Positions 1 to 64,000 of a stretch of 64,000 nt of DNA are shown here, piece after piece. The notes beneath the pieces are model-generated. The model ran no database searches and was not told where the DNA came from. It saw only the letters and a list, made by a program, of their open reading frames with translations. Every line of letters starts with the position of its first letter. Within the stretch, counting starts at the first letter, position 1. Origin of the DNA: Williamsia soli (GTDB taxonomy: Bacteria > Actinomycetota > Actinomycetes > Mycobacteriales > Mycobacteriaceae). The stretch spans positions 124,001 to 188,000 of the forward strand of contig NZ_JAFRDR010000006.1 in NCBI RefSeq assembly GCF_017377795.1, written 5' to 3'. The translations under genes and the position numbers were made by a program.

Positions 1-288
1 GACTTCGAGTTCGCCGGCGAGGTACTGACGCGCGAACTCCTTGTTCTCACCGACGTACGAGGCGGTGACGCGGCGGATACGGCCCAGCGACAGCAAGATG
101 CCGAGACCGTGGTCGTCGACGCCGCAGTTGTTGGAGAACACCTCGAGGTCGCTCGCCCCGGCGTCGGCGATGGCGCCGATCAGGGCATCAGGAATGCCGC
201 ACAATCCGAACCCGCCGACCGCCAGAGTCGCGGCGTCCCGGATGTCCGCGACCGCTTCGGCCGCCGAACCCACAACTTTCGATGCCAT
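1..288 (-). CDS. 3-oxoacid CoA-transferase subunit A (partial, 3' end outside window)
   Basis: Reverse-strand reading from ATG at 288 is open to the window edge (96 codons). It begins [13 protein letters not shown] and carries [14 protein letters not shown] near residues 24-37, the glycine-rich CoA-binding stretch typical of the alpha subunit of succinyl-CoA:3-ketoacid or 3-oxoadipate CoA-transferases, followed by FSNNCG and YVGENKEF, also family-typical. Known members transfer CoA from succinyl-CoA to acetoacetate or 3-oxoadipate. The beta subunit would be expected immediately past the left edge. It is divergent from an IclR-family regulator, which in this family often controls such catabolic genes. 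Whether the substrate is acetoacetate or 3-oxoadipate cannot be decided from this fragment. Confidence 0.88.
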
Positions 289-421
289 CAATGCTCCCAC
301 TTGTTCACTGGACAGACGATCTGCGCTATGGGCCCAGTGAAGGTTTCCGCAGCTCGCAGATCAAGTATTTGGGGCCAAGACGAGTCCAATTGATCGCAGT
401 GTGAACGCTCGAGGCTGTTGC

Positions 422-436
422 GTTCACTGAGTGAAC
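422..436. promoter_or_regulatory. Candidate IclR operator palindrome
   Basis: GTTCACTGAGTGAAC is a perfect 7-1-7 palindrome 16 bp before the IclR start codon, inside the divergent promoter region shared with the CoA-transferase gene. A further half-like GTTCACTG lies at 303-310. The position suits autoregulation plus control of the divergent gene; binding is inferred. Confidence 0.5.
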
Positions 437-452
437 ACGCGAGACTTGGTGC

Positions 453-1217
453 ATGGCTGATCTGGACAACCCAAGCGTGGTGGCGCGTGTCGGTTCCCTG
501 CTGCGAGCCGTCGGTGCCGCCGAACCCGCCGGTGCATCGACCACAAACTTGGCCAAGGCCGCCGGTATCGCTCGTCCGACCGCCCATCGTCTGCTGACCT
601 CGCTGTCGGGTGAAGGCCTGATCGATCGGGACATGAAGACCGGACGCTGGGCGCTCGGACCGGAGTTGTACCTGCTCGGCGCGAGCGCCGCGAATCGCTA
701 CGACATCACCGGCCAGGCCCGCGACATCCTCGACGGTCTCGCACGTGACACCGGAGAAAGCGCGTTCCTTTCCGCACGCCGCGGCGACGAAACCGTTTGT
801 GTGCTGAGTCAAGAAGGTAGCTTCCCGCTGCGTTCGCACGTCCTGCACGAGGGCATCCGTTTTCCGCTGGGGGTCGCTTCCGCAGGCTTGGTGATCCTCG
901 CCCATCTGCCCGCTCGGGACGTTGACGGCTTCTTCTCGCGGACCGCACTCGAAAGCACCTGGGGTGAGATGCATTCGGAGTCATCGATCCGGCGGCGGAT
1001 AGCGGCGACGCTGCAGAGTGGATACGCCGTCAACCCGGGGCTGCTCGTCGAGGGAAGTTACGGTATCGGGTCGGCCGTGTTCGACCGATCAGGCCGTCCG
1101 GCCTGGGCGCTGAGCCTGACCGGGGTGCAGACGCGGTTCCGGCCGGAGCGGCTACCGACGTTGGGTGCAACGCTTTTGGATGCGGCACACCTGTTGTCGA
1201 CGCGGCTTCGGCTCTAG
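453..1217 (+). CDS. IclR family transcriptional regulator
   Basis: 254 residues, the usual IclR length. The N-terminal winged helix-turn-helix covers about residues 12-70 (TNLAKAAGIARPTAHRLL, then a wing ending GRWALG), and the C-terminal effector-binding domain follows (SAFLSARRGDETVCV; HEGIRFPLGVASAG; VEGSYGIGSAVFD). IclR proteins bind small carboxylic acids or aromatics and repress or activate adjacent catabolic operons. ATG at 453 starts 16 bp after a palindrome that is a candidate operator. The divergent CoA-transferase is the likely target. The effector is unknown. Confidence 0.9.
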   Translation: MADLDNPSVVARVGSLLRAVGAAEPAGASTTNLAKAAGIARPTAHRLLTSLSGEGLIDRDMKTGRWALGPELYLLGASAANRYDITGQARDILDGLARDTGESAFLSARRGDETVCVLSQEGSFPLRSHVLHEGIRFPLGVASAGLVILAHLPARDVDGFFSRTALESTWGEMHSESSIRRRIAATLQSGYAVNPGLLVEGSYGIGSAVFDRSGRPAWALSLTGVQTRFRPERLPTLGATLLDAAHLLSTRLRL

Positions 1218-1247
1218 TGTGTCCGACTGCGAGTGTGTCCGATTGCG
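1216..1247 (+). repeat. 16-bp tandem duplication after the IclR gene
   Basis: AGTGTGTCCGACTGCG at 1216-1231 is followed directly by AGTGTGTCCGATTGCG at 1232-1247 (one mismatch). It begins within the IclR stop codon. Probably a small slippage duplication; no function is inferred. Confidence 0.6.
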
Positions 1248-1393
1248 TAGCGCTCGAACCTGTTCAATTCAGGAATGATTTCCCGTACAGTTATCAGGTA
1301 AGTCGATGCGATTGCCGCGGCAGTGGTATTGACCAGGTATTCGGGTTCAGCCCCAACAGGTCGGATGCTACTCACAATCGAGCACTGTGACAC

Positions 1394-2047
1394 CTAGCGC
1401 AGAAATGGCGTCCGAGCGGTGAGCGGCGCTGCGCCCGGTCCGGCCAGCGCTTCTTCTGACACCACCCGCCCCGACACCGCGAGCAGCAGATCGATGGCCC
1501 GGCCGCGCACCGCCAGGCCATCTTCGGGCCCCATTGCCAGCTCGGTGTCGGTCGTGATCAGTCGCAACCCTTCGATGCGCTCTCGTCCGCCGCCGAACCG
1601 AACCGAGGTTCTGGACTGATAGTCCAGCGCGTCGATGACGGAAGCAGTGGGATAGTTCGACTTGATCTGCAACGGGCGACGGATGTCTTCCCCGTGGACG
1701 AACGCCTCGACCAGTCGCGTGGCCGGGTTCGCGGGCGGCGTGCGCGTCGATGTGACCACCGCACGCATCGCTTCCAGGGTGTCGCGGGGGTTGTCGCATC
1801 TGGTCTTGGAGATCCCGGAGGCGTTGTCGTCGTCGAAATCGAAACGCGCCACGATCATTCGCCGGACGAAGCTGAGTCTGGAGGTCCCCGCGGAGTCGAT
1901 CAGGTGTGCCACGACGTCGTGCACATCCCAACCCGGGCACAGTGACGGCGTCGCCCACGAGCGGTCGGCCAGTTGACCCAGGTCTTCGACGAGCCGCGCT
2001 CGTTCAGCGTGAACGACCGGCCACACGTCGGACAATGCGATTCCCAT
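1394..2047 (-). CDS. Maleylpyruvate isomerase/DinB-like family protein (mycothiol-dependent type)
   Basis: 217 residues. The N-terminal four-helix DinB-like part contains LCPGWDVHDVVAHLIDS near residues 36-52, matching the family of mycothiol-dependent maleylpyruvate isomerases and their relatives (histidine metal ligands HDVVAHL, and later AFVHGEDIRRP). The C-terminal half (LRLITTDTELAMG; GRAIDLLLAVSGR) is the small sterol-carrier-like domain common in actinobacterial members. The exact substrate cannot be predicted; many paralogues have thiol-transfer or isomerase roles. It is divergent from the mycosporine-like operon and separated by about 270 bp, so a functional link is possible but unproven. 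Confidence 0.75.
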   Translation of the reverse strand: MGIALSDVWPVVHAERARLVEDLGQLADRSWATPSLCPGWDVHDVVAHLIDSAGTSRLSFVRRMIVARFDFDDDNASGISKTRCDNPRDTLEAMRAVVTSTRTPPANPATRLVEAFVHGEDIRRPLQIKSNYPTASVIDALDYQSRTSVRFGGGRERIEGLRLITTDTELAMGPEDGLAVRGRAIDLLLAVSGRVVSEEALAGPGAAPLTARTPFLR

Positions 2048-2202
2048 GCTCTGTTGGACCGGGGCCGGACGAAGAACTCATCGCGGCCCCATGTCCGCGG
2101 CCGTTCGGTTCTTGCTGAACCGTTGCCCGGTCACGTCGTAGAGATGGTGCAGGGGGCTGGCGCGAGGGAGTGAGTAGCTCGCGCCCCGAGTAGCCGTTAC
2201 CA

Positions 2203-2231
2203 TTTCGTGACTTTTCGTGACCTTTTCGTGA
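2203..2231. promoter_or_regulatory. Three phased TTTCGTGA direct repeats upstream of the mycosporine-like operon
   Basis: TTTCGTGA occurs at 2203-2210, 2213-2220 and 2224-2231, i.e. with 10 and 11 bp periods, putting the copies on one helix face. They lie about 90 bp before the first gene. This arrangement resembles direct-repeat sites of OmpR/SARP-type activators (PhoP and SARP boxes also repeat every ~11 bp). Activator identity is unknown. Confidence 0.55.
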
Positions 2232-2321
2232 TGTTCGGTGAGTCCTTGCCGACACCTGGTCTGTTCACACTCGAAGGGGTCGAGCAATGGCATTGGACAT
2301 CAACGGATTCCAGGAAGGAAC

Positions 2322-2993
2322 ATGATGGCTGCCATCTTGTTTGGATCAATCAGTACTCTCGCGGACACCTCCGAAATTCAGCGCCGTGCGTTCAACGAAG
2401 CCTTTGAAGCTCACGGATTGAACTGGAAGTGGGGTCGAGACGACTACATCTCCATGCTATCGAGTAACGGTGGCGCGCAACGCATTGCCGACTACGCCGA
2501 GTCTCGCGGCGAGACCGTTGATGCGGCTGCAGTGCACGCGACCAAATCGTCGATTTTCCAGGAACTGGTGGCGATGCTGGGTATCGAGCCTCGCGCCGGC
2601 GTCCTTGACGCGGTTGCGGCTGCGAAGACCCACAACGTCAAACTCGGCCTGGTCACGACGACATCACCCGAGAACGTCACCGCGTTGCTCGCCGGACTTC
2701 CGGACGTTTCTCGCGAAACCTTCGACGTGGTCGTCGATTCGGCCACTGTGGACACGGGGAAGCCTGACCCGGCGTCGTACAAGTACGCGTTGGATCAACT
2801 CGGGGAAGACGCGGGCTCGTGCGTCGCGATCGAAGACAATGTCGGCGGCGTGCACGCGGCCACCGCCGCCTCGGTGATCTGCGTGGCGTTCCCGAACCAG
2901 AACACCGTGAGTGGCGACTTTTCTGAAGCCGTCGAGGTAGTCGGTGAGCTCGATGCAGATCGTCTGCGCGCCTTGACCGGCAACGACCACTAG
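2322..2993 (+). CDS. Degenerate HAD-superfamily protein (CbbY-like fold, catalytic Asp pair missing)
   Basis: 223 residues from ATG 2322, chosen because AGGAAGGA at 2311-2318 is well placed and the family similarity begins there. The fold is HAD subfamily I (CbbY/beta-phosphoglucomutase-like): alpha-helical cap ([13 protein letters not shown]), motif II threonine region (LVTTTSPEN), motif III lysine (DTGKPDP) and motif IV acidic IEDNVGG are all present. However motif I, normally DxDGT, reads FGSISTL: the nucleophile Asp is Gly8 and the acid/base Asp is Ile10. Phosphatase activity by the normal mechanism is therefore unlikely; a binding, scaffold or regulatory role for a sugar-phosphate substrate is possible. 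It is the first gene of the operon, 28 bp before the sedoheptulose-7-phosphate cyclase. Confidence 0.8.
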
Positions 2994-3021
2994 CGCTCAA
3001 CGGCAGTCAGAGAGGATTCAG

Positions 3022-4248
3022 ATGAGCGACATCCAAGCCCGTGTCACCGCTACCGAACGTGCATTCCACGTGGAAGGCTACGAGAAGATCGAGTACGACC
3101 TGTTATACGTCGACGGCGTCTTCGCCATCGACCAGCCACATCTGGCCGACACCTATCGCGGCTACGGCCGTTGCCTGATGGTGATCGATGAGAGCGTATA
3201 CGCGCTTTACGGAACGCAGATCCATCGTTACTTCGACCACCACGACCTGCAGCTCACGGTTGTTCCCGTCGGCATTGCCGAAACTGCGAAATCGCTGGGC
3301 ACCTACGAGGACATCGTCGGCGAATTCGACGCATTCGGCCTCGTCCGGACCGAACCCGTCCTGGTGGTCGGCGGCGGTCTGACAACCGATGTGGCCGGTT
3401 TTGCGTGCGCCAGCTATCGACGGAATACACCGTACATTCGCATACCGACCACCTTGATCGGACTGATCGACGCGAGTGTGTCGATCAAGGTGGCGGTCAA
3501 TCACGGCAAGCACAAGAATCGGCTGGGCGCCTACCATGCCTCTGAAAAAGTGTTGCTGGACTTCGCGTTTCTCCGAACCCTGCCTGCCGACCAGGTACGA
3601 AACGGTATGGCCGAGCTCATCAAGATCGCGACCGTCGGTAACTCCGCCATCTTCGACATGCTCGACGAGTTCGGCCCCGAACTCCTGCGCACCCGATTCG
3701 GACATCTGGACGGAACTGCAGAATTGCGCGCGGTGGCCGACAGGCTGACATATCAGGCCATCGAGACCATGCTCGAACTCGAAGCGCCCAATCTCCATGA
3801 GCTGATGCTCGACCGGGTCATCGCGTTCGGGCACACGTGGAGTCCCACACTCGAACTCTCACCTCCGGAGCCGTTCTTCCATGGTCACGCGATCAACATC
3901 GACATGGCGCTGTCGACAACGCTCGCCGAGAAGCGCGGGCTCATCTCCGTCGACGACCGAGACCGCATCCTCGGAGTGATGAACCGCCTGGGCCTCGCCC
4001 TCGACAGCGACCATCTGACCCCCGAATTGCTCTCTGAGGCAACGCAGTCCATTCTCAGGACGCGAGATGGACTGTTGCGGGCGGCGGTCCCCAACCCGAT
4101 CGGGCACTGCACGTTCCTCAACGACGTCACCGTCGACGAGCTCGCCGACACACTCACCGTGCACAAGAAGATCTGTCTCGACTTCGAGCGCGAGGGTGCA
4201 GGGGTCGACATGTTCACCTCGGCCCCGATGGCCTCCGTCGATGGCTGA
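3022..4248 (+). CDS. mysA: Desmethyl-4-deoxygadusol synthase (sedoheptulose 7-phosphate cyclase)
   Basis: 408 residues, dehydroquinate-synthase-like fold. NAD site [13 protein letters not shown] (about 115-127) and metal ligands Glu198 (MAELIK), His271 (GHTWSP) and His287 (FHGHA) are intact. Sugar-phosphate cyclases are separated by substrate-pocket residues; as I recall them, DDGS has Glu254, Ala268 and Thr347 where 2-epi-5-epi-valiolone synthase has Leu, Asp and His. This protein has Glu254 (LELEAPN), Ala268 (VIAFGH) and Thr347 (RTRDG), all DDGS-type. The product would be desmethyl-4-deoxygadusol from sedoheptulose 7-phosphate. AGAGAGG precedes the ATG. It overlaps the methyltransferase start by 8 bases, so the two are co-translated. 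The neighbours complete a mycosporine pathway. Confidence 0.9.
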
Positions 4249-5074
4249 GACGGTGTCGATCCCGTCGCATCCGGTGACGCCGTCGTCAATCCTCGCGGCG
4301 GAGCTGGCCGAACTCGCGGAGTTGGTCGACGCGGCTCCCGAGCTCGATCCCGGGCTCAAGGAGCGGCTACGCCGGGCGCGCGACCTGGCGCGTGGCCTCG
4401 ATCCCTACCTGCAGGAGTGCTCGACACCGGAGTCGCCGGCGCTCGCTGCTCTGGCGGCGCGTACCCGGGCTGAACCATGGGGAGACCGGTCTCTGGTCTC
4501 CGGATCGGGGCCGTTGGAACAGGAGATGCTCTCGGGACATGTGGAAGGCCAGACGCTGAAGTTCCTGGTCCACATGACCCGCGCCCGCCGGGTCCTCGAC
4601 ATCGGGATGTTCACCGGGTACTCGGCGCTGGCCATGGCCGAGGCGCTCCCCGACGATGGCGAGGTGGTTGCGTGTGAGGTCGATCCCTATGTCGCCGACG
4701 TCGCCCGCCAGTGTTTTGCCGAATCACCTGCTGGGGGACGGATTCGGGTGGAGGTGGGTCCGGCCCTGAATACCGTTCTCCGGCTGGATGGTCCGTTCGA
4801 CCTGGTGTTCATCGACGCCGACAAGACCGGGTACCTCGACTACTTCCACTACCTCATCGGTAGTGACCTCCTCGCGCCGCGCGGCGTGATCGCCGTCGAC
4901 AACACGCTCCTACAGGGGGAGCCGTACGCGTTCAACGGTGCTCGATCCACCAACGGGCAGGCGATTGCCGACTTCAACCGGGTCGTCGCCAAGGATGCCA
5001 GGGTGGAGCAGGTATTGCTGCCGTTGCGGGACGGGTTGACTCTCATCCGGCGTACGGGTGTGGACGGGTCATGA
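4241..5074 (+). CDS. mysB: O-methyltransferase of the mycosporine pathway (4-deoxygadusol-forming)
   Basis: 277 residues from ATG 4241, whose first bases overlap the cyclase stop (ATGGCTGA). Class I SAM-dependent methyltransferase of the caffeoyl-CoA/catechol type: SAM motif [18 protein letters not shown], acidic loop ACEVD, and metal/catalytic segment [10 protein letters not shown] followed by [11 protein letters not shown]. In mycosporine pathways MysB methylates desmethyl-4-deoxygadusol to 4-deoxygadusol. A longer upstream reading exists but lies wholly inside the cyclase gene. It is followed by the ATP-grasp gene with an ATGA overlap at 5071-5074. Function is assigned from family plus cluster order. 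Confidence 0.87.
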
Positions 5075-6372
5075 CAGCAGCGTCGTCGATCAGGACAATC
5101 GGTGCACTGGCGGGACTCCTCGTGACGTTGCCGGTCGATCTCGCGATCACTGCGATCGCCGTGCTCCGTCGCGTGCCACCGCCGGTGGTGGACGAAACGA
5201 GCAGGCGCCGCACGGTGCTCATCACCGGCGGCAAGATGACCAAGTCATTGTCGATCGCCCGCGCCTTTCATCTGGCCGGGCACCGGGTCATCCTGGCGGA
5301 GTCCGCGAAGTATCGATTCACCGGCCACCGGTTCTCGAAGGCCGTCGACAGGTTTCACTGCCTTCCGGAACCGACGTCGCCACACTATGCCGACGCATTG
5401 CTCGACGTGGTCAAGCGCGAAGAGGTCGATGTCTTCGTGCCGGTCTCGAGTCCGGCGTCCAGTGTCTTCGAGGCGGATGCGGGGGAGAACCTCGGCGACT
5501 TCTGTGACGTCGTCCACGGGAACGTGCGTACGGTGCGGATGGTCGACGACAAAGATCACTTCTCGGAGTTCGCGCGGTCGATTGGTGTCCGGGTGCCGGA
5601 CTCGCGGCGCATCACCGACCCGATCCAGATCTCGGAGTTCGACTTTCCGCCGGGCCGCGAGTACATCCTGAAGCGTATTGCCTACAATCCCGTCGGTCGC
5701 ATGGACCTCACGAAACTCTCCCGCGAGACGCCGGAGCGCAATCTGCAGTTCGCTGCGAGCTTGTCGATCTCCGAGGATGATCCGTGGATTCTGCAGGAAT
5801 ATGTTGCAGGCCAAGAATATTGCACGCACGGTACCGCGCGTTCAGGGGATCTGCAGGTGTACGCGTGCTGCGAGTCGTCGGCCTTCCAGGTCAACTACGA
5901 GATGGTGGACAAACCGGAAATCCTCTCGTGGGTACAGAGGTTCGTGGGTCGGCTCGGCGTGAGCGGCCAGTACTCGTTCGACTTCATCGAGGGTGCCGAC
6001 GGGCATGTCTACGCAATCGAGTGCAATCCCCGGACCCACTCGGCCATCACGATGTTCGAAGGCCACCCACAGCTGGCCGCCGCCTATCTCGACGACCGTC
6101 ACCCGATGATCGTTCCGGAGGTGGATTCGCTGCCGACGTATTGGATCTATCACGAGCTCTGGCGGTTGCTGACAGAACCGGGTCGACGCGATCGCATGCG
6201 GGTCATCGGACGGGGACGCGACGCGATCTTCGCAGCATGGGATCCTCTTCCGTATCTACTCGTTCATCACCTCCAGATACCGTCTTTGCTCGTCAAGAGC
6301 CTGGTCACCGGAAAGGTCTGGACGCGTATCGATTTCAACATCGGCAAGCTCGTCGAGCTGGGGGGCGATTGA
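5071..6372 (+). CDS. mysC: ATP-grasp ligase, mycosporine-glycine synthase type
   Basis: 433 residues. A hydrophobic segment lies near the N-terminus (about 10-31), then a Rossmann-like pre-ATP-grasp domain (VLITGGKMTKSLSIARAFHLAGH), then the ATP-grasp fold (REYILKRIAYNPVGR; WILQEYVAGQEYCTHG; YSFDFIEGADGHVYAIECNPR with the metal-binding Glu/Asn). MysC family enzymes activate 4-deoxygadusol with ATP and couple glycine to give mycosporine-glycine. Position third in the DDGS/O-MT/ATP-grasp/ligase order and ATGA overlap with the methyltransferase support this. The hydrophobic N-terminus may be a membrane contact. Confidence 0.87.
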   Translation: MTAASSIRTIGALAGLLVTLPVDLAITAIAVLRRVPPPVVDETSRRRTVLITGGKMTKSLSIARAFHLAGHRVILAESAKYRFTGHRFSKAVDRFHCLPEPTSPHYADALLDVVKREEVDVFVPVSSPASSVFEADAGENLGDFCDVVHGNVRTVRMVDDKDHFSEFARSIGVRVPDSRRITDPIQISEFDFPPGREYILKRIAYNPVGRMDLTKLSRETPERNLQFAASLSISEDDPWILQEYVAGQEYCTHGTARSGDLQVYACCESSAFQVNYEMVDKPEILSWVQRFVGRLGVSGQYSFDFIEGADGHVYAIECNPRTHSAITMFEGHPQLAAAYLDDRHPMIVPEVDSLPTYWIYHELWRLLTEPGRRDRMRVIGRGRDAIFAAWDPLPYLLVHHLQIPSLLVKSLVTGKVWTRIDFNIGKLVELGGD

Positions 6373-7406
6373 TGCAAACGCTGAAGGTTCTCGCGCTGGC
6401 GGGCTCGCCCGTCGACTACTTCCGCGCCGACCTGTCCCGGGTGTACGCAACGGGCTTCGTGGATGCGCTCAGGGGTCTGGACGGTTACCGGGTGGAGGTG
6501 GCCTACGTCTCGCCCGATGGCAGCTGGCGGTTCCTGAGTGGGCTGACCGAGGACGAGATCGCTGCAGCGCAGCCGATCTCTCTGTCGGACGCCGTTGGCT
6601 ACATCCAGGCGCGCCGGTATGACGTGATCGTTCCTGAGATGTTCTGTCTCCCGGGTATGACGGCGTACCGGTCTCTGTTCGACGTGATCGGCGTCCCGTA
6701 CCTGGGTAACCGCGCCGATGTCATGGCGCTGACGGCCGACAAGCAGTTGACCCGCACTGTAGTCGCCGCTGCGGGAGTCGCGGTCCCCGCCGGTGAGGTG
6801 GTCAGGGCCGGTGAGAAGTACACCGGAGAATTGCCCGTGGTCGTCAAACCCGCGGACTCCGACAATTCCATGGGTGTGGCTCTGGTACGAGAAGACCCGG
6901 ACATGGACCTCGCGATCGACGATGCGCTGCTGTACTCGGATTCGGCGCTCGTCGAAACCTACGTACCGTTGGGCCGAGAGGTACGGTGCGGCATCATCGT
7001 TCGCGACGGCGAGTTGGTGTGCCTGCCGCTCGAAGAGTATGCAGTCGATGAGCAGGATCACCCCATCCGCGCTCGCGCCGACAAGCTGGACCGGACAGCG
7101 GACGGTCAGCTGTATCTGGTGGCGAAGGAGTCCACCAAGGCGTGGATCGTCGACGTGGACGACCCGGTGACCGAGGCGGTGTGGGCCGCTGCTCGACGCG
7201 CTCACGTCGCTCTCGGTTGCAGGCATTACAGTCTGTTCGATTTTCGGATCGATCCGGCAGGCGTGCCCTGGTTCCTCGAGGCCGGACTGTACTGCTCGTA
7301 TTCACCGAGCAGCGTGATTGCTGTGATGGCCTCCGCCGCAGGTGTCACCGTCGATGAGTTGTTCGCGATCGGCCTGCGGGAGATCGCACAGGAGAAGGCT
7401 CGCTGA
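6372..7406 (+). CDS. mysD: D-Ala-D-Ala ligase-like ATP-grasp enzyme (second amino acid of a mycosporine)
   Basis: 344 residues from ATG 6372, overlapping the upstream stop (TGATG). ATP-grasp domains: N-terminal flavodoxin-like lobe (LALAGSPVDYF; YDVIVPEMFCLPG), central lobe (LPVVVKPADSDNSMGVALV; ALVETYVPLGREVRCGIIV) and C-terminal catalytic segment (SLFDFRIDPAGVPWFLEAGLY). In mycosporine clusters MysD condenses a second amino acid (serine in shinorine, threonine in porphyra-334, others) onto mycosporine-glycine, making the imino-cyclohexene chromophore. Amino-acid choice cannot be read from sequence. It is the alternative to the NRPS-like MysE, which is absent. It overlaps the dioxygenase start at 7406. 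Confidence 0.87.
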   Translation: MQTLKVLALAGSPVDYFRADLSRVYATGFVDALRGLDGYRVEVAYVSPDGSWRFLSGLTEDEIAAAQPISLSDAVGYIQARRYDVIVPEMFCLPGMTAYRSLFDVIGVPYLGNRADVMALTADKQLTRTVVAAAGVAVPAGEVVRAGEKYTGELPVVVKPADSDNSMGVALVREDPDMDLAIDDALLYSDSALVETYVPLGREVRCGIIVRDGELVCLPLEEYAVDEQDHPIRARADKLDRTADGQLYLVAKESTKAWIVDVDDPVTEAVWAAARRAHVALGCRHYSLFDFRIDPAGVPWFLEAGLYCSYSPSSVIAVMASAAGVTVDELFAIGLREIAQEKAR

Positions 7407-8167
7407 TGAGGTATCAGGTCGTCGATCCGATCGGTGCCCGCGTGACCGACCTGTCCTTGGACGAGGTGGGCCCCGCTGAGGTGGACCGACTCGAGAACCT
7501 CCTGGCCGAGTTCGGCGTGGTGGTCATACCTGACCAGAACGTCGACGACAGCGGATTTCTCGCGTTTCTGGAACGGTTCGGCGAGCTGATGTTCACTTCG
7601 GGCGAGTTGCCGCTCGCCGGCTACCCTGACCTCAACGTCATCAGCAACGTCGGCCGGACGACACCGCCGAAGTCCACCTTTCACGTCGACACGACGTACG
7701 TGTCGCAGCCGCCCCGGTACACCGCGTTGCGTGCGGTGCACGTGCCCACAGAGGGCGGCCACACCCAGTTCAGCAACCAGTACGCGGCGTACGACACGCT
7801 TCCGGATGAGATTCGCGACGACCTGGCCGGTCGCGTAGTGACCCATGTTGTCACCGGGGTGGATCCGGGCGCTGACGCGGAAACGTCCGCTGCCCATCCG
7901 ATCTTCCTGGACCACCCGTTGTCGGGAAGGACCGCGCTCTACTTGTCGGCAGCGGCGAGGTGTGCGGCGATGAGCGGCAAGACGTCGGAAGAGACAGCGG
8001 AGATCATTGCCTACCTCATTGCCCACTCGACCCGCGAGGACAACGTCTTTCGGCACGCCTGGTCCGCCGGTGACGTGGTGATGTGGGACAACCGGGTTGT
8101 CATGCACCGCGCCGACCACAGCGGTGTGGTCGGCGACCGTGTGATGCATCGGGGAATGGTCCGTTGA
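7406..8167 (+). CDS. TauD/TfdA-family Fe(II)/2-oxoglutarate dioxygenase, putative mycosporine tailoring enzyme
   Basis: 253 residues; ATG 7406 overlaps the ligase stop (TGATG). The 2-His-1-carboxylate triad is visible: His93 and Asp95 in FHVDTTY and distal His234 in WDNRVVMHRAD, with Arg245 or Arg249 near the C-terminus available for 2-oxoglutarate. The body is typical TauD (EFGVVVIPDQ; LRAVHVPTEGGHTQFSN). As the last gene of the mycosporine-like operon it probably hydroxylates or oxidatively trims the final product. Known palythine-forming MysH enzymes are, to my knowledge, phytanoyl-CoA-dioxygenase-like Fe/2OG enzymes, a different branch, so this may be a distinct tailoring step. The reaction is inferred from context only. 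Confidence 0.82.
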   Translation: MRYQVVDPIGARVTDLSLDEVGPAEVDRLENLLAEFGVVVIPDQNVDDSGFLAFLERFGELMFTSGELPLAGYPDLNVISNVGRTTPPKSTFHVDTTYVSQPPRYTALRAVHVPTEGGHTQFSNQYAAYDTLPDEIRDDLAGRVVTHVVTGVDPGADAETSAAHPIFLDHPLSGRTALYLSAAARCAAMSGKTSEETAEIIAYLIAHSTREDNVFRHAWSAGDVVMWDNRVVMHRADHSGVVGDRVMHRGMVR

Positions 8168-8335
8168 CGTTCTCCCATCCACCGACCGTGCCGAAACTCG
8201 CGCCGACCGTGTCCTTTTGGTCGTCGAGCGTGCCCTTGTCGCTCGAATCCGACGATGTCAGAACCCTTTGATATTCTAGTTGCGGGCAGCGTCAAGTATG
8301 TCGAAAGACGTTGCAGCACAGAAGAAAGAGTCTTG

Positions 8336-8351
8336 TCGAACACTTGTGCTA
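8336..8351. promoter_or_regulatory. Degenerate LexA (SOS)-like box before DUF222 remnant
   Basis: TCGAACACTTGTGCTA resembles the actinobacterial SOS box TCGAAC-N4-GTTCGA; the left half is perfect, the right half decayed. Such boxes are known upstream of 13E12/DUF222 genes, which fits the relic that starts 28 bp downstream. Confidence 0.4.
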
Positions 8352-8378
8352 GCCCGAAATCCGCGGTACATTCATTTC

Positions 8379-8653
8379 ATGAACTTCGGGGGACTGTTCG
8401 AACACCTATCAACAATGGCGGCGGATCCACTGCTGCTGACCCTGTCCGGGTAACACATGGACGCGATCGTCGAACGGGCCCCACGCAACTACATCCACCA
8501 CAAAGGCTGGACCGTCTTCATCGGCGGAGACGAAGCGGAGCGGAGCGCGAACCATGTGCAGACGGGCACCCCTGGTTCATAAAACCGGGCACCACCGAAC
8601 CGATGCGGCGACACGCCAGACGCACCATGACCAACGAACCACTCGCCGCCTGA
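8379..8653 (+). pseudogene. Remnant of a DUF222/HNH (13E12-type) protein, internally deleted and frameshifted
   Basis: ATG 8379 opens a short reading MNFGGLFEHLSTMAADPLLL that stops after about 24 codons. About 10 bp later one frame reads RNYIHHKGWTVFIGGDEAE and, after a shift, another frame reads GHPWFIKPGTTEPMRRHARR, ending at 8653. These are the type of N-terminal and C-terminal (HxxGWTV ... HPWF) pieces seen in DUF222/HNH endonuclease-like proteins, abundant in Gordonia and mycobacteria. The central several hundred codons, including the HNH core, are missing. It separates the mycosporine operon from the catabolic operon. Family assignment is by remembered motif, moderate certainty. Confidence 0.5.
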
Positions 8654-8983
8654 ACCCAACTCTCTCAACGCAGACTGCCTCCGAGGCCGCCACAGATTTC
8701 CGAGAAACTACACACGACGACGCAGTCTCAAGCTACTACCGCAGCATTGGATGACCCCGGTGCGGCTGGAACATTGACAACTTCACAGTGTGAGCACGTC
8801 TCGGGGCAGCAGTGTCAGTCCGGTATGGCAGGGACATCTGGCGCGACCACCCCGAACAGGTCGGCGATCGCGGCAAGGCTCGCTACCTGTAGTGAACTCG
8901 CGTCGACGACACCGGCGCCGGGTAGTTTTCTGGTCACGGTGACACTCGCGACGACGGTCGGTCTCGGGCTGCTGTGGTGAACC
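8654..8983. other. Gene-poor stretch between relic and transporter gene
   Basis: No convincing gene. A minus-strand reading (about 8815-9009) ends in LPGAGVVDASSLQVASL and LFGVVAPDVPAIP and could be the tail of a lost gene, but it lacks a start outside the transporter gene and has no recognisable domain. Confidence 0.4.
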
Positions 8984-10240
8984 TCAGTTGACTGCGGAGC
9001 CCTCGACATCGCCGGATTTCAGCTGTCCTAGAACAAGAATGAGGATCAGGGCAACGGCTACGGGGATGCAGGCGAGGAGAACAATCGTGCTGGTGGCGAC
9101 CCCGAGTCCGATGAGCGCACCACCGACGATCGGTCCGACGACCGATCCGAGTCGGCCCATCGACGAGGTCCAGCCGACCCCCGTTGCCGCGGTTGCCTGC
9201 GGATACAGGGACACCGAGACGGCGGCCTGCCCGATCATCCCGGCCTGAAGACCCAGGCCCACTCCGGCGAACACCACGAGCAGCAGGGCTTTGTCGGCGC
9301 CGAGGAAGGCCGACAGTACGAGGAAGACGATCGCCACCGCGGTGGTGCCGGCCAACACGGAGGTCATTCGAAATCGCAACGCTCCGACCATCAGCACGCC
9401 GGCGCCGATGATGCTGCCGATTCCGAGCGCGGCCGAACCGAGCGGTGCCAGGCCCGTGGTGAATCCGTAGCTCGTCAGCAGGGTCGGAAGCCAGGACGAG
9501 AAGATGTAGAAGACCGAGAACACCAGAAAGGCGAAGGCCCACAGCAAGATCGTGCGGGAGCGGACCTGTGGTTCGAAGAGCCGGGCAACCGATGCGTCGT
9601 GTTTGGCCCTCGGTGACGAGGCGACCACACCGGTGACCGTGCGCTCGTCGGGAAGCCACCGCCACAGGAACGGCAGTAGTACCGCAGACGCGATCGCGCC
9701 GAGGATGAACACCCATTCCCATCCGAATGCCCCGACGATCTGGGATCCGGCGAGGCCGGCGATGAGCGCACCGAGGGAGATGCCCATGGTCACGAACACA
9801 GCTATCGATTGGCGGTAACGAGTCGGGTTGAGTGCGGTGGCCTGCGCCACGGCTGCGGGCATCACGGCACCGAGCCCGAACCCGGTGATGAACCGGAGCG
9901 CGCTGAGTTCGATGATGGAACCGGCCCACGCAGTGAGCAGTGATCCGATCGTGAAGGCGACCACGGCGGCGAGGATGACGTGGCGACAACCGAAACGGGC
10001 CGTCAGGCGTCCCACCGCGATGTAGCCGAGTGCGACGCCGAGGCTGGTCAGAGACAGCGCCGGAGTGAAGTGAGAGGCCGAGACGTCCCAGTCCTTGGAC
10101 AAGGCCGGGACGGACAGGCCAAGGGCGATGGTGTCGTAGCCGTCCAGCACAACGGCGATGAAGGCGAGGGCGAGCACGGGCCAGTTCGGCCGGGTGATCT
10201 CGCCGGTACTGGTCTGCTGGGTCATGGTCGGTCCGCTCAT
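8984..10240 (-). CDS. MFS transporter, aromatic acid:H+ symporter (AAHS) type
   Basis: 418 residues with about 12 hydrophobic segments. AFIAVVLDGYDTIALGLSVPAL in the first helix contains the DGYD signature of AAHS transporters (PcaK/BenK/MhpT group), followed by the loop 2-3 MFS motif GRLTARFGCRH. Such carriers import benzoate, protocatechuate, 3-phenylpropionate and similar acids. It is the most distal gene of the minus-strand catabolic operon, 48 bp after a RidA gene, and supports an aromatic acid as the growth substrate. Start may be ATG 10240 or ATG 10225 (MTQQ). Confidence 0.88.
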   Translation of the reverse strand: MSGPTMTQQTSTGEITRPNWPVLALAFIAVVLDGYDTIALGLSVPALSKDWDVSASHFTPALSLTSLGVALGYIAVGRLTARFGCRHVILAAVVAFTIGSLLTAWAGSIIELSALRFITGFGLGAVMPAAVAQATALNPTRYRQSIAVFVTMGISLGALIAGLAGSQIVGAFGWEWVFILGAIASAVLLPFLWRWLPDERTVTGVVASSPRAKHDASVARLFEPQVRSRTILLWAFAFLVFSVFYIFSSWLPTLLTSYGFTTGLAPLGSAALGIGSIIGAGVLMVGALRFRMTSVLAGTTAVAIVFLVLSAFLGADKALLLVVFAGVGLGLQAGMIGQAAVSVSLYPQATAATGVGWTSSMGRLGSVVGPIVGGALIGLGVATSTIVLLACIPVAVALILILVLGQLKSGDVEGSAVN

Positions 10241-10288
10241 GATGGCGTCCTTGTGGTTGTCGATGCGTGAGCACCGGTTGGGTTGATT

Positions 10289-10693
10289 TTAGTCGCCCGC
10301 GGAACGGGCTTTCGGTAGGAATCCCTGCGCTTCGATCTCGACGGTGAGGCCTGGGTCGACCAGGGCAGACACCTCGACGAGGGTCGAGCACGGGAACGGT
10401 TCGGTGAAGACCGCGCTGCGAGCGCGGGAGACTGCCTGCTTGTCGGCGATGTCGGTGACGTAGATACGCAGAACGACGATGTCGTCGGCGTGGGCCCCGC
10501 ACGCTCGGGCGAGCGCCTGCGTCCGGCGGAAGGCCTCGACTGCCTGCGCATGGGTATCGTTGCCGCCGATCGGGCCGGACGGTGAACCCGCGTGCATTCC
10601 TGACAGGAAGAATTGGTCGCCGACGATTCGGGCGTTGCTGAACATGTCCGGGCGCGGAGGTGCCGGAACGGAGGGGTCGTCCACCCCGGTCAT
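10289..10693 (-). CDS. RidA/YjgF family protein (first of two in the operon)
   Basis: 134 residues. Family segments: FSNARIVGDQFFLSGMHAG, QAVEAFRRTQALARACGAHADDIVVLRIYVTD, and C-terminal CSTLVEVSALVDPGLTVEIEAQGF. RidA proteins hydrolyse enamines/imines; in aminophenol and nitrobenzoate catabolism members act as 2-aminomuconate deaminases. Its ATG (10691-10693) overlaps the stop of the upstream 111-residue gene as ATGA. A second RidA gene lies at the head of the operon (19446-19814), suggesting an imine or enamine intermediate in the pathway. Exact substrate unknown. Confidence 0.85.
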   Translation of the reverse strand: MTGVDDPSVPAPPRPDMFSNARIVGDQFFLSGMHAGSPSGPIGGNDTHAQAVEAFRRTQALARACGAHADDIVVLRIYVTDIADKQAVSRARSAVFTEPFPCSTLVEVSALVDPGLTVEIEAQGFLPKARSAGD

Positions 10694-11025
10694 CGGGTGC
10701 CCACCGCTCGGCGTGCGTCTGACTCACGGGTGAGGCGGTCGCGCACGTCCGAGAAGTCATAGGTGGGGTAGAACTCCGTCCGGAACGTGCCCCACGCTCG
10801 CCGCTCGAGTTCGACGTTCACCGCCGCCAGCCGATCGGCGGGTAGCCGCAGCGTGACGATCTGTCCGATGCCCATCGCGACCACCCAGGAGACGACCTCG
10901 CAATCCTCGGGTGGGAAACCGTGCCACCAGTCGCTGGCGTCGAGGCGGCCCTGCAACTGCTCCAGGTTCTGGCTCTGGTCGTGCCGCAGGAAGATCGTCA
11001 GCATCAGGGTGTCGGTGCCGGTCAT
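10690..11025 (-). CDS. Conserved small protein of Rieske oxygenase operon, unknown function
   Basis: 111 residues from ATG 11025, overlapping the Rieske stop (ATGA at 11022-11025). It starts MTGTDTLMLTIFLRHDQS and continues DWWHGFPPEDCEVVSWVVAMGIGQIVTLRLPADRLAAVN. The alternating beta/alpha pattern and size suggest a dimeric ferredoxin-like alpha/beta-barrel such as muconolactone isomerase or EthD relatives, but I do not recognise a named family. Placement between a Rieske oxygenase and RidA, all translationally coupled, implies a role in the same pathway: isomerase, accessory or product-binding protein. Confidence 0.7.
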   Translation of the reverse strand: MTGTDTLMLTIFLRHDQSQNLEQLQGRLDASDWWHGFPPEDCEVVSWVVAMGIGQIVTLRLPADRLAAVNVELERRAWGTFRTEFYPTYDFSDVRDRLTRESDARRAVGTR

Positions 11026-12113
11026 GTGTTCGCGGCCGCGAGGGTCTGCGCCTGCGCGGTGGCGTCGGCGCGGTACAGCCGCCGGATCCGCGAGACGCCG
11101 AGGTCGTGCTGATAGAGGTGTTCTTCGCGGTCGGCGTCGCCGGCCAACACCTCGAGCACCGCACGGTCCTGTTCGAGGACCTCCCAGTGTTTCGCCTCCA
11201 GCTGCGTCCGGTACAGGAATCGCCAGGTTTCGCGTTCCCAGCCGCTGACCCTGCGGGTGCGCCAGTGGAAGATCGCCGACGTGTTCCGGTCGATCGGTGT
11301 GCTCATCCCGACGATGCCGAAGACTCCTCCGGGCCCGGCGGCCGGACCGTACGGGATCTCCAGATCGACGAAGTCCATCGATCCGCGGACGAACTCGACC
11401 CAGTCGAAGTTCACACCGCGCTGGTCGGTCTTCTCGAAGAAGAACCCCCGGTCGGTCTCCCGGATACGGAACCGGGCGGAGATGTCGCCGCCGAACATCG
11501 AATGCGAATTGCGGTGCAGGAATGCCCCGTGCATGGGATCGAGGACGTTGTCCATGTAGAACCGCCACGGCCCGGCCCACTCCGCGTAGTTCGGGAACCA
11601 CGACACCTCGGGGTCGGCGAGCCGATCCGGGAGCGCGAACGGCGTCGTCACCGAGTCCGCGGTCAGCGGGATGAACGCGAAGATCGTGTCGGCGGCCTCG
11701 ACGACGTCCAGTGACACCGTCGCGCGGCGGCCTTCGAGCGCGCACCCGGGCATGCCGGGAACCGAGACGACTGTGCCGTCCCCGTCGACCTGGACCCCGT
11801 GATAGAGGCAGGCGATCCGGTCGCCGAGGTGTTGTCCCACCGACAGCGGTGCACTGCGATGGGGACAACGGTCTTCGAGCATGCGGATCGTGCCTTCCGC
11901 GTCACGGAACAGCACCCAGTCCACCTCGAGTCGGCGGACCGGGACCATCGCACCGGGCTCGACCATGTGGGACGGGAGAATCGGGTACCACCGATCACGG
12001 AGGCCGGTGGCGGCGATCTCATCGGCATCGAGGTGCCGGCGGGTGCCGACGGCGAACTGGGGTCCGCGCGGGCGGGTGGCCGGCTTGGCGCTGGTGGTGG
12101 TGTCGGTGGTCAT
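11022..12113 (-). CDS. Rieske non-heme iron oxygenase, catalytic alpha subunit
   Basis: 363 residues from ATG 12113. Rieske [2Fe-2S] ligands are Cys83-x-His85 and Cys102-x2-His105 (DRCPHRSAPL ... CLYHG). The mononuclear iron motif is Asp192-x2-His195-x4-His200 (NVLDPMHGAFLH). This single-subunit architecture matches the phthalate 4,5-dioxygenase/vanillate demethylase group, which take electrons directly from a FNR-2Fe2S reductase; that reductase is encoded at 17871. It would hydroxylate or demethylate an aromatic ring. No beta subunit is present. The gene lies 1 bp from the stop of the 77-residue gene and overlaps the next one. Confidence 0.92.
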   Translation of the reverse strand: MTTDTTTSAKPATRPRGPQFAVGTRRHLDADEIAATGLRDRWYPILPSHMVEPGAMVPVRRLEVDWVLFRDAEGTIRMLEDRCPHRSAPLSVGQHLGDRIACLYHGVQVDGDGTVVSVPGMPGCALEGRRATVSLDVVEAADTIFAFIPLTADSVTTPFALPDRLADPEVSWFPNYAEWAGPWRFYMDNVLDPMHGAFLHRNSHSMFGGDISARFRIRETDRGFFFEKTDQRGVNFDWVEFVRGSMDFVDLEIPYGPAAGPGGVFGIVGMSTPIDRNTSAIFHWRTRRVSGWERETWRFLYRTQLEAKHWEVLEQDRAVLEVLAGDADREEHLYQHDLGVSRIRRLYRADATAQAQTLAAANT

Positions 12114-12114
12114 G

Positions 12115-12348
12115 TCACTTCCCCAATCTGCGCATCTCGGCGCGGAAGGTGTCGTCGGACCACGCTTTACCGTCGGGTCCGTGTAATCCCAGGGCATTGA
12201 GTCCCGCGACGACGTCGTCGAGAGTCGTTGCACCGCTGCTGAACACTTCGGTGAGCGAGCCTGAGAGCTTCATCTCGTACGGCGTGATCGGTTCCGGGTG
12301 GGTCTGGTTTGCTTCGAGATATGGCTCGCGGGCTGTGCGAGTTGTCAT
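12115..12348 (-). CDS. Small protein with recombinase-like helical domain
   Basis: 77 residues from ATG 12348, which overlaps the stop of the preceding gene (ATGA at 12345-12348). The C-terminal half TTLDDVVAGLNALGLHGPDGKAW followed by DDTFRAEMRRLG copies the pattern of the helical segment in serine-recombinase Recombinase domains (ALNxxGxxxPxGxxW...). No catalytic or complete DNA-binding domain exists. I recall similar tiny proteins beside Rieske oxygenase genes, but their function is not known to me. Translation coupling to the oxygenase suggests an accessory role rather than recombination. Confidence 0.65.
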   Translation of the reverse strand: MTTRTAREPYLEANQTHPEPITPYEMKLSGSLTEVFSSGATTLDDVVAGLNALGLHGPDGKAWSDDTFRAEMRRLGK

Positions 12349-12800
12349 CGGAGTGCTCCTTCGACAAGTGGGGTGGGTGGGGTGAGATACGTGCCGCCAC
12401 GTGCTGCGAGTCCTTCTGCGATGGCGACGAACGATGAGCTCCACTCTGTGAATGAGGCTCGGCTTGCGGTGTGGACCGGGCGCGCGGACCCGTCCACGAC
12501 GACGAAGATCGCGTTGTCGATCTCGCCGGCGAACTGCTGGGCGACAGTCAGATCGGACTCGACGTCCTCCGCGGAGGCGACGACGAGCGTCGGAACCGTG
12601 ACGGCGGCGAGGGAAGCGCTCACATCCGCCGGCGGGGTCGTCGGATCCGCGAGTACGAGACTCAGGACGGCGTCCGGATGCACGATGGCGAGTCGCACGG
12701 CTTGCGCCGCATCGTCGCCCGCAGCGAACACATGAGTGGGTTCACCGGCCTCGACCGCGGCTTGCGCGCCGTCGTCCCACCACAGGGTCGTGGCGATCAT
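12345..12800 (-). CDS. Short alpha/beta-hydrolase-fold protein lacking the usual serine nucleophile
   Basis: 151 residues from ATG 12800, overlapping the TPP-enzyme stop. The segment HVFAAGDDAAQAVRLAIVHPDAVLSLVLADP matches the nucleophile elbow and following helix of alpha/beta hydrolases, and VPTLVVASAEDVESD matches the strand carrying the acid. At the elbow GxSxG is replaced by G28-D-D30-A-A: the serine position is Asp. The usual C-terminal GH motif is not evident, and the first ~60 residues of the fold are missing. It is either a non-catalytic partner or an odd Asp-nucleophile enzyme. Intact reading frame and coupling on both sides argue against a pseudogene. Confidence 0.65.
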   Translation of the reverse strand: MIATTLWWDDGAQAAVEAGEPTHVFAAGDDAAQAVRLAIVHPDAVLSLVLADPTTPPADVSASLAAVTVPTLVVASAEDVESDLTVAQQFAGEIDNAIFVVVDGSARPVHTASRASFTEWSSSFVAIAEGLAARGGTYLTPPTPLVEGALR

Positions 12801-14476
12801 GAGTGTGCCTCGGAGGGAACGTGTACGGGAGGGACGAAGGGGCCGGGTACCGGATCGAGCGCGGCGACATCCACTTCGATCATCGTCGGACCGGTGCGGT
12901 CGATGGCGGAGGCCAAGGCGCCGGCAATGCTTCCTGCGCCCTGCACGAGGTGGTACGGGATGTCCATCGAAGCGGCGAGGAGGTCGAAGCGGGGAGTGTG
13001 CAGGTCGACACCGGAGCGGCGGAAGCCGTTCTTCTCCTGCATGTTCCGCAGGACCCCGTATCCGCCGTCGTTGAAGACAAGCACGATGACGTGGGCGCCG
13101 GATCCGGCAAGTGACGCGAGCTCACCGAGGTGGACCGCGAGACCGCCATCGCCGACCATGACCAGCGTCGGCACGTCGGGACGCGCGTGTGCGGCGCCGA
13201 TACCCATCGCGAGACCCTGGCCGATGCCGCCGCCGAGGGGGAAGACGTTGGTGGCTCGCTCGAAGATCGGCAGCAACCGGTTTCCCCACTGGCTCGACGG
13301 GATGGTGACGTCGCGGGCGATCACGGACCGGCGGGGCAGTACGGTCCGGACCGCATCGCAGATCTCGGCGTATCCGCCGATGTACTCGGTCAATTCGCGG
13401 CGGACACGGTCGCGGACCTCGGTGATCCGGGCCTGCCAGGTGCCAGACCCGGACGGCTCGCCGAGCGCAGCGGTGATTCCAGCGAGGGTCGTCTCGGCGT
13501 CACCGACGATTGCGACCTCGGCCGGATACACCCGTCCGACCGTGCTCGGATCGACATCGATCTGGATCAGGGTCGACGGTAGCGACAGTGAATAGGTGGC
13601 TGTCTCGTTGGAGCGGAAGTGCGTTCCGACTGCGAGGACGAGATCAGCGTCGGCGATGAGTTCGCGGGCCGCCGGAGTGGTTGCGAAGTTGCCGATGACC
13701 AGCGGATCGTCCTCGGGAACGATTCCCCTACCCGAGTTGCTGGTGAGAATGCCGGCTCCGAGACGATGGGCCAGCGCGGACACGATCTCTCCCGCGCCGG
13801 CGGCGCCGCCGCCGAGCCAGATGAGGGGTGACTTGGCGCCTGCCAGCAATTCGGCCGCTCGAGTCACCGATTGTGGGTCAGCGGGTGCCACCGCACGCGG
13901 CGTCGACTCGGTGGGACGCTGGTGTTCGGGCGATGCCAGATACTGCAGATCGGTCGGCCACTCGACGCTTGCGGGCCCCGACGGCGCGGACAGGATGCGG
14001 GAGATGGCCCACTCGAGCTCTGCCGCAGCCTCTTTGGCGTCGGTGATGGTGGCCGAGTGGGCGGAGACAGCCTCGAGCATCCGGGGCTGGGCCGGGAACT
14101 CGTGGATCACGCCGCGGCTCGAAGCGGGGCGTCCAGGACTGAGGTACTCGCTCTCGATCTGCCCGGTGATGTGCAGGACCCGGCTGCCGGCGGTGAGTGC
14201 TTCCACCATCGATCCTGCCGCGTTTCCTGCTCCGGTTCCGGTGCTGGTCAATGCGATTCCAATCCCTCCGGACGCTCGTGCAAAGGCGTCGGCCGCATTG
14301 ACGGCCGCGGCCTCGTGGCGCATCTCCACGAACTCGAGGTCGCGATCGACAGCCTCGACGAGCGGCAGGTTGTGGATGCTGATCACGCCGAAGGCGGTGG
14401 TGATGCCGTGTTTGCGCATCACGTCGACCAGCACGTCGCCACCGGTACGGCGACGGGTCTCGGGTTCTCGGTTCAT
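12797..14476 (-). CDS. Thiamine pyrophosphate-dependent enzyme (acetolactate synthase/benzoylformate decarboxylase family)
   Basis: 559 residues, full family length. The PYR domain has the catalytic Glu at about 55 (MRHEAAAVNAADAFAR) and GIALTSTGTGAGNAAGSMVEAL; the central domain has PLIWLGGGAAGAG; the PP domain has the TPP/Mg motif VMVGDGGLAVHLGELASLA through FNDGGYG. These enzymes decarboxylate 2-oxo acids or carry out acyloin chemistry. In a catabolic operon with a Rieske oxygenase a benzoylformate- or 2-oxo-acid-decarboxylase role is reasonable. CAGGAGAACACC precedes ATG 14476. It overlaps the next gene by 4 bases. Confidence 0.88.
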   Translation of the reverse strand: MNREPETRRRTGGDVLVDVMRKHGITTAFGVISIHNLPLVEAVDRDLEFVEMRHEAAAVNAADAFARASGGIGIALTSTGTGAGNAAGSMVEALTAGSRVLHITGQIESEYLSPGRPASSRGVIHEFPAQPRMLEAVSAHSATITDAKEAAAELEWAISRILSAPSGPASVEWPTDLQYLASPEHQRPTESTPRAVAPADPQSVTRAAELLAGAKSPLIWLGGGAAGAGEIVSALAHRLGAGILTSNSGRGIVPEDDPLVIGNFATTPAARELIADADLVLAVGTHFRSNETATYSLSLPSTLIQIDVDPSTVGRVYPAEVAIVGDAETTLAGITAALGEPSGSGTWQARITEVRDRVRRELTEYIGGYAEICDAVRTVLPRRSVIARDVTIPSSQWGNRLLPIFERATNVFPLGGGIGQGLAMGIGAAHARPDVPTLVMVGDGGLAVHLGELASLAGSGAHVIVLVFNDGGYGVLRNMQEKNGFRRSGVDLHTPRFDLLAASMDIPYHLVQGAGSIAGALASAIDRTGPTMIEVDVAALDPVPGPFVPPVHVPSEAHS

Positions 14477-14506
14477 GGTGTTCTCCTGATCGAAGGTCGT
14501 CGGGCG

Positions 14507-15289
14507 TCAGACGTAGCGGTGGACTCCGCCACCGACGTCGAGGGCTGCGCCCGTCATGTAGCTGTTCCTGGGTGAGAGCAACGTAGTGATAGGAAACGCC
14601 AGCTCGTCAGCGGTTCCGAAGCGGCCCAGTGCGATTCCGCGGTCGCGGGCGATCTCTGCGCTCCACGTGTCGAAATCGGCGTCTGAACCGCTGTCTTCGA
14701 AGCGGCGCTGCCATTGCCCGGTGTCGACGAGGCCGAGAAGCACCGAGTTGACCCTGATCCCATCGGAGGCGAGGTCACTCGCCAGTGAACGGGACAGATT
14801 CAGCAGTCCGGCACGAGCGGCTGCGGTGATCGCGAGTCGGAGCTCCGGCTGGCGGGACAGGATGGCGTTGACCACCACGACCGAGCCCGCGTCGGATGCC
14901 GCCAGCGTCTTGCGTGCTGCCCGGACCACATTGAGGGCGCCGAAGATCTTGAGGTCGAACTCGTCTCGGACCTCGGAGTCCGTGGTCTCATCGAGAGTTC
15001 GCATCAGAGACCGCCCTGCATTGCAGACGGCACCGTCGAGACCACCGAATTCGTCCACGGCTCGGCCGACGAACTCCTCGACCGACGCCCTGTCGGTGAC
15101 GTCGCAGGAGGCGGTGACGACGTCGGTCATCGAGGCGAGGTCGGCTGTGGCCTCGCGCAGTCGCGACTCATCTCGAGCGCACAACGCGAGTTGGGCGCCC
15201 TCCTCGGCGAGCAGTCGCGCCGTCGCGAGTCCGATCCCGGAACTGGCGCCGGTGATCAGGATTCGTCGACCCTTCAACTGCAGGTCCAT
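14507..15289 (-). CDS. Atypical short-chain dehydrogenase/reductase without the YxxxK catalytic pair
   Basis: 260 residues, classical SDR size. The cofactor motif TGASSGIG (13-20) and the NAG motif (90-92) are normal, as is the C-terminal GAALDVGGG. At the active site, where YxxxK stands, the protein has Thr155-AAA-Arg159 (ITAAARAGLLNL), and the catalytic Ser site reads VVNAILS (Ala142). The canonical SDR mechanism therefore should not operate; it may be a hydratase/lyase-like or non-redox SDR, or bind NAD structurally. GAGGAGAACCG precedes the ATG. It lies 31 bp after a second, fully canonical SDR gene. Confidence 0.82.
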   Translation of the reverse strand: MDLQLKGRRILITGASSGIGLATARLLAEEGAQLALCARDESRLREATADLASMTDVVTASCDVTDRASVEEFVGRAVDEFGGLDGAVCNAGRSLMRTLDETTDSEVRDEFDLKIFGALNVVRAARKTLAASDAGSVVVVNAILSRQPELRLAITAAARAGLLNLSRSLASDLASDGIRVNSVLLGLVDTGQWQRRFEDSGSDADFDTWSAEIARDRGIALGRFGTADELAFPITTLLSPRNSYMTGAALDVGGGVHRYV

Positions 15290-15320
15290 CGGTTCTCCTC
15301 GTGGGGTGGGTGGTCAGTGG

Positions 15321-16067
15321 TCATCGGAAGATGAATCCGCCGTCTACGACGATGGTCTGGCCGGTGACGAACGCGGCATCGTCGGACAGCAGGAATCGCA
15401 CGACACCGGCAACGTCCTCGGGCGTCTGTTCACGTGGTAGCGCGCGGCCGGCGGCATACGTCTGGTAGCGGGCGTCGGGGACGCCCTCGGTCGCCTCGAT
15501 CCGGATCAGACCCGGGGCAACCGCGTTGACGCGAACCCCGAAGGTCCCGGCGTCGCGGGCCATCGACCGCGTCATCCCGATGACCGCGGCCTTCGACGAG
15601 ACGTAGTGCACGAGGCGCGGCGACCCGTACATCGCGACGTCGGAGGCGATGTTCACGATCGCGCCTCCCGACTCGGACAGGTGCGGCCACAGGTACTTCG
15701 TCACCGACCAGGTGCCGCGGACGTTGACATCGGTGACGCGGCCGAACTCGTCGTCGGCGAGCTCGAAGAATGTCGCGCCCCCGACACCGTCGGCGATCGC
15801 GGCGTTGTTCACCAATCCGATAAGGCGAATATCGTTGTCTCTCAGATGGTCTGCAAGGTCGCGTACCGAATCGACATCGGCGATGTCGGTGACGATCGCG
15901 GTGGCGTCGTAACCCGCTGCGGTGAGGTCTTCGGCCGCGGAGTGCGCGGTTTCCGGGTCGCGCTCCGCGATGACGACGGCATGGTCCTCGCGGCAGAGTC
16001 GCTCGGCGATGGCGCGGCCGAGGCCTCGTCCACCTCCGGTGACGACGACGGTACCTGCGGCGCTCAC
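15321..16067 (-). CDS. Short-chain dehydrogenase/reductase (canonical)
   Basis: 248 residues starting with GTG 16067, whose first bases overlap the hydrolase stop. NAD(P)-binding TGGGRGLG (11-18), NNAA, catalytic Ser in VNIASD, Tyr and Lys in HYVSSKAAV, and the C-terminal GQTIVVDGG are all present. Likely oxidises an alcohol or cis-diol or reduces a carbonyl in the operon's pathway; dihydrodiol dehydrogenases that follow Rieske dioxygenases belong to this superfamily. Substrate not deducible. Confidence 0.87.
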   Translation of the reverse strand: MSAAGTVVVTGGGRGLGRAIAERLCREDHAVVIAERDPETAHSAAEDLTAAGYDATAIVTDIADVDSVRDLADHLRDNDIRLIGLVNNAAIADGVGGATFFELADDEFGRVTDVNVRGTWSVTKYLWPHLSESGGAIVNIASDVAMYGSPRLVHYVSSKAAVIGMTRSMARDAGTFGVRVNAVAPGLIRIEATEGVPDARYQTYAAGRALPREQTPEDVAGVVRFLLSDDAAFVTGQTIVVDGGFIFR

Positions 16068-16864
16068 GGCAGCCTCCGGACGAAGTCTGCGACGAGCTCG
16101 GCGACGGCATCGGGCTGTTCCTGGATGGCCACGTGCCCGGCGTCGGCTATGACGTGCAGACGAGCCCCGGTGATCGCATCAGCCAGCAACCGTGATTCCT
16201 CCACGCCGGTGACGAGATCGTACTCACCGACGAGAACGGTGGTGGGACAACTGATCTTGACCAGTTCCGGCCCGTGGTCGGTTGCTGCCATGAACGCGGC
16301 GGCCGCCCGGAATCCGGCAGGACGCAGGTCCGCCATCGACCGCCGCACCGCGTCGACGACCGCAGGGTCTGCAGCCGGCGCAGTCAACCGGGGTGCTCGC
16401 TGCGCAGCGACAGCGTGTGCACCGAGGGTGTTCAGCTCGTCGACCCGTGAGAGCATCGCGTCGGATTGTGCGCGGGTGGTGCCCGATCCGCGGGTGCTGT
16501 CGGCGAGTATCAAACCCGCGATCATGTCTGGGCGTCGGAGCGCGACTGCGGTGGCGACCACACCGCCCCACGAGGTTCCCATGAGTACGACGGGACGGTC
16601 CGGCGACAGGGCGCAGACCAGTTCGATCACATCGGAGACGATGTCGTCGCCCGGCCGTGGATCGGCGGATTCGCCGTAGCCGGGTGCATCCAGGCACCAC
16701 GAGGAGATCCCCCGCGCTGCGAGCCGGTTGGCGACGGGACCACACGAGCGGGCAGAACCGCCGATCCCGTGCAGGAGCACGATCCGGGGGTGCCTCGAGG
16801 ACTCGGTGCCCGCCGCGCGTTCGACGAAGTGCAACCGATCCAGGACCGTTGCTGCCGCGGTCAC
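16064..16864 (-). CDS. Alpha/beta hydrolase, possible meta-cleavage-product hydrolase
   Basis: 266 residues from GTG 16864 (VTAAATVLDRLHFVE), preferred because it overlaps the dioxygenase stop (GTGA) and matches the domain's N-terminus; the longer upstream reading lies inside the dioxygenase gene. Oxyanion strand VLLHGIGGSARS, nucleophile GTSWGG, acid in VLVGEYDLVTG and His in IADAGHVAIQE form a complete Ser-Asp-His triad. Coupling directly after an extradiol dioxygenase gene suggests C-C hydrolysis of a ring-fission product, as in MhpC/BphD, though esterase or lactonase activity is equally compatible. Confidence 0.85.
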   Translation of the reverse strand: MTAAATVLDRLHFVERAAGTESSRHPRIVLLHGIGGSARSCGPVANRLAARGISSWCLDAPGYGESADPRPGDDIVSDVIELVCALSPDRPVVLMGTSWGGVVATAVALRRPDMIAGLILADSTRGSGTTRAQSDAMLSRVDELNTLGAHAVAAQRAPRLTAPAADPAVVDAVRRSMADLRPAGFRAAAAFMAATDHGPELVKISCPTTVLVGEYDLVTGVEESRLLADAITGARLHVIADAGHVAIQEQPDAVAELVADFVRRLP

Positions 16865-17859
16865 GAGACACCTACGGTGTCGGGTGCGCCGTAGAAGTAG
16901 TCGGCGTCGCGGGCGATGACCAGTGTGCGGGCGCCGGGATCCGGGATGCCGGCCATCGCAGAACGGACGGCAGTGGTGGGCGGACCCGCGGTTCCCCACT
17001 GATCGGACAGCTCGGGGGTACGGCGCCACGTCCGGCACAGCCACGCGTCCTCGTCAACCTGGGCGACTTCAGAGGTGTACTCGCACACGAGCCCGGCGGG
17101 GTCGGTGAAGTACGAGAAGGTGTTGTCGCCCGGCCCATGCCGACCCGGACCCCACTGCGGTGAGATGCCGTGAGAGCGAAGACTTCCGATGCCGCGCATG
17201 AAGTGATCGATGGTCGGCATCTCGTACGCGATGTGATTGAGTGACGGCCAGGGAGCCTGGTTCAGGGCGATGACGTGATGATCGGAGTTGCACCGTAGGA
17301 ACGTCATCTGACGTTCGGACCAGTCGGAGATCCGCATGCCGAGTACCTGCGTGTAGAAGGCCGCGGTGCGTTCGATGTCGGTGGTGTTGAGGACGACATG
17401 GGCGATCTTACGAGGGACTGCCCGGCGGCCCGCGGGTTCTTGCGTGGACACCGCGAACGTGTCCGCGGACAGTTCGACGATTCGGCCTTCGGGGTCGACC
17501 AGCTGGAGTCCGTAACCGCCGCCGGCGTCGTCGAGCTGACCCGGGGAACGCAGCAGTGGTACGCCGATGCGGTCGAGTGCACGTGCGGCGTCATCGACGT
17601 CCCGCGGTGTGCCGAGGGCAAAGCTGATGCAGCCCAATGCGTTCAGGTCACCGCGACGGAGATCGAGGACATGGTGGTCGGTACCGGTTGCGCGCAACCA
17701 GAACCGGTCACGGTCCTCATCGACAGTTGTCAGACCCCAGACCTCGTGATAGAAGTCGCGGGAGGCGGCGGGATCCGGAACACTGAGCGCGACCGATCGC
17801 AGACTGCGCAGGTTACACACCGGCTGTTCGGTGAGAGTCGGGAACTGGGAGTAGAGCAC
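16861..17859 (-). CDS. Two-domain VOC extradiol ring-cleavage dioxygenase
   Basis: 332 residues from GTG 17859, which has GAAGGA upstream; a longer reading enters the reductase gene. Two vicinal-oxygen-chelate domains: N-terminal (LRSVALSVPDPAASRDFY ... GLQLVDPEGRIVEL) and C-terminal catalytic, with the iron ligands His in KIAHVVLNTT, His in LNHIAYEMP and Glu in LVCEYTSE. This is the BphC/2,3-dihydroxybiphenyl dioxygenase architecture, implying meta cleavage of a catechol-type or aminophenol-like intermediate. The gene begins 11 bp after the reductase stop. Specific substrate unknown. Confidence 0.87.
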   Translation of the reverse strand: MLYSQFPTLTEQPVCNLRSLRSVALSVPDPAASRDFYHEVWGLTTVDEDRDRFWLRATGTDHHVLDLRRGDLNALGCISFALGTPRDVDDAARALDRIGVPLLRSPGQLDDAGGGYGLQLVDPEGRIVELSADTFAVSTQEPAGRRAVPRKIAHVVLNTTDIERTAAFYTQVLGMRISDWSERQMTFLRCNSDHHVIALNQAPWPSLNHIAYEMPTIDHFMRGIGSLRSHGISPQWGPGRHGPGDNTFSYFTDPAGLVCEYTSEVAQVDEDAWLCRTWRRTPELSDQWGTAGPPTTAVRSAMAGIPDPGARTLVIARDADYFYGAPDTVGVS

Positions 17860-17870
17860 GATGATTCCTT

Positions 17871-18824
17871 CTACAGATCGAGGACGAGTTCGGCCGAGCG
17901 GCAACGGGATACGCAGGGGAACATGGTCGCGTTCGCGGCGTGCTCGCTCTCACTGAGCAGGAAGTCGCGGTGATCGACGTCGCCTTTGACGACACCGACC
18001 TCGCACGTGCCGCAGATTCCTTCGGTACAGGAACTGGCGACGTCGATTCCCGCCTCGATGAGGGCGTCGAGCACGGATTCCTCGGGGCCGACCGCTATGC
18101 GCGTGCCACTGCGTTCGAGGACGACGTCGAATGCCGACTCGTCTCCCTCAGGGGTGGCGGCCGGTGGGGCGGCGAACCGTTCGGTCCTCAGCGAGACTCC
18201 CTCTGGAACAACGGCTGCAACGGCGTCGAGAAGCGCTGCGGGGCCACAGCAGTAGATCACCGAGCCTGCCGTTGCGGACCCGACCATCGCGACCAGATCC
18301 GGCAGTCCACCGTTCTCGTCGTCGGCGTGGACGGTCGAGTGGCCTTCGTGTGCCGCCACTTCATCGGCGAAGGCCATCGACGTCCGCGATCGCCCCGCGT
18401 AGAGCATCCGCCAGGGCTGACCGCCGGAGTGCAATCGCCGCATCATGGTGATGATCGGCGTGATGCCGACACCGCCGGCCACGAGGACGTGTTCGGTGGC
18501 ATCGGCGTCGAGTGCGAACGCGCTGCGGGGACCGTCGATCTCGATCTCCGCGCCCACGGACAGCTGGTCATGCACGAGAGTGCTACCGCCGCGCGATTGT
18601 TCGGCGCGAAGGACCGCCACCGTCCACTGTGTCGTGTCGGCGGGGTCTGAGCACAGCGAGTACTCGCGGATCAGCCCGCCCGGCAGATGCAGTGCGATGT
18701 GTGCCCCGGGTTCCCAGGAGGGCAGCGATGCACCGGTCGGGTCGACGAAGGTGATGCTGGTGACGCCGTCCGCTTCCCAGGTCTTCTGGTGGACGCGGAG
18801 AACTCTCGACGTGGTCGCGTGCAT
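17871..18824 (-). CDS. Oxygenase reductase, FNR type with C-terminal plant-type [2Fe-2S] ferredoxin
   Basis: 317 residues from ATG 18824. The N-terminal flavin domain (HIALHLPGGLIREYSLCSDP) and NAD domain (HVLVAGGVGITPIITMMRRL) are followed by a ferredoxin domain with the cluster cysteines in SSCTEGICGTCEVG and FPCVSR. This is the class IA phthalate dioxygenase reductase/VanB layout, the proper partner of the single-subunit Rieske oxygenase at 11022-12113. The two genes lie in one operon but are separated by six genes. 38 bp after the cupin gene. Confidence 0.92.
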   Translation of the reverse strand: MHATTSRVLRVHQKTWEADGVTSITFVDPTGASLPSWEPGAHIALHLPGGLIREYSLCSDPADTTQWTVAVLRAEQSRGGSTLVHDQLSVGAEIEIDGPRSAFALDADATEHVLVAGGVGITPIITMMRRLHSGGQPWRMLYAGRSRTSMAFADEVAAHEGHSTVHADDENGGLPDLVAMVGSATAGSVIYCCGPAALLDAVAAVVPEGVSLRTERFAAPPAATPEGDESAFDVVLERSGTRIAVGPEESVLDALIEAGIDVASSCTEGICGTCEVGVVKGDVDHRDFLLSESEHAANATMFPCVSRCRSAELVLDL

Positions 18825-18861
18825 CGCTGTTCCTCTCGGTGTCGTTGTCTGAGCGAATGGT

Positions 18862-19395
18862 TCAGCGGGTGACGCCGAACATCTCCGAGCTCGGGGGATA
18901 GGTGGGCAGCTGCGGCTTGGGGGCTCCGATGATGACGCAGAACAGGGCGTCGACCTCGCCGACGTTGGCGAGGCTGCGGGGCACACCCGCGGGGACGCGG
19001 ATCAGGTCGCGGTAGCCGAGTCGGCGGACGGCCTTCTTGGTGCCGTCCTCGACGTCGTGCACGGCCACCTCCAGTTCACCTTCGAGGACGAAGAAGACCT
19101 CTTCGACGTCGTGGTGGGTGTGCTCCGGACCGACGGCTCCTGCCGGCAGCCGCATGTTCGAGAACGTGAAGTGCTCGGAGGGCAGGGTGCGGTTGTCGCC
19201 GTCGTGATTGCCGGTGGCGCCGGAGCCGATGTAGCGGATCTGCGCTCGCTTGAAGCGATCTCCGCCCTTGGCAGCCTGGAAGCCCAGGGTGTCCCAGTCC
19301 TCGTAACGGCTTTCGCGTCCTGCGATGCAGGCATCGATCTGCTGCTCGAGGTCGGTGGTGGACCCGGCGGGGGTGGTCTTCTCGGAGGTGGTCAT
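18862..19395 (-). CDS. Cupin-domain protein
   Basis: 177 residues from ATG 19395. One conserved cupin barrel: GPEHTHHDVEEVFFVLEGELEVAVHD carries the HxH...E metal-binding motif 1, and DLIRVPAGVPRSLANVG motif 2, with a mostly conserved second histidine position replaced by Arg/Ser around PRSL. Single-domain cupins in such operons may be dioxygenases (for example on aminophenol- or salicylate-like rings), isomerases or sensors. Loss of the motif 2 histidine makes an iron dioxygenase less certain. The N-terminal ~40 residues are polar and unusual for minimal cupins. Confidence 0.8.
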   Translation of the reverse strand: MTTSEKTTPAGSTTDLEQQIDACIAGRESRYEDWDTLGFQAAKGGDRFKRAQIRYIGSGATGNHDGDNRTLPSEHFTFSNMRLPAGAVGPEHTHHDVEEVFFVLEGELEVAVHDVEDGTKKAVRRLGYRDLIRVPAGVPRSLANVGEVDALFCVIIGAPKPQLPTYPPSSEMFGVTR

Positions 19396-19445
19396 TGCGG
19401 ATGTCCCTTCGTTCGGTGGGTGGGTGTTCGTGACGTGAGGAGGTG

Positions 19446-19814
19446 TCATGCCCGGTGGGCGATGGCTTCGATCTCGACGGTGGCTCCGTAGGGGAGCGCG
19501 GCGACCTCGACGAAGGATCGAGCCGGGCGAGGTGCGGCGAAGATGCTCTCGTAGTGACGATTTGCGGCGTCACGCAGGGATACGTCGGTGACGAAGTATG
19601 TGGTCTTGACGACGTCGTCGAGCGTCATGTCGATCGTTCCCAGCCTCTCGGTGAGGCGAGCGACGGCGGCGTCGAGGGCCGGCTCGACCCCTGCGACCGC
19701 ACGTCCGTTCTCGTCGACAGACAGTGCGCCGGAGACGAAGCCGAAGCCTGCGACGGCGTATGCCGGGCTGTAGGGGTGCGCGGAGCCGGTGGCTGCGGGC
19801 GTGGAGGTGGTCAT
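19446..19814 (-). CDS. RidA/YjgF family protein (second of two)
   Basis: 122 residues. YAVAGFGFVSGALSVDENG, LDDVVKTTYFVTDVS and RSFVEVAALPYGATVEIEAIAH are the family core, with the terminal Glu (EIEA) used for imine binding. ATG 19814 overlaps the aldehyde dehydrogenase stop by ATGA. The pairing of aldehyde dehydrogenase then RidA mirrors aminomuconic-semialdehyde dehydrogenase plus 2-aminomuconate deaminase in aminophenol/nitrobenzoate pathways; that parallel is an inference from order. Confidence 0.85.
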   Translation of the reverse strand: MTTSTPAATGSAHPYSPAYAVAGFGFVSGALSVDENGRAVAGVEPALDAAVARLTERLGTIDMTLDDVVKTTYFVTDVSLRDAANRHYESIFAAPRPARSFVEVAALPYGATVEIEAIAHRA

Positions 19815-21358
19815 GGACAGGTCCTTTCGGTGGGAGCGCCCCAGGTCAGGGGTGCTTCGGTCAGATCGAGGTAGATGCTCTTCTGGTCGGAGTACTGGCG
19901 GATCGCGTCGCGACCCTTCTCGGTGCCGAGACCGCTGTCCCGCAGACCGGTGAACGGGGTCGAGATCGAGAACTGCTTGTAGGTGTTGATCCAGACCGTG
20001 CCCGCGTCGATCGCATCGCCGACGCGGAGTGCCCGCCGGTAGTTTTCGGTCCAGATCCCGCAGGCGAGGCCGAAGTCGTTGTCGTTCGACTGGTCGATGA
20101 CGTCTGCCTCGTCGTCGAACGGGAGCACCACGGCGACGGGGCCGAAGACCTCCCGCCTGCAGATGTCAGCGGTGTTTGTGACATCGGTGAGGATGGTGGG
20201 CGGGTAGTAACTGCCGTCGGCGAGCCTCGGGTCGTCCGGAATGGCGCCTCCGAGGCGCACCTGCGCACCGGCATCGGTTGCTGCATCAACCATCGCTGCG
20301 ACCGAGTCGCGGTGCTGCAGTGAGATCATCGGTGCGACCGCGGTCTGCGGATCGGTTCCGGGGCCGAGGCGCAGTCGGCCGGCTCGCCTGACAAGCTCAT
20401 CGGTGAAGGATTCGAAGATGCTGCGATGTACGAATACTCGTGATCCGGCGATGCAACTCTGACCGCTGGAGGAAAAGATGCCGAACAGGACGCCCTGCAG
20501 CGCTCGCTCGACGTCGGCGTCCTCGAAGACGATGGTCGGCGACTTGCCGCCGAGTTCCAGGGTGATCGGCATGAGCTTGTCCGCGGCCACGTGCGCGAGG
20601 TGCCTGCCTGTGGAGGTGCCTCCGGTGAAGCTCACCTTGGCCACGTCGGGGTGCCGGACGATCGCCTCGCCCACCGTACGACCGGGGCCAGGAAGCACGG
20701 AGAGCACACCGCGTGGCAGGCCTGCCTCCTCACACAACCGGGCCAGCAGCAAGGTCACCCAGGGCGCCCAGACCGGCGGCTTGCTGATGACAGCGTTGCC
20801 TGCGGCCAGCGCGGGAGCGAGTTTCTGAGCGTCGGAAGCGATCGGTGAGTTCCAGGGGGTGATGGCACCGACCACGCCCATCGGACGGTGAGTCGACATC
20901 GTCAGCCATGGACCCCGAGGCGTGGTGAGTGCCCCGTCCATCGTTTCCAGCGCCGCTGCCATGTAGCGAAAGGTGTTGGCAGCACTGGTCGCCAGCGCAC
21001 GGGTCTCGGTCAGGGTCTTGCCGGTGTCGAGCGTTTGCAGTGCCGCGATCCGATCGCGTGCGGCGTCGATCGCATTGCCGATCCGATGAAGCACAGCTGC
21101 CCGTTCGTGTGGCAGCATCGCTGCCCACCCACTCGTGCGGGCGGCGGACAAGCCCTCGCGCACAGCGATGTCCACCGTCTCGGTGGTCGCCGCATGCAAG
21201 GTCGCGAAGATTCGCCCGGTCGACGGATCGACGGATTCGATGACTGCTCCGCTCCCGACCTCCCAGCGGCCCGCCACGTAGATGCGGTCTGGAAGATCGT
21301 GCGCGGCGTCGACACCCGCGGCAGCGGGGTCGGCTGGTGCGTTCACGGCGAGGGTCAT
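19811..21358 (-). CDS. NAD(P)-dependent aldehyde dehydrogenase
   Basis: 515 residues from ATG 21358. Cofactor segments ITPWNSPI and SFTGGTSTGRHLA, catalytic Glu in ITLELGGKSP and catalytic Cys in SSGQSCIAGSRVFV, then EVFGPVAVVLPF, all standard. It is the first gene after the regulated promoter region, so it opens the catabolic operon. Candidate substrates are ring-fission semialdehydes such as 2-hydroxymuconic or aminomuconic semialdehyde. An N-terminal extension of about 20 residues is alanine-rich. Confidence 0.92.
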   Translation of the reverse strand: MTLAVNAPADPAAAGVDAAHDLPDRIYVAGRWEVGSGAVIESVDPSTGRIFATLHAATTETVDIAVREGLSAARTSGWAAMLPHERAAVLHRIGNAIDAARDRIAALQTLDTGKTLTETRALATSAANTFRYMAAALETMDGALTTPRGPWLTMSTHRPMGVVGAITPWNSPIASDAQKLAPALAAGNAVISKPPVWAPWVTLLLARLCEEAGLPRGVLSVLPGPGRTVGEAIVRHPDVAKVSFTGGTSTGRHLAHVAADKLMPITLELGGKSPTIVFEDADVERALQGVLFGIFSSSGQSCIAGSRVFVHRSIFESFTDELVRRAGRLRLGPGTDPQTAVAPMISLQHRDSVAAMVDAATDAGAQVRLGGAIPDDPRLADGSYYPPTILTDVTNTADICRREVFGPVAVVLPFDDEADVIDQSNDNDFGLACGIWTENYRRALRVGDAIDAGTVWINTYKQFSISTPFTGLRDSGLGTEKGRDAIRQYSDQKSIYLDLTEAPLTWGAPTERTCP

Positions 21359-21415
21359 GCGGTGTCCGTTCCGACGAGATGGGTCTCGACGCTTCACGCG
21401 TCGGACGCAAACTAT

Positions 21416-21452
21416 CTTTGCGCTAAGACAGTTGTAATCCCTTAGCGCTAAG
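21416..21452. promoter_or_regulatory. Paired dyad operators, probably for the adjacent MarR regulator
   Basis: CTTAGCGCTAAG at 21441-21452 is a perfect 12-bp palindrome; CTTTGCGCTAAG at 21416-21427 is a one-base variant. Their centres are 25 bp apart. They sit 58 bp before the start of the first operon gene and 145 bp after the MarR stop codon. MarR dimers bind such short dyads; this should control the 14-gene operon. The factor is inferred. Confidence 0.6.
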
Positions 21453-21597
21453 AGGTCAACGCCAGAAACCCCTGTACAGACGTTCGTAACGTCGCTTTTA
21501 CGCCTCCGAAACAGGAGAGATGCAGGTCACACCACATGTGGCAGTGGTCACTGCGCGGAGAATATTTTTTCGGAAACTGCGTCCTGCGAGCAGATCG

Positions 21598-22119
21598 TCA
21601 GCCGGAAATGCCTGCGTCGACGTCGTCGTCCAGCACGGAACGCACCGACGTCTCGAGCTTGGTGAGGAGACCTGCCAGGGTTGATGCCTCGTCCTTGGTG
21701 AGCTCTCCGAGCATGGTCTGCAACTTCGCGAAATGTTCGTCGGCCACCCGGTCGACGAGTGCGCTGCCGGTATCGGTGAGTTCGACATAGACCACCCGGG
21801 CGTCGCCGGCGTCTTTCGAACGGGTCACGAGTCCGGCGTCTTCGAGGCGTTTGACCCGCAATGACAGTCCACCGGTGGTGACCAATGTCTGTTCTGCGAG
21901 TTCACCCGCTGTCAGGCGATGGTGCGGCACCGAACGCCGCAGGCAGGCGAGCACGTCGAAACCGGATTCGGTGATGTCGAACTTGTCGAATGTCTCGGAG
22001 ATCTCGCTCCGGTAGACGAGGAAGCTCCGGTGCAGCCGGCCGAACACCTTCAGTGCCGACACATCGAGCTCCGGCCGGGCAACAGCCCAGTGCGACACGA
22101 TGACATCGACTCCGTCCAT
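21598..22119 (-). CDS. MarR family transcriptional regulator of the catabolic operon
   Basis: 173 residues from ATG 22119 (MDGVDVIVSHWAVARPEL). The winged helix is clear: AGELAEQTLVTTGGLSLRVKRLEDAGLVTRSKDAGDARVVYVELTDTG has the recognition helix and the wing with the DARVVYV basic-acidic pattern. MarR proteins usually repress catabolic operons and release DNA on binding aromatic acids. It lies immediately upstream of, and in the same direction as, the operon; the paired dyads in the gap are its likely sites. The long upstream extension of the frame overlaps the mycolyltransferase gene and is rejected. Confidence 0.88.
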   Translation of the reverse strand: MDGVDVIVSHWAVARPELDVSALKVFGRLHRSFLVYRSEISETFDKFDITESGFDVLACLRRSVPHHRLTAGELAEQTLVTTGGLSLRVKRLEDAGLVTRSKDAGDARVVYVELTDTGSALVDRVADEHFAKLQTMLGELTKDEASTLAGLLTKLETSVRSVLDDDVDAGISG

Positions 22120-22247
22120 GATTCTGAGGACACTACCCGTCGAGTTTCCACGCACCGTGGATGCTCCGCGTAAATTGTCTGCTCGGGTCACTCTGGCACG
22201 CGTATGCAACGTTGGCCGATGACTCAGACACGCGCCGGACTCCGCTG

Positions 22248-23270
22248 CTAACGCCCTGCGCGGAGTCCGGCATCGACGGTCGACCAGGACCGGTGCAGCT
22301 CGTCTTGAAAGTACCGCCAGGAGTGAGTGCCGGTGGCGGGGAGGTGGATGGTCGCCGGGATCGACAGTTCTGCCAGACGATCCGCCATGGCTTCGGTGCA
22401 GAAGCGGGCGCCGGCCTCGATGGCTCCGCCGACGACGATCCGGTTCTCGACCGGCGGCGCCCCCGGTGGCGCCGAGTACGCGTTGTCGTACTTTCCGGCC
22501 CTGCCGTCGCCACTGGATAGATATAGCGCTGTGCCACGCAGCTTTTCGGCGTTGAGCAGGGGATCGTGCTGCGCCCACATGGGAGAACCCGCGGGGCCCC
22601 ACATGTTGTCCGGGTCGGCGCCGCTCGAGTAGACGATACCGCGCACCGCGGCCTGACCCGCAGGGGTACTGGTCTGCGCACACCCGCTGATCGACGCGAC
22701 CGATCGATACAGGCCGGGAGCCGCAGTGGCCAGGTCGAGGACCGATGTCGCTGACATCGACAAGCCGACGATGGCGTTGCGTCCGTTCGTGTTCAGCGCA
22801 GCGTCGATGACGGGTGGCAGTTCCTTGGTGAGAAAGGTTTCCCACATCGGGCGGCCAACCTGTGGATCATCGGCGATCCAATCGGTGTAGAGCGTCCCCG
22901 AACCCCGCTGCGGAATCAGGACGTTCACGCGCTTGTCGGCGTAGAACTGCAGGGCGTCGGTCTCTTCCACCCATCCCGACCCGTCCTCGCCACCGCCGGC
23001 GCCGTTGAGCAAGTAGACGGTCGGCGCGCCGGGAACGGCGCCGGACGGCCGAATCAGCTGGAACGGGATGTCGGCACCCATGGCCGGGGAGTGCACCGTG
23101 ATCTCCCAGAGGCTGCCTTGCACGTGGCTGAGCGACGTCACGTGGGGGTCGGAGCCAAGCGCCGGGTCGGCGTGGGCAGTCGCCGGGAACATGACACCGG
23201 TGGCGATGAGTGCTGATGCTGCCGTCAACAATCGGAGCAGACGAATGGCCGGCCGGCGTGTACGAATCAC
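22248..23270 (-). CDS. Secreted mycolyltransferase/esterase of the antigen 85 family
   Basis: 340 residues from GTG 23270. A signal peptide occupies about residues 1-34 (RLLRLLTAASALIATGVMF, cleavage near AHA). The mature enzyme is alpha/beta hydrolase: PTVYLLNGAGGGEDGSGW, nucleophile GLSMSAT, LNxNGRNAIVG, and a His near the C-terminus (TGTHSWRYFQDEL), the Ag85/corynomycolyltransferase pattern. It transfers mycolic acids between trehalose monomycolate and arabinogalactan or another trehalose in the cell envelope, indicating a mycolic-acid-bearing host. Confidence 0.88.
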   Translation of the reverse strand: MIRTRRPAIRLLRLLTAASALIATGVMFPATAHADPALGSDPHVTSLSHVQGSLWEITVHSPAMGADIPFQLIRPSGAVPGAPTVYLLNGAGGGEDGSGWVEETDALQFYADKRVNVLIPQRGSGTLYTDWIADDPQVGRPMWETFLTKELPPVIDAALNTNGRNAIVGLSMSATSVLDLATAAPGLYRSVASISGCAQTSTPAGQAAVRGIVYSSGADPDNMWGPAGSPMWAQHDPLLNAEKLRGTALYLSSGDGRAGKYDNAYSAPPGAPPVENRIVVGGAIEAGARFCTEAMADRLAELSIPATIHLPATGTHSWRYFQDELHRSWSTVDAGLRAGR

Positions 23271-23347
23271 GGCTCACATTAGCGTGGCTAAGCACAAACT
23301 TCAGTGCGTGCGGTGACCGAATGAGCGAGAGCTGCTCCGCCCGTACG

Positions 23348-23387
23348 GATCTGCCCCGCTTCCAGCGTGCTGGAAGCGGGGCAGATC
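23348..23387. terminator. Strong hairpin terminator after icd
   Basis: Nineteen-base perfect arms (GATCTGCCCCGCTTCCAGC at 23348-23366 and its complement at 23369-23387) with essentially no loop, 31 bp past the icd stop on the minus strand. No long T-run follows, as is common in actinobacteria. Confidence 0.75.
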
Positions 23388-23418
23388 GCGACAAGTTGCG
23401 TAGCTGTAGGCCGAGTGT

Positions 23419-25656
23419 CTACTTCAGTGCAGACCCCAGTGCTTCGTTGAAGGTCTTGCTCGGGCGCATCACAGCAGCGGTGACCTCGGGGTCGGGGAAG
23501 TAGTAGCCGCCGATGTCGACGGGCTCACCCTGCGCGTCGCCCAGTTCCTGGACGATGGTGTCCTCGTTCGTACTCAGCGTCTCGGCCAATGCGGCGAAGT
23601 GCTTTTGCAGATCCTTGTCGTCGGTCTGCTCGGCCAGCTCCTTCGCCCAGTACAGGGCGAGGTAGAACTGGCTGCCGCGGTTGTCGATCTCGCCGACCTT
23701 GCGCGAGGGTCCCTTGTTGTTCTCCAACAGTTTGCCGGTCGCCGCATCGAGCGTCTTGGCCAGGATCGTCGCGCGCGCGTCACCGGTCTTCTTACCCAGG
23801 TCTTCGAGGCTGACGGCGAGAGCGAGGAACTCACCGAGCGAGTCCCAGCGCAGATGGTTCTCTTCCAGCAACTGCTTGACGTGCTTGGGCGCGGATCCGC
23901 CGGCGCCCGTCTCGTACAGTCCGCCGCCTGCCATCAGTGGGACGATGGAGAGCATCTTGGCGCTGGTGCCGAGCTCGAGGATCGGGAACAGGTCCGTGAG
24001 GTAATCGCGGAGGATGTTGCCCGTGGCGGAGATGGTGTCCAGGCCGCGCACGACCCGCTCGAGGGTGTACCGCATGGCACGGACCTGCGACATGATCTGG
24101 ATGTCGAGGCCGTCGGTGTCGTGGTCTTTGAGGTACTTGTTGACCTTCTTGATCAACTCGTTCTCGTGCGGACGGTACGGGTCGAGCCAGAAGATCACGG
24201 GGATCCCGGAGTCACGGGTGCGCGTGACTGCGAGCTTGACCCAGTCCTGGATGGGCGCGTCCTTGACGATGCACAGTCGCCAGATGTCACCGGCTTCCAC
24301 GGTCTGCGTCAGCAGGACCTCTCCGGTGGCGAGGTCGGTGATGTTGGCGGTGCCGCCCTGGGGGACCTCGAAGGTCTTGTCGTGTGAGCCGTACTCCTCG
24401 GCCTTCTGTGCCATCAAGCCGACGTTGGGGACGGTGCCCATGGTTGTCGGGTCGAACGCGCCGTTGGTCTTACAGAAATTGACCATCTCTTGATAGATGC
24501 GGGAGAAGGTCGACTCGGGGTTGACGGCCTTGGTGTCCTTGGGCCGGCCGTCAGCGCCCCACATCTTGCCGCCCGCGCGGATCATCGCGGGCATCGACGC
24601 GTCGACGATCACGTCGCTGGGGGAGTGGAAGTTCGAGATGCCGCGGGCCGAATCGACCATGGCGAGTTCGGGGCGATGCTCATGGCACTTGTGCAGGTCG
24701 TCGATGATCTCCTCGCGCTGGGACGCGGGGAGCGACTCGATCTTGTCGTAGAGATCCGACAGGCCATTGTTGACGTTGACGCCGAGTTCCTCGAACAGGT
24801 CACCGTGCTTGGCGAACGCGTCCTTGTAAAAGACCCGCACGGCGTGGCCGAAGACGATGGGATGCGAGACCCGCATCATCGTCGCCTTGACGTGGAGCGA
24901 GAACATGACGCCGGTCTTGTAGGCGTCCTCCATCTGCTCTTCGTAGAACTCGATGAGCGCTTTCTTGCTCATGAACATGCTGTCGATCACGTCGCCGTCG
25001 GTCAGCGAGACCTTGGGCTTGAGGACGATGGTCTCGCCGCTGTCGGTGAGCAGTTCCATCTTCACTTCACGGTCACCGTCGACGGTGGTCGACTTCTCGC
25101 CGTGGTAGAAATCGCCCTTGCGCATGTGCGCGACGTGGGTCCGCGATGCAGGCGACCATTCGGTCATGCTGTGCGGATGCTTACGTGCGTATTCTTTGAC
25201 CGCCTTGGGCGCGCGCCGGTCTGAGTTGCCCTCTCGCAAAACGGGATTGACCGCGCTGCCGAGGCACTTGGTGTACCGGTCCCGGATCTCGGTTTCCTCG
25301 TCCGTCTTCGGGTTGCCCGGGAAATCGGGAAGCTTGTAACCCTTCGCCTGGAGTTCCTTGATCGCAGCCAGCAGCTGTGGCACCGAAGCGCTGATGTTCG
25401 GCAGTTTGATGATGTTGGTGTCGGGCAGCTGCGTCAGTCGACCCAGCTCGCCGAGGTTGTCCGGCACCCGCTGATCTTCAGGCAGGAGATCGCTGAACTC
25501 GGCGAGGATGCGGGCGGCCACAGAGATGTCGGTGGACTCGACCTTGATGTCGGCAGCATCGGCAAACGCACGGATGACAGGCAAGAATGCGTGGGTCGCA
25601 AGCATCGGCGCCTCGTCTGTCAGTGTGTAGATGATCGTCGGCTGCTTTGCGTTCAT
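23419..25656 (-). CDS. icd: Monomeric NADP-dependent isocitrate dehydrogenase
   Basis: 745 residues from ATG 25656 ([21 protein letters not shown]), the normal length of the ~80 kDa monomeric IDH (Icd2 type), not the dimeric form. Signature stretches: [77 protein letters not shown] and [16 protein letters not shown]. It oxidatively decarboxylates isocitrate to 2-oxoglutarate in the cytoplasmic TCA cycle, making NADPH. Alternative upstream starts give a basic extension not seen in the family. A strong terminator follows. Confidence 0.97.
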
Positions 25657-25787
25657 ATCGCGTTCGTCTCCATGTTCGTCATGCGGCAGGGATCTTCCTG
25701 CCTTGCATCTACCAGTATCACGTCGGACTCGAGATCGTGCGTACGAACGGGTCGGGTAGGAGGCCGAAGGGGTGGGGCGCGGAAACC

Positions 25788-26279
25788 TCAACGGACCTCG
25801 GAATCGGCGGCGAATGCCCGGAACGCTCGCATGAGCGAGGGGGTCAGCTCGCGGAGCACGTCCTGGCCGAGATACTCGGCGAGCAGTTGATCGAGCTCGG
25901 CGTAGGACGCCATCCCGACGCCGATCAGGCGTTGTCCTTCGTCGGTGACGAAAAGCTTCGCGCTGCGCCCTCGGCCACCGTCGCCGATCTTCTCGACTGC
26001 GCCGATCTCCTCGAGTCTGTTCAGCGTCGCCTGCATACTCTGCGGCGTCACCGCCGCCCTACGGCCCAGTTCGCTGTACGACAGTCCCGGACTTCGCGAC
26101 AGGTGGCCGAGTGCAGAGATGTGGCGGACCGCGATGCCCTCGCCTTGTAACGCGGCGTCGACCCGGTCACGGATCTGGCGACCGAGGACCGTCAGCAGAA
26201 ATGCCGCGCTCGGCGTAGGGGTCGACCGGGCCGGTTCGGGCTGCCGCAACGGGCGGGGTCCGAGCTGTTCATCGGCCAT
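25788..26279 (-). CDS. MarR family transcriptional regulator
   Basis: 163 residues. Winged helix: [50 protein letters not shown], with preceding dimer helix [18 protein letters not shown]. It is divergent from a small membrane protein gene; the 89-bp gap holds a near-palindrome that may be its operator. It ends 131 bp before the icd start, so it does not obviously govern icd. Confidence 0.87.
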
Positions 26280-26299
26280 GTTGACAACGCTTCCGCACG

Positions 26300-26320
26300 A
26301 GTTACAGTCTAACTGAAACT
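26300..26320. promoter_or_regulatory. Imperfect palindrome between MarR and membrane-protein genes
   Basis: AGTTACAGTCTAACTGAAACT matches its own complement at 16 of 21 positions; TTGACA at 26281-26286 could be a -35 element on the plus strand. Candidate MarR operator, by position and symmetry only. Confidence 0.4.
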
Positions 26321-26368
26321 GGCGCCTGCAGGTCAGGCCGCCATCGGCGAGTCGAAAGAAGACAGGGC

Positions 26369-26725
26369 ATGGAAACCTTGCGGAACGTGGTCATCTGGGT
26401 CCATCTGATCGGCTTCGCGGTGACGTTCGGTGCTTGGGCCACCGAAGTGGCAACGCGCCGATTGCGTACGACTCGGGTCATGGATTATGGCCTGCTGGTG
26501 TCGCTCATCAGCGGCGCGATTCTCGCTGCGCCGTGGCCCGCCGGCACCGACATCAACTACCTCAAGGTGGGCATCAAGTTGGCCATCCTGGTGGTGCTCG
26601 GCGGCGTGCTCGGTATGGGCAATGCCCGGCAGCGACGTACCGGGGAAGCCGTGCCCCGCGCACTCTTCTTCGCAGTCGGCGGACTGTCGTTGCTGGCTGC
26701 CGGGATAGGGGTCATCTGGCGATGA
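26369..26725 (+). CDS. Small integral membrane protein, unknown function
   Basis: 118 residues with about four hydrophobic helices (VVIWVHLIGFAVTFGAWAT; YGLLVSLISGAILAA; VGIKLAILVVLGGVLGMG; ALFFAVGGLSLLAAGIGVI). I do not recognise the family; the pattern, with His12 in helix 1, resembles small CopD/DUF2214-like membrane proteins. Divergent from a MarR regulator, which probably controls it. Confidence 0.75.
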   Translation: METLRNVVIWVHLIGFAVTFGAWATEVATRRLRTTRVMDYGLLVSLISGAILAAPWPAGTDINYLKVGIKLAILVVLGGVLGMGNARQRRTGEAVPRALFFAVGGLSLLAAGIGVIWR

Positions 26726-26832
26726 GTGTCCGACGCTGAAAATTATCCGCAACCATGTCGAGAATGGGGCGTCGGCTCCGTCCCAGTGGTACGAGCGGCC
26801 ACAAGGGGTCGCGATGACGAAGGAGAATCGCC

Positions 26833-27234
26833 ATGAAATATCTGATGCTGAAGCACTACCGCGGTGGCCCAGGAATCAACTTCACCCCGATGGACGAATG
26901 GACACCGGAGGAGGTCGATGCCCACATGCAATACATGAACGACTTCGCTGATCGACTGCGGGATTCCGGCGAGTTCGTCGACTCGCAGGCACTGTCGCAG
27001 GAGGGCACGTTCGTGCGATACGACGGCGAAGGTCGTCCGCCGGTCACCGATGGCCCGTTCGCCGAGACAAAGGACCTCATCGCCGGCTGGATGGTCATCG
27101 ATGTGGAGTCGCAGGAACGCGCGTACGAGCTGGCGGGCGAACTTTCAGCCGCACCCGGCGCCGGCGGAGAGCCGATCCACGAGTGGCTGGAGGTTCGGCC
27201 TTTCCTCACAGCCCCGACGACTGTCACCGAGTGA
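26833..27234 (+). CDS. YCII/DGPF-domain protein
   Basis: 133 residues, MKYLMLKHYRGG at the start and VTDGPFAETKDLIAGWMVIDVES in the middle: the DGPF motif of YCII-related proteins. These small dimeric proteins are often encoded directly before atypical ECF sigma factors in actinobacteria, exactly the case here (GTGA overlap with the sigma gene). Biochemical role is unknown; they may act as a sensor partner of the sigma factor. Confidence 0.9.
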   Translation: MKYLMLKHYRGGPGINFTPMDEWTPEEVDAHMQYMNDFADRLRDSGEFVDSQALSQEGTFVRYDGEGRPPVTDGPFAETKDLIAGWMVIDVESQERAYELAGELSAAPGAGGEPIHEWLEVRPFLTAPTTVTE

Positions 27235-28376
27235 ACCCTGCGCTGCTGCGGGAACTGATTCCCGGAGTGATCGGCGTCCTCGTCCGTCGTGGAGCAGACT
27301 TCGCGTCGGCCGAGGACGCCGTGCAGGAGGCCTTGATCCAGGCCTTGGACGTCTGGCCGGCCGATCCACCCCGCGATCGGAAGGCGTGGCTGGTCTCGGT
27401 TGCGTGGCGCAGATTCATCGACGCCGCCCGCTCCGACTCGTCGCGTCGCGGTCGGGAGGTCGCGGTGGACCTCGAACCCCCACCCGGGCAGGCGTCGGCT
27501 GTGGACGACACCCTGGCGCTCTACTTCCTCTGCGCACACCCGACGCTGTCACCGGCATCGGCCGTGGCGTTGACGCTGCGGGCGGTCGGTGGTCTGACGA
27601 CGAGACAGATCGCGCGGGCGTATCTGATCCCGGAAGCGACGATGGCCCAACGGATCAGCCGGGCCAAGCGGCGGATCGCCGGCCATCGGCTCGATGAGCC
27701 CGGTGACCTTCACACCGTGTTGCGGGTCCTGTACCTCGTGTTCAACGAGGGCTACAGCGGGGATGTCGACCTGGCGGCCGAGGCGATCCGAATCACGCGC
27801 CAGCTCGTCGCGCTCACCGACGAGCCGGAGGTCGTGGGCCTGTTGGCGTTGATGCTTCTTCATCACGCCCGCCGCGAGACCCGTACGGGGGTGGGGGGAC
27901 GTCTCATACCGCTGGCGGAGCAGGACAGGTCGCAGTGGGACTCGCGCCTGATCGCCGAGGGCGTGATGATCCTGCAGACCGCGTTGGCTTGCGACCGCCT
28001 CGGTGAATACCAGGCACAGGCGGCGATCGCCGCGCTGCACGCCGACGCCACGAGCACGCCCGAGACCGATTGGGTTCAGATCGTGGAGTGGTACGACGAA
28101 TTGGTGGCTCTCACCGACAGTCCCGTGGTCCGGCTGAACCGTGCGGTCGCGGTCGGGGAGGCGGACGGTCCGCAGGCGGGGTTGGCAGCCCTGTCCGACG
28201 TGAGCCCGGATCTACCGCGCCATACCGCGGCGCAGGCCTACCTGTATGAACGAGCAGGTGATTTCCGGCGGGCTGCTGCGCTGTATTCGGAAGCGTCCCG
28301 GCTGGCGACCAGTGTCGGAGAACGCGACCACCTCACGCGAGAGGCCGCGCGGGTGCGACAGATACTGCCGTCGTGA
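27231..28376 (+). CDS. ECF-type RNA polymerase sigma factor with long C-terminal (SnoaL/TPR-like, DUF6596-type) extension
   Basis: 381 residues from GTG 27231, chosen because it overlaps the YCII stop (GTGA). Sigma region 2 (LVRRGADFASAEDAVQEALIQAL ... DRKAWLVSVAWRRFIDAAR) and region 4 (LRAVGGLTTRQIARAYLIPEATMAQRISRAKRRI) are followed by a ~220-residue helical domain (RVLYLVFNEGYSGD ... VVRLNRAVAVGEADGPQAGLAAL). This is the widespread YCII-linked ECF group; no anti-sigma gene is adjacent, so the C-terminal domain may self-regulate. Confidence 0.9.
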   Translation: MNPALLRELIPGVIGVLVRRGADFASAEDAVQEALIQALDVWPADPPRDRKAWLVSVAWRRFIDAARSDSSRRGREVAVDLEPPPGQASAVDDTLALYFLCAHPTLSPASAVALTLRAVGGLTTRQIARAYLIPEATMAQRISRAKRRIAGHRLDEPGDLHTVLRVLYLVFNEGYSGDVDLAAEAIRITRQLVALTDEPEVVGLLALMLLHHARRETRTGVGGRLIPLAEQDRSQWDSRLIAEGVMILQTALACDRLGEYQAQAAIAALHADATSTPETDWVQIVEWYDELVALTDSPVVRLNRAVAVGEADGPQAGLAALSDVSPDLPRHTAAQAYLYERAGDFRRAAALYSEASRLATSVGERDHLTREAARVRQILPS

Positions 28377-28895
28377 TCTGTCGTCATCGGAAAACTTTCG
28401 GCGTGTTCGCTTGCGCGACATCCCCCGTTCCCCATATTGTTGCGGAGTTGGTCCGCCTGGCGGACCCGAGGGGGATGCGTCGGTTGGGACGCCTTCGATA
28501 CGTTCGATCCGTATGTCCTCCACCACGAGTTGCCGATCGGGGCACGTCATCGGTCCGCCCGCGGATGCATGAGCGCAGGCCCCAGTCATCGTGCGAGGTA
28601 GTTTCGTAGATCTTCCGCGTTGCGAGGTGGGTCCCCGCTTGTTGGTCGAATCCTGCCCCTTGCCAGTCGATGTCGAGACGACTGAGCATCATCTGCCCGA
28701 AGCCGCGAGCGGTGTCGGACGTTATGCCCGCCAATACCTGCCCTGCTGAGAAGGGGCGAGAAGCACGGTGTCGCCGACCGGTTCGGCGACCCGTGTTGTT
28801 CTCCGTTCGCCTCGACGTACACGGGTAGACCATACATTTTCTCGCCGATGTATGGTGTGGTCGCAGTCGACGGATCAACGGAAAGCGAGCCCGCC
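28377..28895. other. 519-bp stretch with no convincing gene; operator near its right end
   Basis: No intact gene is seen. A minus-strand reading contains LPVYVEANGEQHG and GITSDTARGFGQMMLSRLDIDWQGAGFDQQAG in different frames, possibly a decayed gene, without a recognisable family. The palindrome at 28829-28856 belongs to the downstream epimerase promoter. Confidence 0.4.
28829..28856. promoter_or_regulatory. ACCATACA-N12-TGTATGGT operator, copy 1
   Basis: ACCATACA at 28829-28836 and TGTATGGT at 28849-28856, 12-nt spacer; one further pair of bases inside also matches. It is 39 bp before the epimerase start. An identical pair of arms with identical spacing stands at 34719-34746. Size and symmetry suit a TetR-type regulator, not identified here. 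Confidence 0.6.
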
Positions 28896-29957
28896 ATGAC
28901 CACCGCTCAAACCGTTCTGGTGACGGGTGCCTTCGGTTTGGTGGGCTCGTCCGTGGTGGACGAGTTGGTGAGCCGGGGTCACAACGTCGTGGCGACAGAT
29001 CTGGGATCACCCGCGAACCGAAAGGCCGCACTGAAAAGGCCGGGGGCGCAGACGTGGTGGGCCGATCTCACCGACTTCGCCGACGTCGAGAAGCTGCTCA
29101 CGTCGGTCGCGCCACAATCGATCATCCATTTGGCGGCGGTGATCCCTCCTCTTTGCTACGCACGTCCCGACCTCGCCCACAGGGTCAATGTCGGTGCAAC
29201 AGAGAATCTGGTACGCGCCGCGTCGGCGATGCCCGTGCCGCCGCGTTTCGTCCAAGCGTCGAGCGTTGCGGTGTACGGACCACGCAACCCCCACCGCGAG
29301 ACGGAACTGCTGACCGCGCAGACGCCTCGTCGCCCGGCGGATGTCTACGGCACCCAGAAAGCAGCCGCGGAAGACATCGTCCGGTCTTCCGGACTGGACT
29401 GGGTGATTCTGCGACTCGGCGGGGTGCTGACCGCGGAACTGGGTGCGACCATCAACCCGGACGCCGTGTTCTTCGAGGCGTCACTGCCGGCTGACGGACG
29501 TATCCAGACAGTGGATGTACGCGATGTGGCCACGGCATTCGTCAACGCATGCAGCATCGAAGAAGAACCGGCTGTGTATCTGATCGGTGGCGATGACAGC
29601 CATCGGCTGCGACAGTCCGACATCGCCTCTGCGACCTCGGCAGCCATTGGTCTGTCCGGCGGGTTTCCGGCGGGGAGACCGGGCGACCCGGGCAACGATC
29701 CGAGTTGGTTCGCCACCGACTGGATGGACACGGAGTCGTCGCAGCGAGTTCTCGCGTTCCAGCGGCACTCGTTTGCCGACCTCATGGCCGACACCCGGCA
29801 AGCGGCCGGGTGGAGACGTCACGTGGTGCGGCCGACGTCGCGGTTGGCGCGCGCAATCCTCGCCCGCAGGTCCCCGTATCGCGGTTATCCCGGTTCGTAC
29901 GCCGACCCGTGGGGAGTCGTGGCGGCAAAGTGGGGTCCGGCGGCATCGTCAGAGTGA
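28896..29957 (+). CDS. NAD-dependent epimerase/dehydratase family protein (extended SDR)
   Basis: 353 residues from ATG 28896 (GGAAAGCGAG before it). NAD motif TGAFGLVG at 9-16, SIIHLAAVIPP, and active-site Tyr-x3-Lys in DVYGTQKAAAEDIV with SSVAVYG ahead of it: a complete extended-SDR site. Later VDVRDVATAFVNACS and VYLIGGDD are typical of nucleotide-sugar or sterol/flavonol-type members. C-terminal ~60 residues are basic. Substrate unknown; the promoter shares a palindrome with a hydrolase gene 6 kb away. Confidence 0.85.
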   Translation: MTTAQTVLVTGAFGLVGSSVVDELVSRGHNVVATDLGSPANRKAALKRPGAQTWWADLTDFADVEKLLTSVAPQSIIHLAAVIPPLCYARPDLAHRVNVGATENLVRAASAMPVPPRFVQASSVAVYGPRNPHRETELLTAQTPRRPADVYGTQKAAAEDIVRSSGLDWVILRLGGVLTAELGATINPDAVFFEASLPADGRIQTVDVRDVATAFVNACSIEEEPAVYLIGGDDSHRLRQSDIASATSAAIGLSGGFPAGRPGDPGNDPSWFATDWMDTESSQRVLAFQRHSFADLMADTRQAAGWRRHVVRPTSRLARAILARRSPYRGYPGSYADPWGVVAAKWGPAASSE

Positions 29958-29970
29958 AGAGGTAAAGTAC

Positions 29971-29993
29971 CTGTACGAAAGCCATTCGTACAG
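29971..29993. promoter_or_regulatory. TetR operator, copy 1 (TACGAA-N5-TTCGTA)
   Basis: CTGTACGAA at 29971-29979 and TTCGTACAG at 29985-29993, spacer AGCCA, ending 11 bp before the TetR start codon. The same TACGAA-N5-TTCGTA core recurs at 30690-30706. Autoregulation inferred. Confidence 0.65.
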
Positions 29994-30004
29994 GAGGTCG
30001 GCCG

Positions 30005-30598
30005 ATGACGGTGTCTGAACAAGAATCGACTGCACCGGCAGCACGTCGGCGGCGAGTGAACCACGAGGCTGTCATCGCGGCCGCTCAACAGATGGTCGAC
30101 GAACTCGGCCCGGACGCACTCACGATGACAGCGCTCGCCTCGAGTCTCGGCGTGCGGGTGTCGTCACTGTACAACCACGTGAAAAGCCTGGACGAGATCA
30201 AGAACGAACTGCAGTTGCGTGCCATGCGTGAGCTCGGCGACCTGGCCAAACGGGCCGCGATGGGCCGGACGGGGGTGGACGGTCTGCGGGTACTCGCTCG
30301 CGTGTTCGTCGACTACGCCGCACAATGGCCTCATCGGTGCAGGTCATTGACCCGAGTCCCTGCCGACACCGCGGCGTTTTCGGCTGCGAGTGCAGAAGCG
30401 GGTGAGGCGCTCGCTGTCATGATCCGCACCGCGGGGGTGGCCGATGAACGGGTTCTGCAGACCCAACTCGCGCTTTTCGCCGCGATCAGCGGGTTCGTCA
30501 CCCTGCAGTTGTCCGGCTTTTTCTCTGTCTTTGGTAACGCGGACGACGTCTTTGAGCAGATCTTGCGTGGTGCGGTCACCGCGGCGGTTGTCGGCTGA
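30005..30598 (+). CDS. TetR family regulator (WHG/TetR_C_33-type C-terminus)
   Basis: 197 residues. N-terminal HTH: VNHEAVIAAAQQMVDELGPDALTMTALASSLGVRVSSLYNHVKSLDEIK; C-terminal ligand domain: LRVLARVFVDYAAQWPHR ... FAAISGFVTLQLSGFFSVF, as in WHG-domain TetR proteins. Two copies of a 17-bp palindrome flank it, one at its own promoter and one at the WS/DGAT promoter, so it most likely represses itself and the lipid operon downstream. Ligand unknown, plausibly an acyl-CoA or hydrophobic compound. Confidence 0.9.
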   Translation: MTVSEQESTAPAARRRRVNHEAVIAAAQQMVDELGPDALTMTALASSLGVRVSSLYNHVKSLDEIKNELQLRAMRELGDLAKRAAMGRTGVDGLRVLARVFVDYAAQWPHRCRSLTRVPADTAAFSAASAEAGEALAVMIRTAGVADERVLQTQLALFAAISGFVTLQLSGFFSVFGNADDVFEQILRGAVTAAVVG

Positions 30599-30688
30599 GC
30601 CTGCGCCCGTGGGGGCTGACGCCCATGCCCCGAGGTGATGTGGGCCACGAATTCCGATCGTCGAGGCCGGGTTTGTTATGGTCACTCA

Positions 30689-30707
30689 ATACGAATGTCT
30701 TTCGTAT
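30689..30707. promoter_or_regulatory. TetR operator, copy 2, before the WS/DGAT gene
   Basis: ATACGAA-TGTCT-TTCGTAT: same core and 5-nt spacer as the site before the TetR gene. It ends 53 bp before the acyltransferase start. Confidence 0.62.
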
Positions 30708-30760
30708 AAACGCGAAACCTAGATGCCGGCATGCGCCTGCAGCAGAGGAGGCGAGGGATC

Positions 30761-32188
30761 ATGGAGAGAATGTCCGGGCCGGACGCCCTGATGCTGAACA
30801 TGGAAACCGTGACGACCCCGATGCACACGCTCAAGCTCGCAATCCTCGACACCGGACATCGCGGGAGCCCGTTGAGTCTCGACGAGATCCGCGCCGCCTT
30901 GGCTCACCATCTAGGCGCATTCCCGAGGGCGACGCAGCGCGTGGTCTCGATCCGTGGGCACCGGGCGAGGCCCTTTTGGGTAATCGACAACGACTTCCGA
31001 TTGGACCGGCACCTGGAGGAGGTGACTCTGGATGGCCCGGGCGACCAGCCCTTCGACGATCTGCTCGCCGAACTCGCAACCAGGCGGCTGCCGCGTGAGC
31101 GGCCGCTATGGGCCCTCACCTTGGTCCACGGAATTGCCGACGGCAAGCAGGCCGTGGTGGTGCGAGTTCACCATGCGGTGGCCGACGGGTTGGCGGCGCT
31201 CAATTGCTTCCTCCACGCCACCACCGAGTCTGCCGGTGGTCCGCTGCCGCAGCGCCACCCACTTCCAGGGCCGAGCTCCGTCGCCCCGGACGGACGGGAT
31301 CTCGATCGCCGGCGGATGCGTGCGCTGGCGCGCCGTGACACCCTGCGGCTGATCGCAGATCTGCCGTCGGTCATCGTCGGCGTCGCCCGCACGGCCCGCG
31401 CGGCATGCCGGTTCGATCGCCGCGCTCTGGTGCCACGTTTCATGGGTGCGCAGCGCACCAGTTTCAGCACACCCAGTGCGCATCGCCGCCGATGCGCACG
31501 AAGTACGTTGAGGCTGTCCGACGTTCAGCGTGCAGCAGTCGCGACCGGCACCACGGTCAACGGTGTGTTCCATGGGATTGTTGCTGCTGCGGTCCGCCAG
31601 GAGATGATCGCTCGGGACGAGATGAGCTCCCGTCCATCGGTGGCGATGTTCGGGGTGTGCCGGGACCTGACGTCGACCAGAACCGAGGGCAATGATTTGG
31701 CAACGGCTGCAGCCTATCTCCACACGGAGGTTGCCGACCCCATTGAACGGGTGCGCAAGACTGCGGAGAGTTGCTCCGCATCCGTGGCCCTGCGCCGGGC
31801 GGTGGGCTTCGAACTCACCGATCAGATGGCCACCTACACAGGACGTTTGGGGCCCCGTGCCCGCCCGATCGCGGCGCCGATCGCCCCTCGGGTCATGAAC
31901 AACGTGACCACGGCAAACATGCCGGGACCGAGGCAGCCCCGCTGGGTCGGGGACATCAAGGTCGAGTCATGGACATCGTTCGCGCTGGCCATCGCGCCTG
32001 CCGATGTCAACCTGACCGCGTACAGCTACGCGGGAGTCCTTTCCCTGGGTTTGATAACCACGCCGGAGTCGATGCCCGACCCTGCGCGTTTTCTCGGCCG
32101 GATGAGCGAAGCACTCGATGAACTGACGCATACCCTGGCCGCACGGGGCCTCGCTGACACGAAAACGTCTCGCCGTGACCACATCTGA
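30761..32188 (+). CDS. Wax ester synthase/diacylglycerol acyltransferase (WS/DGAT)
   Basis: 475 residues from ATG 30761, selected because AGAGGAGG at 30744-30751 is ideally spaced; an ATG at 30731 lacks a site. Opens MERMSGPDALMLNMET, the family start. Active site His137-His138-AVA-Asp142-Gly143 in VRVHHAVADGLAAL. C-terminal VMNNVTTANMPGP (PLW/NVPG-like) and SYAGVLSLGLITTPESMPDP are family motifs. It makes triacylglycerol or wax esters from acyl-CoA at the membrane. It overlaps the next hydrolase gene by 14 bp, and a TetR operator lies upstream. Confidence 0.92.
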   Translation: MERMSGPDALMLNMETVTTPMHTLKLAILDTGHRGSPLSLDEIRAALAHHLGAFPRATQRVVSIRGHRARPFWVIDNDFRLDRHLEEVTLDGPGDQPFDDLLAELATRRLPRERPLWALTLVHGIADGKQAVVVRVHHAVADGLAALNCFLHATTESAGGPLPQRHPLPGPSSVAPDGRDLDRRRMRALARRDTLRLIADLPSVIVGVARTARAACRFDRRALVPRFMGAQRTSFSTPSAHRRRCARSTLRLSDVQRAAVATGTTVNGVFHGIVAAAVRQEMIARDEMSSRPSVAMFGVCRDLTSTRTEGNDLATAAAYLHTEVADPIERVRKTAESCSASVALRRAVGFELTDQMATYTGRLGPRARPIAAPIAPRVMNNVTTANMPGPRQPRWVGDIKVESWTSFALAIAPADVNLTAYSYAGVLSLGLITTPESMPDPARFLGRMSEALDELTHTLAARGLADTKTSRRDHI

Positions 32189-33347
32189 CGACAGCGACGG
32201 CCGAGACCGTTGGACCGATCGCTTCGAGTCGTCCCTCACGAGGCTCAGCCTGATCGCCGAGGTGATGCCTCGTGCGGTCGTCGGTGCTCGGACGGCAAGT
32301 CGGCGATCACCGCACCGCTCGATTCCCCCGTCGTCCTTCGGAGTCCGGACAGTAGGAGAGTCGGCGCTCGATGAGTTCTTCATAGCAGCGTTCTCGATGC
32401 TGCGGGCGGTTCCCGATGAGCAGGTGGTGCGGGCCTACGTGAACGAGTGTGCCCGCGAGGCCGTCGCGGTGAAAGCTCGGGGAGTAGGGGTCAACCTCGC
32501 GCCGACCGAGCTGTCGATCACGCGCAAGCTCCGGAGGAATCTCGGGGGCATGTCCTACGATCGCATCGACTTCACCTGTGCCCCTGTGTATTCGATGCGC
32601 GCGGGCGCGGAAGAATCCGAAGCTGATTCGGTCGCGACCGCCCGCATGCTCGTCCACCAGGACAAGGGGCACCCGTGGCTGCTGTGGGTGCACGGCGCCG
32701 GTCAAGGACGCATCGACGATCTCCTGTCCTTGCGTGCTGCGCAATTGCACGAACTCGGATACAACGTCGTCTTTCCGGTGCTGCCAGGCCATGGTCTGCG
32801 CCGCCGTCGAGGCGGGGTCTATCCCAGCTTCGACGTCTTGACCAACGTGGAACTCACGGTGCGGGCAGTCGCAGAGGTGCGGGCGCTGATCCAGTGGATG
32901 GCGACCGTGGACGACACCCCGGTGTCTGTCGGTGGGATCTCGCTGGGCGGGCCGATTGCAGGACTGATCGCCGGCCTCGAACCCAGCGTGGAATCCGTGT
33001 TGGCGGTGGTGCCGATGCTGGACCTGCACGAGACGATGGCTCACCATCTCGTCCGCGGGGGAGACCGGGGCCGCGCCCTCGCGGAACTGTTCCGGTCGCA
33101 GGCCGTGCGGGATGTCGCATCTGCGGTGGATCCGTTGGCGGTCACACCTTTTGCAGCCCCGGAGCGACGGTTGGTGGTCGCGGCTCTCAACGATCGGGTC
33201 ACGTCCGTTTCCGCGGCGCAGCGGTTGCATGCGCATTGGGGTGGCGCTGTGCATTGGTACCCCGGTGGTCACATCAGCGGCGTCATGGCGGGTGACGTAC
33301 GCGCGGCGATCACCGATTTTCTTCGGCCGGGGTCGGCCGCGTCCTGA
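32175..33347 (+). CDS. Alpha/beta hydrolase (lipase/esterase-like) coupled to WS/DGAT
   Basis: 390 residues from GTG 32175, inside the WS/DGAT 3' end. An N-terminal ~140-residue extension precedes the hydrolase core: LLWVHGAGQGRIDD (oxyanion), GGISLGGPIAGLIAGLE (nucleophile Ser), LVVAALNDRVTS (acid) and WYPGGHISGVM (His). Such proteins with this extension occur next to actinobacterial WS/DGAT genes and may release or remodel neutral lipids. No signal peptide; cytoplasmic. Confidence 0.85.
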   Translation: MTTSDDSDGRDRWTDRFESSLTRLSLIAEVMPRAVVGARTASRRSPHRSIPPSSFGVRTVGESALDEFFIAAFSMLRAVPDEQVVRAYVNECAREAVAVKARGVGVNLAPTELSITRKLRRNLGGMSYDRIDFTCAPVYSMRAGAEESEADSVATARMLVHQDKGHPWLLWVHGAGQGRIDDLLSLRAAQLHELGYNVVFPVLPGHGLRRRRGGVYPSFDVLTNVELTVRAVAEVRALIQWMATVDDTPVSVGGISLGGPIAGLIAGLEPSVESVLAVVPMLDLHETMAHHLVRGGDRGRALAELFRSQAVRDVASAVDPLAVTPFAAPERRLVVAALNDRVTSVSAAQRLHAHWGGAVHWYPGGHISGVMAGDVRAAITDFLRPGSAAS

Positions 33348-33368
33348 CGTCGATCGACTGAGTGGACC

Positions 33369-34712
33369 TCAGGTCAGGGCGTCGGGTTCGGCATCGGCCA
33401 GGAGTTCGTCGCGGTCGGATTCGAGGACGACACCGGCGGCGATCGCGGCGTCGGTCGCGGCGGTGTACTGCCGCAGGTAGTCATCGACATCGTCATATCT
33501 TTGGGCGAGCACTGCCGGCTCGATTCGATCGGTACTGCCGAACAGACGGCAGATCCGGGACTCGTTGTCTCGCCCGAGGCCGCTGAGGACAGCCACGGGA
33601 ACGTCGACGCAGGGAGTGCGCACACCGCCGCGAACATTGCCCACACCGTCTGTCTCGAAACGGATCTCACCCTCGGTGGCCTTCGTGGTGAGCAGGCGCT
33701 CTGCCCGCGCGGGACCCTCACCCGTCCTGACCCAACGGGTCAGTGCGCGGAGCGCGGCACGCAACACGAACCGCTGTTGCCCCCTGTTCACCGGACCCGA
33801 GCATCCGAGGAATTCCTCGAACGGACCGACCAGGTAACGGTCGGCATGAGCGTTGCCGGCTATCTCCCACAAACGGAACAGCGGCCCATCCTCTTGTCGC
33901 GCATCGTGATAGCGGAAGTCGCCCAGGATGTCGGTCTCGGTCTGTACGACGAAGACGGGGACGGTGAGGTCGTCACGAATCGGCGTCGCCGCTTCCCGGA
34001 AGACCGGTAACAGGTCGATCGCGCGGTCAGGTGTGTGCAGCGGCAGGCCTGCGGCAGCCCGGCTGTGGATCAGGAATCCGTCGAAGATGTTGTCCAGCTG
34101 GGACACGCGGTTGACGTAGGTCGTGAGTGCGAGAGCGGATTGAGATTCTCCGATCGCGAGCAAACAGGTGATGTCGACATGTTCGAGGGGGCCTTGCGAA
34201 CTCCCGAGTGCCCCGGCGACCTGGGTGAAGATGTCGTAACAGAACGCATCTCCAGGGTGGGACAGTTCCTGGTACCGCTGCTGGCCGATCAGGCCGGGCG
34301 CCGGTGTCGACCCTGGGGGTCCAACTGTTCCCTGGCCGCCGGCGACACCGGCGTACTGGGCGGAGATGCCCACCCAGATGTCGCCGTTCCGGACCAATTC
34401 CTCTGCGAGGTAGGTATATCCGGGACCGGCATCGGAGCCGCTGCTCACATTGAGCCATTCCACGACCACGTTGCCGCTGCAACGTGCGCTGTCGGCCGGT
34501 TGTCGCACCAGCGCGCGGGTGCAGAAATCAGCGACGCCGGTCGCCGCCACATGGTCGCCGCTTTCAGGTGATGCGACCTCGAAGGCTCTCGCCTCGCCGC
34601 GCACCACGAACTCGGCCTCGTCGTATCCGGCCTCAGCGAGATCGGGACCCGGAGTGGCGGCGACCAGTCCGCCGCCGTCTACCCGGGCCAATTCGGTGAA
34701 AGAGGCAACCAT
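33369..34712 (-). CDS. Alpha/beta hydrolase-domain protein (large, PF20091-type)
   Basis: 447 residues from ATG 34712. Family segments include VVVEWLNVSSGSDAGPGYTYLAEELVRNGDIWVGISAQ, GESQSALALTTYVN (nucleophile), PVFVVQTETDI and WEIAGNAHADRYLV (His). These uncharacterised enzymes accompany degradation of bulky alcohols, ketones or steroids in actinobacteria. A start 16 codons upstream would lie inside the palindrome, so the shorter start is preferred. The palindrome just upstream, at 34719-34746, shared with the epimerase gene, suggests common control. Substrate unknown. Confidence 0.82.
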   Translation of the reverse strand: MVASFTELARVDGGGLVAATPGPDLAEAGYDEAEFVVRGEARAFEVASPESGDHVAATGVADFCTRALVRQPADSARCSGNVVVEWLNVSSGSDAGPGYTYLAEELVRNGDIWVGISAQYAGVAGGQGTVGPPGSTPAPGLIGQQRYQELSHPGDAFCYDIFTQVAGALGSSQGPLEHVDITCLLAIGESQSALALTTYVNRVSQLDNIFDGFLIHSRAAAGLPLHTPDRAIDLLPVFREAATPIRDDLTVPVFVVQTETDILGDFRYHDARQEDGPLFRLWEIAGNAHADRYLVGPFEEFLGCSGPVNRGQQRFVLRAALRALTRWVRTGEGPARAERLLTTKATEGEIRFETDGVGNVRGGVRTPCVDVPVAVLSGLGRDNESRICRLFGSTDRIEPAVLAQRYDDVDDYLRQYTAATDAAIAAGVVLESDRDELLADAEPDALT

Positions 34713-34718
34713 GACCTG

Positions 34719-34746
34719 ACCATACATGCGCGGGCAACTGTATGGT
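34719..34746. promoter_or_regulatory. ACCATACA-N12-TGTATGGT operator, copy 2
   Basis: Same arms and spacer as at 28829-28856. It lies only 6 bp before the hydrolase start codon, so a bound repressor would cover the initiation region. Confidence 0.6.
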
Positions 34747-34788
34747 CTGGCAACCACGGGGAATTCTTCAGTGCCCCTCCGGTCGGTG

Positions 34789-35649
34789 TCAGTTCAGGGC
34801 GGCCGCCAGCCGCCGCCATTGCTCGCGCGGATAGGCCTGCGGATCAGTGTCGAGCACCTGCACGCAGACGTGATCGGCACCTGCCGACCGGTGTTCATCC
34901 ACCCGGCGCGCGATGGCGGCCTCGTCGCCCCACGCGATGATCGCGTCGAACAACCGGTCCGACACCGTGTCGATGTCTTCCTGGGTGAACCCCGACCGCA
35001 GCAGATTGTTCGCGTAGTTCGGCAGTTGCAGGTAGTTCCGAAGCCATTCGGTGCCGATGGAGCGGGCGTGGTCGGCGTCGGTGGTCAGGATCGCGGTCTG
35101 CTCGGGCAGCAGCAGCGGACCTTCGCCCAGGGTTTCTCTGGCCGTGGCGGTGAAGTCCGGGGTGACCAAATAGGGATGCGACCCGTTGGCACGAGTTGCG
35201 GACAGGCGCAGCATCTTCGGGCCCAAGGCGGCCAGCACACGTGACTCGACGGGCACCGTCTCCTCGGCGGTATCCAGTCCCTCGAGAAACGCTTCGGTGG
35301 CCGCGAGAGGCTTCTTGTACCGGCCCGGATTGCCCGAGTCGACCAACGGCGCGTGCGAGACACCGATGCCGAGCAGCAGCCGGTCTCCGTGCTTGCCGGT
35401 CAGGCTGGTGTACTGCGCCGCGACATCGGCCGGTTCGTGCATCCAGAGATTGAGGATGCCGGTCGCGATGACCGTCTTGCTGGTCGCTTGCAGGAGATTG
35501 GCGACCGCATCGAACACCGGGCCGCCCACGTCGGGGATCCACAACGCCGAGAACCCCAACTCGTCGAGCTCGGCGGCTGCGTCCGCGGACTGGGTGAGAT
35601 CGCCGTAACGCAACTGCGAACTCCAGATTCCTACGCCTGCGAGCTTCAA
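34789..35649 (-). CDS. LLM-class F420-dependent oxidoreductase
   Basis: 286 residues from TTG 35649, preceded by GGAGGAGAGTC. MKLAGVGIWSSQLRYGD (after TTG read as Met), ELGFSALWIPDVGGPVFDAVANLLQAT and RLLLGIGVSHAPLVD are the luciferase-like TIM-barrel landmarks; the TIGR03620-type layout of mycobacterial F420 enzymes fits. Uses coenzyme F420 to oxidise or reduce an unknown substrate. It ends 77 bp before the hydrolase start and might form one transcript with it. Confidence 0.88.
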   Translation of the reverse strand: MKLAGVGIWSSQLRYGDLTQSADAAAELDELGFSALWIPDVGGPVFDAVANLLQATSKTVIATGILNLWMHEPADVAAQYTSLTGKHGDRLLLGIGVSHAPLVDSGNPGRYKKPLAATEAFLEGLDTAEETVPVESRVLAALGPKMLRLSATRANGSHPYLVTPDFTATARETLGEGPLLLPEQTAILTTDADHARSIGTEWLRNYLQLPNYANNLLRSGFTQEDIDTVSDRLFDAIIAWGDEAAIARRVDEHRSAGADHVCVQVLDTDPQAYPREQWRRLAAALN

Positions 35650-35862
35650 GACTCTCCTCCTCGGGTGACGCCGAGCGCCGGCGTTCTGCCGGCCTTCGTG
35701 CGCTCAGTGGTAGCTGGTCGCCGATGCTAGCCGACAGCCGTTCCACGGCAGGGTCGTACTCCGGTGCGCTGTGGGAACAGGGATGTGCGCGCAGGATCAG
35801 GTGACCGCGAGCAGTCGCGCATAAGGTGATCCCCACCTTGGATCTCCATCGAAAGGATCGCC

Positions 35863-36693
35863 ATGTCACCCACCGCTTCGAGACCACCGGTCCGCGGGTC
35901 GCTGCTCACCGCGACTCTCGTCGCTCTCTTCGTCTCGGTACTCGGGCTGTCGGCAGCGCCGGCGTCAGCGGAAACGACGAAACCGACCGTAGTGCTGGTG
36001 CATGGAGCTTTCGCCGACTCGTCGGGCTGGAAGGACGTCGCGACCGAGCTTGCTGCGCAGGGATATCCGGTGCAGTTGTTCGACAACCCACTCCGTGGCC
36101 CGTCCCATGACTCAACTCTCCTCGAGAAGCAGCTGTCGACGATCTCGGGCCCGATCGTGCTTGTCGGGCATTCCTACGGCGGCGCAGTCATCACCAACAC
36201 CCACGACCCGGACGTGGTGGCGAACGTGTACATCGCCGCTTTCGCGCCGCAGCAGGGTGAGTTCGTGCAGGGCCTGCTCAACCCGATCACTTTCCCCGGC
36301 AGTCGGCTGCTGCCGCCCGCGTTGCAACTGAAGGTCGTCGACGACGAGACCGGCATCGCAGGCAAGAACGTGGACGGCTACATCGCACGCGAGTACTTCC
36401 GGGACATCTTCGCCCAGGACGTCACGCCTGCGGTCGCCGCGGACATGTTCGCGCACCAGAAGTCGACAGCCTTGGTCGCCAACCTCGAACCGTCGGGCGC
36501 GCCGTCCTGGCGGAAGGTCCCGAGCTGGTATCTGGTGTCCGGGCAGGACAGGGTCATTCCGCCTGCGCTGCAACGCTTCATGGCCTCGCGGGCTGCGTCC
36601 GGTCACACCTATGAGGTCGACGCCGCCCATGCATCACTCGTCTCCCGGCCGGAGGCGGTGACCAATGTGATCGTCGCGGCCGCGCAGGGTTGA
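35863..36693 (+). CDS. Secreted alpha/beta hydrolase (esterase EstC/salicylate-esterase-like)
   Basis: 276 residues with a signal peptide of about 36 residues (LLTATLVALFVSVLGLSAAP, cleavage near ASA-E). Mature enzyme: TVVLVHGAFADSSGW, nucleophile VGHSYGGAVI, acid SGQDRVIPP and His in EVDAAHASLVSRPE. This compact lidless pattern is that of pyrethroid/EstC-like and plant salicylate-esterase-like hydrolases. Substrate unknown, exported. Confidence 0.88.
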   Translation: MSPTASRPPVRGSLLTATLVALFVSVLGLSAAPASAETTKPTVVLVHGAFADSSGWKDVATELAAQGYPVQLFDNPLRGPSHDSTLLEKQLSTISGPIVLVGHSYGGAVITNTHDPDVVANVYIAAFAPQQGEFVQGLLNPITFPGSRLLPPALQLKVVDDETGIAGKNVDGYIAREYFRDIFAQDVTPAVAADMFAHQKSTALVANLEPSGAPSWRKVPSWYLVSGQDRVIPPALQRFMASRAASGHTYEVDAAHASLVSRPEAVTNVIVAAAQG

Positions 36694-36698
36694 CAGTC

Positions 36699-36875
36699 TC
36701 AGCCGTCCTTCGGCTCGCCGCCCGTCATCACCTGGGTCCACCACGAATCGAGAGGGCTCGGGCTCGGCCAGCGCACGTCGGGTGTCACCCGATCGTCGCG
36801 TGAGCGCGCTCTTTGGCCCGATGACTCGGACGTTCGATCCTCGGTCGGGGACTTTCGGGGTGCCTGCAGGCTCAT
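36699..36875 (-). CDS. Possible small protein coupled to the STAS gene
   Basis: 58 residues; ATG at 36873-36875 overlaps the STAS stop as ATGA. Content is polar and proline/arginine-rich (MSLQAPRKSPTEDRTSE ... DSWWTQVMTGGEPKDG) with no domain. Coupling supports translation, composition does not prove it. Confidence 0.35.
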   Translation of the reverse strand: MSLQAPRKSPTEDRTSESSGQRARSRDDRVTPDVRWPSPSPLDSWWTQVMTGGEPKDG

Positions 36876-37315
36876 CGTGTGCCCCCGGCCTCGGCGAGCG
36901 GCGGTGTCGGCGGGTCTTTCGGCGTCGCTTCCCGCGTGGCCCGCAACGCGCCTGCGACGGTCGGGTAGATCGCGATTTCCGTGGACAAGCCGAGTTCGTG
37001 CATGGGCCGTGCGGTCGTCGGTCCGACGGCCGCGACCGCATACCCTATCCCGTTGGCCTGGGCCTTTTCCTTTGCCATGAGGAGTGCGGCCATGCCCGCA
37101 CAGCCCAGGAACCGGGTGTCCGACAGGTCGATGATCAGGACGGACGGGGATGCGGACATGGCGCAGTCGACTGATTGGACGAACCGGGGCTCGGTCGCCT
37201 GGTCGAGGTCGCCGTACACGTTCAGAACGGCTACACCGGCGTGGTCGTCCGAGGTGATCGCCGAACGTGGACGGCCGGAGGTTGAATGGTCGAGAACGAA
37301 CTGTGACGTCGTCAT
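36872..37315 (-). CDS. STAS-domain anti-anti-sigma factor-like protein
   Basis: 147 residues. Core STAS: VAVLNVYGDLDQATEPRFVQSVDCAM, VLIIDLSDTRFLGCAGMAALLMA with the phosphorylatable-Ser region replaced by Cys-Ala-Gly-Met (DTRFLGCAGM), then LSTEIAIYPTVAGAL. In SpoIIAA-like proteins the serine is two residues into this loop; here it is Cys, so normal phosphorylation control may be lost. Located after a GAF-ANTAR gene in the same direction; a similar pair occurs at 50136-51465. Confidence 0.85.
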   Translation of the reverse strand: MTTSQFVLDHSTSGRPRSAITSDDHAGVAVLNVYGDLDQATEPRFVQSVDCAMSASPSVLIIDLSDTRFLGCAGMAALLMAKEKAQANGIGYAVAAVGPTTARPMHELGLSTEIAIYPTVAGALRATREATPKDPPTPPLAEAGGTR

Positions 37316-37505
37316 TGCAAACGCCCCTCACTGTGGATGGGGAGGCGCTGGATACGCAGGAGTGGTTGCCAGCGCTGGGCGCGGCTGGTTTTCAACCTGA
37401 AAACATCCTTGCAAAACACCTGTCGTTTCGCAACAACTTTCTCCACGCAGCTACATGCCGTTGCGGGACAACATCATAGAGCTCGCCGCGAGCCGGCGGG
37501 CAGCG

Positions 37506-38213
37506 TCACTCCGGTGGGTGATCCTTGTGGACTAGGTCCTGGGCAAGCTTTGCAAGCGGAGTGTTGCTGTCCTGGGACAGCTTTCGTAGCAGATTGAAAG
37601 CCTGCACCGCATTGATGTCGAAGCGTTCCATGATCATGCCCTTGGCTTGCCCGATGATGTCGCGACTGGCCAGGGCGCTGCGGAACTGCGCGCCACGCTC
37701 GGTGGCCGCCCATGCGACGGCAGCGTGTGCCGCGTACAGGAGTCCGATCTCTTCGGCGTCATCAGGGAATGAGTTGGGCGTGAGCGAGTACAACGTCATC
37801 GACCCCAGCGTCTCGCTGTGGGTATAGAGACGAAACGAGAGGATCGAGCGGAACGGGGTCATCGCGACGGCGTCGGCGGCGTACTTGGGCCACCGGGTCT
37901 CGGTCGTCAGATCGTTCACCCGCACCACGGGTTCTTCCCACGCCGCCTCCAGACAGGGTCCCTGCTGGTGGGTCACCTGGATCTTGTTGTGCGTGTCGAC
38001 CAGCGGATCAGTCGAGACCTGAGTGCTCAACGAGTCCCGGTTGGTGGTGACGGTGATCCCGGCGTGTTCGGCACCCGCCACGTTCTCGACCGCAGCCGTG
38101 ACCACGCCTCCGAGTACCTCGTCGAGCGCTTGCTGATCGCTTCCGTGCAGGCCACGTGCCAGATCGGCAATCGCGATATGGATATCGGTGATGGTCTGCT
38201 CGTCGTCAGGCAT
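37506..38213 (-). CDS. GAF-ANTAR domain RNA-binding response protein
   Basis: 235 residues from ATG 38213. GAF domain about residues 15-160 (GITVTTNRDSLST; GPCLEAAWEEPVVRVNDL; RSILSFRLY), then ANTAR (ASRDIIGQAKGMIMERFDINAVQAFNLLRKLSQDSNTPLAKLAQDLV). ANTAR domains bind paired RNA hairpins and antiterminate transcription. It is upstream of the STAS gene on the same strand, 190 bp apart. Highly similar in ANTAR sequence to the protein at 50761-51465. The longer frame upstream lacks a ribosome site. Confidence 0.9.
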   Translation of the reverse strand: MPDDEQTITDIHIAIADLARGLHGSDQQALDEVLGGVVTAAVENVAGAEHAGITVTTNRDSLSTQVSTDPLVDTHNKIQVTHQQGPCLEAAWEEPVVRVNDLTTETRWPKYAADAVAMTPFRSILSFRLYTHSETLGSMTLYSLTPNSFPDDAEEIGLLYAAHAAVAWAATERGAQFRSALASRDIIGQAKGMIMERFDINAVQAFNLLRKLSQDSNTPLAKLAQDLVHKDHPPE

Positions 38214-38232
38214 GGGACTCCAAAGAACGGTG

Positions 38233-38427
38233 CTAGCGATGGCGGGTCGAGGTGGGGCTTTGTCTCGACCAACCGCCCATCTTGCCACGACCGGTATACC
38301 CGGTGTCAGCGATGGTGACCGAGCTCGCGGCCCCGGCATTGTTCACCCAGGTGTCGCACCGGCCGTAGGTCGCAATCGCGGTGACCAGGCCCCACCTGAT
38401 CCGCAATCTACGGAATGTGACGCTCAT
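38233..38427 (-). pseudogene. Relic of a short-chain dehydrogenase gene
   Basis: Minus-strand reading from ATG 38427 gives MSVTFRRLRIRW and then VTAIATYGRCDTWVNNAGAASSVTIAD, which is the NNAG motif (beta4) neighbourhood of an SDR; the preceding cofactor motif and following catalytic Tyr/Lys are gone. Within about 25 codons the similarity ends. The rest of 38214-38563 shows no gene. Confidence 0.6.
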
Positions 38428-38563
38428 CGGCTTTTCTCGAATGTGAACTGACGCGAAAAGCAGCCGCAAACCCCTCTGTCGGGCTTGGTAAAACTGCTGC
38501 CGGCCGCCGCGACGGATGACGTTGTCTGGTTTGGGCTTCGGACAAACAAGGTACCCACCGTCC

Positions 38564-39265
38564 ATGACGTCGACGTTTTCCCGTGAGGATGCTTTCGCGG
38601 GGTGGTCGCGTTTGCACGGCGGTATCGACCCGGCTGGCTCGGTCTGGATCAGGGGCTGGGTGCGCGTCGCGCACGCCTGTGCGAGCCCACTCATCCGGGC
38701 GGGTGTGAGCCCGAGCGCTGCGACGGTTCTCGGGGTTCTGGTTACGGCATCTGTTCCCATGATTGCGCTCGCCGGCTCCGGGTGGCCGTTGCTCGCGCTG
38801 GTGGTTGTGCTGGTGGGGGCGGTGCTCGACGGCGTCGACGGGGCAATCGCATTGCGGACGGGCACCGCGTCGCGCTGGGGTCGGGTGCTCGATTCGTTCG
38901 CGGACCGCTGTTCGGATCTACTGCTGATACTCACCCTCGTGATCCTCGGCGCCCCGGTGTGGCTCGGTGTCGGCCTCGCCGTGGCGACGCTGATGCTCGA
39001 GTCGGTACGCGCCAGCGCTCAGGCAGCCGGGATGGAAGGCCCCGGTGCACTGACGTGGTGGGAACGACCCTCGCGGGTGATCGTCACCTCGTTCGCCGCG
39101 GCGAGTAGTGGAATCGTTTGGTGTGCAAGGCAACTCGGAGTCACCGTAGTGCCGTGGATCGACGGGGCGAGCCTGGCGACGCTGTATTCGATCGCAGCCG
39201 GGCTGCTGGCGGTGGCCGGGTTGGTGCACCTGCTGGTTGCCGTGCACCTGCAGCTCCGCCGATAA
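38564..39265 (+). CDS. CDP-alcohol phosphatidyltransferase family membrane protein
   Basis: 233 residues from ATG 38564, five to six membrane helices. The CDP-alcohol motif D-x2-DG-x2-A(R)-x8-G-x3-D-x3-D is visible in DGVDGAIALRTGTASRWGRVLDSFAD; the Arg after the second Ala is Leu (AL-R). Metal Asp residues are kept. Such enzymes swap CMP for an alcohol to make phospholipids (PgsA, Pis, Cls-like). The acceptor is unknown. Converges with the CrtI-like gene 6 bp away. Confidence 0.85.
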   Translation: MTSTFSREDAFAGWSRLHGGIDPAGSVWIRGWVRVAHACASPLIRAGVSPSAATVLGVLVTASVPMIALAGSGWPLLALVVVLVGAVLDGVDGAIALRTGTASRWGRVLDSFADRCSDLLLILTLVILGAPVWLGVGLAVATLMLESVRASAQAAGMEGPGALTWWERPSRVIVTSFAAASSGIVWCARQLGVTVVPWIDGASLATLYSIAAGLLAVAGLVHLLVAVHLQLRR

Positions 39266-39271
39266 CGGCCG

Positions 39272-40771
39272 TCAGTCGGCCACGCCGATCATGTTCGCGA
39301 CGATCGCCGCGGACATCATCACCAGGGGCAGACCCCCACCGGGATGAGACGATCCGCCGACGAGATACAGGCCGGGCACCGGACTCCGATTCGAGGGCCG
39401 CAAGAACGCCGCCAGCGCACCATTCGACGAGGTGCCGTAGATCGACCCGCCGGGAGTCAGCGTGCGCCGCTCGAGGTCGGCCGGGCTGATGATCACCCGG
39501 TGCCGGATCCGCGCGGACACATCCAGGCCGCGAGCGGCCATCAGGTCCAGGATCTGGTCGGCATACTCCTCACGGAGGCCGGGTTTGTCCCAGTCGGTGC
39601 CGCCCGCAGGGTCATGCGGCGGCGCGTTGACCAGGACGAACCAGGCCCCGGTCCGAGCGTCGGGCGTCAGCGCATGATCGGCCGGCGCACTCACGTAGAT
39701 GGTGGGGCGGGGAACCGGACGCGGCCTGCCATTGCGCCCGAACACCGCGTCGAACTCCTCGTCGTAGTCCTCGGCGAACAGCACGTGGTGGTGCGGTTGA
39801 TCGTTCGGAGGATCATCGAGTGCCAGCAACAGCACGAACCCCGACAGCGACCGTGTGGTGCGGCGAAGTCGTCGAGCCGCCGCGCGCGCCCCCGGCTGAT
39901 CGGGGGAGAGCAGGTCGTTGAAGACCTGCTGGGCGTCGGCGTTGGCCACCACGAACTCGGCATCGGTCACGGAGCCATCGGATAGCCGCACTCCGCGTAC
40001 CCCGGTCGCATCGGTGAGGATCTCGGTGACCTGGGTGCCCAGCCGAACCTCCACACCCAGTGTTTGCGCGCGGCTCAGCAACACGGCGGCGATACGGCCG
40101 AGCCCGCCGTCGACATACCAGGAGCCGAAGGCCTGTTCCGCGTACGGAACGCTGGCCAGAGCAGCGGGTGCCTGCCGCGGATCGGACCCCGTGTAGGTGG
40201 CGTAGCGGTCCAGTAGCATGCGGAGCCGAGGGTCCGCCAGGTAGGACGTGCCGAGTCCGCGCAGAGACTTCCACGGTGCGATGGTCATCAGGTCGCGAAG
40301 CCGCCGGGAGAGTCGGAGCATCGTCCGCACATCGATCGGCGATTCCAGGAAGGGTGTCACGGTGGCGTTCCAGATACGTTCGGCCCGTTCGGAGAACGCA
40401 CTCCACTGCGCGCCTCGGCCGGGCCCGAGCGCGGCGTCGAGTGCGCTCGGGATCTCGGTCACCTCGCCGGGCAGGTCGAGTACGACGCCGTCGGGGAAGG
40501 TGTAGCGGCAGGCGATCTCGAGCCGCCGGAGCGGTAGTTCGTCGGCGGTGGTGGCCCCACCGATGGCCGCGAAGAGATCATCGAGCACCTGAGGGAGCGT
40601 CAACAGTGAGGGGCCTGTGTCGAAGACGAATCCGTCGACGTGCTCGACGCCGAGTTTCCCGCCCACCGAGGGTGCCTGTTCGATCAGGGTGACGGAGTGA
40701 CCCTGCGCTGCGAGCCGGGCTGCCGCCGCCAAACCTCCGACACCGGCGCCGATCACGACAATCTGGCTCAA
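39272..40771 (-). CDS. Phytoene desaturase (CrtI)-family FAD oxidoreductase
   Basis: 499 residues from TTG 40771, preferred because GGGAGATC precedes it and it overlaps the YihY stop (TTGA). FAD dinucleotide motif IVVIGAGVGGLAAAARLAAQGHSVTLIEQAPSVGGKLG at the N-terminus and the CrtI C-terminal GLYLVGGSSHPGGGLPLVMMSA are diagnostic. Catalyses desaturation or isomerisation of phytoene-like carotenoids or related polyenes. No phytoene synthase lies nearby, so it may act on an imported or distantly encoded substrate. Confidence 0.88.
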   Translation of the reverse strand: MSQIVVIGAGVGGLAAAARLAAQGHSVTLIEQAPSVGGKLGVEHVDGFVFDTGPSLLTLPQVLDDLFAAIGGATTADELPLRRLEIACRYTFPDGVVLDLPGEVTEIPSALDAALGPGRGAQWSAFSERAERIWNATVTPFLESPIDVRTMLRLSRRLRDLMTIAPWKSLRGLGTSYLADPRLRMLLDRYATYTGSDPRQAPAALASVPYAEQAFGSWYVDGGLGRIAAVLLSRAQTLGVEVRLGTQVTEILTDATGVRGVRLSDGSVTDAEFVVANADAQQVFNDLLSPDQPGARAAARRLRRTTRSLSGFVLLLALDDPPNDQPHHHVLFAEDYDEEFDAVFGRNGRPRPVPRPTIYVSAPADHALTPDARTGAWFVLVNAPPHDPAGGTDWDKPGLREEYADQILDLMAARGLDVSARIRHRVIISPADLERRTLTPGGSIYGTSSNGALAAFLRPSNRSPVPGLYLVGGSSHPGGGLPLVMMSAAIVANMIGVAD

Positions 40772-41778
40772 GATCTCCCTTTCCCGGTCGGCGTGCTGCC
40801 TCGACTGTCCACCGCGGAGTCGATCGAGCGCGTGAGCGACCATCCCGCGATCAGCACCATATGCAGTATCCACAACCACAAGCCCACCGCGACGACCCCG
40901 CCCACCACCGTCAATCCTGCGAACGGGAGGCCGACATCGATCGGGATGGAAAGGAACAGTGCGAAACCCTGGAGGAAACCGGCCAGCATCGACGCAGTGA
41001 CGAGCGCCCCGACGAGCGCGACGCGCCACCGCGGGCTTCCCGGCATGACATGGCGGAAAACCCAGGTCAGCACGACCGTCAGCATGAGCCAGGTCGTCAG
41101 GAAGCCCAGGTAGTAACGCAGGACGAGGTCGCCGAAACCGCCGCCACCACCTTCTGGGGTGAGGCCGATGAGCTGCTCACCGATCGTCGAATAGATCCAC
41201 GCCAGCGGCGGGACCACCACGAACAGGGCGAGGACGGTGGCGCGCGCCCGCCAGGCCCCCAGGGTCGAACTCCGTTTTGCTCCGTCTTGTTCAGTGCCCG
41301 GCGCCTGCGTGGGCGACAGCAGCAGCGCCGACCGACGAAGCCCCTCGCCATAGAACGACGCGGGGAACATCAGCACCAGTGCGCTCAGCAGGCCGGCGTG
41401 TACACCCGCATCGACGAGGGCGTCATAGGCCGATCGCGCACCCATGTCCGGCGGGATCAGCACGCGCAAAGAGAGCAGTCGCTGCTGGACCTCGTCAGCG
41501 TTGTCGAACCAGCTGATGCTCCAGACGGCGAACAGCAACCACGGCGCGATGGCGATCGCGGAGTAATAGGTCAGGGTGGCCGCGGTGCCGGCGACGTCTC
41601 CTCGTGAGAGTCGGCTCGAGGCATCACGGACGACGGTGCTCAGTTCGGCGATGATCCGCACGCGGCTCGCCGTGGGCGCCGATGCCGCGGCCGGCCTGTC
41701 CATCACGGAGTGAAGATGCCCCGAGTCGACGATCTCAAACCGCTTGTCCACGGCTGGACGCTGGGGCGTGTTTGACAT
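40768..41778 (-). CDS. YihY/virulence factor BrkB family membrane protein
   Basis: 336 residues from ATG 41778. About six helices; family segments LTYYSAIAIAPWLLFAVWSISW, AGLLSALVLMFPASFYGEGLRRS, and PLAWIYSTIGEQLIG, LVGALVTASMLAGFLQGFALF. YihY proteins are integral inner-membrane proteins, once called RNase BN; real function unknown. Its stop overlaps the TTG of the CrtI-like gene, so the two are co-translated. Confidence 0.85.
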   Translation of the reverse strand: MSNTPQRPAVDKRFEIVDSGHLHSVMDRPAAASAPTASRVRIIAELSTVVRDASSRLSRGDVAGTAATLTYYSAIAIAPWLLFAVWSISWFDNADEVQQRLLSLRVLIPPDMGARSAYDALVDAGVHAGLLSALVLMFPASFYGEGLRRSALLLSPTQAPGTEQDGAKRSSTLGAWRARATVLALFVVVPPLAWIYSTIGEQLIGLTPEGGGGGFGDLVLRYYLGFLTTWLMLTVVLTWVFRHVMPGSPRWRVALVGALVTASMLAGFLQGFALFLSIPIDVGLPFAGLTVVGGVVAVGLWLWILHMVLIAGWSLTRSIDSAVDSRGSTPTGKGRS

Positions 41779-41924
41779 CACCCGCGGCTGGGAACACTGG
41801 ACCAGCAGTCGACCGCCTGGCGGTTCGACGCGGTGGTGGGGGTGAAGGCTCGGAGCCGCGCACTGCTGTAATACGCCCCCAGACAAGCGGGTCGACACTT
41901 TTGTATTTCAGTCCCTGGAGAGGC

Positions 41925-42038
41925 GTGAAGATGACTGCTTACCGAACGGTCCGTACCGCTTGGCGAAACCCGGGTGTGAGCCGAGTGGTACCTCTGCTGT
42001 CCGGCACGTCCGCGATCCTCGGGGCCGGTCGCCGATGA
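41925..42038 (+). CDS. Possible tiny basic peptide upstream of zinc-ribbon gene
   Basis: GTG 41925 (or ATG 41931) reads MKMTAYRTVRTAWRNPG ... LSGTSAILGAGRR, 37 codons; CTGGAGAGG lies just before. Its stop overlaps the next start as ATGA at 42035-42038. Coding status uncertain. Confidence 0.3.
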   Translation: MKMTAYRTVRTAWRNPGVSRVVPLLSGTSAILGAGRR

Positions 42039-42232
42039 CCGTCGCCGGAATGACGAGTAGGCACAGCGATACCGGTAGCGACGCCTGGACGGTGCGATGC
42101 GACCGCTGCGAACACCGATTCAGGGTGGCGGCCGTCGGGCATCGCGCCGCCGCGGAACTGGTTGCTGCAGCGAATGGTTGGGACATTGTCGACCAGCACA
42201 CGCTGTGTCCGGCGTGCGCGTCGGTTCGCTGA
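42035..42232 (+). CDS. Small zinc-ribbon-like protein
   Basis: 65 residues from ATG 42035 (ATG 42050 is an alternative). Two CxxC knuckles: VRCDRCEHRFR near residue 20-30 and TLCPACASVR at the C-terminus, with AAAELVAAANGW between. This is a minimal treble-clef/zinc ribbon. Partner or target unknown. Confidence 0.6.
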   Translation: MTVAGMTSRHSDTGSDAWTVRCDRCEHRFRVAAVGHRAAAELVAAANGWDIVDQHTLCPACASVR

Positions 42233-42504
42233 CGCCGGGGCTCGCGGCGGTCAGAGTTGACGGTCGAGAACCCGGTGCAAACGATGTCGGCCTGCGTTTC
42301 CCGAATCGACTGACGCCTCTGTTAGTGCGACGTAAGGTCACACCTAGCCTGCCACAAGCGGGCACACTGTTAGTTGCAGCCACACCTGTCAAGCCCCGAT
42401 GCAGGTGACCGACGTGCCGTGCATTTGATAGATGCGCGGACTTGGCCCGGGAGTTGTCCACGTGAACGTTCTACCCAGCACGACCCTGTCCCACCCAGTC
42501 TGGT

Positions 42505-43626
42505 GTGACAACGCAGTCTGGTGCCGTCATGGCTGAACGCGGCGCGAAACCCGAAGTCCCCACGTTGCGACGGAAGGCTCTGAAGGCGATCAGTCACCTG
42601 TTCAGCCCACTGGAGCCCGACGATTACCTCGAGATGATCAATCCGCTGTGGACGACGAAAGAGTTGCGCGGGCGCATCGAGGAGGTACGGCCCGAGGGCG
42701 CGGACGCCGCTACGGTCTGGATCAGGCCCGGATACCAGTGGCCGGGTCACATGCCGGGGCAGTACGTCCGGCTCGGCGTGGTGATCGATGGTGTCTTCCA
42801 TTGGCGGGCATATTCTTTGACGTCAGACCCTGAGCCGCGCGACGGGCTGATCGCGGTCACGCCCAAACTCGTCGAGAACGGTGTGGTGTCGCCCTACCTG
42901 GTCCGGAAGATTCGGCCGGGCGAGATCATCCGGCTCGGCGAGATCGAGGGTGTCTTCACGTTGCCCGATCCGTGTCCGGAGAAGCTGCTGTTCATCAGCG
43001 CCGGCAGCGGCATCACGCCGATCATGAGCATGTTGCGAAGTCTGGACCACAACGATGCCATGAACGACGTGGTGGTGATCCACTCCGCACGTACCGAAGA
43101 CCAGGTCATGTTCCACAGGGACCTGCAGGAGATGGACAATCGGCAGGACGGAATGCAGCTGACCATTCGGCTGACCGGTGACGACGGGCGCATCAAGCCC
43201 GAGGATCTCGACGACCTGTGCCCGGACTGGCGCGAGCGGGAAGCCCTGTGCTCGGGCCCTGAAGAGCTGTTGAACTCCCTCGTCGAACACTGGGAGGACA
43301 ACGACCTCTCCGACCGCATCCACTTCGAACGGTTCCAGCCGGTCATCGGCGGGAACGCGGGCGATGGCGAAGGCGGTGGGGTCCGATTCGTCAAGAGCAA
43401 GACCGATGCCAAGTGTGAACCCGGACAGACCATCCTTGCCGCAGGCGAAGATGCCGGGCTCGAACTCAAGTACGGCTGCCGGATCGGCATCTGCCACACC
43501 TGTGTCGGAACCCTGAAATCCGGGCAACTCAGAGACCTGCGTACCGGTGAAGTCAGCGAGCCGGCCGGAGCCTCGGTGCGGATCTGTGTGAACAGCGCCG
43601 AAGGCGACGTCGAAATCGACCTGTAG
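42505..43626 (+). CDS. Ferredoxin reductase-type electron donor for acyl-CoA desaturase (Rv3230c-like)
   Basis: 373 residues; GTG 42505 or ATG 42529 (365 residues) may be the start. FAD domain GQYVRLGVVIDGVFHWRAYSLTSDP, NAD domain LLFISAGSGITPIMSMLRSL, then C-terminal plant-type [2Fe-2S] domain with Cys in YGCRIGICHTCVGTLKSG. Order reductase then desaturase, 14 bp apart, matches the Rv3230c-desA3 pair of mycobacteria, where the reductase supplies electrons from NADPH for Delta9 desaturation of stearoyl-CoA. Confidence 0.92.
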   Translation: MTTQSGAVMAERGAKPEVPTLRRKALKAISHLFSPLEPDDYLEMINPLWTTKELRGRIEEVRPEGADAATVWIRPGYQWPGHMPGQYVRLGVVIDGVFHWRAYSLTSDPEPRDGLIAVTPKLVENGVVSPYLVRKIRPGEIIRLGEIEGVFTLPDPCPEKLLFISAGSGITPIMSMLRSLDHNDAMNDVVVIHSARTEDQVMFHRDLQEMDNRQDGMQLTIRLTGDDGRIKPEDLDDLCPDWREREALCSGPEELLNSLVEHWEDNDLSDRIHFERFQPVIGGNAGDGEGGGVRFVKSKTDAKCEPGQTILAAGEDAGLELKYGCRIGICHTCVGTLKSGQLRDLRTGEVSEPAGASVRICVNSAEGDVEIDL

Positions 43627-43640
43627 ATCGAAGGAGAACT

Positions 43641-45074
43641 ATGACGATCCACGAAGCGAAGCGGGAAACAAGAACCACCAGCAAGCCGGATCCGCGCAGT
43701 CCGCTGGCCCATCTGTCCGATGAGACGATCGAGCAGTTGGGCAAGGAATTCGACGCGATTCACGACGAGGTCTACGGCGATCTCGGAGACGCCGACCGGC
43801 GATACATCAAGACGGTGATCGCCACCCAGCGTAATCTCGCGGTCGCGGGTCGGGTCCTGCTACTCGGATCACGATCCAAGGTGGCCTGGGTGGCCGGCAC
43901 GTCCTGCCTGGGTATGGCCAAGATTCTCGAGAACATGGAGATCGGCCACAACGTGATGCACGGGCAGTGGGACTGGATGAACGATCCAGACATCCACTCG
44001 TCGGTGTGGGACTGGGACACCGCGTCCACCGCCGAGGCGTGGAAGCACTCGCACAACTACATCCACCACGCGTTCACCAACATCCGGGGCAAGGACAAAG
44101 ACCTCGGCTACGAGATCATGCGGATCGATCCGCATCAGCCGTGGAATCCGGTCTACTTGGCGCAGCCGTTCTACAACATGCTGCTCACGGCGTTCTTCGA
44201 GTGGGGCGTCGCGCTGCACGATCTCGACCTCGACGCCATCCGCAAGGGCGAGAAGCCGATGTCCGACCTGTGGCACGACCTCAAGGGCATCGGAGTCAAG
44301 ATGCGGCGGCAGGTGATCAAGGACTACATCGGTTGGCCCGCGATCAGCGCCGGCGCTTTCGCGTTGACCCAGATCGCGTCAGGCGGCAACATCAAGCAGC
44401 CCAAGACCTCCCGGCTGGCGAGCCGTCTACGGCGCGCGCCCGGTGCGGGCAAGCGGACGAAGACTGTCGCCGCCGTCATGGATCGCGCTCTTCCAGGTGT
44501 GGAACAGACGTTCTTGGCAACGTTCGCTGCGGACTTCACCGCCAACATCATCCGAAACGTGTGGGCGCACGCGATCATCTTCTGCGGACATTTCCCGGAC
44601 CAGACCTACACCTTCAGCAAAGCCGAGACGGAGAATGAGACACGAGGCGGCTGGTACGTGCGGCAGTTGCTGGGCGCGGCCAACATCGAGGGCAGCCCGC
44701 TGTTCCACGTGATCAGCGGGAATCTCGGTTACCAGGTCGAGCACCACCTCTATCCAGACATGCCGAGCACCCGGTACTCACAGGTGGCGCCGAAGGTGAA
44801 GGATATCTGCGAGCGCTACGAACTGCCCTACAACACAGGCCCTTTCGCCCAGCAATGGGGTCAGGTTCATCGCACCATCTTCCGGTTGGCTCTGCCGGGT
44901 GGAAAGCCGCGCCCCAAGCCCGACCCCTTCCACCGGCCTCCGCACAGCGCGGCTGACCCGGAACGGGTGAGCGAGGCCGCTCGCTTCCGGTCGCGGGTTC
45001 CGGCCAGCCATCCTGATGCCGGCCCCGAGCACGAGTCCGGTGGCGTCAACGTGGAGCCGCCGCCTCGCGACTGA
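43641..45074 (+). CDS. desA3: Membrane acyl-CoA Delta9 (stearoyl-CoA) desaturase, DesA3-like
   Basis: 477 residues; AAGGAGAACT precedes ATG 43641. Three histidine boxes hold the di-iron centre: His103-x3-His107 (HNVMH), His138-x3-His142-His143 (HNYIHH), and the box QVEHHLYP near residue 368. Central hydrophobic segments are consistent with a membrane enzyme. The proline-rich C-terminus (about 430-477) is disordered-looking. Makes oleate/palmitoleate from saturated acyl-CoA with the preceding reductase. Confidence 0.9.
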   Translation: MTIHEAKRETRTTSKPDPRSPLAHLSDETIEQLGKEFDAIHDEVYGDLGDADRRYIKTVIATQRNLAVAGRVLLLGSRSKVAWVAGTSCLGMAKILENMEIGHNVMHGQWDWMNDPDIHSSVWDWDTASTAEAWKHSHNYIHHAFTNIRGKDKDLGYEIMRIDPHQPWNPVYLAQPFYNMLLTAFFEWGVALHDLDLDAIRKGEKPMSDLWHDLKGIGVKMRRQVIKDYIGWPAISAGAFALTQIASGGNIKQPKTSRLASRLRRAPGAGKRTKTVAAVMDRALPGVEQTFLATFAADFTANIIRNVWAHAIIFCGHFPDQTYTFSKAETENETRGGWYVRQLLGAANIEGSPLFHVISGNLGYQVEHHLYPDMPSTRYSQVAPKVKDICERYELPYNTGPFAQQWGQVHRTIFRLALPGGKPRPKPDPFHRPPHSAADPERVSEAARFRSRVPASHPDAGPEHESGGVNVEPPPRD

Positions 45075-45100
45075 GCGTCCCGAAACAGACCCAGTCGTCC

Positions 45101-45136
45101 GGCGCACCCAGCTGCAGCACTACCGCTGGGTGCGCC
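45101..45136. terminator. Hairpin terminator after the desaturase
   Basis: GGCGCACCCAGC at 45101-45112 and GCTGGGTGCGCC at 45125-45136, 12-bp perfect stem and 12-nt loop, between convergent desaturase and PAS-GGDEF genes. Probably bidirectional; no T-run. Confidence 0.65.
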
Positions 45137-45178
45137 TGTAACGGCTGGGTGTGTGACGGTGAACGAGGCGGTCCGAGA

Positions 45179-47623
45179 CTAGTGAAATCGTGCCGCCGCC
45201 GCGGCTGCTGATTCGGGGGAGTGCAAGAACGGCCCCTGCGCTTGCTGACAACCGGCTGCAGTGACCGCCTCGAGTTGTGCCGCCGTCTCGACACCGGTGG
45301 CGATGACGGTCATGTCCGCCGCCCGGGCAATCGCGACGATGCTCTGGATGACCGTGTCCGCGAAATGCGAGGTCGTGAGATCTCGGATGAACGCCGGGGC
45401 GATCTTGATTGCATCGACCTGCTGGAGCTGGACCAGCGACGAATAACCCGCCCCGAAGTTGTCGATGGCCACCCTGATCCCGAGTTCACGCAGTCGTCGC
45501 AGCTGATCGAGTGGTCGGATGCCCTCGGAGAACTCATCCGCGGCGAAAATCGTCTCGGTCACGTCGAGTCGGAGGTCGCCGGGGTGCACGCAACATTCAT
45601 CGAGGGCTGCGGCCACATTCTGCGGGAGCCGGTCGTCGCAGAACTGACGGGGCGACAATGTGATGGCGAGCGTGAGTTCGCCTGCACGGTAGCCGAAGAC
45701 ATCGTTCAGGTCGTGCAGGGCCTTGGAGAGGTTCAGCCGCCCGAGCGCATCGCCGAGTCCGATGTGATCGGCCAACGTATTGAATGTGTTCGGCTCGATC
45801 TCGTTGTGAATCGGGTGGTGCCAGCACAGTGTGGCTTCCACGCCCACCACCCGGCCGGTCGCGGTGGCGTGGATCAGCTCATAGCGGTTGCCGAGCTGGC
45901 CGTCGGCCGGAGCAGCGATGAGCGCGCGCAGATCCTGTTCGAGCTGCTGCCGGAACTGGAACTCGCGCCGCAGCCGCACATCGAAGACGGCGGAGCGCGC
46001 GCGGCCGGACTGCTTCGCGTAGTAGAGCGCGATGTCGGCGTCCCGCAAAAGGTCACCGCCTGAGCGGTTCTCACCCTCGGTCGTGCACACCGACCCGACG
46101 CTCGCGGTCATTCGGACGCTCGAGATCCCGGTATCGATCGGGGACTCGGTGATCGCTGTCAGCAGGTGTTCGGCCTGCCTTTGAGCCGAGGCCGGACCCG
46201 TGCCGTCGCCGGGGCTGACGATGCTGAACTCGTCGCCTCCGATCCGGCCCACGGACGAGCCGGGCCCCGCGGCCGCAGCAAGGCGCCCGGCCACCGCTCG
46301 GAGTACCTGGTCGCCGTAGCTGTGGCCCAACGAATCGTTGATGATCTTGAAACGGTCGAGGTCGAGAAAGTGCACATTGATCGGACTGTTCGGTTCGACG
46401 TCCGATGCCAGCTGCGTGTCGAGTTGCCGCAGTAGACCGTCGTGGTTGAGCAACCCCGTGAGGCTGTCGTGGCTCGCGCGATGGCGCTGTTGTTCGGCGT
46501 CGAGGACTTGCTGGGTGATGTCGGTGTACGACGCGATCGCCCTCGGTTCGTCGAGATCGACGTCGAATGCCTTGCAGGTCACCGAGAACCACCGATGTTC
46601 GCCGTCGGTACGAGTGGCCAGCTTGCCGGTGAATCCGTCTCCGGTCTGGCGCATGTGATCGACGAGTGCCCGAATGTCGTCGTTGGGGAACATGACGGGC
46701 AGACTTCCGAGGTGGGCGCCGGGAACCGTCGACGGATCGAGCCCGAGGAGGGTGGCCGAGGCCGGGTTGGCCATCTCGATGAAGCCGTGCGGGTTCAGGA
46801 CGAGGACTGCCTCGGTCAGTTCCGAGACCACGGTGCCGAACAACTCGATCGCGCGGCGCGACGCGGTCAGGTCAGCACACAGCAGCACATAGCCCGCACC
46901 CATCGCGGTGACCGATACCCGGACGTTCCGGATGGCGCCGTCGCGATGACGATGGACACTCTCGATCGTGCCACCGAGCGCAATGGCTTCGCGGGGGACG
47001 AAGGCGGCTCCGATCACGTCGGTCAGGTCGCGGCCGAGTGCCTTCGATGCGGACGTGCCGTACACCTTCTCGGCGGCCGGATTCCACGCCTGGACCACTC
47101 CCTCCGCGGAAATGGCGATCACGGCATCGCTCACGTGATCGACCAGAGCGGCCTGGTATTTCAAGGCCTCTTCCGCGGCCTTCTTGGTCGAGATGTCGCG
47201 CATGATGACCTGGAACGCAGGGCGGCCCTGCCACTCTGTTCGCACCGAGACGATCTCTGCGAGTTTTGTGGTGCCGTCGGTCAACAGCATGAGGGCTTCG
47301 GCGGGCTCGGTTGCGGTGTCTTCCTCACCCAGGCTGGCCAGCCTCTCGAGCATCCCCGGAATCGAGTCGGGGTGTACGAACTCGGTGATCCAATGCCCGA
47401 CCATCTGGTCGGTGGACTGCGCCCGCGCCAGTCGGAGCCCGGCAGGGTTCACGTAGACGACGACGCCGCCCTCGTGGACGCAGATTGCGTCCGGGCTGAG
47501 TTCGACGAGCAGGCGGTATCGCTTGGCGAGCGACTCGGCGGAATCCGGTTCGACGGGTACGACGAGTTCTTCTTCACCGTCGGAGGGGGTCGGCGACGCG
47601 TTGTCACCTTCGATCACGTGCAC
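45179..47623 (-). CDS. Multi-PAS diguanylate cyclase with degenerate EAL domain
   Basis: 814 residues from GTG 47623 (GGAGGGAA upstream). Order: three PAS-type sensor domains (about 30-150, 155-265, 275-385), GGDEF (GRIGGDEFSIV near residue 460), EAL (560-814). The GGDEF motif is intact, so c-di-GMP synthesis is likely. The EAL domain has lost key residues: EAL reads EAT, DDFGTGYSS reads DNFGAGYSS, KID reads KIA and AEGVE reads ATGVE; phosphodiesterase activity is unlikely. Cytosolic, no membrane helices. Confidence 0.9.
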   Translation of the reverse strand: MHVIEGDNASPTPSDGEEELVVPVEPDSAESLAKRYRLLVELSPDAICVHEGGVVVYVNPAGLRLARAQSTDQMVGHWITEFVHPDSIPGMLERLASLGEEDTATEPAEALMLLTDGTTKLAEIVSVRTEWQGRPAFQVIMRDISTKKAAEEALKYQAALVDHVSDAVIAISAEGVVQAWNPAAEKVYGTSASKALGRDLTDVIGAAFVPREAIALGGTIESVHRHRDGAIRNVRVSVTAMGAGYVLLCADLTASRRAIELFGTVVSELTEAVLVLNPHGFIEMANPASATLLGLDPSTVPGAHLGSLPVMFPNDDIRALVDHMRQTGDGFTGKLATRTDGEHRWFSVTCKAFDVDLDEPRAIASYTDITQQVLDAEQQRHRASHDSLTGLLNHDGLLRQLDTQLASDVEPNSPINVHFLDLDRFKIINDSLGHSYGDQVLRAVAGRLAAAAGPGSSVGRIGGDEFSIVSPGDGTGPASAQRQAEHLLTAITESPIDTGISSVRMTASVGSVCTTEGENRSGGDLLRDADIALYYAKQSGRARSAVFDVRLRREFQFRQQLEQDLRALIAAPADGQLGNRYELIHATATGRVVGVEATLCWHHPIHNEIEPNTFNTLADHIGLGDALGRLNLSKALHDLNDVFGYRAGELTLAITLSPRQFCDDRLPQNVAAALDECCVHPGDLRLDVTETIFAADEFSEGIRPLDQLRRLRELGIRVAIDNFGAGYSSLVQLQQVDAIKIAPAFIRDLTTSHFADTVIQSIVAIARAADMTVIATGVETAAQLEAVTAAGCQQAQGPFLHSPESAAAAAARFH

Positions 47624-47792
47624 TTCCCTCCCTGTTCACAGCCGGTCCTGATCCTGACGGTTCTGGCGGCAACATCTCTCCGAGATGATTCGCGAATGAA
47701 ATTAACCATAGTCGTTCGCACAAATCATGCAGGTCAGGGACGGTATAAGGGCACACATTTGTGCACCTCCCATTTCACGGAAAGAGACCAGA

Positions 47793-48956
47793 ATGAATTC
47801 TATTGCTAACGCCCGGATCGCGGGACTGGGCGCTGTCACCGGGTACGGCTGGGGACGGCAGGCGTTGTGGACAGGACTGGCCTCCGGGAAGCCCGCAGCC
47901 GAACTCACCGCGGGCTTCGGTGGCAGTCCGAGCGAATCCGGTTGGGTGTCGCGGATCCCCTCGGGCGGCAACCTCGAAGACGGATCGACGCGGTTCGCCC
48001 GGGCCATGCGTTGGGCCGCAAGGGAGGCCATCGAGGATGCCTTGGAGCGCGGATGGACTCCCGGCAAGCGGGTTGGTCTCGTCCATGCCACGGTCTTGGG
48101 CGACCTCGAGTTGAGCCGCGCGTTCCAGCCCGGCCAAGGTGAGGGGTTGTCGGTCCGTCAGTACCTGGGTATGGCGCCTTCGACGCCGGCGTCGCTACTC
48201 ATGCGCGACTACGGGTTTCATGGGCCCGCGGTGAATGTATCTGCGATGTGCACGTCCGGAACCGTCGCGTTGCTGACAGCGAAGATGTGGCTCGACACCG
48301 ACACCGTCGACGACGTGATCGTGTTGTCGACGGACCTGTCTGCGACCCCCGAGGTGGTCTCGCAGTTCGTGCGACTCGGGGTCGCCATCACCGATGCCGA
48401 GCCGCTCGACGCTTGCCGGCCATTTCAGACCGGTAGTCGAGGTTTCGTATTCGGAGAGGCTGCCGTCGGTTTCGTCCTGTCCAAGCAGGACACCGACGGT
48501 TATCTCGACCTGCTGGGTGGAGCCATGAGTCACGACGGCTTCCATGTCACATCAGTCGATCCATCGCTCGAGCACGTCAAGGGTTGCTTCGCCGACGCTC
48601 TGATCGACTCGGGTGTCGAGGCCGGCGAGGTGTCGTACCTCAACGCCCATGGTCCGGGAACCGCGCAATGTGATGCCGCAGAAGCGGCGGCGGCGACCGC
48701 GCTGCTGCCGAGTGACATCGGTATCTACTCGGTCAAACCGCTGGCCGGGCATTGCCAGGCAGCCGCTGCGGCGGTTGAGATCGCAGGTGCGGCAATAAGT
48801 TACACCGAGGGTGTGGTCCCGGGTGCGCCGTCGGTCGCTGAAGGTGATTCTCGCCTGGTCGACGGCCTCGTCCGGATGGAGCCGGGGATCACCGTCAAGT
48901 CGTCTCTCGGTATGGGAGGGCACAATTCGGTGGCAGTGCTCGGCCCGGTTCGCTGA
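47793..48956 (+). CDS. Stand-alone beta-ketoacyl synthase-like thiolase-fold enzyme
   Basis: 387 residues from ATG 47793 (GGAAAGAG upstream). Catalytic Cys153 (VNVSAMCTSGT), His286 (LNAHGPGTAQCD) and His320 (KPLAGHCQAAAA) form the KAS II C-H-H triad. The nucleophile context AMCTSG differs from the usual TACSSG. No acyl carrier protein, ketoreductase or other PKS/FAS gene is adjacent. May act as chain-length factor or chain-initiating/condensing enzyme with carriers encoded elsewhere. Confidence 0.85.
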   Translation: MNSIANARIAGLGAVTGYGWGRQALWTGLASGKPAAELTAGFGGSPSESGWVSRIPSGGNLEDGSTRFARAMRWAAREAIEDALERGWTPGKRVGLVHATVLGDLELSRAFQPGQGEGLSVRQYLGMAPSTPASLLMRDYGFHGPAVNVSAMCTSGTVALLTAKMWLDTDTVDDVIVLSTDLSATPEVVSQFVRLGVAITDAEPLDACRPFQTGSRGFVFGEAAVGFVLSKQDTDGYLDLLGGAMSHDGFHVTSVDPSLEHVKGCFADALIDSGVEAGEVSYLNAHGPGTAQCDAAEAAAATALLPSDIGIYSVKPLAGHCQAAAAAVEIAGAAISYTEGVVPGAPSVAEGDSRLVDGLVRMEPGITVKSSLGMGGHNSVAVLGPVR

Positions 48957-48980
48957 ACAGTGCTCGAGTGACATCTGGCC

Positions 48981-49015
48981 GGTGGCGCGGGGGCCTGTGC
49001 GGGCCCCGCGCCACC
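48981..49015. terminator. Hairpin terminator between convergent genes
   Basis: GGTGGCGCGGGG at 48981-48992 and CCCCGCGCCACC at 49004-49015, 12-bp GC-rich stem, 11-nt loop, between the convergent ketoacyl synthase and epimerase-like genes. Confidence 0.7.
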
Positions 49016-49081
49016 GCGCCGAAGAGGACCCGGCGAGCACCGCGGATGGCGGTACCTCGCCCGATCTCGGGCGGTATCGCC

Positions 49082-50014
49082 TCAGGCCGGGTCGGCCCGG
49101 TCGGCGGTCTGGTGATCCCCGCCGATGTCGGTCCCGGATCGGGCGGGGTTCAACGACCGCCTGACCGCTTCTCGGGTCGAGAGCCGCTGCTCGCTGCGGG
49201 GGTCGGGGCCGCAGATCATGTCGTGGCGCAGGCTGTCTACCAATTCGACGACCGTGTTCCTCGGTATCCCGGTGATCGCCGCTGCGACCCGGCCGACCAG
49301 GCCGGTCGGAATTCCGGGGATCGAGGGGCGGGGCCGGCGGACGTCGAGTTCGTCCGCAATGAGCCCGATGAGCTCGGGATAGCTGAGTTGGTCGGGGCCA
49401 CCGAGATCGTGATGGCCGTTGGTCGGCTCCCCGGTGCCCGCGTCGACGAGTGCCGCGATGACATCTTCGGTCGCGATCGGCTGCACCCGGGTGTTCATCC
49501 ACTTCGGAATCGGCAAGACGGGTAGACGCTCGACGAGCCGCCGGACGAGTTCGAACGAGGTCGATCCGGCACCGACGATCAGCGCCGCCCGCTGCACGTT
49601 CGCCGGGGTGTCGGCGTCGAGGAAGATTCGCTCGACCTCTTGACGGGAGGCGAGGTGGTCCGAGAGTTCGACACCTTCTGGGATGAGTCCGGACAGGTAG
49701 ACGATCTGACGTGTATCCGCCAGGTCGCAGGCGTCGGCGAAGGCGTGCGCCCCGGCGGCGTCTCTCTCCTCGAACCCCTTGTCGTCCATGGAATGAACCA
49801 GGAAGTACGCCACGTCTGTGTCGGCGATCGCGGCGGAAATGCCCTCGGGCTCTTGGAGATCGAAACGGCGGACCTGCACCGCGTCGGCCCACCCGAACTC
49901 CGAGGCGCGGTCGGGATCACGCATCCCCGCTACAACATCGTGGCCCGACTCGAGCAGGGCCGGGATCAGCCGTGATCCGATATAGCCGGTTGAACCGGTG
50001 ACAAAAGCACGCAT
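49082..50014 (-). CDS. NAD(P)H-binding (atypical SDR/NmrA-like) protein
   Basis: 310 residues. N-terminal VTGSTGYIGSRLIPALLESGHDVVAGMRDP is an extended/atypical SDR cofactor motif; AYFLVHSMDDKGFEERD and VYLSGLIPEGVELSDHLASRQEVE are those of the NmrA-like YwnB/Rv2216-type group. No YxxxK is evident, so regulatory or quinone-reductase-like roles are possible. Function unknown. Confidence 0.8.
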   Translation of the reverse strand: MRAFVTGSTGYIGSRLIPALLESGHDVVAGMRDPDRASEFGWADAVQVRRFDLQEPEGISAAIADTDVAYFLVHSMDDKGFEERDAAGAHAFADACDLADTRQIVYLSGLIPEGVELSDHLASRQEVERIFLDADTPANVQRAALIVGAGSTSFELVRRLVERLPVLPIPKWMNTRVQPIATEDVIAALVDAGTGEPTNGHHDLGGPDQLSYPELIGLIADELDVRRPRPSIPGIPTGLVGRVAAAITGIPRNTVVELVDSLRHDMICGPDPRSEQRLSTREAVRRSLNPARSGTDIGGDHQTADRADPA

Positions 50015-50135
50015 GGTGTGATCTTCCTGCTGGCGGTTACGGGCGGAAGATCGCGCGCTCCCTACGTGGTCAGAGAACTACCCCTCCACGCGCCTCCGGA
50101 AACGCAGGCAGCAATCTGCTGCGTCGTGCGTGCGT

Positions 50136-50534
50136 TCACGTCATCGCGGCGATGGCCTGATCCAGGGTCGGGTAGAGGGTGAGCGTCTGGTCGAGACCGA
50201 CCAATTGAATCGGCCGGGACGTCGACGGACCATCGGCGACGACGCCGAACAGGCCGCCGGGTGCAATCGCCTCGTATGCCGTGACCAGTGCGCTCATGCC
50301 GGCGGAGGCGAGGAACTCAGTGCTCGTGAGGTCGATGATCAGTCCGCTGGGTTCGCCGCTCAGGGCGCTGCTGACGGCGTCGGACAGCTGCGGCGCAGTC
50401 AGTACATCGATGCTGCCCTGCACGGTGAGGATTGCCAGCTCCTTGTGCTGGACGGTCAGGATCGTCAACGCTGCGCCTCCCGCAACAGAGGTCTGACCAT
50501 CGGCAACAAACGCATCGGCATCTTCGGAGTGCAC
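50136..50534 (-). CDS. STAS-domain anti-anti-sigma factor-like protein
   Basis: 132 residues from GTG 50534, chosen because AAAGGGAA lies ~8 nt before it; TTG 50555 is a possible longer start. LAILTVQGSIDVLTAPQLSDAVSSALS and LIIDLTSTEFLASAGMSALVTAY are STAS; here the loop keeps Ser (LASAGM), the usual phosphorylation site. Divergent from a GAF-ANTAR gene, forming a second module like the one at 36872-38213. Confidence 0.87.
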   Translation of the reverse strand: MHSEDADAFVADGQTSVAGGAALTILTVQHKELAILTVQGSIDVLTAPQLSDAVSSALSGEPSGLIIDLTSTEFLASAGMSALVTAYEAIAPGGLFGVVADGPSTSRPIQLVGLDQTLTLYPTLDQAIAAMT

Positions 50535-50760
50535 GGCGGTATTCCCTTTCGGCAAGCTGTCTCATCAACACTCGGTCAGAGTGACCCTGCGAGTGCGACG
50601 GCGTCGTCTTCACCGATGGATGTCATTGTTTCATGCCCGCCGACGCCGACGGTCCCAGCAGTGGCTTCGGGGCCCTGAACGGAGGTTTGATGACGTGAAC
50701 AATCTTGGAAAATCTAGTAGGATATTCCTCTGACCTGGTACGAAGGCGAAGGGAAGTGAC

Positions 50761-51465
50761 GTGAGTACCCGCGGCGGCGACGATGTGTACGTGAAGATGG
50801 CCGAACTGGTGCGAGACATGAGTGCCAAGGTGCCGGACGATCCGACCGACGTGCTGCAGGAACTTCTCGAGAGCGCGGTCGCATACATTCCGGGGTGTGA
50901 TCACGCGAGTATCACCACGATGGTGGGCCGTGCCGAAGCCGCGACCCCGGTGACCACGCACGAGCACGCCCGAACCATCGATGCCCTCCAGGTCAAGCAC
51001 GGCGAGGGCCCGTTTCTGGAGGCGGCGTCCGAGTTCGAAATCGTCCACATCGCTGATCTGGAAACCGAAGAACGGTGGCCTGCCTTCACCGCCGACGTGT
51101 GCGACCTGACGCCGGTGCGGTCGATGGCGATCTTCCGGCTGTTCATCGCACGCGGCGGTCTGGGCACTCTGAACCTGTACGCCGACAAGCCCCATGCCTT
51201 CGACCAGGAGGCGCGCGACCTCGGGTACGTCTACGCCTCGCACGCTGCTGTCGTCTGGGGCACCGCTGCGCGAGGCGACCAATTCCGTAGCGCGCTCGCA
51301 AGCCGGGACATCATCGGCCAGGCGAAGGGCATGCTGATGGAACGTTTCGACATCGGCGCCGTGCAGGCGTTCGAGCTGTTGCGCAGGCTTTCTCAGGACT
51401 CCAATGAACGCCTCGTCGACATCGCGGCCAAACTCGTGCAGCAGGACCACCCTGTCGGCACCTGA
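50761..51465 (+). CDS. GAF-ANTAR domain RNA-binding response protein
   Basis: 234 residues from GTG 50761. GAF (ASITTMVGRAEAATP; GPFLEAASEFEIVHIADL; RSMAIFRLFIARG) then ANTAR (ASRDIIGQAKGMLMERFDIGAVQAFELLRRLSQDSNERLVDIAAKLV). The ANTAR helix is nearly identical to that at 37506-38213. Divergent from the STAS gene, sharing its 225-bp promoter region. Confidence 0.9.
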   Translation: MSTRGGDDVYVKMAELVRDMSAKVPDDPTDVLQELLESAVAYIPGCDHASITTMVGRAEAATPVTTHEHARTIDALQVKHGEGPFLEAASEFEIVHIADLETEERWPAFTADVCDLTPVRSMAIFRLFIARGGLGTLNLYADKPHAFDQEARDLGYVYASHAAVVWGTAARGDQFRSALASRDIIGQAKGMLMERFDIGAVQAFELLRRLSQDSNERLVDIAAKLVQQDHPVGT

Positions 51466-51520
51466 TCCACGGGGCCGCGGTACCTCCTGTGGGCTCGGCC
51501 GAACTGTCAGCTGCTGCGGA

Positions 51521-53104
51521 TCAGGTCTTGCGCACCGCAGCCACGTCGCGCTGAACACTCTGGGCAGTGCGCTCGGGCAGTGGGGGGACCGCGGCAGCGG
51601 CTTTTCTCGCGCCGAGGTAGGCGGCGAGCCCACCCATCGCGAGCAGCGCGACTCCGATGATCAGCGCGGCGAGCCAGGTCGCGACCACGGTGGACAGCGC
51701 GAGTACGCCGAAGGCGACGAAGGTTCCACCGCACAAGACCAGGACACCGAGGCCTGCCGCCGAGATCCCGACGCCCAGTCCGAGTCGCGAGCCCTTGGAC
51801 TTCACTTCTGTGAGGGCGGTCGTGATCTCCGTGCGGACCAGGGTGCGTAGCTGCGACTGAAGGCGATCGACGAGTTGAACCACAGTGAGATCGTCAGCTG
51901 CGACATGGTCTCCGGTGGATGTCGACGCGTACCGCTGTGGTGGTGTGGCCGACGATGTCGCTGGTGGGCCCGGCACTGAAGCATGTGCGTTCGTGGGCGC
52001 CGGGACGGGATCCGCCGCGGTCGCCGGACTTTCGTTGACGTCCAGAGCAGTGTCATCGTCACCGTGGGTTCGCCGTAACTGCCTGCCGCGGTCGATGAAT
52101 TCGGCGTCCTTCTCGGCGTTCTTGTCGGACACCTTGGTGTCGCGGGGCGGTAGCTGCAGCGATTTCTCGGCGGGGATACCCGCTTGCAGTTGCCGGCCGC
52201 GCTCGAGTTCGGCGTCGACTTCAGCGCCGAACAGCAAGGCCAAGTTGGTGATCCACAGCCACAGAAGGAAGACGACGACGCCGGCCAGAGCGCCGTAGGT
52301 CTTGTTGTAGCTGCTGAAGTTGGAGACGTACAGGGCGAACAGAACCGAGGCGACGATCCAGGTGACGATGGCCACCGCCGCGCCGACGCTGATCCACCTG
52401 AACTTCGGCTGCTGCACATTGGGCGTGGCGTAGTACAGAATCGCCACCGTCAGGACCACGAAGAGGAGCACGATCGGCCAGCGTGCGATGTTCCAGACCA
52501 GCAGCGCGCTGTCACCGAGGCCGATGACGTCGCCGATCGACCGCGCGACAGGTCCGCTGATGGCGAGCATCAATGCCACCGCCGCGGCCATCACGAGCGC
52601 GATGACCGTCACCAGCAACACGACCGGCCGCAGTTTCCAGATGGGGCGACCTTCGTCGACCTCATACATCCGGTTCATGGCCCGGCCGAAGGCGCCGACG
52701 TAACCCGATGCCGACCAGATCGCCCCGACGAGACCGATGACCAGCGCCAAACCGGCCGACGGTGCGTCCACCAGTTGCTCGACCGGCCCTCGCAGCGTGT
52801 CCACTGCCGAGGACGGGCCGAGGTCGTCGACCATCTGCAGGACCGAGTTGACCGTCTTCTCGCCTTGGCCGAAGATGCCCAGCAAGGAAACCAGGGCGAG
52901 TAACGCGGGAAAGAGCGACAGCACGGCATAGTAGGTCAGCGCGGCGGCCAGATCGGTGCACTGATCGCGGGAGAACTCGCGAATGACCTTGCGTACCACA
53001 TAGAAGAAAGAGGGCTTGGTCAGATCCGTCGGTGAATCGGGCTTACGTGGGTCGTCGGGATCCGGTGTGTTCGCATCGGTCTTTCTGGCGTCGACTTCGC
53101 TCAT
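51521..53104 (-). CDS. Fusion of YihY membrane protein with holin-like (PF07332-type) domain
   Basis: 527 residues from ATG 53104. N-terminal half is YihY/BrkB: DLAAALTYYAVLSLFPALLALVSLLGIF, YGALAGVVVFLLWLWITNLALLFGAEVDAE. After a polar linker (about 320-395) comes a second membrane part: DDLTVVQLVDRLQSQLRTLVRTEITTALTEVKSKG then two long helices (GISAAGLGVLVLCGGTFVAFG; TWLAALIIGVALLAMGGLAAYLG), resembling the actinobacterial phage-holin-family domain. Function unknown. Confidence 0.85.
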   Translation of the reverse strand: MSEVDARKTDANTPDPDDPRKPDSPTDLTKPSFFYVVRKVIREFSRDQCTDLAAALTYYAVLSLFPALLALVSLLGIFGQGEKTVNSVLQMVDDLGPSSAVDTLRGPVEQLVDAPSAGLALVIGLVGAIWSASGYVGAFGRAMNRMYEVDEGRPIWKLRPVVLLVTVIALVMAAAVALMLAISGPVARSIGDVIGLGDSALLVWNIARWPIVLLFVVLTVAILYYATPNVQQPKFRWISVGAAVAIVTWIVASVLFALYVSNFSSYNKTYGALAGVVVFLLWLWITNLALLFGAEVDAELERGRQLQAGIPAEKSLQLPPRDTKVSDKNAEKDAEFIDRGRQLRRTHGDDDTALDVNESPATAADPVPAPTNAHASVPGPPATSSATPPQRYASTSTGDHVAADDLTVVQLVDRLQSQLRTLVRTEITTALTEVKSKGSRLGLGVGISAAGLGVLVLCGGTFVAFGVLALSTVVATWLAALIIGVALLAMGGLAAYLGARKAAAAVPPLPERTAQSVQRDVAAVRKT

Positions 53105-53182
53105 GCCAGCGGTTACCCGTGGTGGGTACACCAGAAACCCGAACCGGCGCCCCGGTTTCGGCTGTCGTCGGCGGTGAGCCGG

Positions 53183-53416
53183 TCAGTCGATCTCGAAGTC
53201 GATCAAACGAGCCTCGGCTGCCGCGAAGTCATCGATCGCAGCGAGGACAAAGGTGGTGAGAACGTCCTCGACCGGGGCCGTCGGGTCGCTGAGCTTACTG
53301 TCCAACACCTCGACCGATGAGACGGGCCGCGGCTCATCCCTGACCCGCGGATGACGTCGCCACAGTGACACCTTGAGTGTTGGGAAGCGCGGCCTCCTGC
53401 GAGCTTCCCTGGTCAT
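53183..53416 (-). CDS. Hypothetical protein
   Basis: 77 residues from ATG 53416. MTREARRRPRFPTLKVSLW ... VLTTFVLAAIDDFAAAEARLIDFEID. No domain recognised; acidic C-terminus. Lies between the fusion and an LLM oxidoreductase on the same strand. A longer upstream reading is basic and unlikely. Confidence 0.5.
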   Translation of the reverse strand: MTREARRRPRFPTLKVSLWRRHPRVRDEPRPVSSVEVLDSKLSDPTAPVEDVLTTFVLAAIDDFAAAEARLIDFEID

Positions 53417-53502
53417 GATGGCAACGGTATCAAGCACCGCCAGAGCGCGCCGAGCACGACAATCGGTGCCGGACGGAAAGCCGGTATGGATCCGGCCCAC
53501 CG

Positions 53503-54375
53503 TCACCAGTCGGCGATGACCGGGACAACGCGGTCACCCAGGATCTCGAGAGGGGTGATGGCGGCGACGTTCGGCACCCAACCGTGCACGTGACTGATCC
53601 CGAGGTCGGCGAGGGCCTTGAGCTGACCCAACAACTCGTCGACGCCCGCGCCGTCCGCGCCGGGATCGAGCGGGAACATCACGGTCTTCTCGATGGCGTC
53701 GTAGTCGGTGCCCAGCGTCTCGCAGTGTCCGCGAAGAACATTCAACTTGTGCTCGACATCCGGTCCGCCGAAGAGGTTGCAGGCCTGGGCGTATTGCGCG
53801 ACCATGCGCAGGGTCTTCTTCTCTCCGCTGCCGCCGATGAGGATCGGCGGGTGGGGGCGCCGCAGCGGCTGTGGCACATTGAGGGTGCTGCCGAGCTTGT
53901 AGTGGGTGCCGTCGTAAGGGCCCTGATCGTCACCCCACATCTGCAGACAGATCTGGAGGGTCTCCTCGAGTCGCTCGAACCGTTCGGCCGTACTGGGGAA
54001 CGGCAGACCCAGACCGACGCACTCCTCCTCGTTCCAGGCTGCGCCGATCCCGAGGTAGGCGCGGCCCTTCGACAGCACATCGAGCGTGGTGACCGCCTTG
54101 GCCAGCAGTCCGGGTTCGCGATAGACGGTGGCCGTGACCCACGCCAGCAGGTCGACTTTTTCGGTGACCGCGGCGAGGTAGCCGAGCGCGGTGTAGGCCT
54201 CGAGCATGTCGGTGTCGACGGGGCCCACCGGTCCGATCTGCCATAGGTGGTCCATCACGCTGATCTTCGCGAAGCCCTTGGCCTCGGCTGTCTGGGCGAT
54301 GGTCACCAGATCGTCCGCCAGCGCGGGCGGGCCGTCGGGAAAGGTGAAGTCTGCGATGTGCAATCCGAGTTCCAT
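53503..54375 (-). CDS. LLM-class F420-dependent oxidoreductase
   Basis: 290 residues from ATG 54375 (MELGLHIADFTFPDGPPALADDLVT). Luciferase-like barrel with GFAKISVMDHLWQIG, LLAWVTATVYREPGLLAKAVTTLDVLSKGRAYLGIGAAWNEEE, PPILIGGSGEKKTLRMVAQYA, the TIGR03560-type mycobacterial F420 family. Substrate unknown. Confidence 0.9.
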   Translation of the reverse strand: MELGLHIADFTFPDGPPALADDLVTIAQTAEAKGFAKISVMDHLWQIGPVGPVDTDMLEAYTALGYLAAVTEKVDLLAWVTATVYREPGLLAKAVTTLDVLSKGRAYLGIGAAWNEEECVGLGLPFPSTAERFERLEETLQICLQMWGDDQGPYDGTHYKLGSTLNVPQPLRRPHPPILIGGSGEKKTLRMVAQYAQACNLFGGPDVEHKLNVLRGHCETLGTDYDAIEKTVMFPLDPGADGAGVDELLGQLKALADLGISHVHGWVPNVAAITPLEILGDRVVPVIADW

Positions 54376-54574
54376 GTGCTCAACGCTAACCCCGTTCAAT
54401 CGTGCTACCCAGGGACTGTGAATCCTCCCTTCGCGGAGTCGGCGGCTCCGTGGGGACGTCCGGACCGTCGCGTCGGTACCGAAGATGTTGTGCAGCAAAA
54501 AGATCCATGAACAAGGGTAAAACTCACGGTGAATCATCTGCCACATCCGGGACACGCAACCCTCTCACCAGCGT

Positions 54575-54597
54575 TTTTTGACTGATTCAAGAAAACG
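54575..54597. promoter_or_regulatory. FurA operator-like sequence before furA
   Basis: TTTTTGACTGATTCAAGAAA lies 37 bp before ATG 54634. From memory it is close to the TTGACTGATTCCAGAAAAG FurA-binding region of the mycobacterial furA-katG promoter. It should mediate autorepression. Confidence 0.6.
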
Positions 54598-54633
54598 GCT
54601 GACACGGGCGGCATGTTGTGTTTATCGTTGAAC

Positions 54634-55065
54634 ATGGCCACTGCCCCGGAGAACGCGGAACGCCTTCGATCGGCCTCGCTTCGCGTGACACGCCCCCGCG
54701 TCGCGGTGATGGATGCTGTCCATGACCACCCGCACGCCGACACCGACACCATCTTCGGTGCCGTGCGTGCAGTGCTCCCTCATGTCTCCCGGCAAGCGGT
54801 CTACGACGTTCTCGATGCCCTGACCTCAGCTCGCCTCGTGCGCCGGATTCAGCCTGCCGGTCATGTCGCCCTTTACGAGTCCCGGATCGGCGACAACCAC
54901 CACCATGTCGTCTGCCGCACCTGTGGGGTCGTCGCCGATGCCGACTGTGCCGTCGGAGACGCTCCCTGCCTGACTGCGTCCGACTCCCACGGCTTCCTGC
55001 TCGACGAAGCCGAGGTCATCTACTGGGGCTTGTGTCCCGAGTGCGTGAGTGCCCCTCAAGTCTGA
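54634..55065 (+). CDS. furA: FurA, ferric-uptake-family repressor of katG
   Basis: 143 residues from ATG 54634 (an in-frame ATG at 54613 is an alternative). Winged helix (LRVTRPRVAVMDAVHDHPHADTDTIFGAVRAVLPHVSRQAVYDVL) with regulatory metal residues (GDNHHHVVCRTCG; second knuckle WGLCPECV). The order furA then katG, 49 bp apart, and the DNHHHVVCRTCG signature are those of mycobacterial FurA, which represses katG and senses peroxide/heme/metals. Confidence 0.94.
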   Translation: MATAPENAERLRSASLRVTRPRVAVMDAVHDHPHADTDTIFGAVRAVLPHVSRQAVYDVLDALTSARLVRRIQPAGHVALYESRIGDNHHHVVCRTCGVVADADCAVGDAPCLTASDSHGFLLDEAEVIYWGLCPECVSAPQV

Positions 55066-55093
55066 TCACAGCCCGTGATCACAGCCCGATTGA

Positions 55094-57340
<2,247 letters not shown>

Positions 57341-57376
57341 TGTCTCGAGACCGACGCCTCTGACGTCGCTCGCACG

Positions 57377-57407
57377 GCACCCCGCTCGCCACTGGCGAGC
57401 GGGGTGC
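57377..57407. terminator. Terminator after katG
   Basis: GCACCCCGCTCGCC at 57377-57390 and GGCGAGCGGGGTGC at 57394-57407, 14-bp perfect stem, 3-nt loop, followed by TGTCGTTT. 36 bp past the katG stop. Confidence 0.8.
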
Positions 57408-57434
57408 TGTCGTTTACGGTGGGAGGGCGGTGAC

Positions 57435-57752
57435 GTGGGTGTGAACGAGCGGTTGACAGGAGAGGACCAGGTGGACGGAACATCGGACAAGACCGAGCGA
57501 CTGGCGGCGGCGAAGGCCGCGGGCAGGATCCCGACGTCCGGTGTGCGCTACGCACTGTTGGTGGTGGCGTGTGTATTTCAGGCGCTTGTCGCGGTGTTCA
57601 CGCTGATCCTCCTCGTGGACACCACGATGAACTCGACCAGCGCGGTCGCTGTCAAGGCCGTCGTCTTCGTCGTCATGTCGTTGGTGATCCTGGCTTTCGC
57701 CGTCGGGACGGTGATCACCGCCCGCTCGCTGTCGCATCGGGCCATCGTCTGA
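57435..57752 (+). CDS. Two-helix membrane protein, unknown function
   Basis: 105 residues from GTG 57435. Polar N-terminus of ~38 residues, then two hydrophobic helices (YALLVVACVFQALVAVFTLILLV; VVFVVMSLVILAFAVGTVITA). No family recognised. Converges with the GlxA gene with no gap. Confidence 0.6.
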   Translation: MGVNERLTGEDQVDGTSDKTERLAAAKAAGRIPTSGVRYALLVVACVFQALVAVFTLILLVDTTMNSTSAVAVKAVVFVVMSLVILAFAVGTVITARSLSHRAIV

Positions 57753-58727
57753 TCACGCGGTGGGAGTTCCCGCTGCACCGGGGACATCGGCGAATTGCCG
57801 TCGATACGTCGTAGGAGTGGTGGAATACGCAGAGACGAAGTTCTGCCGGAAGGTGACCGCGCTGCCGAACCCGCAGGCGGTAGCGATCTCGTCGACGCTC
57901 CAGTCGGTCGTCTCCAGTAGCAGCCGCGCAGAGTTGAGCCGCTGTTCGAGAATCCACCTGGCCGGTGTTGTTGCTGTGGCACTACGGAACTGGCGCACGA
58001 AGCTCCGGCGACTCATCCTGGCCTGGTCGGCCAGTGTGTCGACGGCGAGCGGTTCGTGTAACCGGCTCAAGGCCCACTCCTGGACTCTTGATATGGCGGT
58101 GTCCGTGGCCGCGCGGGCGAGTGGGCGCTCGATGTACTGCGCTTGACCGCCGTCCCGGTGCGGCGCGACCACCAGGCTGCGCGCGACCCGTGTGGCGGTC
58201 GCGGAACCGAGATGCTTGCGAACGAGGTGTAGGCATGCGTCGATCGCCGAGACGGTGCCTGCGGACGTCAATACGTCTCCGTGGTCGATGTACAGAACTG
58301 ACTCATCCGACGTCATGCCCGGACGTCGTGCGGCGAGCTGGGGCATCATTTCCCAGTGAGTCACTGCCGAGCGGCCGTCGAGGAGCCCGGTGTCCACGAC
58401 GGCGAACGCGCCGAGGCACAGGCCGGCGATCGTCGCGCCGCGGCCGTGCGCCGCCGCGAGCTGTTCGCGCAGCAGATCGCTGACTGCAGGGAGGGCGACC
58501 GGCCAGGATGGGATCACGACGATATCGGCCCAGTCGACTGTCTCCGGACCCGCCACCTCGCCGATCGGGTATCCCTCGGCTGTCCGGACCCGACCCGGCT
58601 GGTCTGACCACAAGCGGGTTTCCCAATCGGTGGCCAACTCGAGGCGCACCACCTCTCCGAACACCATCAGCGGTGCGGCCAGATGGAACATGGTGATGTT
58701 GTCGAAGGCGTAGATGGCGATGCGCAC
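57753..58727 (-). CDS. GlxA-type regulator: DJ-1/PfpI-like domain with AraC HTH
   Basis: 324 residues from GTG 58727. N-terminal class-I amidotransferase/DJ-1 domain (about 1-185: VVIPSWPVALPAVSDL; TIAGLCLGAFAVVDTGLLDGR, with Cys in the nucleophile-elbow position; VLYIDHGDVLTSAGTVSAID) and C-terminal AraC HTH (ADQARMSRRSFVRQFRSATATTPARWILEQRL; IATACGFGSAVTFRQNFVSAYSTTPTTYRRQF). Divergent from a cysteine hydrolase gene, its likely target. Confidence 0.92.
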   Translation of the reverse strand: MRIAIYAFDNITMFHLAAPLMVFGEVVRLELATDWETRLWSDQPGRVRTAEGYPIGEVAGPETVDWADIVVIPSWPVALPAVSDLLREQLAAAHGRGATIAGLCLGAFAVVDTGLLDGRSAVTHWEMMPQLAARRPGMTSDESVLYIDHGDVLTSAGTVSAIDACLHLVRKHLGSATATRVARSLVVAPHRDGGQAQYIERPLARAATDTAISRVQEWALSRLHEPLAVDTLADQARMSRRSFVRQFRSATATTPARWILEQRLNSARLLLETTDWSVDEIATACGFGSAVTFRQNFVSAYSTTPTTYRRQFADVPGAAGTPTA

Positions 58728-58867
58728 GATTGCTCCCAGGGTGGCCCGATCTCATCGAAAGTATGCATCCATGCCACTGTCGGCGCCACCCTTGCTGCTC
58801 GACAATGGAAGTACCGCACCTGTTCGAGGTGCGACACAGAGTCCGATCTCAGTTTGAGGAGTGAACA

Positions 58868-59503
58868 ATGACTGCACCTCGTCGCGCGTTGATCGTCGTG
58901 GACATCCAGCGGGAGTACTTCGAAGGGCCTTTGGAGATCCAGTACCCGCCGCGCGAGGAATCGCTGTCCAACACGGTGAAGGCGATTGCGGTCGCCCGGG
59001 ACAACGACGTGCCTGTGGTCGTTGTGCAACACCAGATGCCGGAGGGCGCGCCGGTCTTCGTCGAGGGCTCGGCGGGCTGGTCGTTGCATCCCGATATCGA
59101 AGCGGTCCTCGAACCGGCGACCAAGCGGGTCCACAAGGTGTACGGAAGCGTGTTTGCCGGCACAGATGTCGCAGAGTGGTTGCGCACCAACGACCTCGAC
59201 ACCATCACGATCGCCGGGTTCATGACGAACAACTGCGATTTGGCAACCGCTGTCGAAGCCGAGGGACTGGGCTTCGCCGCTGAGATCCTCTCCGATGCCA
59301 GTGGCGCGATACACCTGGCGAACGAAGCCGGAGAAGTGTCCGCAGAGTCGCTCCACTCAACACTGATGGTTCTTCTGCAGTCCAATTTTGCGGCGGTCAC
59401 CACCACGGCGCAATGGTCTGATGCAGTCCGGGCCGGAGCGGACTTGCCGAAGAGCAACCTCGTGGTATCCGCTCTGCAGGGCCGCTCGGTTGCGGCCCAC
59501 TGA
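58868..59503 (+). CDS. Isochorismatase-family cysteine hydrolase
   Basis: 211 residues; AGGAG precedes ATG 58868. Catalytic Asp12 (VVDIQ), Lys90 (HKVYGSVF) and Cys123 (FMTNNCDLAT) form the nicotinamidase/isochorismatase triad. Metal/substrate loop GSAGWSLHPDIEAVL. Substrate may be an amide, cyanuric-type or isochorismate-like compound. Divergent from a GlxA-type activator with a 140-bp shared promoter. Confidence 0.9.
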   Translation: MTAPRRALIVVDIQREYFEGPLEIQYPPREESLSNTVKAIAVARDNDVPVVVVQHQMPEGAPVFVEGSAGWSLHPDIEAVLEPATKRVHKVYGSVFAGTDVAEWLRTNDLDTITIAGFMTNNCDLATAVEAEGLGFAAEILSDASGAIHLANEAGEVSAESLHSTLMVLLQSNFAAVTTTAQWSDAVRAGADLPKSNLVVSALQGRSVAAH

Positions 59504-59506
59504 AGG

Positions 59507-59953
59507 TCAGTTGCTGTAAACCCTTGAGATACTGACGAATACGACCGCGCGTCCTTGTTCGGCCATCACGCGGTCGTATTCGTCCCAGTTGTCGTGGGTG
59601 CCGCCCGCAGCAGTGAAGACCTCCCGACGCAACGCCCGCAGTCGTTCGTCGTCGAGCCACGGCTGGGGGTCCTCTGGCCCGGCGATCTCCGCGGTGCCCT
59701 CGACCGCTGCCCATTTCCAGCCCTGGCGGAATGTCGTGGTGACCTGGGGGCGGGCCCTCAGGTTGTTCAGTTTGACCGTCCCATAGGTGACGAATCCGAG
59801 AACCGATTCACCAGTATCGGGGTGGGGTAGCAGGCCGACGTTGACCATCGAGGACTGAATGGTGTTGTCCGCGCGGAGGGTGGCGACAATCGCCAGACCG
59901 TTGTCGTCGCGCGCCAGTGCCACGGCATCTTCGGCGGAGTCGAGTGCGGTCAT
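59507..59953 (-). CDS. PPOX-class F420-dependent oxidoreductase
   Basis: 148 residues from ATG 59953. Split beta-barrel of the pyridoxamine-phosphate-oxidase/F420 family: LAIVATLRADNTIQSSMVNVGLLPHPDTGESVLGFVT, TVKLNNLRARPQVTTTFRQGWKWAAVEGTAEI, EVFTAAGGTHDNWDEYDRVM. Typical of F420-dependent biliverdin or related reductases (Rv1155/Rv2074-like group). Function unknown. 3 bp converge with the hydrolase end. Confidence 0.88.
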   Translation of the reverse strand: MTALDSAEDAVALARDDNGLAIVATLRADNTIQSSMVNVGLLPHPDTGESVLGFVTYGTVKLNNLRARPQVTTTFRQGWKWAAVEGTAEIAGPEDPQPWLDDERLRALRREVFTAAGGTHDNWDEYDRVMAEQGRAVVFVSISRVYSN

Positions 59954-59999
59954 GGTCAGGCTCCTTGTGTCGATCCGGCGGGACATCGCCGCTGGGTGT

Positions 60000-60293
60000 T
60001 CATTGTGCCGAATCAGGTCGGGCCACATCGGTCTCCCAACGGGCTCGCCTCTCCTCGTCTGTCTGTTCCCACCAGGGGGTGCCGCGCTCACCGAGCGCGA
60101 CCTTCGCGGCCCGGACACCGGCCCGCGATTCAGCGGCCCCCTCGGTTCGGCGGACCTCCCGCCGCCACGCCATGAGGATCGACCTCAGTTCGGCGTTCCG
60201 CTCCTCGGGGATCGCGGGATCCGTCGCGCGCCATCGGCGGCCCTTCACCACGATGTAGCGTCCGTCTTCTGTGTGCTCGGGGCCATCCGCCAT
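60000..60293 (-). CDS. Conserved actinobacterial hypothetical protein (often misannotated as Tol transporter)
   Basis: 97 residues: GRYIVVKGRRWRATDPAIPEERNAELRSILMAWRREVRR ... KVALGERGTPWWEQTDEERRARWE. The RRWRATDP-IPE and VALGERGTPWWE pattern recurs in actinobacterial genomes under the name biopolymer transporter Tol, without experimental basis I know of. No membrane segment. Upstream of the PPOX gene by 46 bp, same strand. Confidence 0.8.
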   Translation of the reverse strand: MADGPEHTEDGRYIVVKGRRWRATDPAIPEERNAELRSILMAWRREVRRTEGAAESRAGVRAAKVALGERGTPWWEQTDEERRARWETDVARPDSAQ

Positions 60294-60361
60294 TGATCCA
60301 GGTTGCCAGAAGCAGCGACATCGGGCCAGGGTTCACGATCTGACGCCCCGTCCGACAGAAG

Positions 60362-60417
60362 CACACCGTTCAGTCATATGCACACGTTGTAACAGGTGCT
60401 TTTGACTGAACGGTGTG
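60362..60417. repeat. 15-bp perfect inverted repeat with 26-nt spacer
   Basis: CACACCGTTCAGTCA at 60362-60376 and TGACTGAACGGTGTG at 60403-60417. The spacer is AT-richer than its surroundings. It lies upstream of the 97-residue gene and after the TetR stop. It may be an operator pair (the core resembles TetR half-sites), a large terminator, or a MITE-like end pair. Confidence 0.65.
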
Positions 60418-60445
60418 TTTTTGTGTTGCCCGAGGGTGGAGTCCA

Positions 60446-61135
60446 TCATGCATCTGGGGTCTCGGTGGCAGAAAGTCGCGCCTCGATACCTCCGACGACT
60501 ACGTCGATCGACAGCTCTAGTTGGACTTTGTCGTAGGTATCTACCCTCTGTTCGGCGATCCTGGCGAGAGTGGGTATCTCAGGATTGTGCTCAGACATGG
60601 CTTGACGGAGCAACTCTGGGCGCGGAGCGGCATCGGCCGTTGCGATCGCGACCACGTCCCTGGCGTGGCAGAGGCAGATGTTCGTCAGCAGCACCAGGCA
60701 CCGGAGGGCAGTCTCGTCATCGGCGCCGGCGTCGATCAGCTTCTGGACGATGACCTCGGATGCCTCGAGCATGGTCGTGACAAACGGATTGCCGAGATGG
60801 AGATGGTCGGCGAGCGGCCCGATGGCGATGACTGCGTCGGTGAAGCCGATCGCGTAGGTGCGGCAAGCCTCCCTCCACGGAATCTCTGCGGCGAGCCGAA
60901 CTGCAGAAAAGCTCTCCGCGAAGGCGTCCATGGCGACGAGTCCGAGCAAGGTCTCCCGGTCGCTGACGTGATGATTGACCGCCTTTCGGTCGACACCCAG
61001 CACCCCGGCGACAGCCTGCATCGTGACCGCACCAGGATCGAGTGTCTTGGCGGCTGCAACGATCTGGTCCCTGTCGAGCCCGGCCCGGACTCCTCGTGCA
61101 CGGCGAACGGGTGCAGTGCGTTCTCTGGGAACCAC
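60446..61135 (-). CDS. TetR family regulator
   Basis: 229 residues from GTG 61135; AGGAGG upstream. HTH: RDQIVAAAKTLDPGAVTMQAVAGVLGVDRKAVNHHVSDRETLLGLVAMDAF; C-terminal ligand domain TetR_C-type (LADHLHLGNPFVTTMLEASEVIVQKLIDAGADDETALRCLVLL). Divergent from the DUF2236 gene with a perfect 20-bp palindrome between, the probable operator. Confidence 0.9.
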   Translation of the reverse strand: MVPRERTAPVRRARGVRAGLDRDQIVAAAKTLDPGAVTMQAVAGVLGVDRKAVNHHVSDRETLLGLVAMDAFAESFSAVRLAAEIPWREACRTYAIGFTDAVIAIGPLADHLHLGNPFVTTMLEASEVIVQKLIDAGADDETALRCLVLLTNICLCHARDVVAIATADAAPRPELLRQAMSEHNPEIPTLARIAEQRVDTYDKVQLELSIDVVVGGIEARLSATETPDA

Positions 61136-61201
61136 GAGCCCTGCCTCCTCGGGATGGGGGTTGACGACCTCGGAACGGCCAGCTTACAGTCGCCCAAGCA
61201 G

Positions 61202-61221
61202 CAGTTCCCGGCCGGGAACTG
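61202..61221. promoter_or_regulatory. Perfect 20-bp palindromic operator
   Basis: CAGTTCCCGGCCGGGAACTG, 18 bp before the DUF2236 start and 67 bp before the TetR start, in the divergent region. Ideal size and symmetry for the adjacent TetR. Confidence 0.7.
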
Positions 61222-61239
61222 AAAGCCGAGGGGGTAGGT

Positions 61240-62340
61240 ATGCGACTTGTCGACGATGGTCGGAGCGATGGGTCCGTGCACAGGGTGCTCACCACTGAGC
61301 GTCTACTCGGTACCGCACGACGATGGAGGCGATTCGGGGCGCCGACACCGGCGGGCGAATCGCTGAATGCAGACGGAACGCCCGACTACGGAATCTTCGG
61401 TCCGGGAAGCGAAGTGTGGGAGGTACTGCTCCATCCCGCAACCATAGTGTTTCACAACTCGATCCAGGGTTTCATGCAGACGATCTACAAACCGATCGAG
61501 GCCGGCATCCGCGACTGCGATCCGATCTCGCGCAAGGGCCGCGACGGCACCCTGACGTTCTTCGATTCGTTCGAGCGGCTCCAGCGCAATGCGGGCATGC
61601 ACGCTCCGATGTGGCTCGGCGACACCGCCACCGCAGAAAAGATGGTGAAACATCTGCACACCATTCACCGACGGGTGGCGGGCGACATCATCGACGTTGG
61701 TGAGCCGGAGTTGGGTGGCTACGCCGCGACCGACACGCGTGAGGTGATGTGGGCCGCCCTGACCGAGATGCACCCGATGCTGCGCGTGTATGAGGCCTTT
61801 GCCTTCCGGGATGGGAAGCTGCCCCATCGACTTCCGGCCGCAGCCCGCGATCGATTCATAGGGGAGTCCGCGCGCTACGTTCGTCTGCATGGTGTGCCCG
61901 AGGGCGAGATACCGACCACGATGGCTCAGCTCGCTCTGCTCTACGAGAAGTACGACGACTTGTTCCGCCACAGCCCGACGATGAAACTCATTCCCGAGAC
62001 CGGCGAGGACTTCGAAGAGGTCATGGGCAAGGCCATGATCAAGAACTTCCACATCACCCAGGTTCGGGCCATTATTCCGCTGATGATTCAGGCCATCATC
62101 TTCAATCTTCCTATTGCAGGCGTGCTTTCAGGCAAGGCGCGCCGCGCGATGGGACTGAGTCCGACGAAGGCGCGACTTGCGATCCTATCCAAGATGGCAG
62201 TGCTACCGATTGTCTGGCTCATGCAGCAGCCGCCGATCGAACGCCGTTTCATGAGATTGATGTGGGGACCCGACGGTGTCGTGCTCATCGAATCGGCGCG
62301 CCTGTTGCACAGGCAAGCGCGGGCCGCTCAGTCCGGCTGA
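61240..62340 (+). CDS. Oxygenase MpaB/DUF2236 family protein (latex-clearing-protein relatives)
   Basis: 366 residues. Landmarks: GPGSEVWEVLLHPATIVFHNSIQGFMQTIYKPIEAGI, DSFERLQRNAGMHAPMWLGDTATAEKMVKHLHTIHRRVAGDI, WAALTEMHPMLRVYEAF. His/Arg heme-type residues of the Lcp/MpaB group (HxxxHRR) are present. Members are ER-bound or heme-dependent oxygenases, including rubber oxygenase Lcp. Regulated by the divergent TetR; substrate unknown. Confidence 0.87.
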   Translation: MRLVDDGRSDGSVHRVLTTERLLGTARRWRRFGAPTPAGESLNADGTPDYGIFGPGSEVWEVLLHPATIVFHNSIQGFMQTIYKPIEAGIRDCDPISRKGRDGTLTFFDSFERLQRNAGMHAPMWLGDTATAEKMVKHLHTIHRRVAGDIIDVGEPELGGYAATDTREVMWAALTEMHPMLRVYEAFAFRDGKLPHRLPAAARDRFIGESARYVRLHGVPEGEIPTTMAQLALLYEKYDDLFRHSPTMKLIPETGEDFEEVMGKAMIKNFHITQVRAIIPLMIQAIIFNLPIAGVLSGKARRAMGLSPTKARLAILSKMAVLPIVWLMQQPPIERRFMRLMWGPDGVVLIESARLLHRQARAAQSG

Positions 62341-64000
62341 GCACGCAGCAGTTCTGTTGTCGCGTCGCCGGATATCGGGCGTCCGAGCAGATATCCCTGC
62401 GCCAGTTGGCATCCGCAATTCCGGAGCGCCTCGAGCTGCTCCGAGGTCTCGACCCCCTCGGCGACCACGGTCACATCGAAGGCGTTCGCGAGCGAGACGA
62501 TCGCGGAGATGATGGCCTCGCCGCGCGGGCTCGGCAATCTCGCGATGAACGATTGGTCGATCTTGAAACACTCGAACAGCGGGTAGCGGTCGAGGTACGA
62601 GATGGAGCTGTGCCCGACGCCGATGTCATCGAGCAGGATCCCCACGCCCATCCGGTGGAGTTCGGTGAGAGTGTCGGCAACTCGTTCTGTGTCTTCGACC
62701 CAGACGGTCTCGGTGATCTCCAGGCCGAGGGCGGTCGGGGGCAGGCCGGTCGCCGCGAGAACCAGGGCGACCTGATCGGGCAGCTTCGCATCCCGCAGCT
62801 GCAGGGCGCTGACGTTCACGCGGATGGTGATGTCGCTGGTCTGTCGCCATACGGCGGCCTGGGTGCACGCCGTTCGCAGGGCCCACATGCCGAGTTCGGT
62901 GGAAAGCCCGGTGCGTTCGGCAACGGCCACGAACTCGGTGGGACCGATCGGACCGAGTGCCGGGTGGTTCCACCGCGCCAGGGCCTCGACCGCGACGATC
63001 CGGTTGCTGTCGATCTCGACGATCGGTTGGTACACCATGTGCATTTGATCGCCGCGAATCAATGCCTTTCGCAACGCAAGTGAAAGAGTTCGGATGCGTT
63101 CGGCGTCATATACATCGGCGTTGTCGAACACCGCGTGTCCGCCGGTGCCGGTGCTCTTCGCGCGGTACATGGCCAGATCGGCTTGATGGATGAGGTCTCG
63201 CCTGGTCGACGCCTCATCGGACACGGCGATTCCGATGCTGGCGCTGCGCGGAGTCGGAGAGTTGTCGTCGACCATCGGTTGCCTGATCTCGTCGGTGATC
63301 GAATGTGCGATCTCCTGGGCATGGGCCACGTCCCGGATGCCCTCGCAGATGATCAGGAACTCATCCCCGCCGAGGCGGGCGACGGTGTCCTGCGGACGGA
63401 TCGCCGACTTGAGCCGGCGGGCGAAATGGCGCAAAGCGACGTCACCGGTGTCGTGTCCGAGGCTGTCGTTGATGATCTTGAAGTCGTCGATGTCGAGCAG
63501 GAGGACAGCGACAACAGTTCCGTTGAGCCGGGCGCGCGCAAGCGCCTCATCGATGCATTCGTAGGCGACCTCGCGGTTGGGCAGACCCGTCAGCTGATCG
63601 CTCATCCGGCGGTGCCTCAGCCGCCGATCCAGTTCGATCCGGCGAATCGCCGTGGACAGGACACCAGCCACTGTTTGCAGGAACGCGACCTCGCGGGGAC
63701 CGTAGGAACGGGGACGGGCGCTGTGCACCGACAGCGCACCCCACGGCCCGGAGTTGCCGGCGATGGGTACAGATGCCCCGCTCTGCAAACCGGCGGAGAC
63801 CATCGCGCTGGTGTCGAATCGGGTCTCGCCCACGATGTCGTCGCAGACGACCGGCGCATTGCGCAGGATGGTGTAACCCATCAGTGAATAGGTTCCTGCA
63901 GGTATCGACACATTCTTGGACTTGGTCCCGGTGTACGCCTCGAGGACCAGAACTGCGTCCTCCTGGGGGTCGACCCGGGTAATAGTCGATCGTTCGACAC
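62328..64000 (-). CDS. GAF-GGDEF-EAL signalling protein (5' end outside window)
   Basis: At least 557 residues; the frame is open to the right edge, so the start is outside (GTG 63911 would cut a GAF domain). GAF domain up to about 63640 (DAVLVLEAYTGTKSKN; VGETRFDTSAMVSAGLQSG; SGPWGALSVHSARPRSYGPREVAFLQ), GGDEF (ARLGGDEFLII) and a largely intact EAL domain (AVEALARW; EITETVW; FKIDQSFI; VVAEGVET). Loop 6 reads DDIGVGHSS. Both c-di-GMP synthesis and hydrolysis are plausible. Overlaps the DUF2236 3' end by 13 bp, antisense. Confidence 0.9.
   Translation of the reverse strand, partial: VERSTITRVDPQEDAVLVLEAYTGTKSKNVSIPAGTYSLMGYTILRNAPVVCDDIVGETRFDTSAMVSAGLQSGASVPIAGNSGPWGALSVHSARPRSYGPREVAFLQTVAGVLSTAIRRIELDRRLRHRRMSDQLTGLPNREVAYECIDEALARARLNGTVVAVLLLDIDDFKIINDSLGHDTGDVALRHFARRLKSAIRPQDTVARLGGDEFLIICEGIRDVAHAQEIAHSITDEIRQPMVDDNSPTPRSASIGIAVSDEASTRRDLIHQADLAMYRAKSTGTGGHAVFDNADVYDAERIRTLSLALRKALIRGDQMHMVYQPIVEIDSNRIVAVEALARWNHPALGPIGPTEFVAVAERTGLSTELGMWALRTACTQAAVWRQTSDITIRVNVSALQLRDAKLPDQVALVLAATGLPPTALGLEITETVWVEDTERVADTLTELHRMGVGILLDDIGVGHSSISYLDRYPLFECFKIDQSFIARLPSPRGEAIISAIVSLANAFDVTVVAEGVETSEQLEALRNCGCQLAQGYLLGRPISGDATTELLRAQPD

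Follow-up and report, generated by a model that had tools for sequence, protein, structure and literature searches.

The Williamsia soli operon and its closest described relatives

The closest described systems are the mycosporine-like amino acid (MAA) gene clusters of Pseudonocardia alni and Rhodococcus fascians D188. In the available part of the GATOR-GC preprint (PMC11888242, 2025) these are composed of a cyclase, an O-methyltransferase, an ATP-grasp protein, a D-Ala ligase-like protein, a haloacid dehalogenase-fold protein (HAD) and a TauD dioxygenase. HAD and TauD are presented there as conserved companions of MAA clusters and the role of HAD is left open. The preprint cites a meeting abstract in which shinorine, palythine and palythine-serine are obtained from the operon of R. 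fascians D188, which includes HAD and TauD. Its accessible text contains no mention of missing HAD aspartates, CbbY ancestry, divergent cyclases or clusters that lack mysB. In the same genus as the organism analyzed here, a mycosporin-synthesis gene cluster was reported in 2016 for Williamsia sp. ARP1 (PMC4715301); the report, as available, is at the cluster level and is without a gene-level account.

Cyanobacterial clusters share the mysA–mysD core, and no HAD or TauD match is found in the available DNA of 12 cyanobacterial loci, some of which are short. The cyanobacterial MysI is a TauD/TfdA dioxygenase for which an action on the attached glycine has been proposed (PMC10510106, accessible part). 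The palythine synthase MysH, in the available text of PMC11888242 and PMC10510106, belongs to the phytanoyl-CoA dioxygenase family.

The DNA analyzed (the window) is a 64,000 nt stretch of Williamsia soli. Positions 2322–8167 contain six genes that are all on the forward strand, are arranged head to tail and have open frames. The first, at positions 2322–2993, encodes a 223 aa CbbY-like protein with the haloacid dehalogenase fold (Pfam HAD, 2.2e-19), which is termed GS-HAD. It is followed by mysA at 3022–4248, predicted to encode desmethyl-4-deoxygadusol synthase (DDGS) of 408 aa (DHQ synthase Pfam, 2e-29), and by mysB at 4241–5074, a 277 aa O-methyltransferase (Methyltransf_3, 3e-45). The mysC gene at 5071–6372 encodes a 433 aa ATP-grasp ligase, the expected glycine adder; it has no Pfam match, and its NCBIfam NF005315 score of 401.2 bits is slightly below the cut-off of 406. 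The mysD gene at 6372–7406 encodes a 344 aa D-Ala-D-Ala-ligase-like ATP-grasp protein (Dala_Dala_lig_C, 6.6e-16). The last gene, at 7406–8167, encodes a 253 aa TauD/TfdA-family Fe(II)/2OG dioxygenase (PF02668, 2.1e-52), which is MysI-like by family.

A sequence-only reading of this DNA had proposed that a mycolic-acid actinobacterium here carries a complete MAA operon, and gene content, gene order and the Pfam and NCBIfam matches bear this out. It had also described overlaps of 4–8 bases throughout. This holds for mysA/mysB (8 bases) and mysB/mysC (4 bases) but not for mysC/mysD and mysD/TauD, which overlap by 1 base each, nor for HAD and mysA, which are separated by a 28-base gap. The extra genes it had noted at the two ends are present: the first is the HAD-fold protein, which lacks the catalytic aspartates, and the last is a TauD-family dioxygenase, whereas MysH belongs to the phytanoyl-CoA family.

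The six-gene set is found in the identical order in 52 of the 77 other loci where mysA was found, among them that of Williamsia herbipolensis strain ARP1 (L074). The arrangement is common and previously reported, and the operon is an ordinary member of a described set. The mysA sequence is 97% identical to that of Williamsia sp. 1135 and 96% identical to that of Williamsia sp. 1138. Identities to the cyanobacterial loci are 55%–61% for mysB and 48%–53% for mysC (11 of 12 loci each) and 48%–50% for mysD (2 of 12). In a plasmid collection one record, from Nostoc, has mysA at an E-value of 1e-60 or better; Nostoc is absent among the 30 plasmid matches listed of the 266 records matched by TauD.

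The cyclase, the dioxygenase and the predicted product

The best solved relative of MysA is the DDGS structure 5TPR (555 bits, 61% identity); the comparable values for ValA (4P53), a 2-epi-5-epi-valiolone synthase (EEVS), are 265 bits and 40% identity. The residues Glu254, Ala268 and Thr347, by which the sequence-only reading had assigned the cyclase to the DDGS type, are at exactly these positions of MysA and are invariant in all 17 aligned proteins, the window included. 5TPR has the same three residues and ValA has different ones, and their value in separating DDGS from EEVS rests on this comparison together with that reading. The accessible part of PMC4426668 mentions a fingerprint without naming these three residues. 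Membership of the cyclase in the EEVS branch, which the earlier reading had set as a check, was examined by similarity and residues; the protein falls on the DDGS side by both, rather than that of EEVS or DHQ synthase, and the EEVS identity is rejected.

The TauD protein has a predicted structure with pLDDT 94, and the top Foldseek match is PlaO1. PF02668 is the sole Pfam match, and a MysH-type dioxygenase is therefore rejected. Residues H93, D95, T120, H234 and R245 are invariant in 22 of 22 sequences; H93, D95, H234 and R245 we take, by analogy with TauD, to be residues of the Fe/2OG site. The likeness to MysI, which includes this intact site, is at the family level. The position of the gene varies: three loci have it between mysB and mysC, and two have it on the other strand. 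In one locus (L052) TauD looks broken and the adjoining HAD is intact.

Family membership and published relatives suggest that the operon product is an imine MAA. MysA would convert sedoheptulose 7-phosphate to desmethyl-4-deoxygadusol, MysB would methylate it and MysC would add glycine. MysD would then add mainly serine, giving shinorine. In an alignment of the omega-loop MysD has L249 and A257, and an L-A pattern denotes shinorine in the available text of PMC11983340. The match to the numbering of that paper was made through our own alignment, in which two cyanobacterial MysD proteins have Y-S and F-S at these positions. The L249/A257 pair thus predicts shinorine. The TauD dioxygenase would oxidize the N-linked glycine, which drops off to leave products of the palythine-serine type; by analogy with the described systems, trimming of shinorine to palythine-serine is probably its function.

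A CbbY-related HAD protein without the catalytic aspartates

The best profile match of GS-HAD is CbbY (4uat, 182 bits). Its predicted structure (pLDDT 94) also has 4uat as the top Foldseek match, with a TM-score of 0.87. CbbY (4UAS–4UAV) is a xylulose-1,5-bisphosphate phosphatase of Rubisco operons, whereas GS-HAD is found in sunscreen operons. The two share the fold, the motif III lysine and the motif IV acidic pair. The alignment shows that the nucleophile D8 of CbbY is replaced by G and D10 by I, such that the codons for G8-S9-I10-S11 (positions 2343–2354, forward strand) stand in place of the canonical D-x-D-G of HAD motif I. G8, S9 and S11 are present in 64 of 64 cluster HADs, and position 10 is Ile in 63 and Leu in one. 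Since the relatives carry the same residues, we reject a sequencing error or a wrong start site as the source of the motif I sequence. A divergent HAD copy in locus L145 has Gly at position 11.

Other features of CbbY are kept. K147 of motif III and E171 and D172 of motif IV are present in all 64 cluster HADs, R54, H72 and K75 are also retained in GS-HAD, and 32 positions are conserved in both the cluster HADs and CbbY-like proteins. At another 14 positions the cluster HADs are invariant or nearly so, with a residue that none of the seven CbbY-like proteins in the comparison has; the changes D8 to G, D10 to I, E17 to S, H20 to Q and also S173 to N are among them. The GS-HAD pocket is therefore not an unchanged CbbY pocket, where the assignment of residues to cap or pocket is our assumption from the fold.

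A second genome collection, which contains the window and possibly shares members with the first set, gave 27 strong matches; all 27 have G-S at motif I, as do four further matches of a phylum scan. Among lower-scoring matches of the second collection, motif I was read in two (L107 and L108), both of which keep the aspartates; a third match (L109) stops short of it. Outside of MAA clusters 14 of 15 HADs keep both D8 and D10. The exception is a GS-type gene on a plasmid of Roseobacter litoralis, where no MAA gene lies closer than about 10 kb. Seventeen plasmid records are matched by HAD and 11 were examined; these 11 are part of the 15, 10 of them keeping both aspartates and one being the Roseobacter gene. 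A viral origin has no sign in its favor: a scan of viral_contigs gave patterns at 17 places with no relative confirmed, and a phage collection gave three weak matches only (25%–30% identity).

The HAD phosphatase mechanism requires the motif I nucleophile aspartate. GS-HAD is a CbbY-derived HAD that has lost both catalytic aspartates and, judged by its sequence, is not a phosphatase. A literature search on missing HAD aspartates in MAA clusters, with most subscription journals outside its reach, found nothing.

All six genes display purifying selection. The dN/dS of HAD is 0.048–0.056 in three Williamsia pairs, comparably low to that of mysA (0.039–0.068) and below those of mysB, mysC, mysD and TauD. 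With values of about 0.05 in all three pairs, a decayed pseudogene is rejected. HAD is directly upstream of mysA in all 63 loci where both were found, and the gap is 200 bases or less in 61. For these gaps mysA is taken to begin where its BLAST match begins, and in L075 this makes the gap too large. HAD adjoins the cyclase even in two loci (L150 and L151) whose cyclases are only 35%–38% identical. A scan of 397 genomes of the order shows that all 27 with a strong GS-HAD also have DDGS.

Both HAD and TauD are present in 60 of the 65 actinobacterial loci. Of the other five, L032 has HAD and no TauD match, L060 has neither, and three are cut by contig ends: L018 and L068, which show no TauD and have their later genes out of view, and L076, which shows no HAD. 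Beyond this set, L153 has HAD and no TauD match and L154 has neither. L060 and L154 have the full mysABCD core, and TauD without HAD occurs in no uncut locus. L076 and L079 start or stop inside mysA. Because of the relatedness among the loci, the counts given here are not counts of independent events. HAD is absent from the clusters G083, G150 and L060 and is therefore dispensable for the core pathway.

Possible roles of GS-HAD

In the mechanism that we consider most likely, GS-HAD would bind a sugar phosphate, either sedoheptulose 7-phosphate or a different one, and would aid or regulate the neighboring cyclase. What we observe is that the catalytic residues are lost; the ligand and the partner are what we infer. 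We give about an even chance to the reading in which the operon encodes an imine-MAA pathway, from shinorine to palythine-serine, with GS-HAD as a sugar-phosphate-binding, non-phosphatase helper or regulator of the cyclase. Its wider form is more tentative, and we lean somewhat against it: an ancient, dedicated pseudo-phosphatase of the actinobacterial MAA pathway, related to the Calvin-cycle repair enzyme CbbY, that abandoned catalysis, came to serve sugar phosphate cyclases as a partner that binds sugar phosphates or as their regulator, and was kept with divergent cyclases. Absence of both HAD and TauD from L060, from L154 and from the available DNA of the 12 cyanobacterial loci ties the two genes together, so GS-HAD may instead work with TauD, e.g. 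as a lyase or carrier, not a phosphatase, that completes the cleavage by which palythine forms. Their joint presence in most actinobacterial loci, and their co-occurrence reported in the accessible part of PMC11888242, are consistent with such a partnership. However HAD adjoins the cyclase wherever both occur while TauD moves, two loci have HAD with no TauD match, and an intact HAD stands beside the broken-looking TauD. We consider this partnership unlikely, and slightly more so than a GS-HAD that catalyzes a new type of reaction of a sugar phosphate or cyclitol (as an isomerase, lyase or similar) through Ser9/Ser11 or other retained residues. Invariance of the two serines in the 64 cluster HADs, the many CbbY positions kept and a constraint about equal to that of mysA would fit new chemistry; it too is doubtful, as the literature search on inactive HADs found no precedent, position 11 is Gly in the divergent copy and the HAD-free loci L060 and L154 keep the full core.

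A weak or ordinary phosphatase that clears an inhibitory sugar phosphate, as CbbY does for Rubisco, would agree with the fold, the family and the retained Lys147, Glu171 and Asp172. This is very improbable, since both motif I aspartates are absent in every MAA-cluster copy read and the mechanism needs the nucleophile. It is just as improbable that the cluster product is not an MAA, either through an EEVS-type cyclase or through silent or broken genes. The available text of PMC10384724 describes a culture of Actinosynnema mirum in which no MAAs were observed, but the six open frames, the DDGS-type cyclase and the purifying selection on all six genes argue for an MAA, as do the products reported from the Rhodococcus relative (PMC11888242, available part).

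The missing aspartates and the CbbY ancestry of HAD are what this analysis adds; the role of this protein had been left open in the GATOR-GC preprint, in the part available (PMC11888242). The sequences predict that a phosphatase assay on GS-HAD will fail. If the helper or regulator reading is true, a dead relative of a metabolite-repair phosphatase, constrained about as strongly as the cyclase, would be an unusual pathway component, and GS-HAD might matter for engineered sunscreen production.

Operon layout and cyclase identity

Six genes are found at positions 2322–8167 on the + strand of the window, as seen from gene calls and translation. By Pfam and NCBIfam profile matches their products are, from 5′ to 3′, a HAD-fold protein (2322–2993, 223 aa), a DHQ-synthase-like cyclase (MysA), an O-methyltransferase (MysB), a PRK06849-type ATP-grasp protein (MysC), a D-Ala-D-Ala-ligase-like ATP-grasp protein (MysD) and a TauD-family dioxygenase. 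A gap of 28 bases separates the HAD gene from mysA; from there on, each gene overlaps the next, by 8, 4, 1 and 1 bases in turn. The sequence-only reading placed a mycosporine-like amino acid (MAA) operon here, and its coordinates and gene calls are correct as judged by the window open reading frames and family matches. A separate gene group is found downstream and outside of the operon at positions 8984–12233 on the − strand. It holds an aromatic-acid type MFS transporter gene (top NCBIfam match TIGR00895, under its cut-off) and then RidA-type-like and Rieske oxygenase-like genes identified by eye.

The cyclase displays 61% identity (555 bits) to the desmethyl-4-deoxygadusol synthase (DDGS) structure 5TPR, against 40% (265 bits) to ValA (4P53), which is of the alternative EEVS type. 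Residues E254, A268 and T347 are unvaried in 17 of 17 aligned actinobacterial and cyanobacterial proteins; ValA has Leu (in the alignment made here), Asp and His at these positions. Thus the cyclase sides with DDGS in a comparison of bit score, identity and residues, and the check for an origin in the EEVS branch, which would have overturned the earlier reading, did not refute it. There is one DDGS-like cyclase in the genome of the window; a second match elsewhere (28% identity) is presumably the organism's own dehydroquinate synthase.

Relatives, variants and predicted product

At least 77 distinct loci, drawn from the best 80 matches, were found on comparing the window MysA with a collection that has a single genome for each species. 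Among the 77 listed, 65 are actinobacterial and 12 cyanobacterial, and the closest cyclases are those of Williamsia sp. 1135 (97%), Williamsia sp. 1138 (96%) and then W. limnetica (92%). Of the 77 loci, these three alone resemble the window in its upstream IclR gene as well as in its mycothiol-type gene (at least 65% identity for each); IclR is matched weakly and in part by L047, and the mycothiol-type gene at 36% by L005. By these relatives the organism of the window is probably a Williamsia. Matches to both HAD and TauD are present in 60 of the 65 actinobacterial loci listed, three of the 65 (L018, L068 and L076) being cut by contig ends, and the order HAD, mysABCD, TauD is found in 52 of the 77. 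The operon is thus frequent in Rhodococcus, Williamsia and Mycolicibacterium with this cyclase. The TauD gene appears interrupted in one locus, that of Rhodococcus sp. 1168 (L052:12176–12847), where it has a short frame and 30% identity, most relatives being near or above 60%. A mycosporin cluster is on record for Williamsia ARP1 (PMC4715301), and HAD and TauD are already given as MAA-cluster companions in the GATOR-GC preprint (PMC11888242). The operon type is already known and the window is a further example.

The dioxygenase residues H93, D95, H234, T120 and R245 are kept in 22 of 22 aligned proteins; we take them, by analogy with TauD, to bind iron and 2-oxoglutarate. Alignment places Leu249 and Ala257 in MysD, and cyanobacterial MysD with the Leu-Ala pair is described as preferring shinorine (PMC11983340). 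The TauD/TfdA dioxygenase of cyanobacterial MAA clusters is named MysI, and its proposed action is hydroxylation of the attached glycine, which is then destabilised (PMC10510106). A 2018 meeting abstract cited by PMC11888242 gives shinorine, palythine and palythine-serine as products of the R. fascians D188 operon, which includes HAD and TauD. Judged from such relatives, the window operon is expected to make shinorine, which would arise at the MysD step, and also palythine-serine, which would arise at the TauD step.

No mysB match was found between mysA and mysC in the Mycobacterium-type clusters L026, L028 and L038, nor in L087/L115 and L092/L118 from two genomes of the window's family. Methylation in these clusters would need another enzyme, or the step would be absent. 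An FAD amine oxidase-like gene was seen by eye after TauD in L026 and L028.

MAA-type clusters with divergent cyclases are found in another class of Actinomycetota, at L150 (9990–11789, − strand) and L151 (cyclase near 9891–10991, − strand). The two genomes, G500 and G636, carry the HAD with Gly-Ser in motif I and have no DDGS at E 1e-150 in the phylum sample. They have mysB, mysC, mysD and TauD, and the HAD gene adjoins a cyclase 35–38% identical to that of the window, with E254 and A268 kept, Lys at position 347 and other changes besides. The G636 cyclase frame (L150) has a long N-terminal extension, and its nearest solved relative is 5TPR (238 bits, versus 185 for ValA). In a scan of 66 genomes of this class, the Gly-Ser HAD was found in those two only.

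Motif I and ancestry of the HAD protein

Motif I of the window HAD protein is G-S-I-S, where the canonical sequence is D-x-D-G. In the window and 63 loci listed, positions 8, 9 and 11 are Gly, Ser and Ser in 64 of 64 proteins and position 10 is Ile in 63 and Leu in one; Thr112, Lys147, Glu171 and Asp172 are unvaried across the same proteins. All 27 strong matches in 397 genomes of the order (the window among them) have Gly-Ser, as do all four further HADs from a phylum scan of 346 genomes, one with Gly at position 11. The HAD phosphatase mechanism needs the nucleophile aspartate and cannot run without it. Since this residue of motif I is missing, the cluster HAD is predicted not to be a phosphatase.

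In three Williamsia pairs the HAD and mysA genes are under the strongest constraint in the operon, with dN/dS of 0.056, 0.048 and 0.052 for HAD and 0.040, 0.039 and 0.068 for mysA. Values are 0.081–0.105 for mysB, 0.077–0.104 for mysC, 0.121–0.162 for mysD and 0.138–0.224 for TauD. A decaying HAD gene is ruled out by the dN/dS of about 0.05 in these pairs.

A profile of 24 cluster HADs matches CbbY of R. sphaeroides (182 bits) and Arabidopsis (122 bits), the next solved structure being at 67 bits. In a Foldseek comparison the predicted model (pLDDT 94) is closest to three entries of Rhodobacter sphaeroides CbbY (TM 0.87–0.89), with Arabidopsis CbbY in fourth place (TM 0.75). CbbY removes one phosphate from xylulose 1,5-bisphosphate (PMC10212915). 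Fifteen HADs outside MAA clusters were compared, of which two are PDB sequences, two come from genomes (L107 and L108) and 11 from the 17 plasmid records matched; 14 of the fifteen keep both motif I aspartates. Five plasmid copies are within or close to Rubisco operons. The exception, a Roseobacter litoralis plasmid copy (L140:9989–10660) with G-S-I-G, has the G-S-I motif of the cluster HADs together with their S17 and Q20 changes; it is flanked by TrkH and an L,D-transpeptidase gene and is outside any MAA cluster. Compared with seven of the 14, cluster HADs retain 32 conserved positions of CbbY-like proteins, including R21, N25, W37, Y42, G50, G51, R54, H72, K75, R91, K147, E171 and D172, but have switched 14, including D8, D10, G11, E17, H20 and S173. 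The 25 cluster HADs placed in a midpoint-rooted tree all fall into one group (support 0.72), and together with the Roseobacter protein into a wider one (0.99).

Proposed partner of the HAD protein

In the 397 genomes of the order, DDGS is found at E < 1e-200 in 29, and the 27 genomes with a strong Gly-Ser HAD match all fall within these. The remaining two, G083 and G150, are of the same genus; the G083 locus (L154) has mysABCD and neither a HAD nor a TauD match. HAD is upstream of mysA in all 63 loci listed where both were found, with a spacing of 200 bases or less in 61. TauD may possibly be the partner instead, as HAD and TauD are absent together in L154, in Kineosporia babensis (L060, with a mysA–mysB spacing of about 1.6 kb) and in the cyanobacterial loci (12 listed, some short). 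However, TauD shifts in position and strand among the loci listed (after mysD, between mysB and mysC in three, on the opposite strand in two), whereas HAD stays upstream of mysA, and HAD is present without a TauD match in Aeromicrobium sp. Root472D3 (L032) and in G604 (L153). Gene order therefore indicates the cyclase as the partner. With modest confidence, we favor a HAD protein that works with the cyclase and binds a sugar-phosphate ligand. The conserved loss of catalytic residues in the first gene of the operon bears directly on the published question of what the HAD protein does in MAA clusters.
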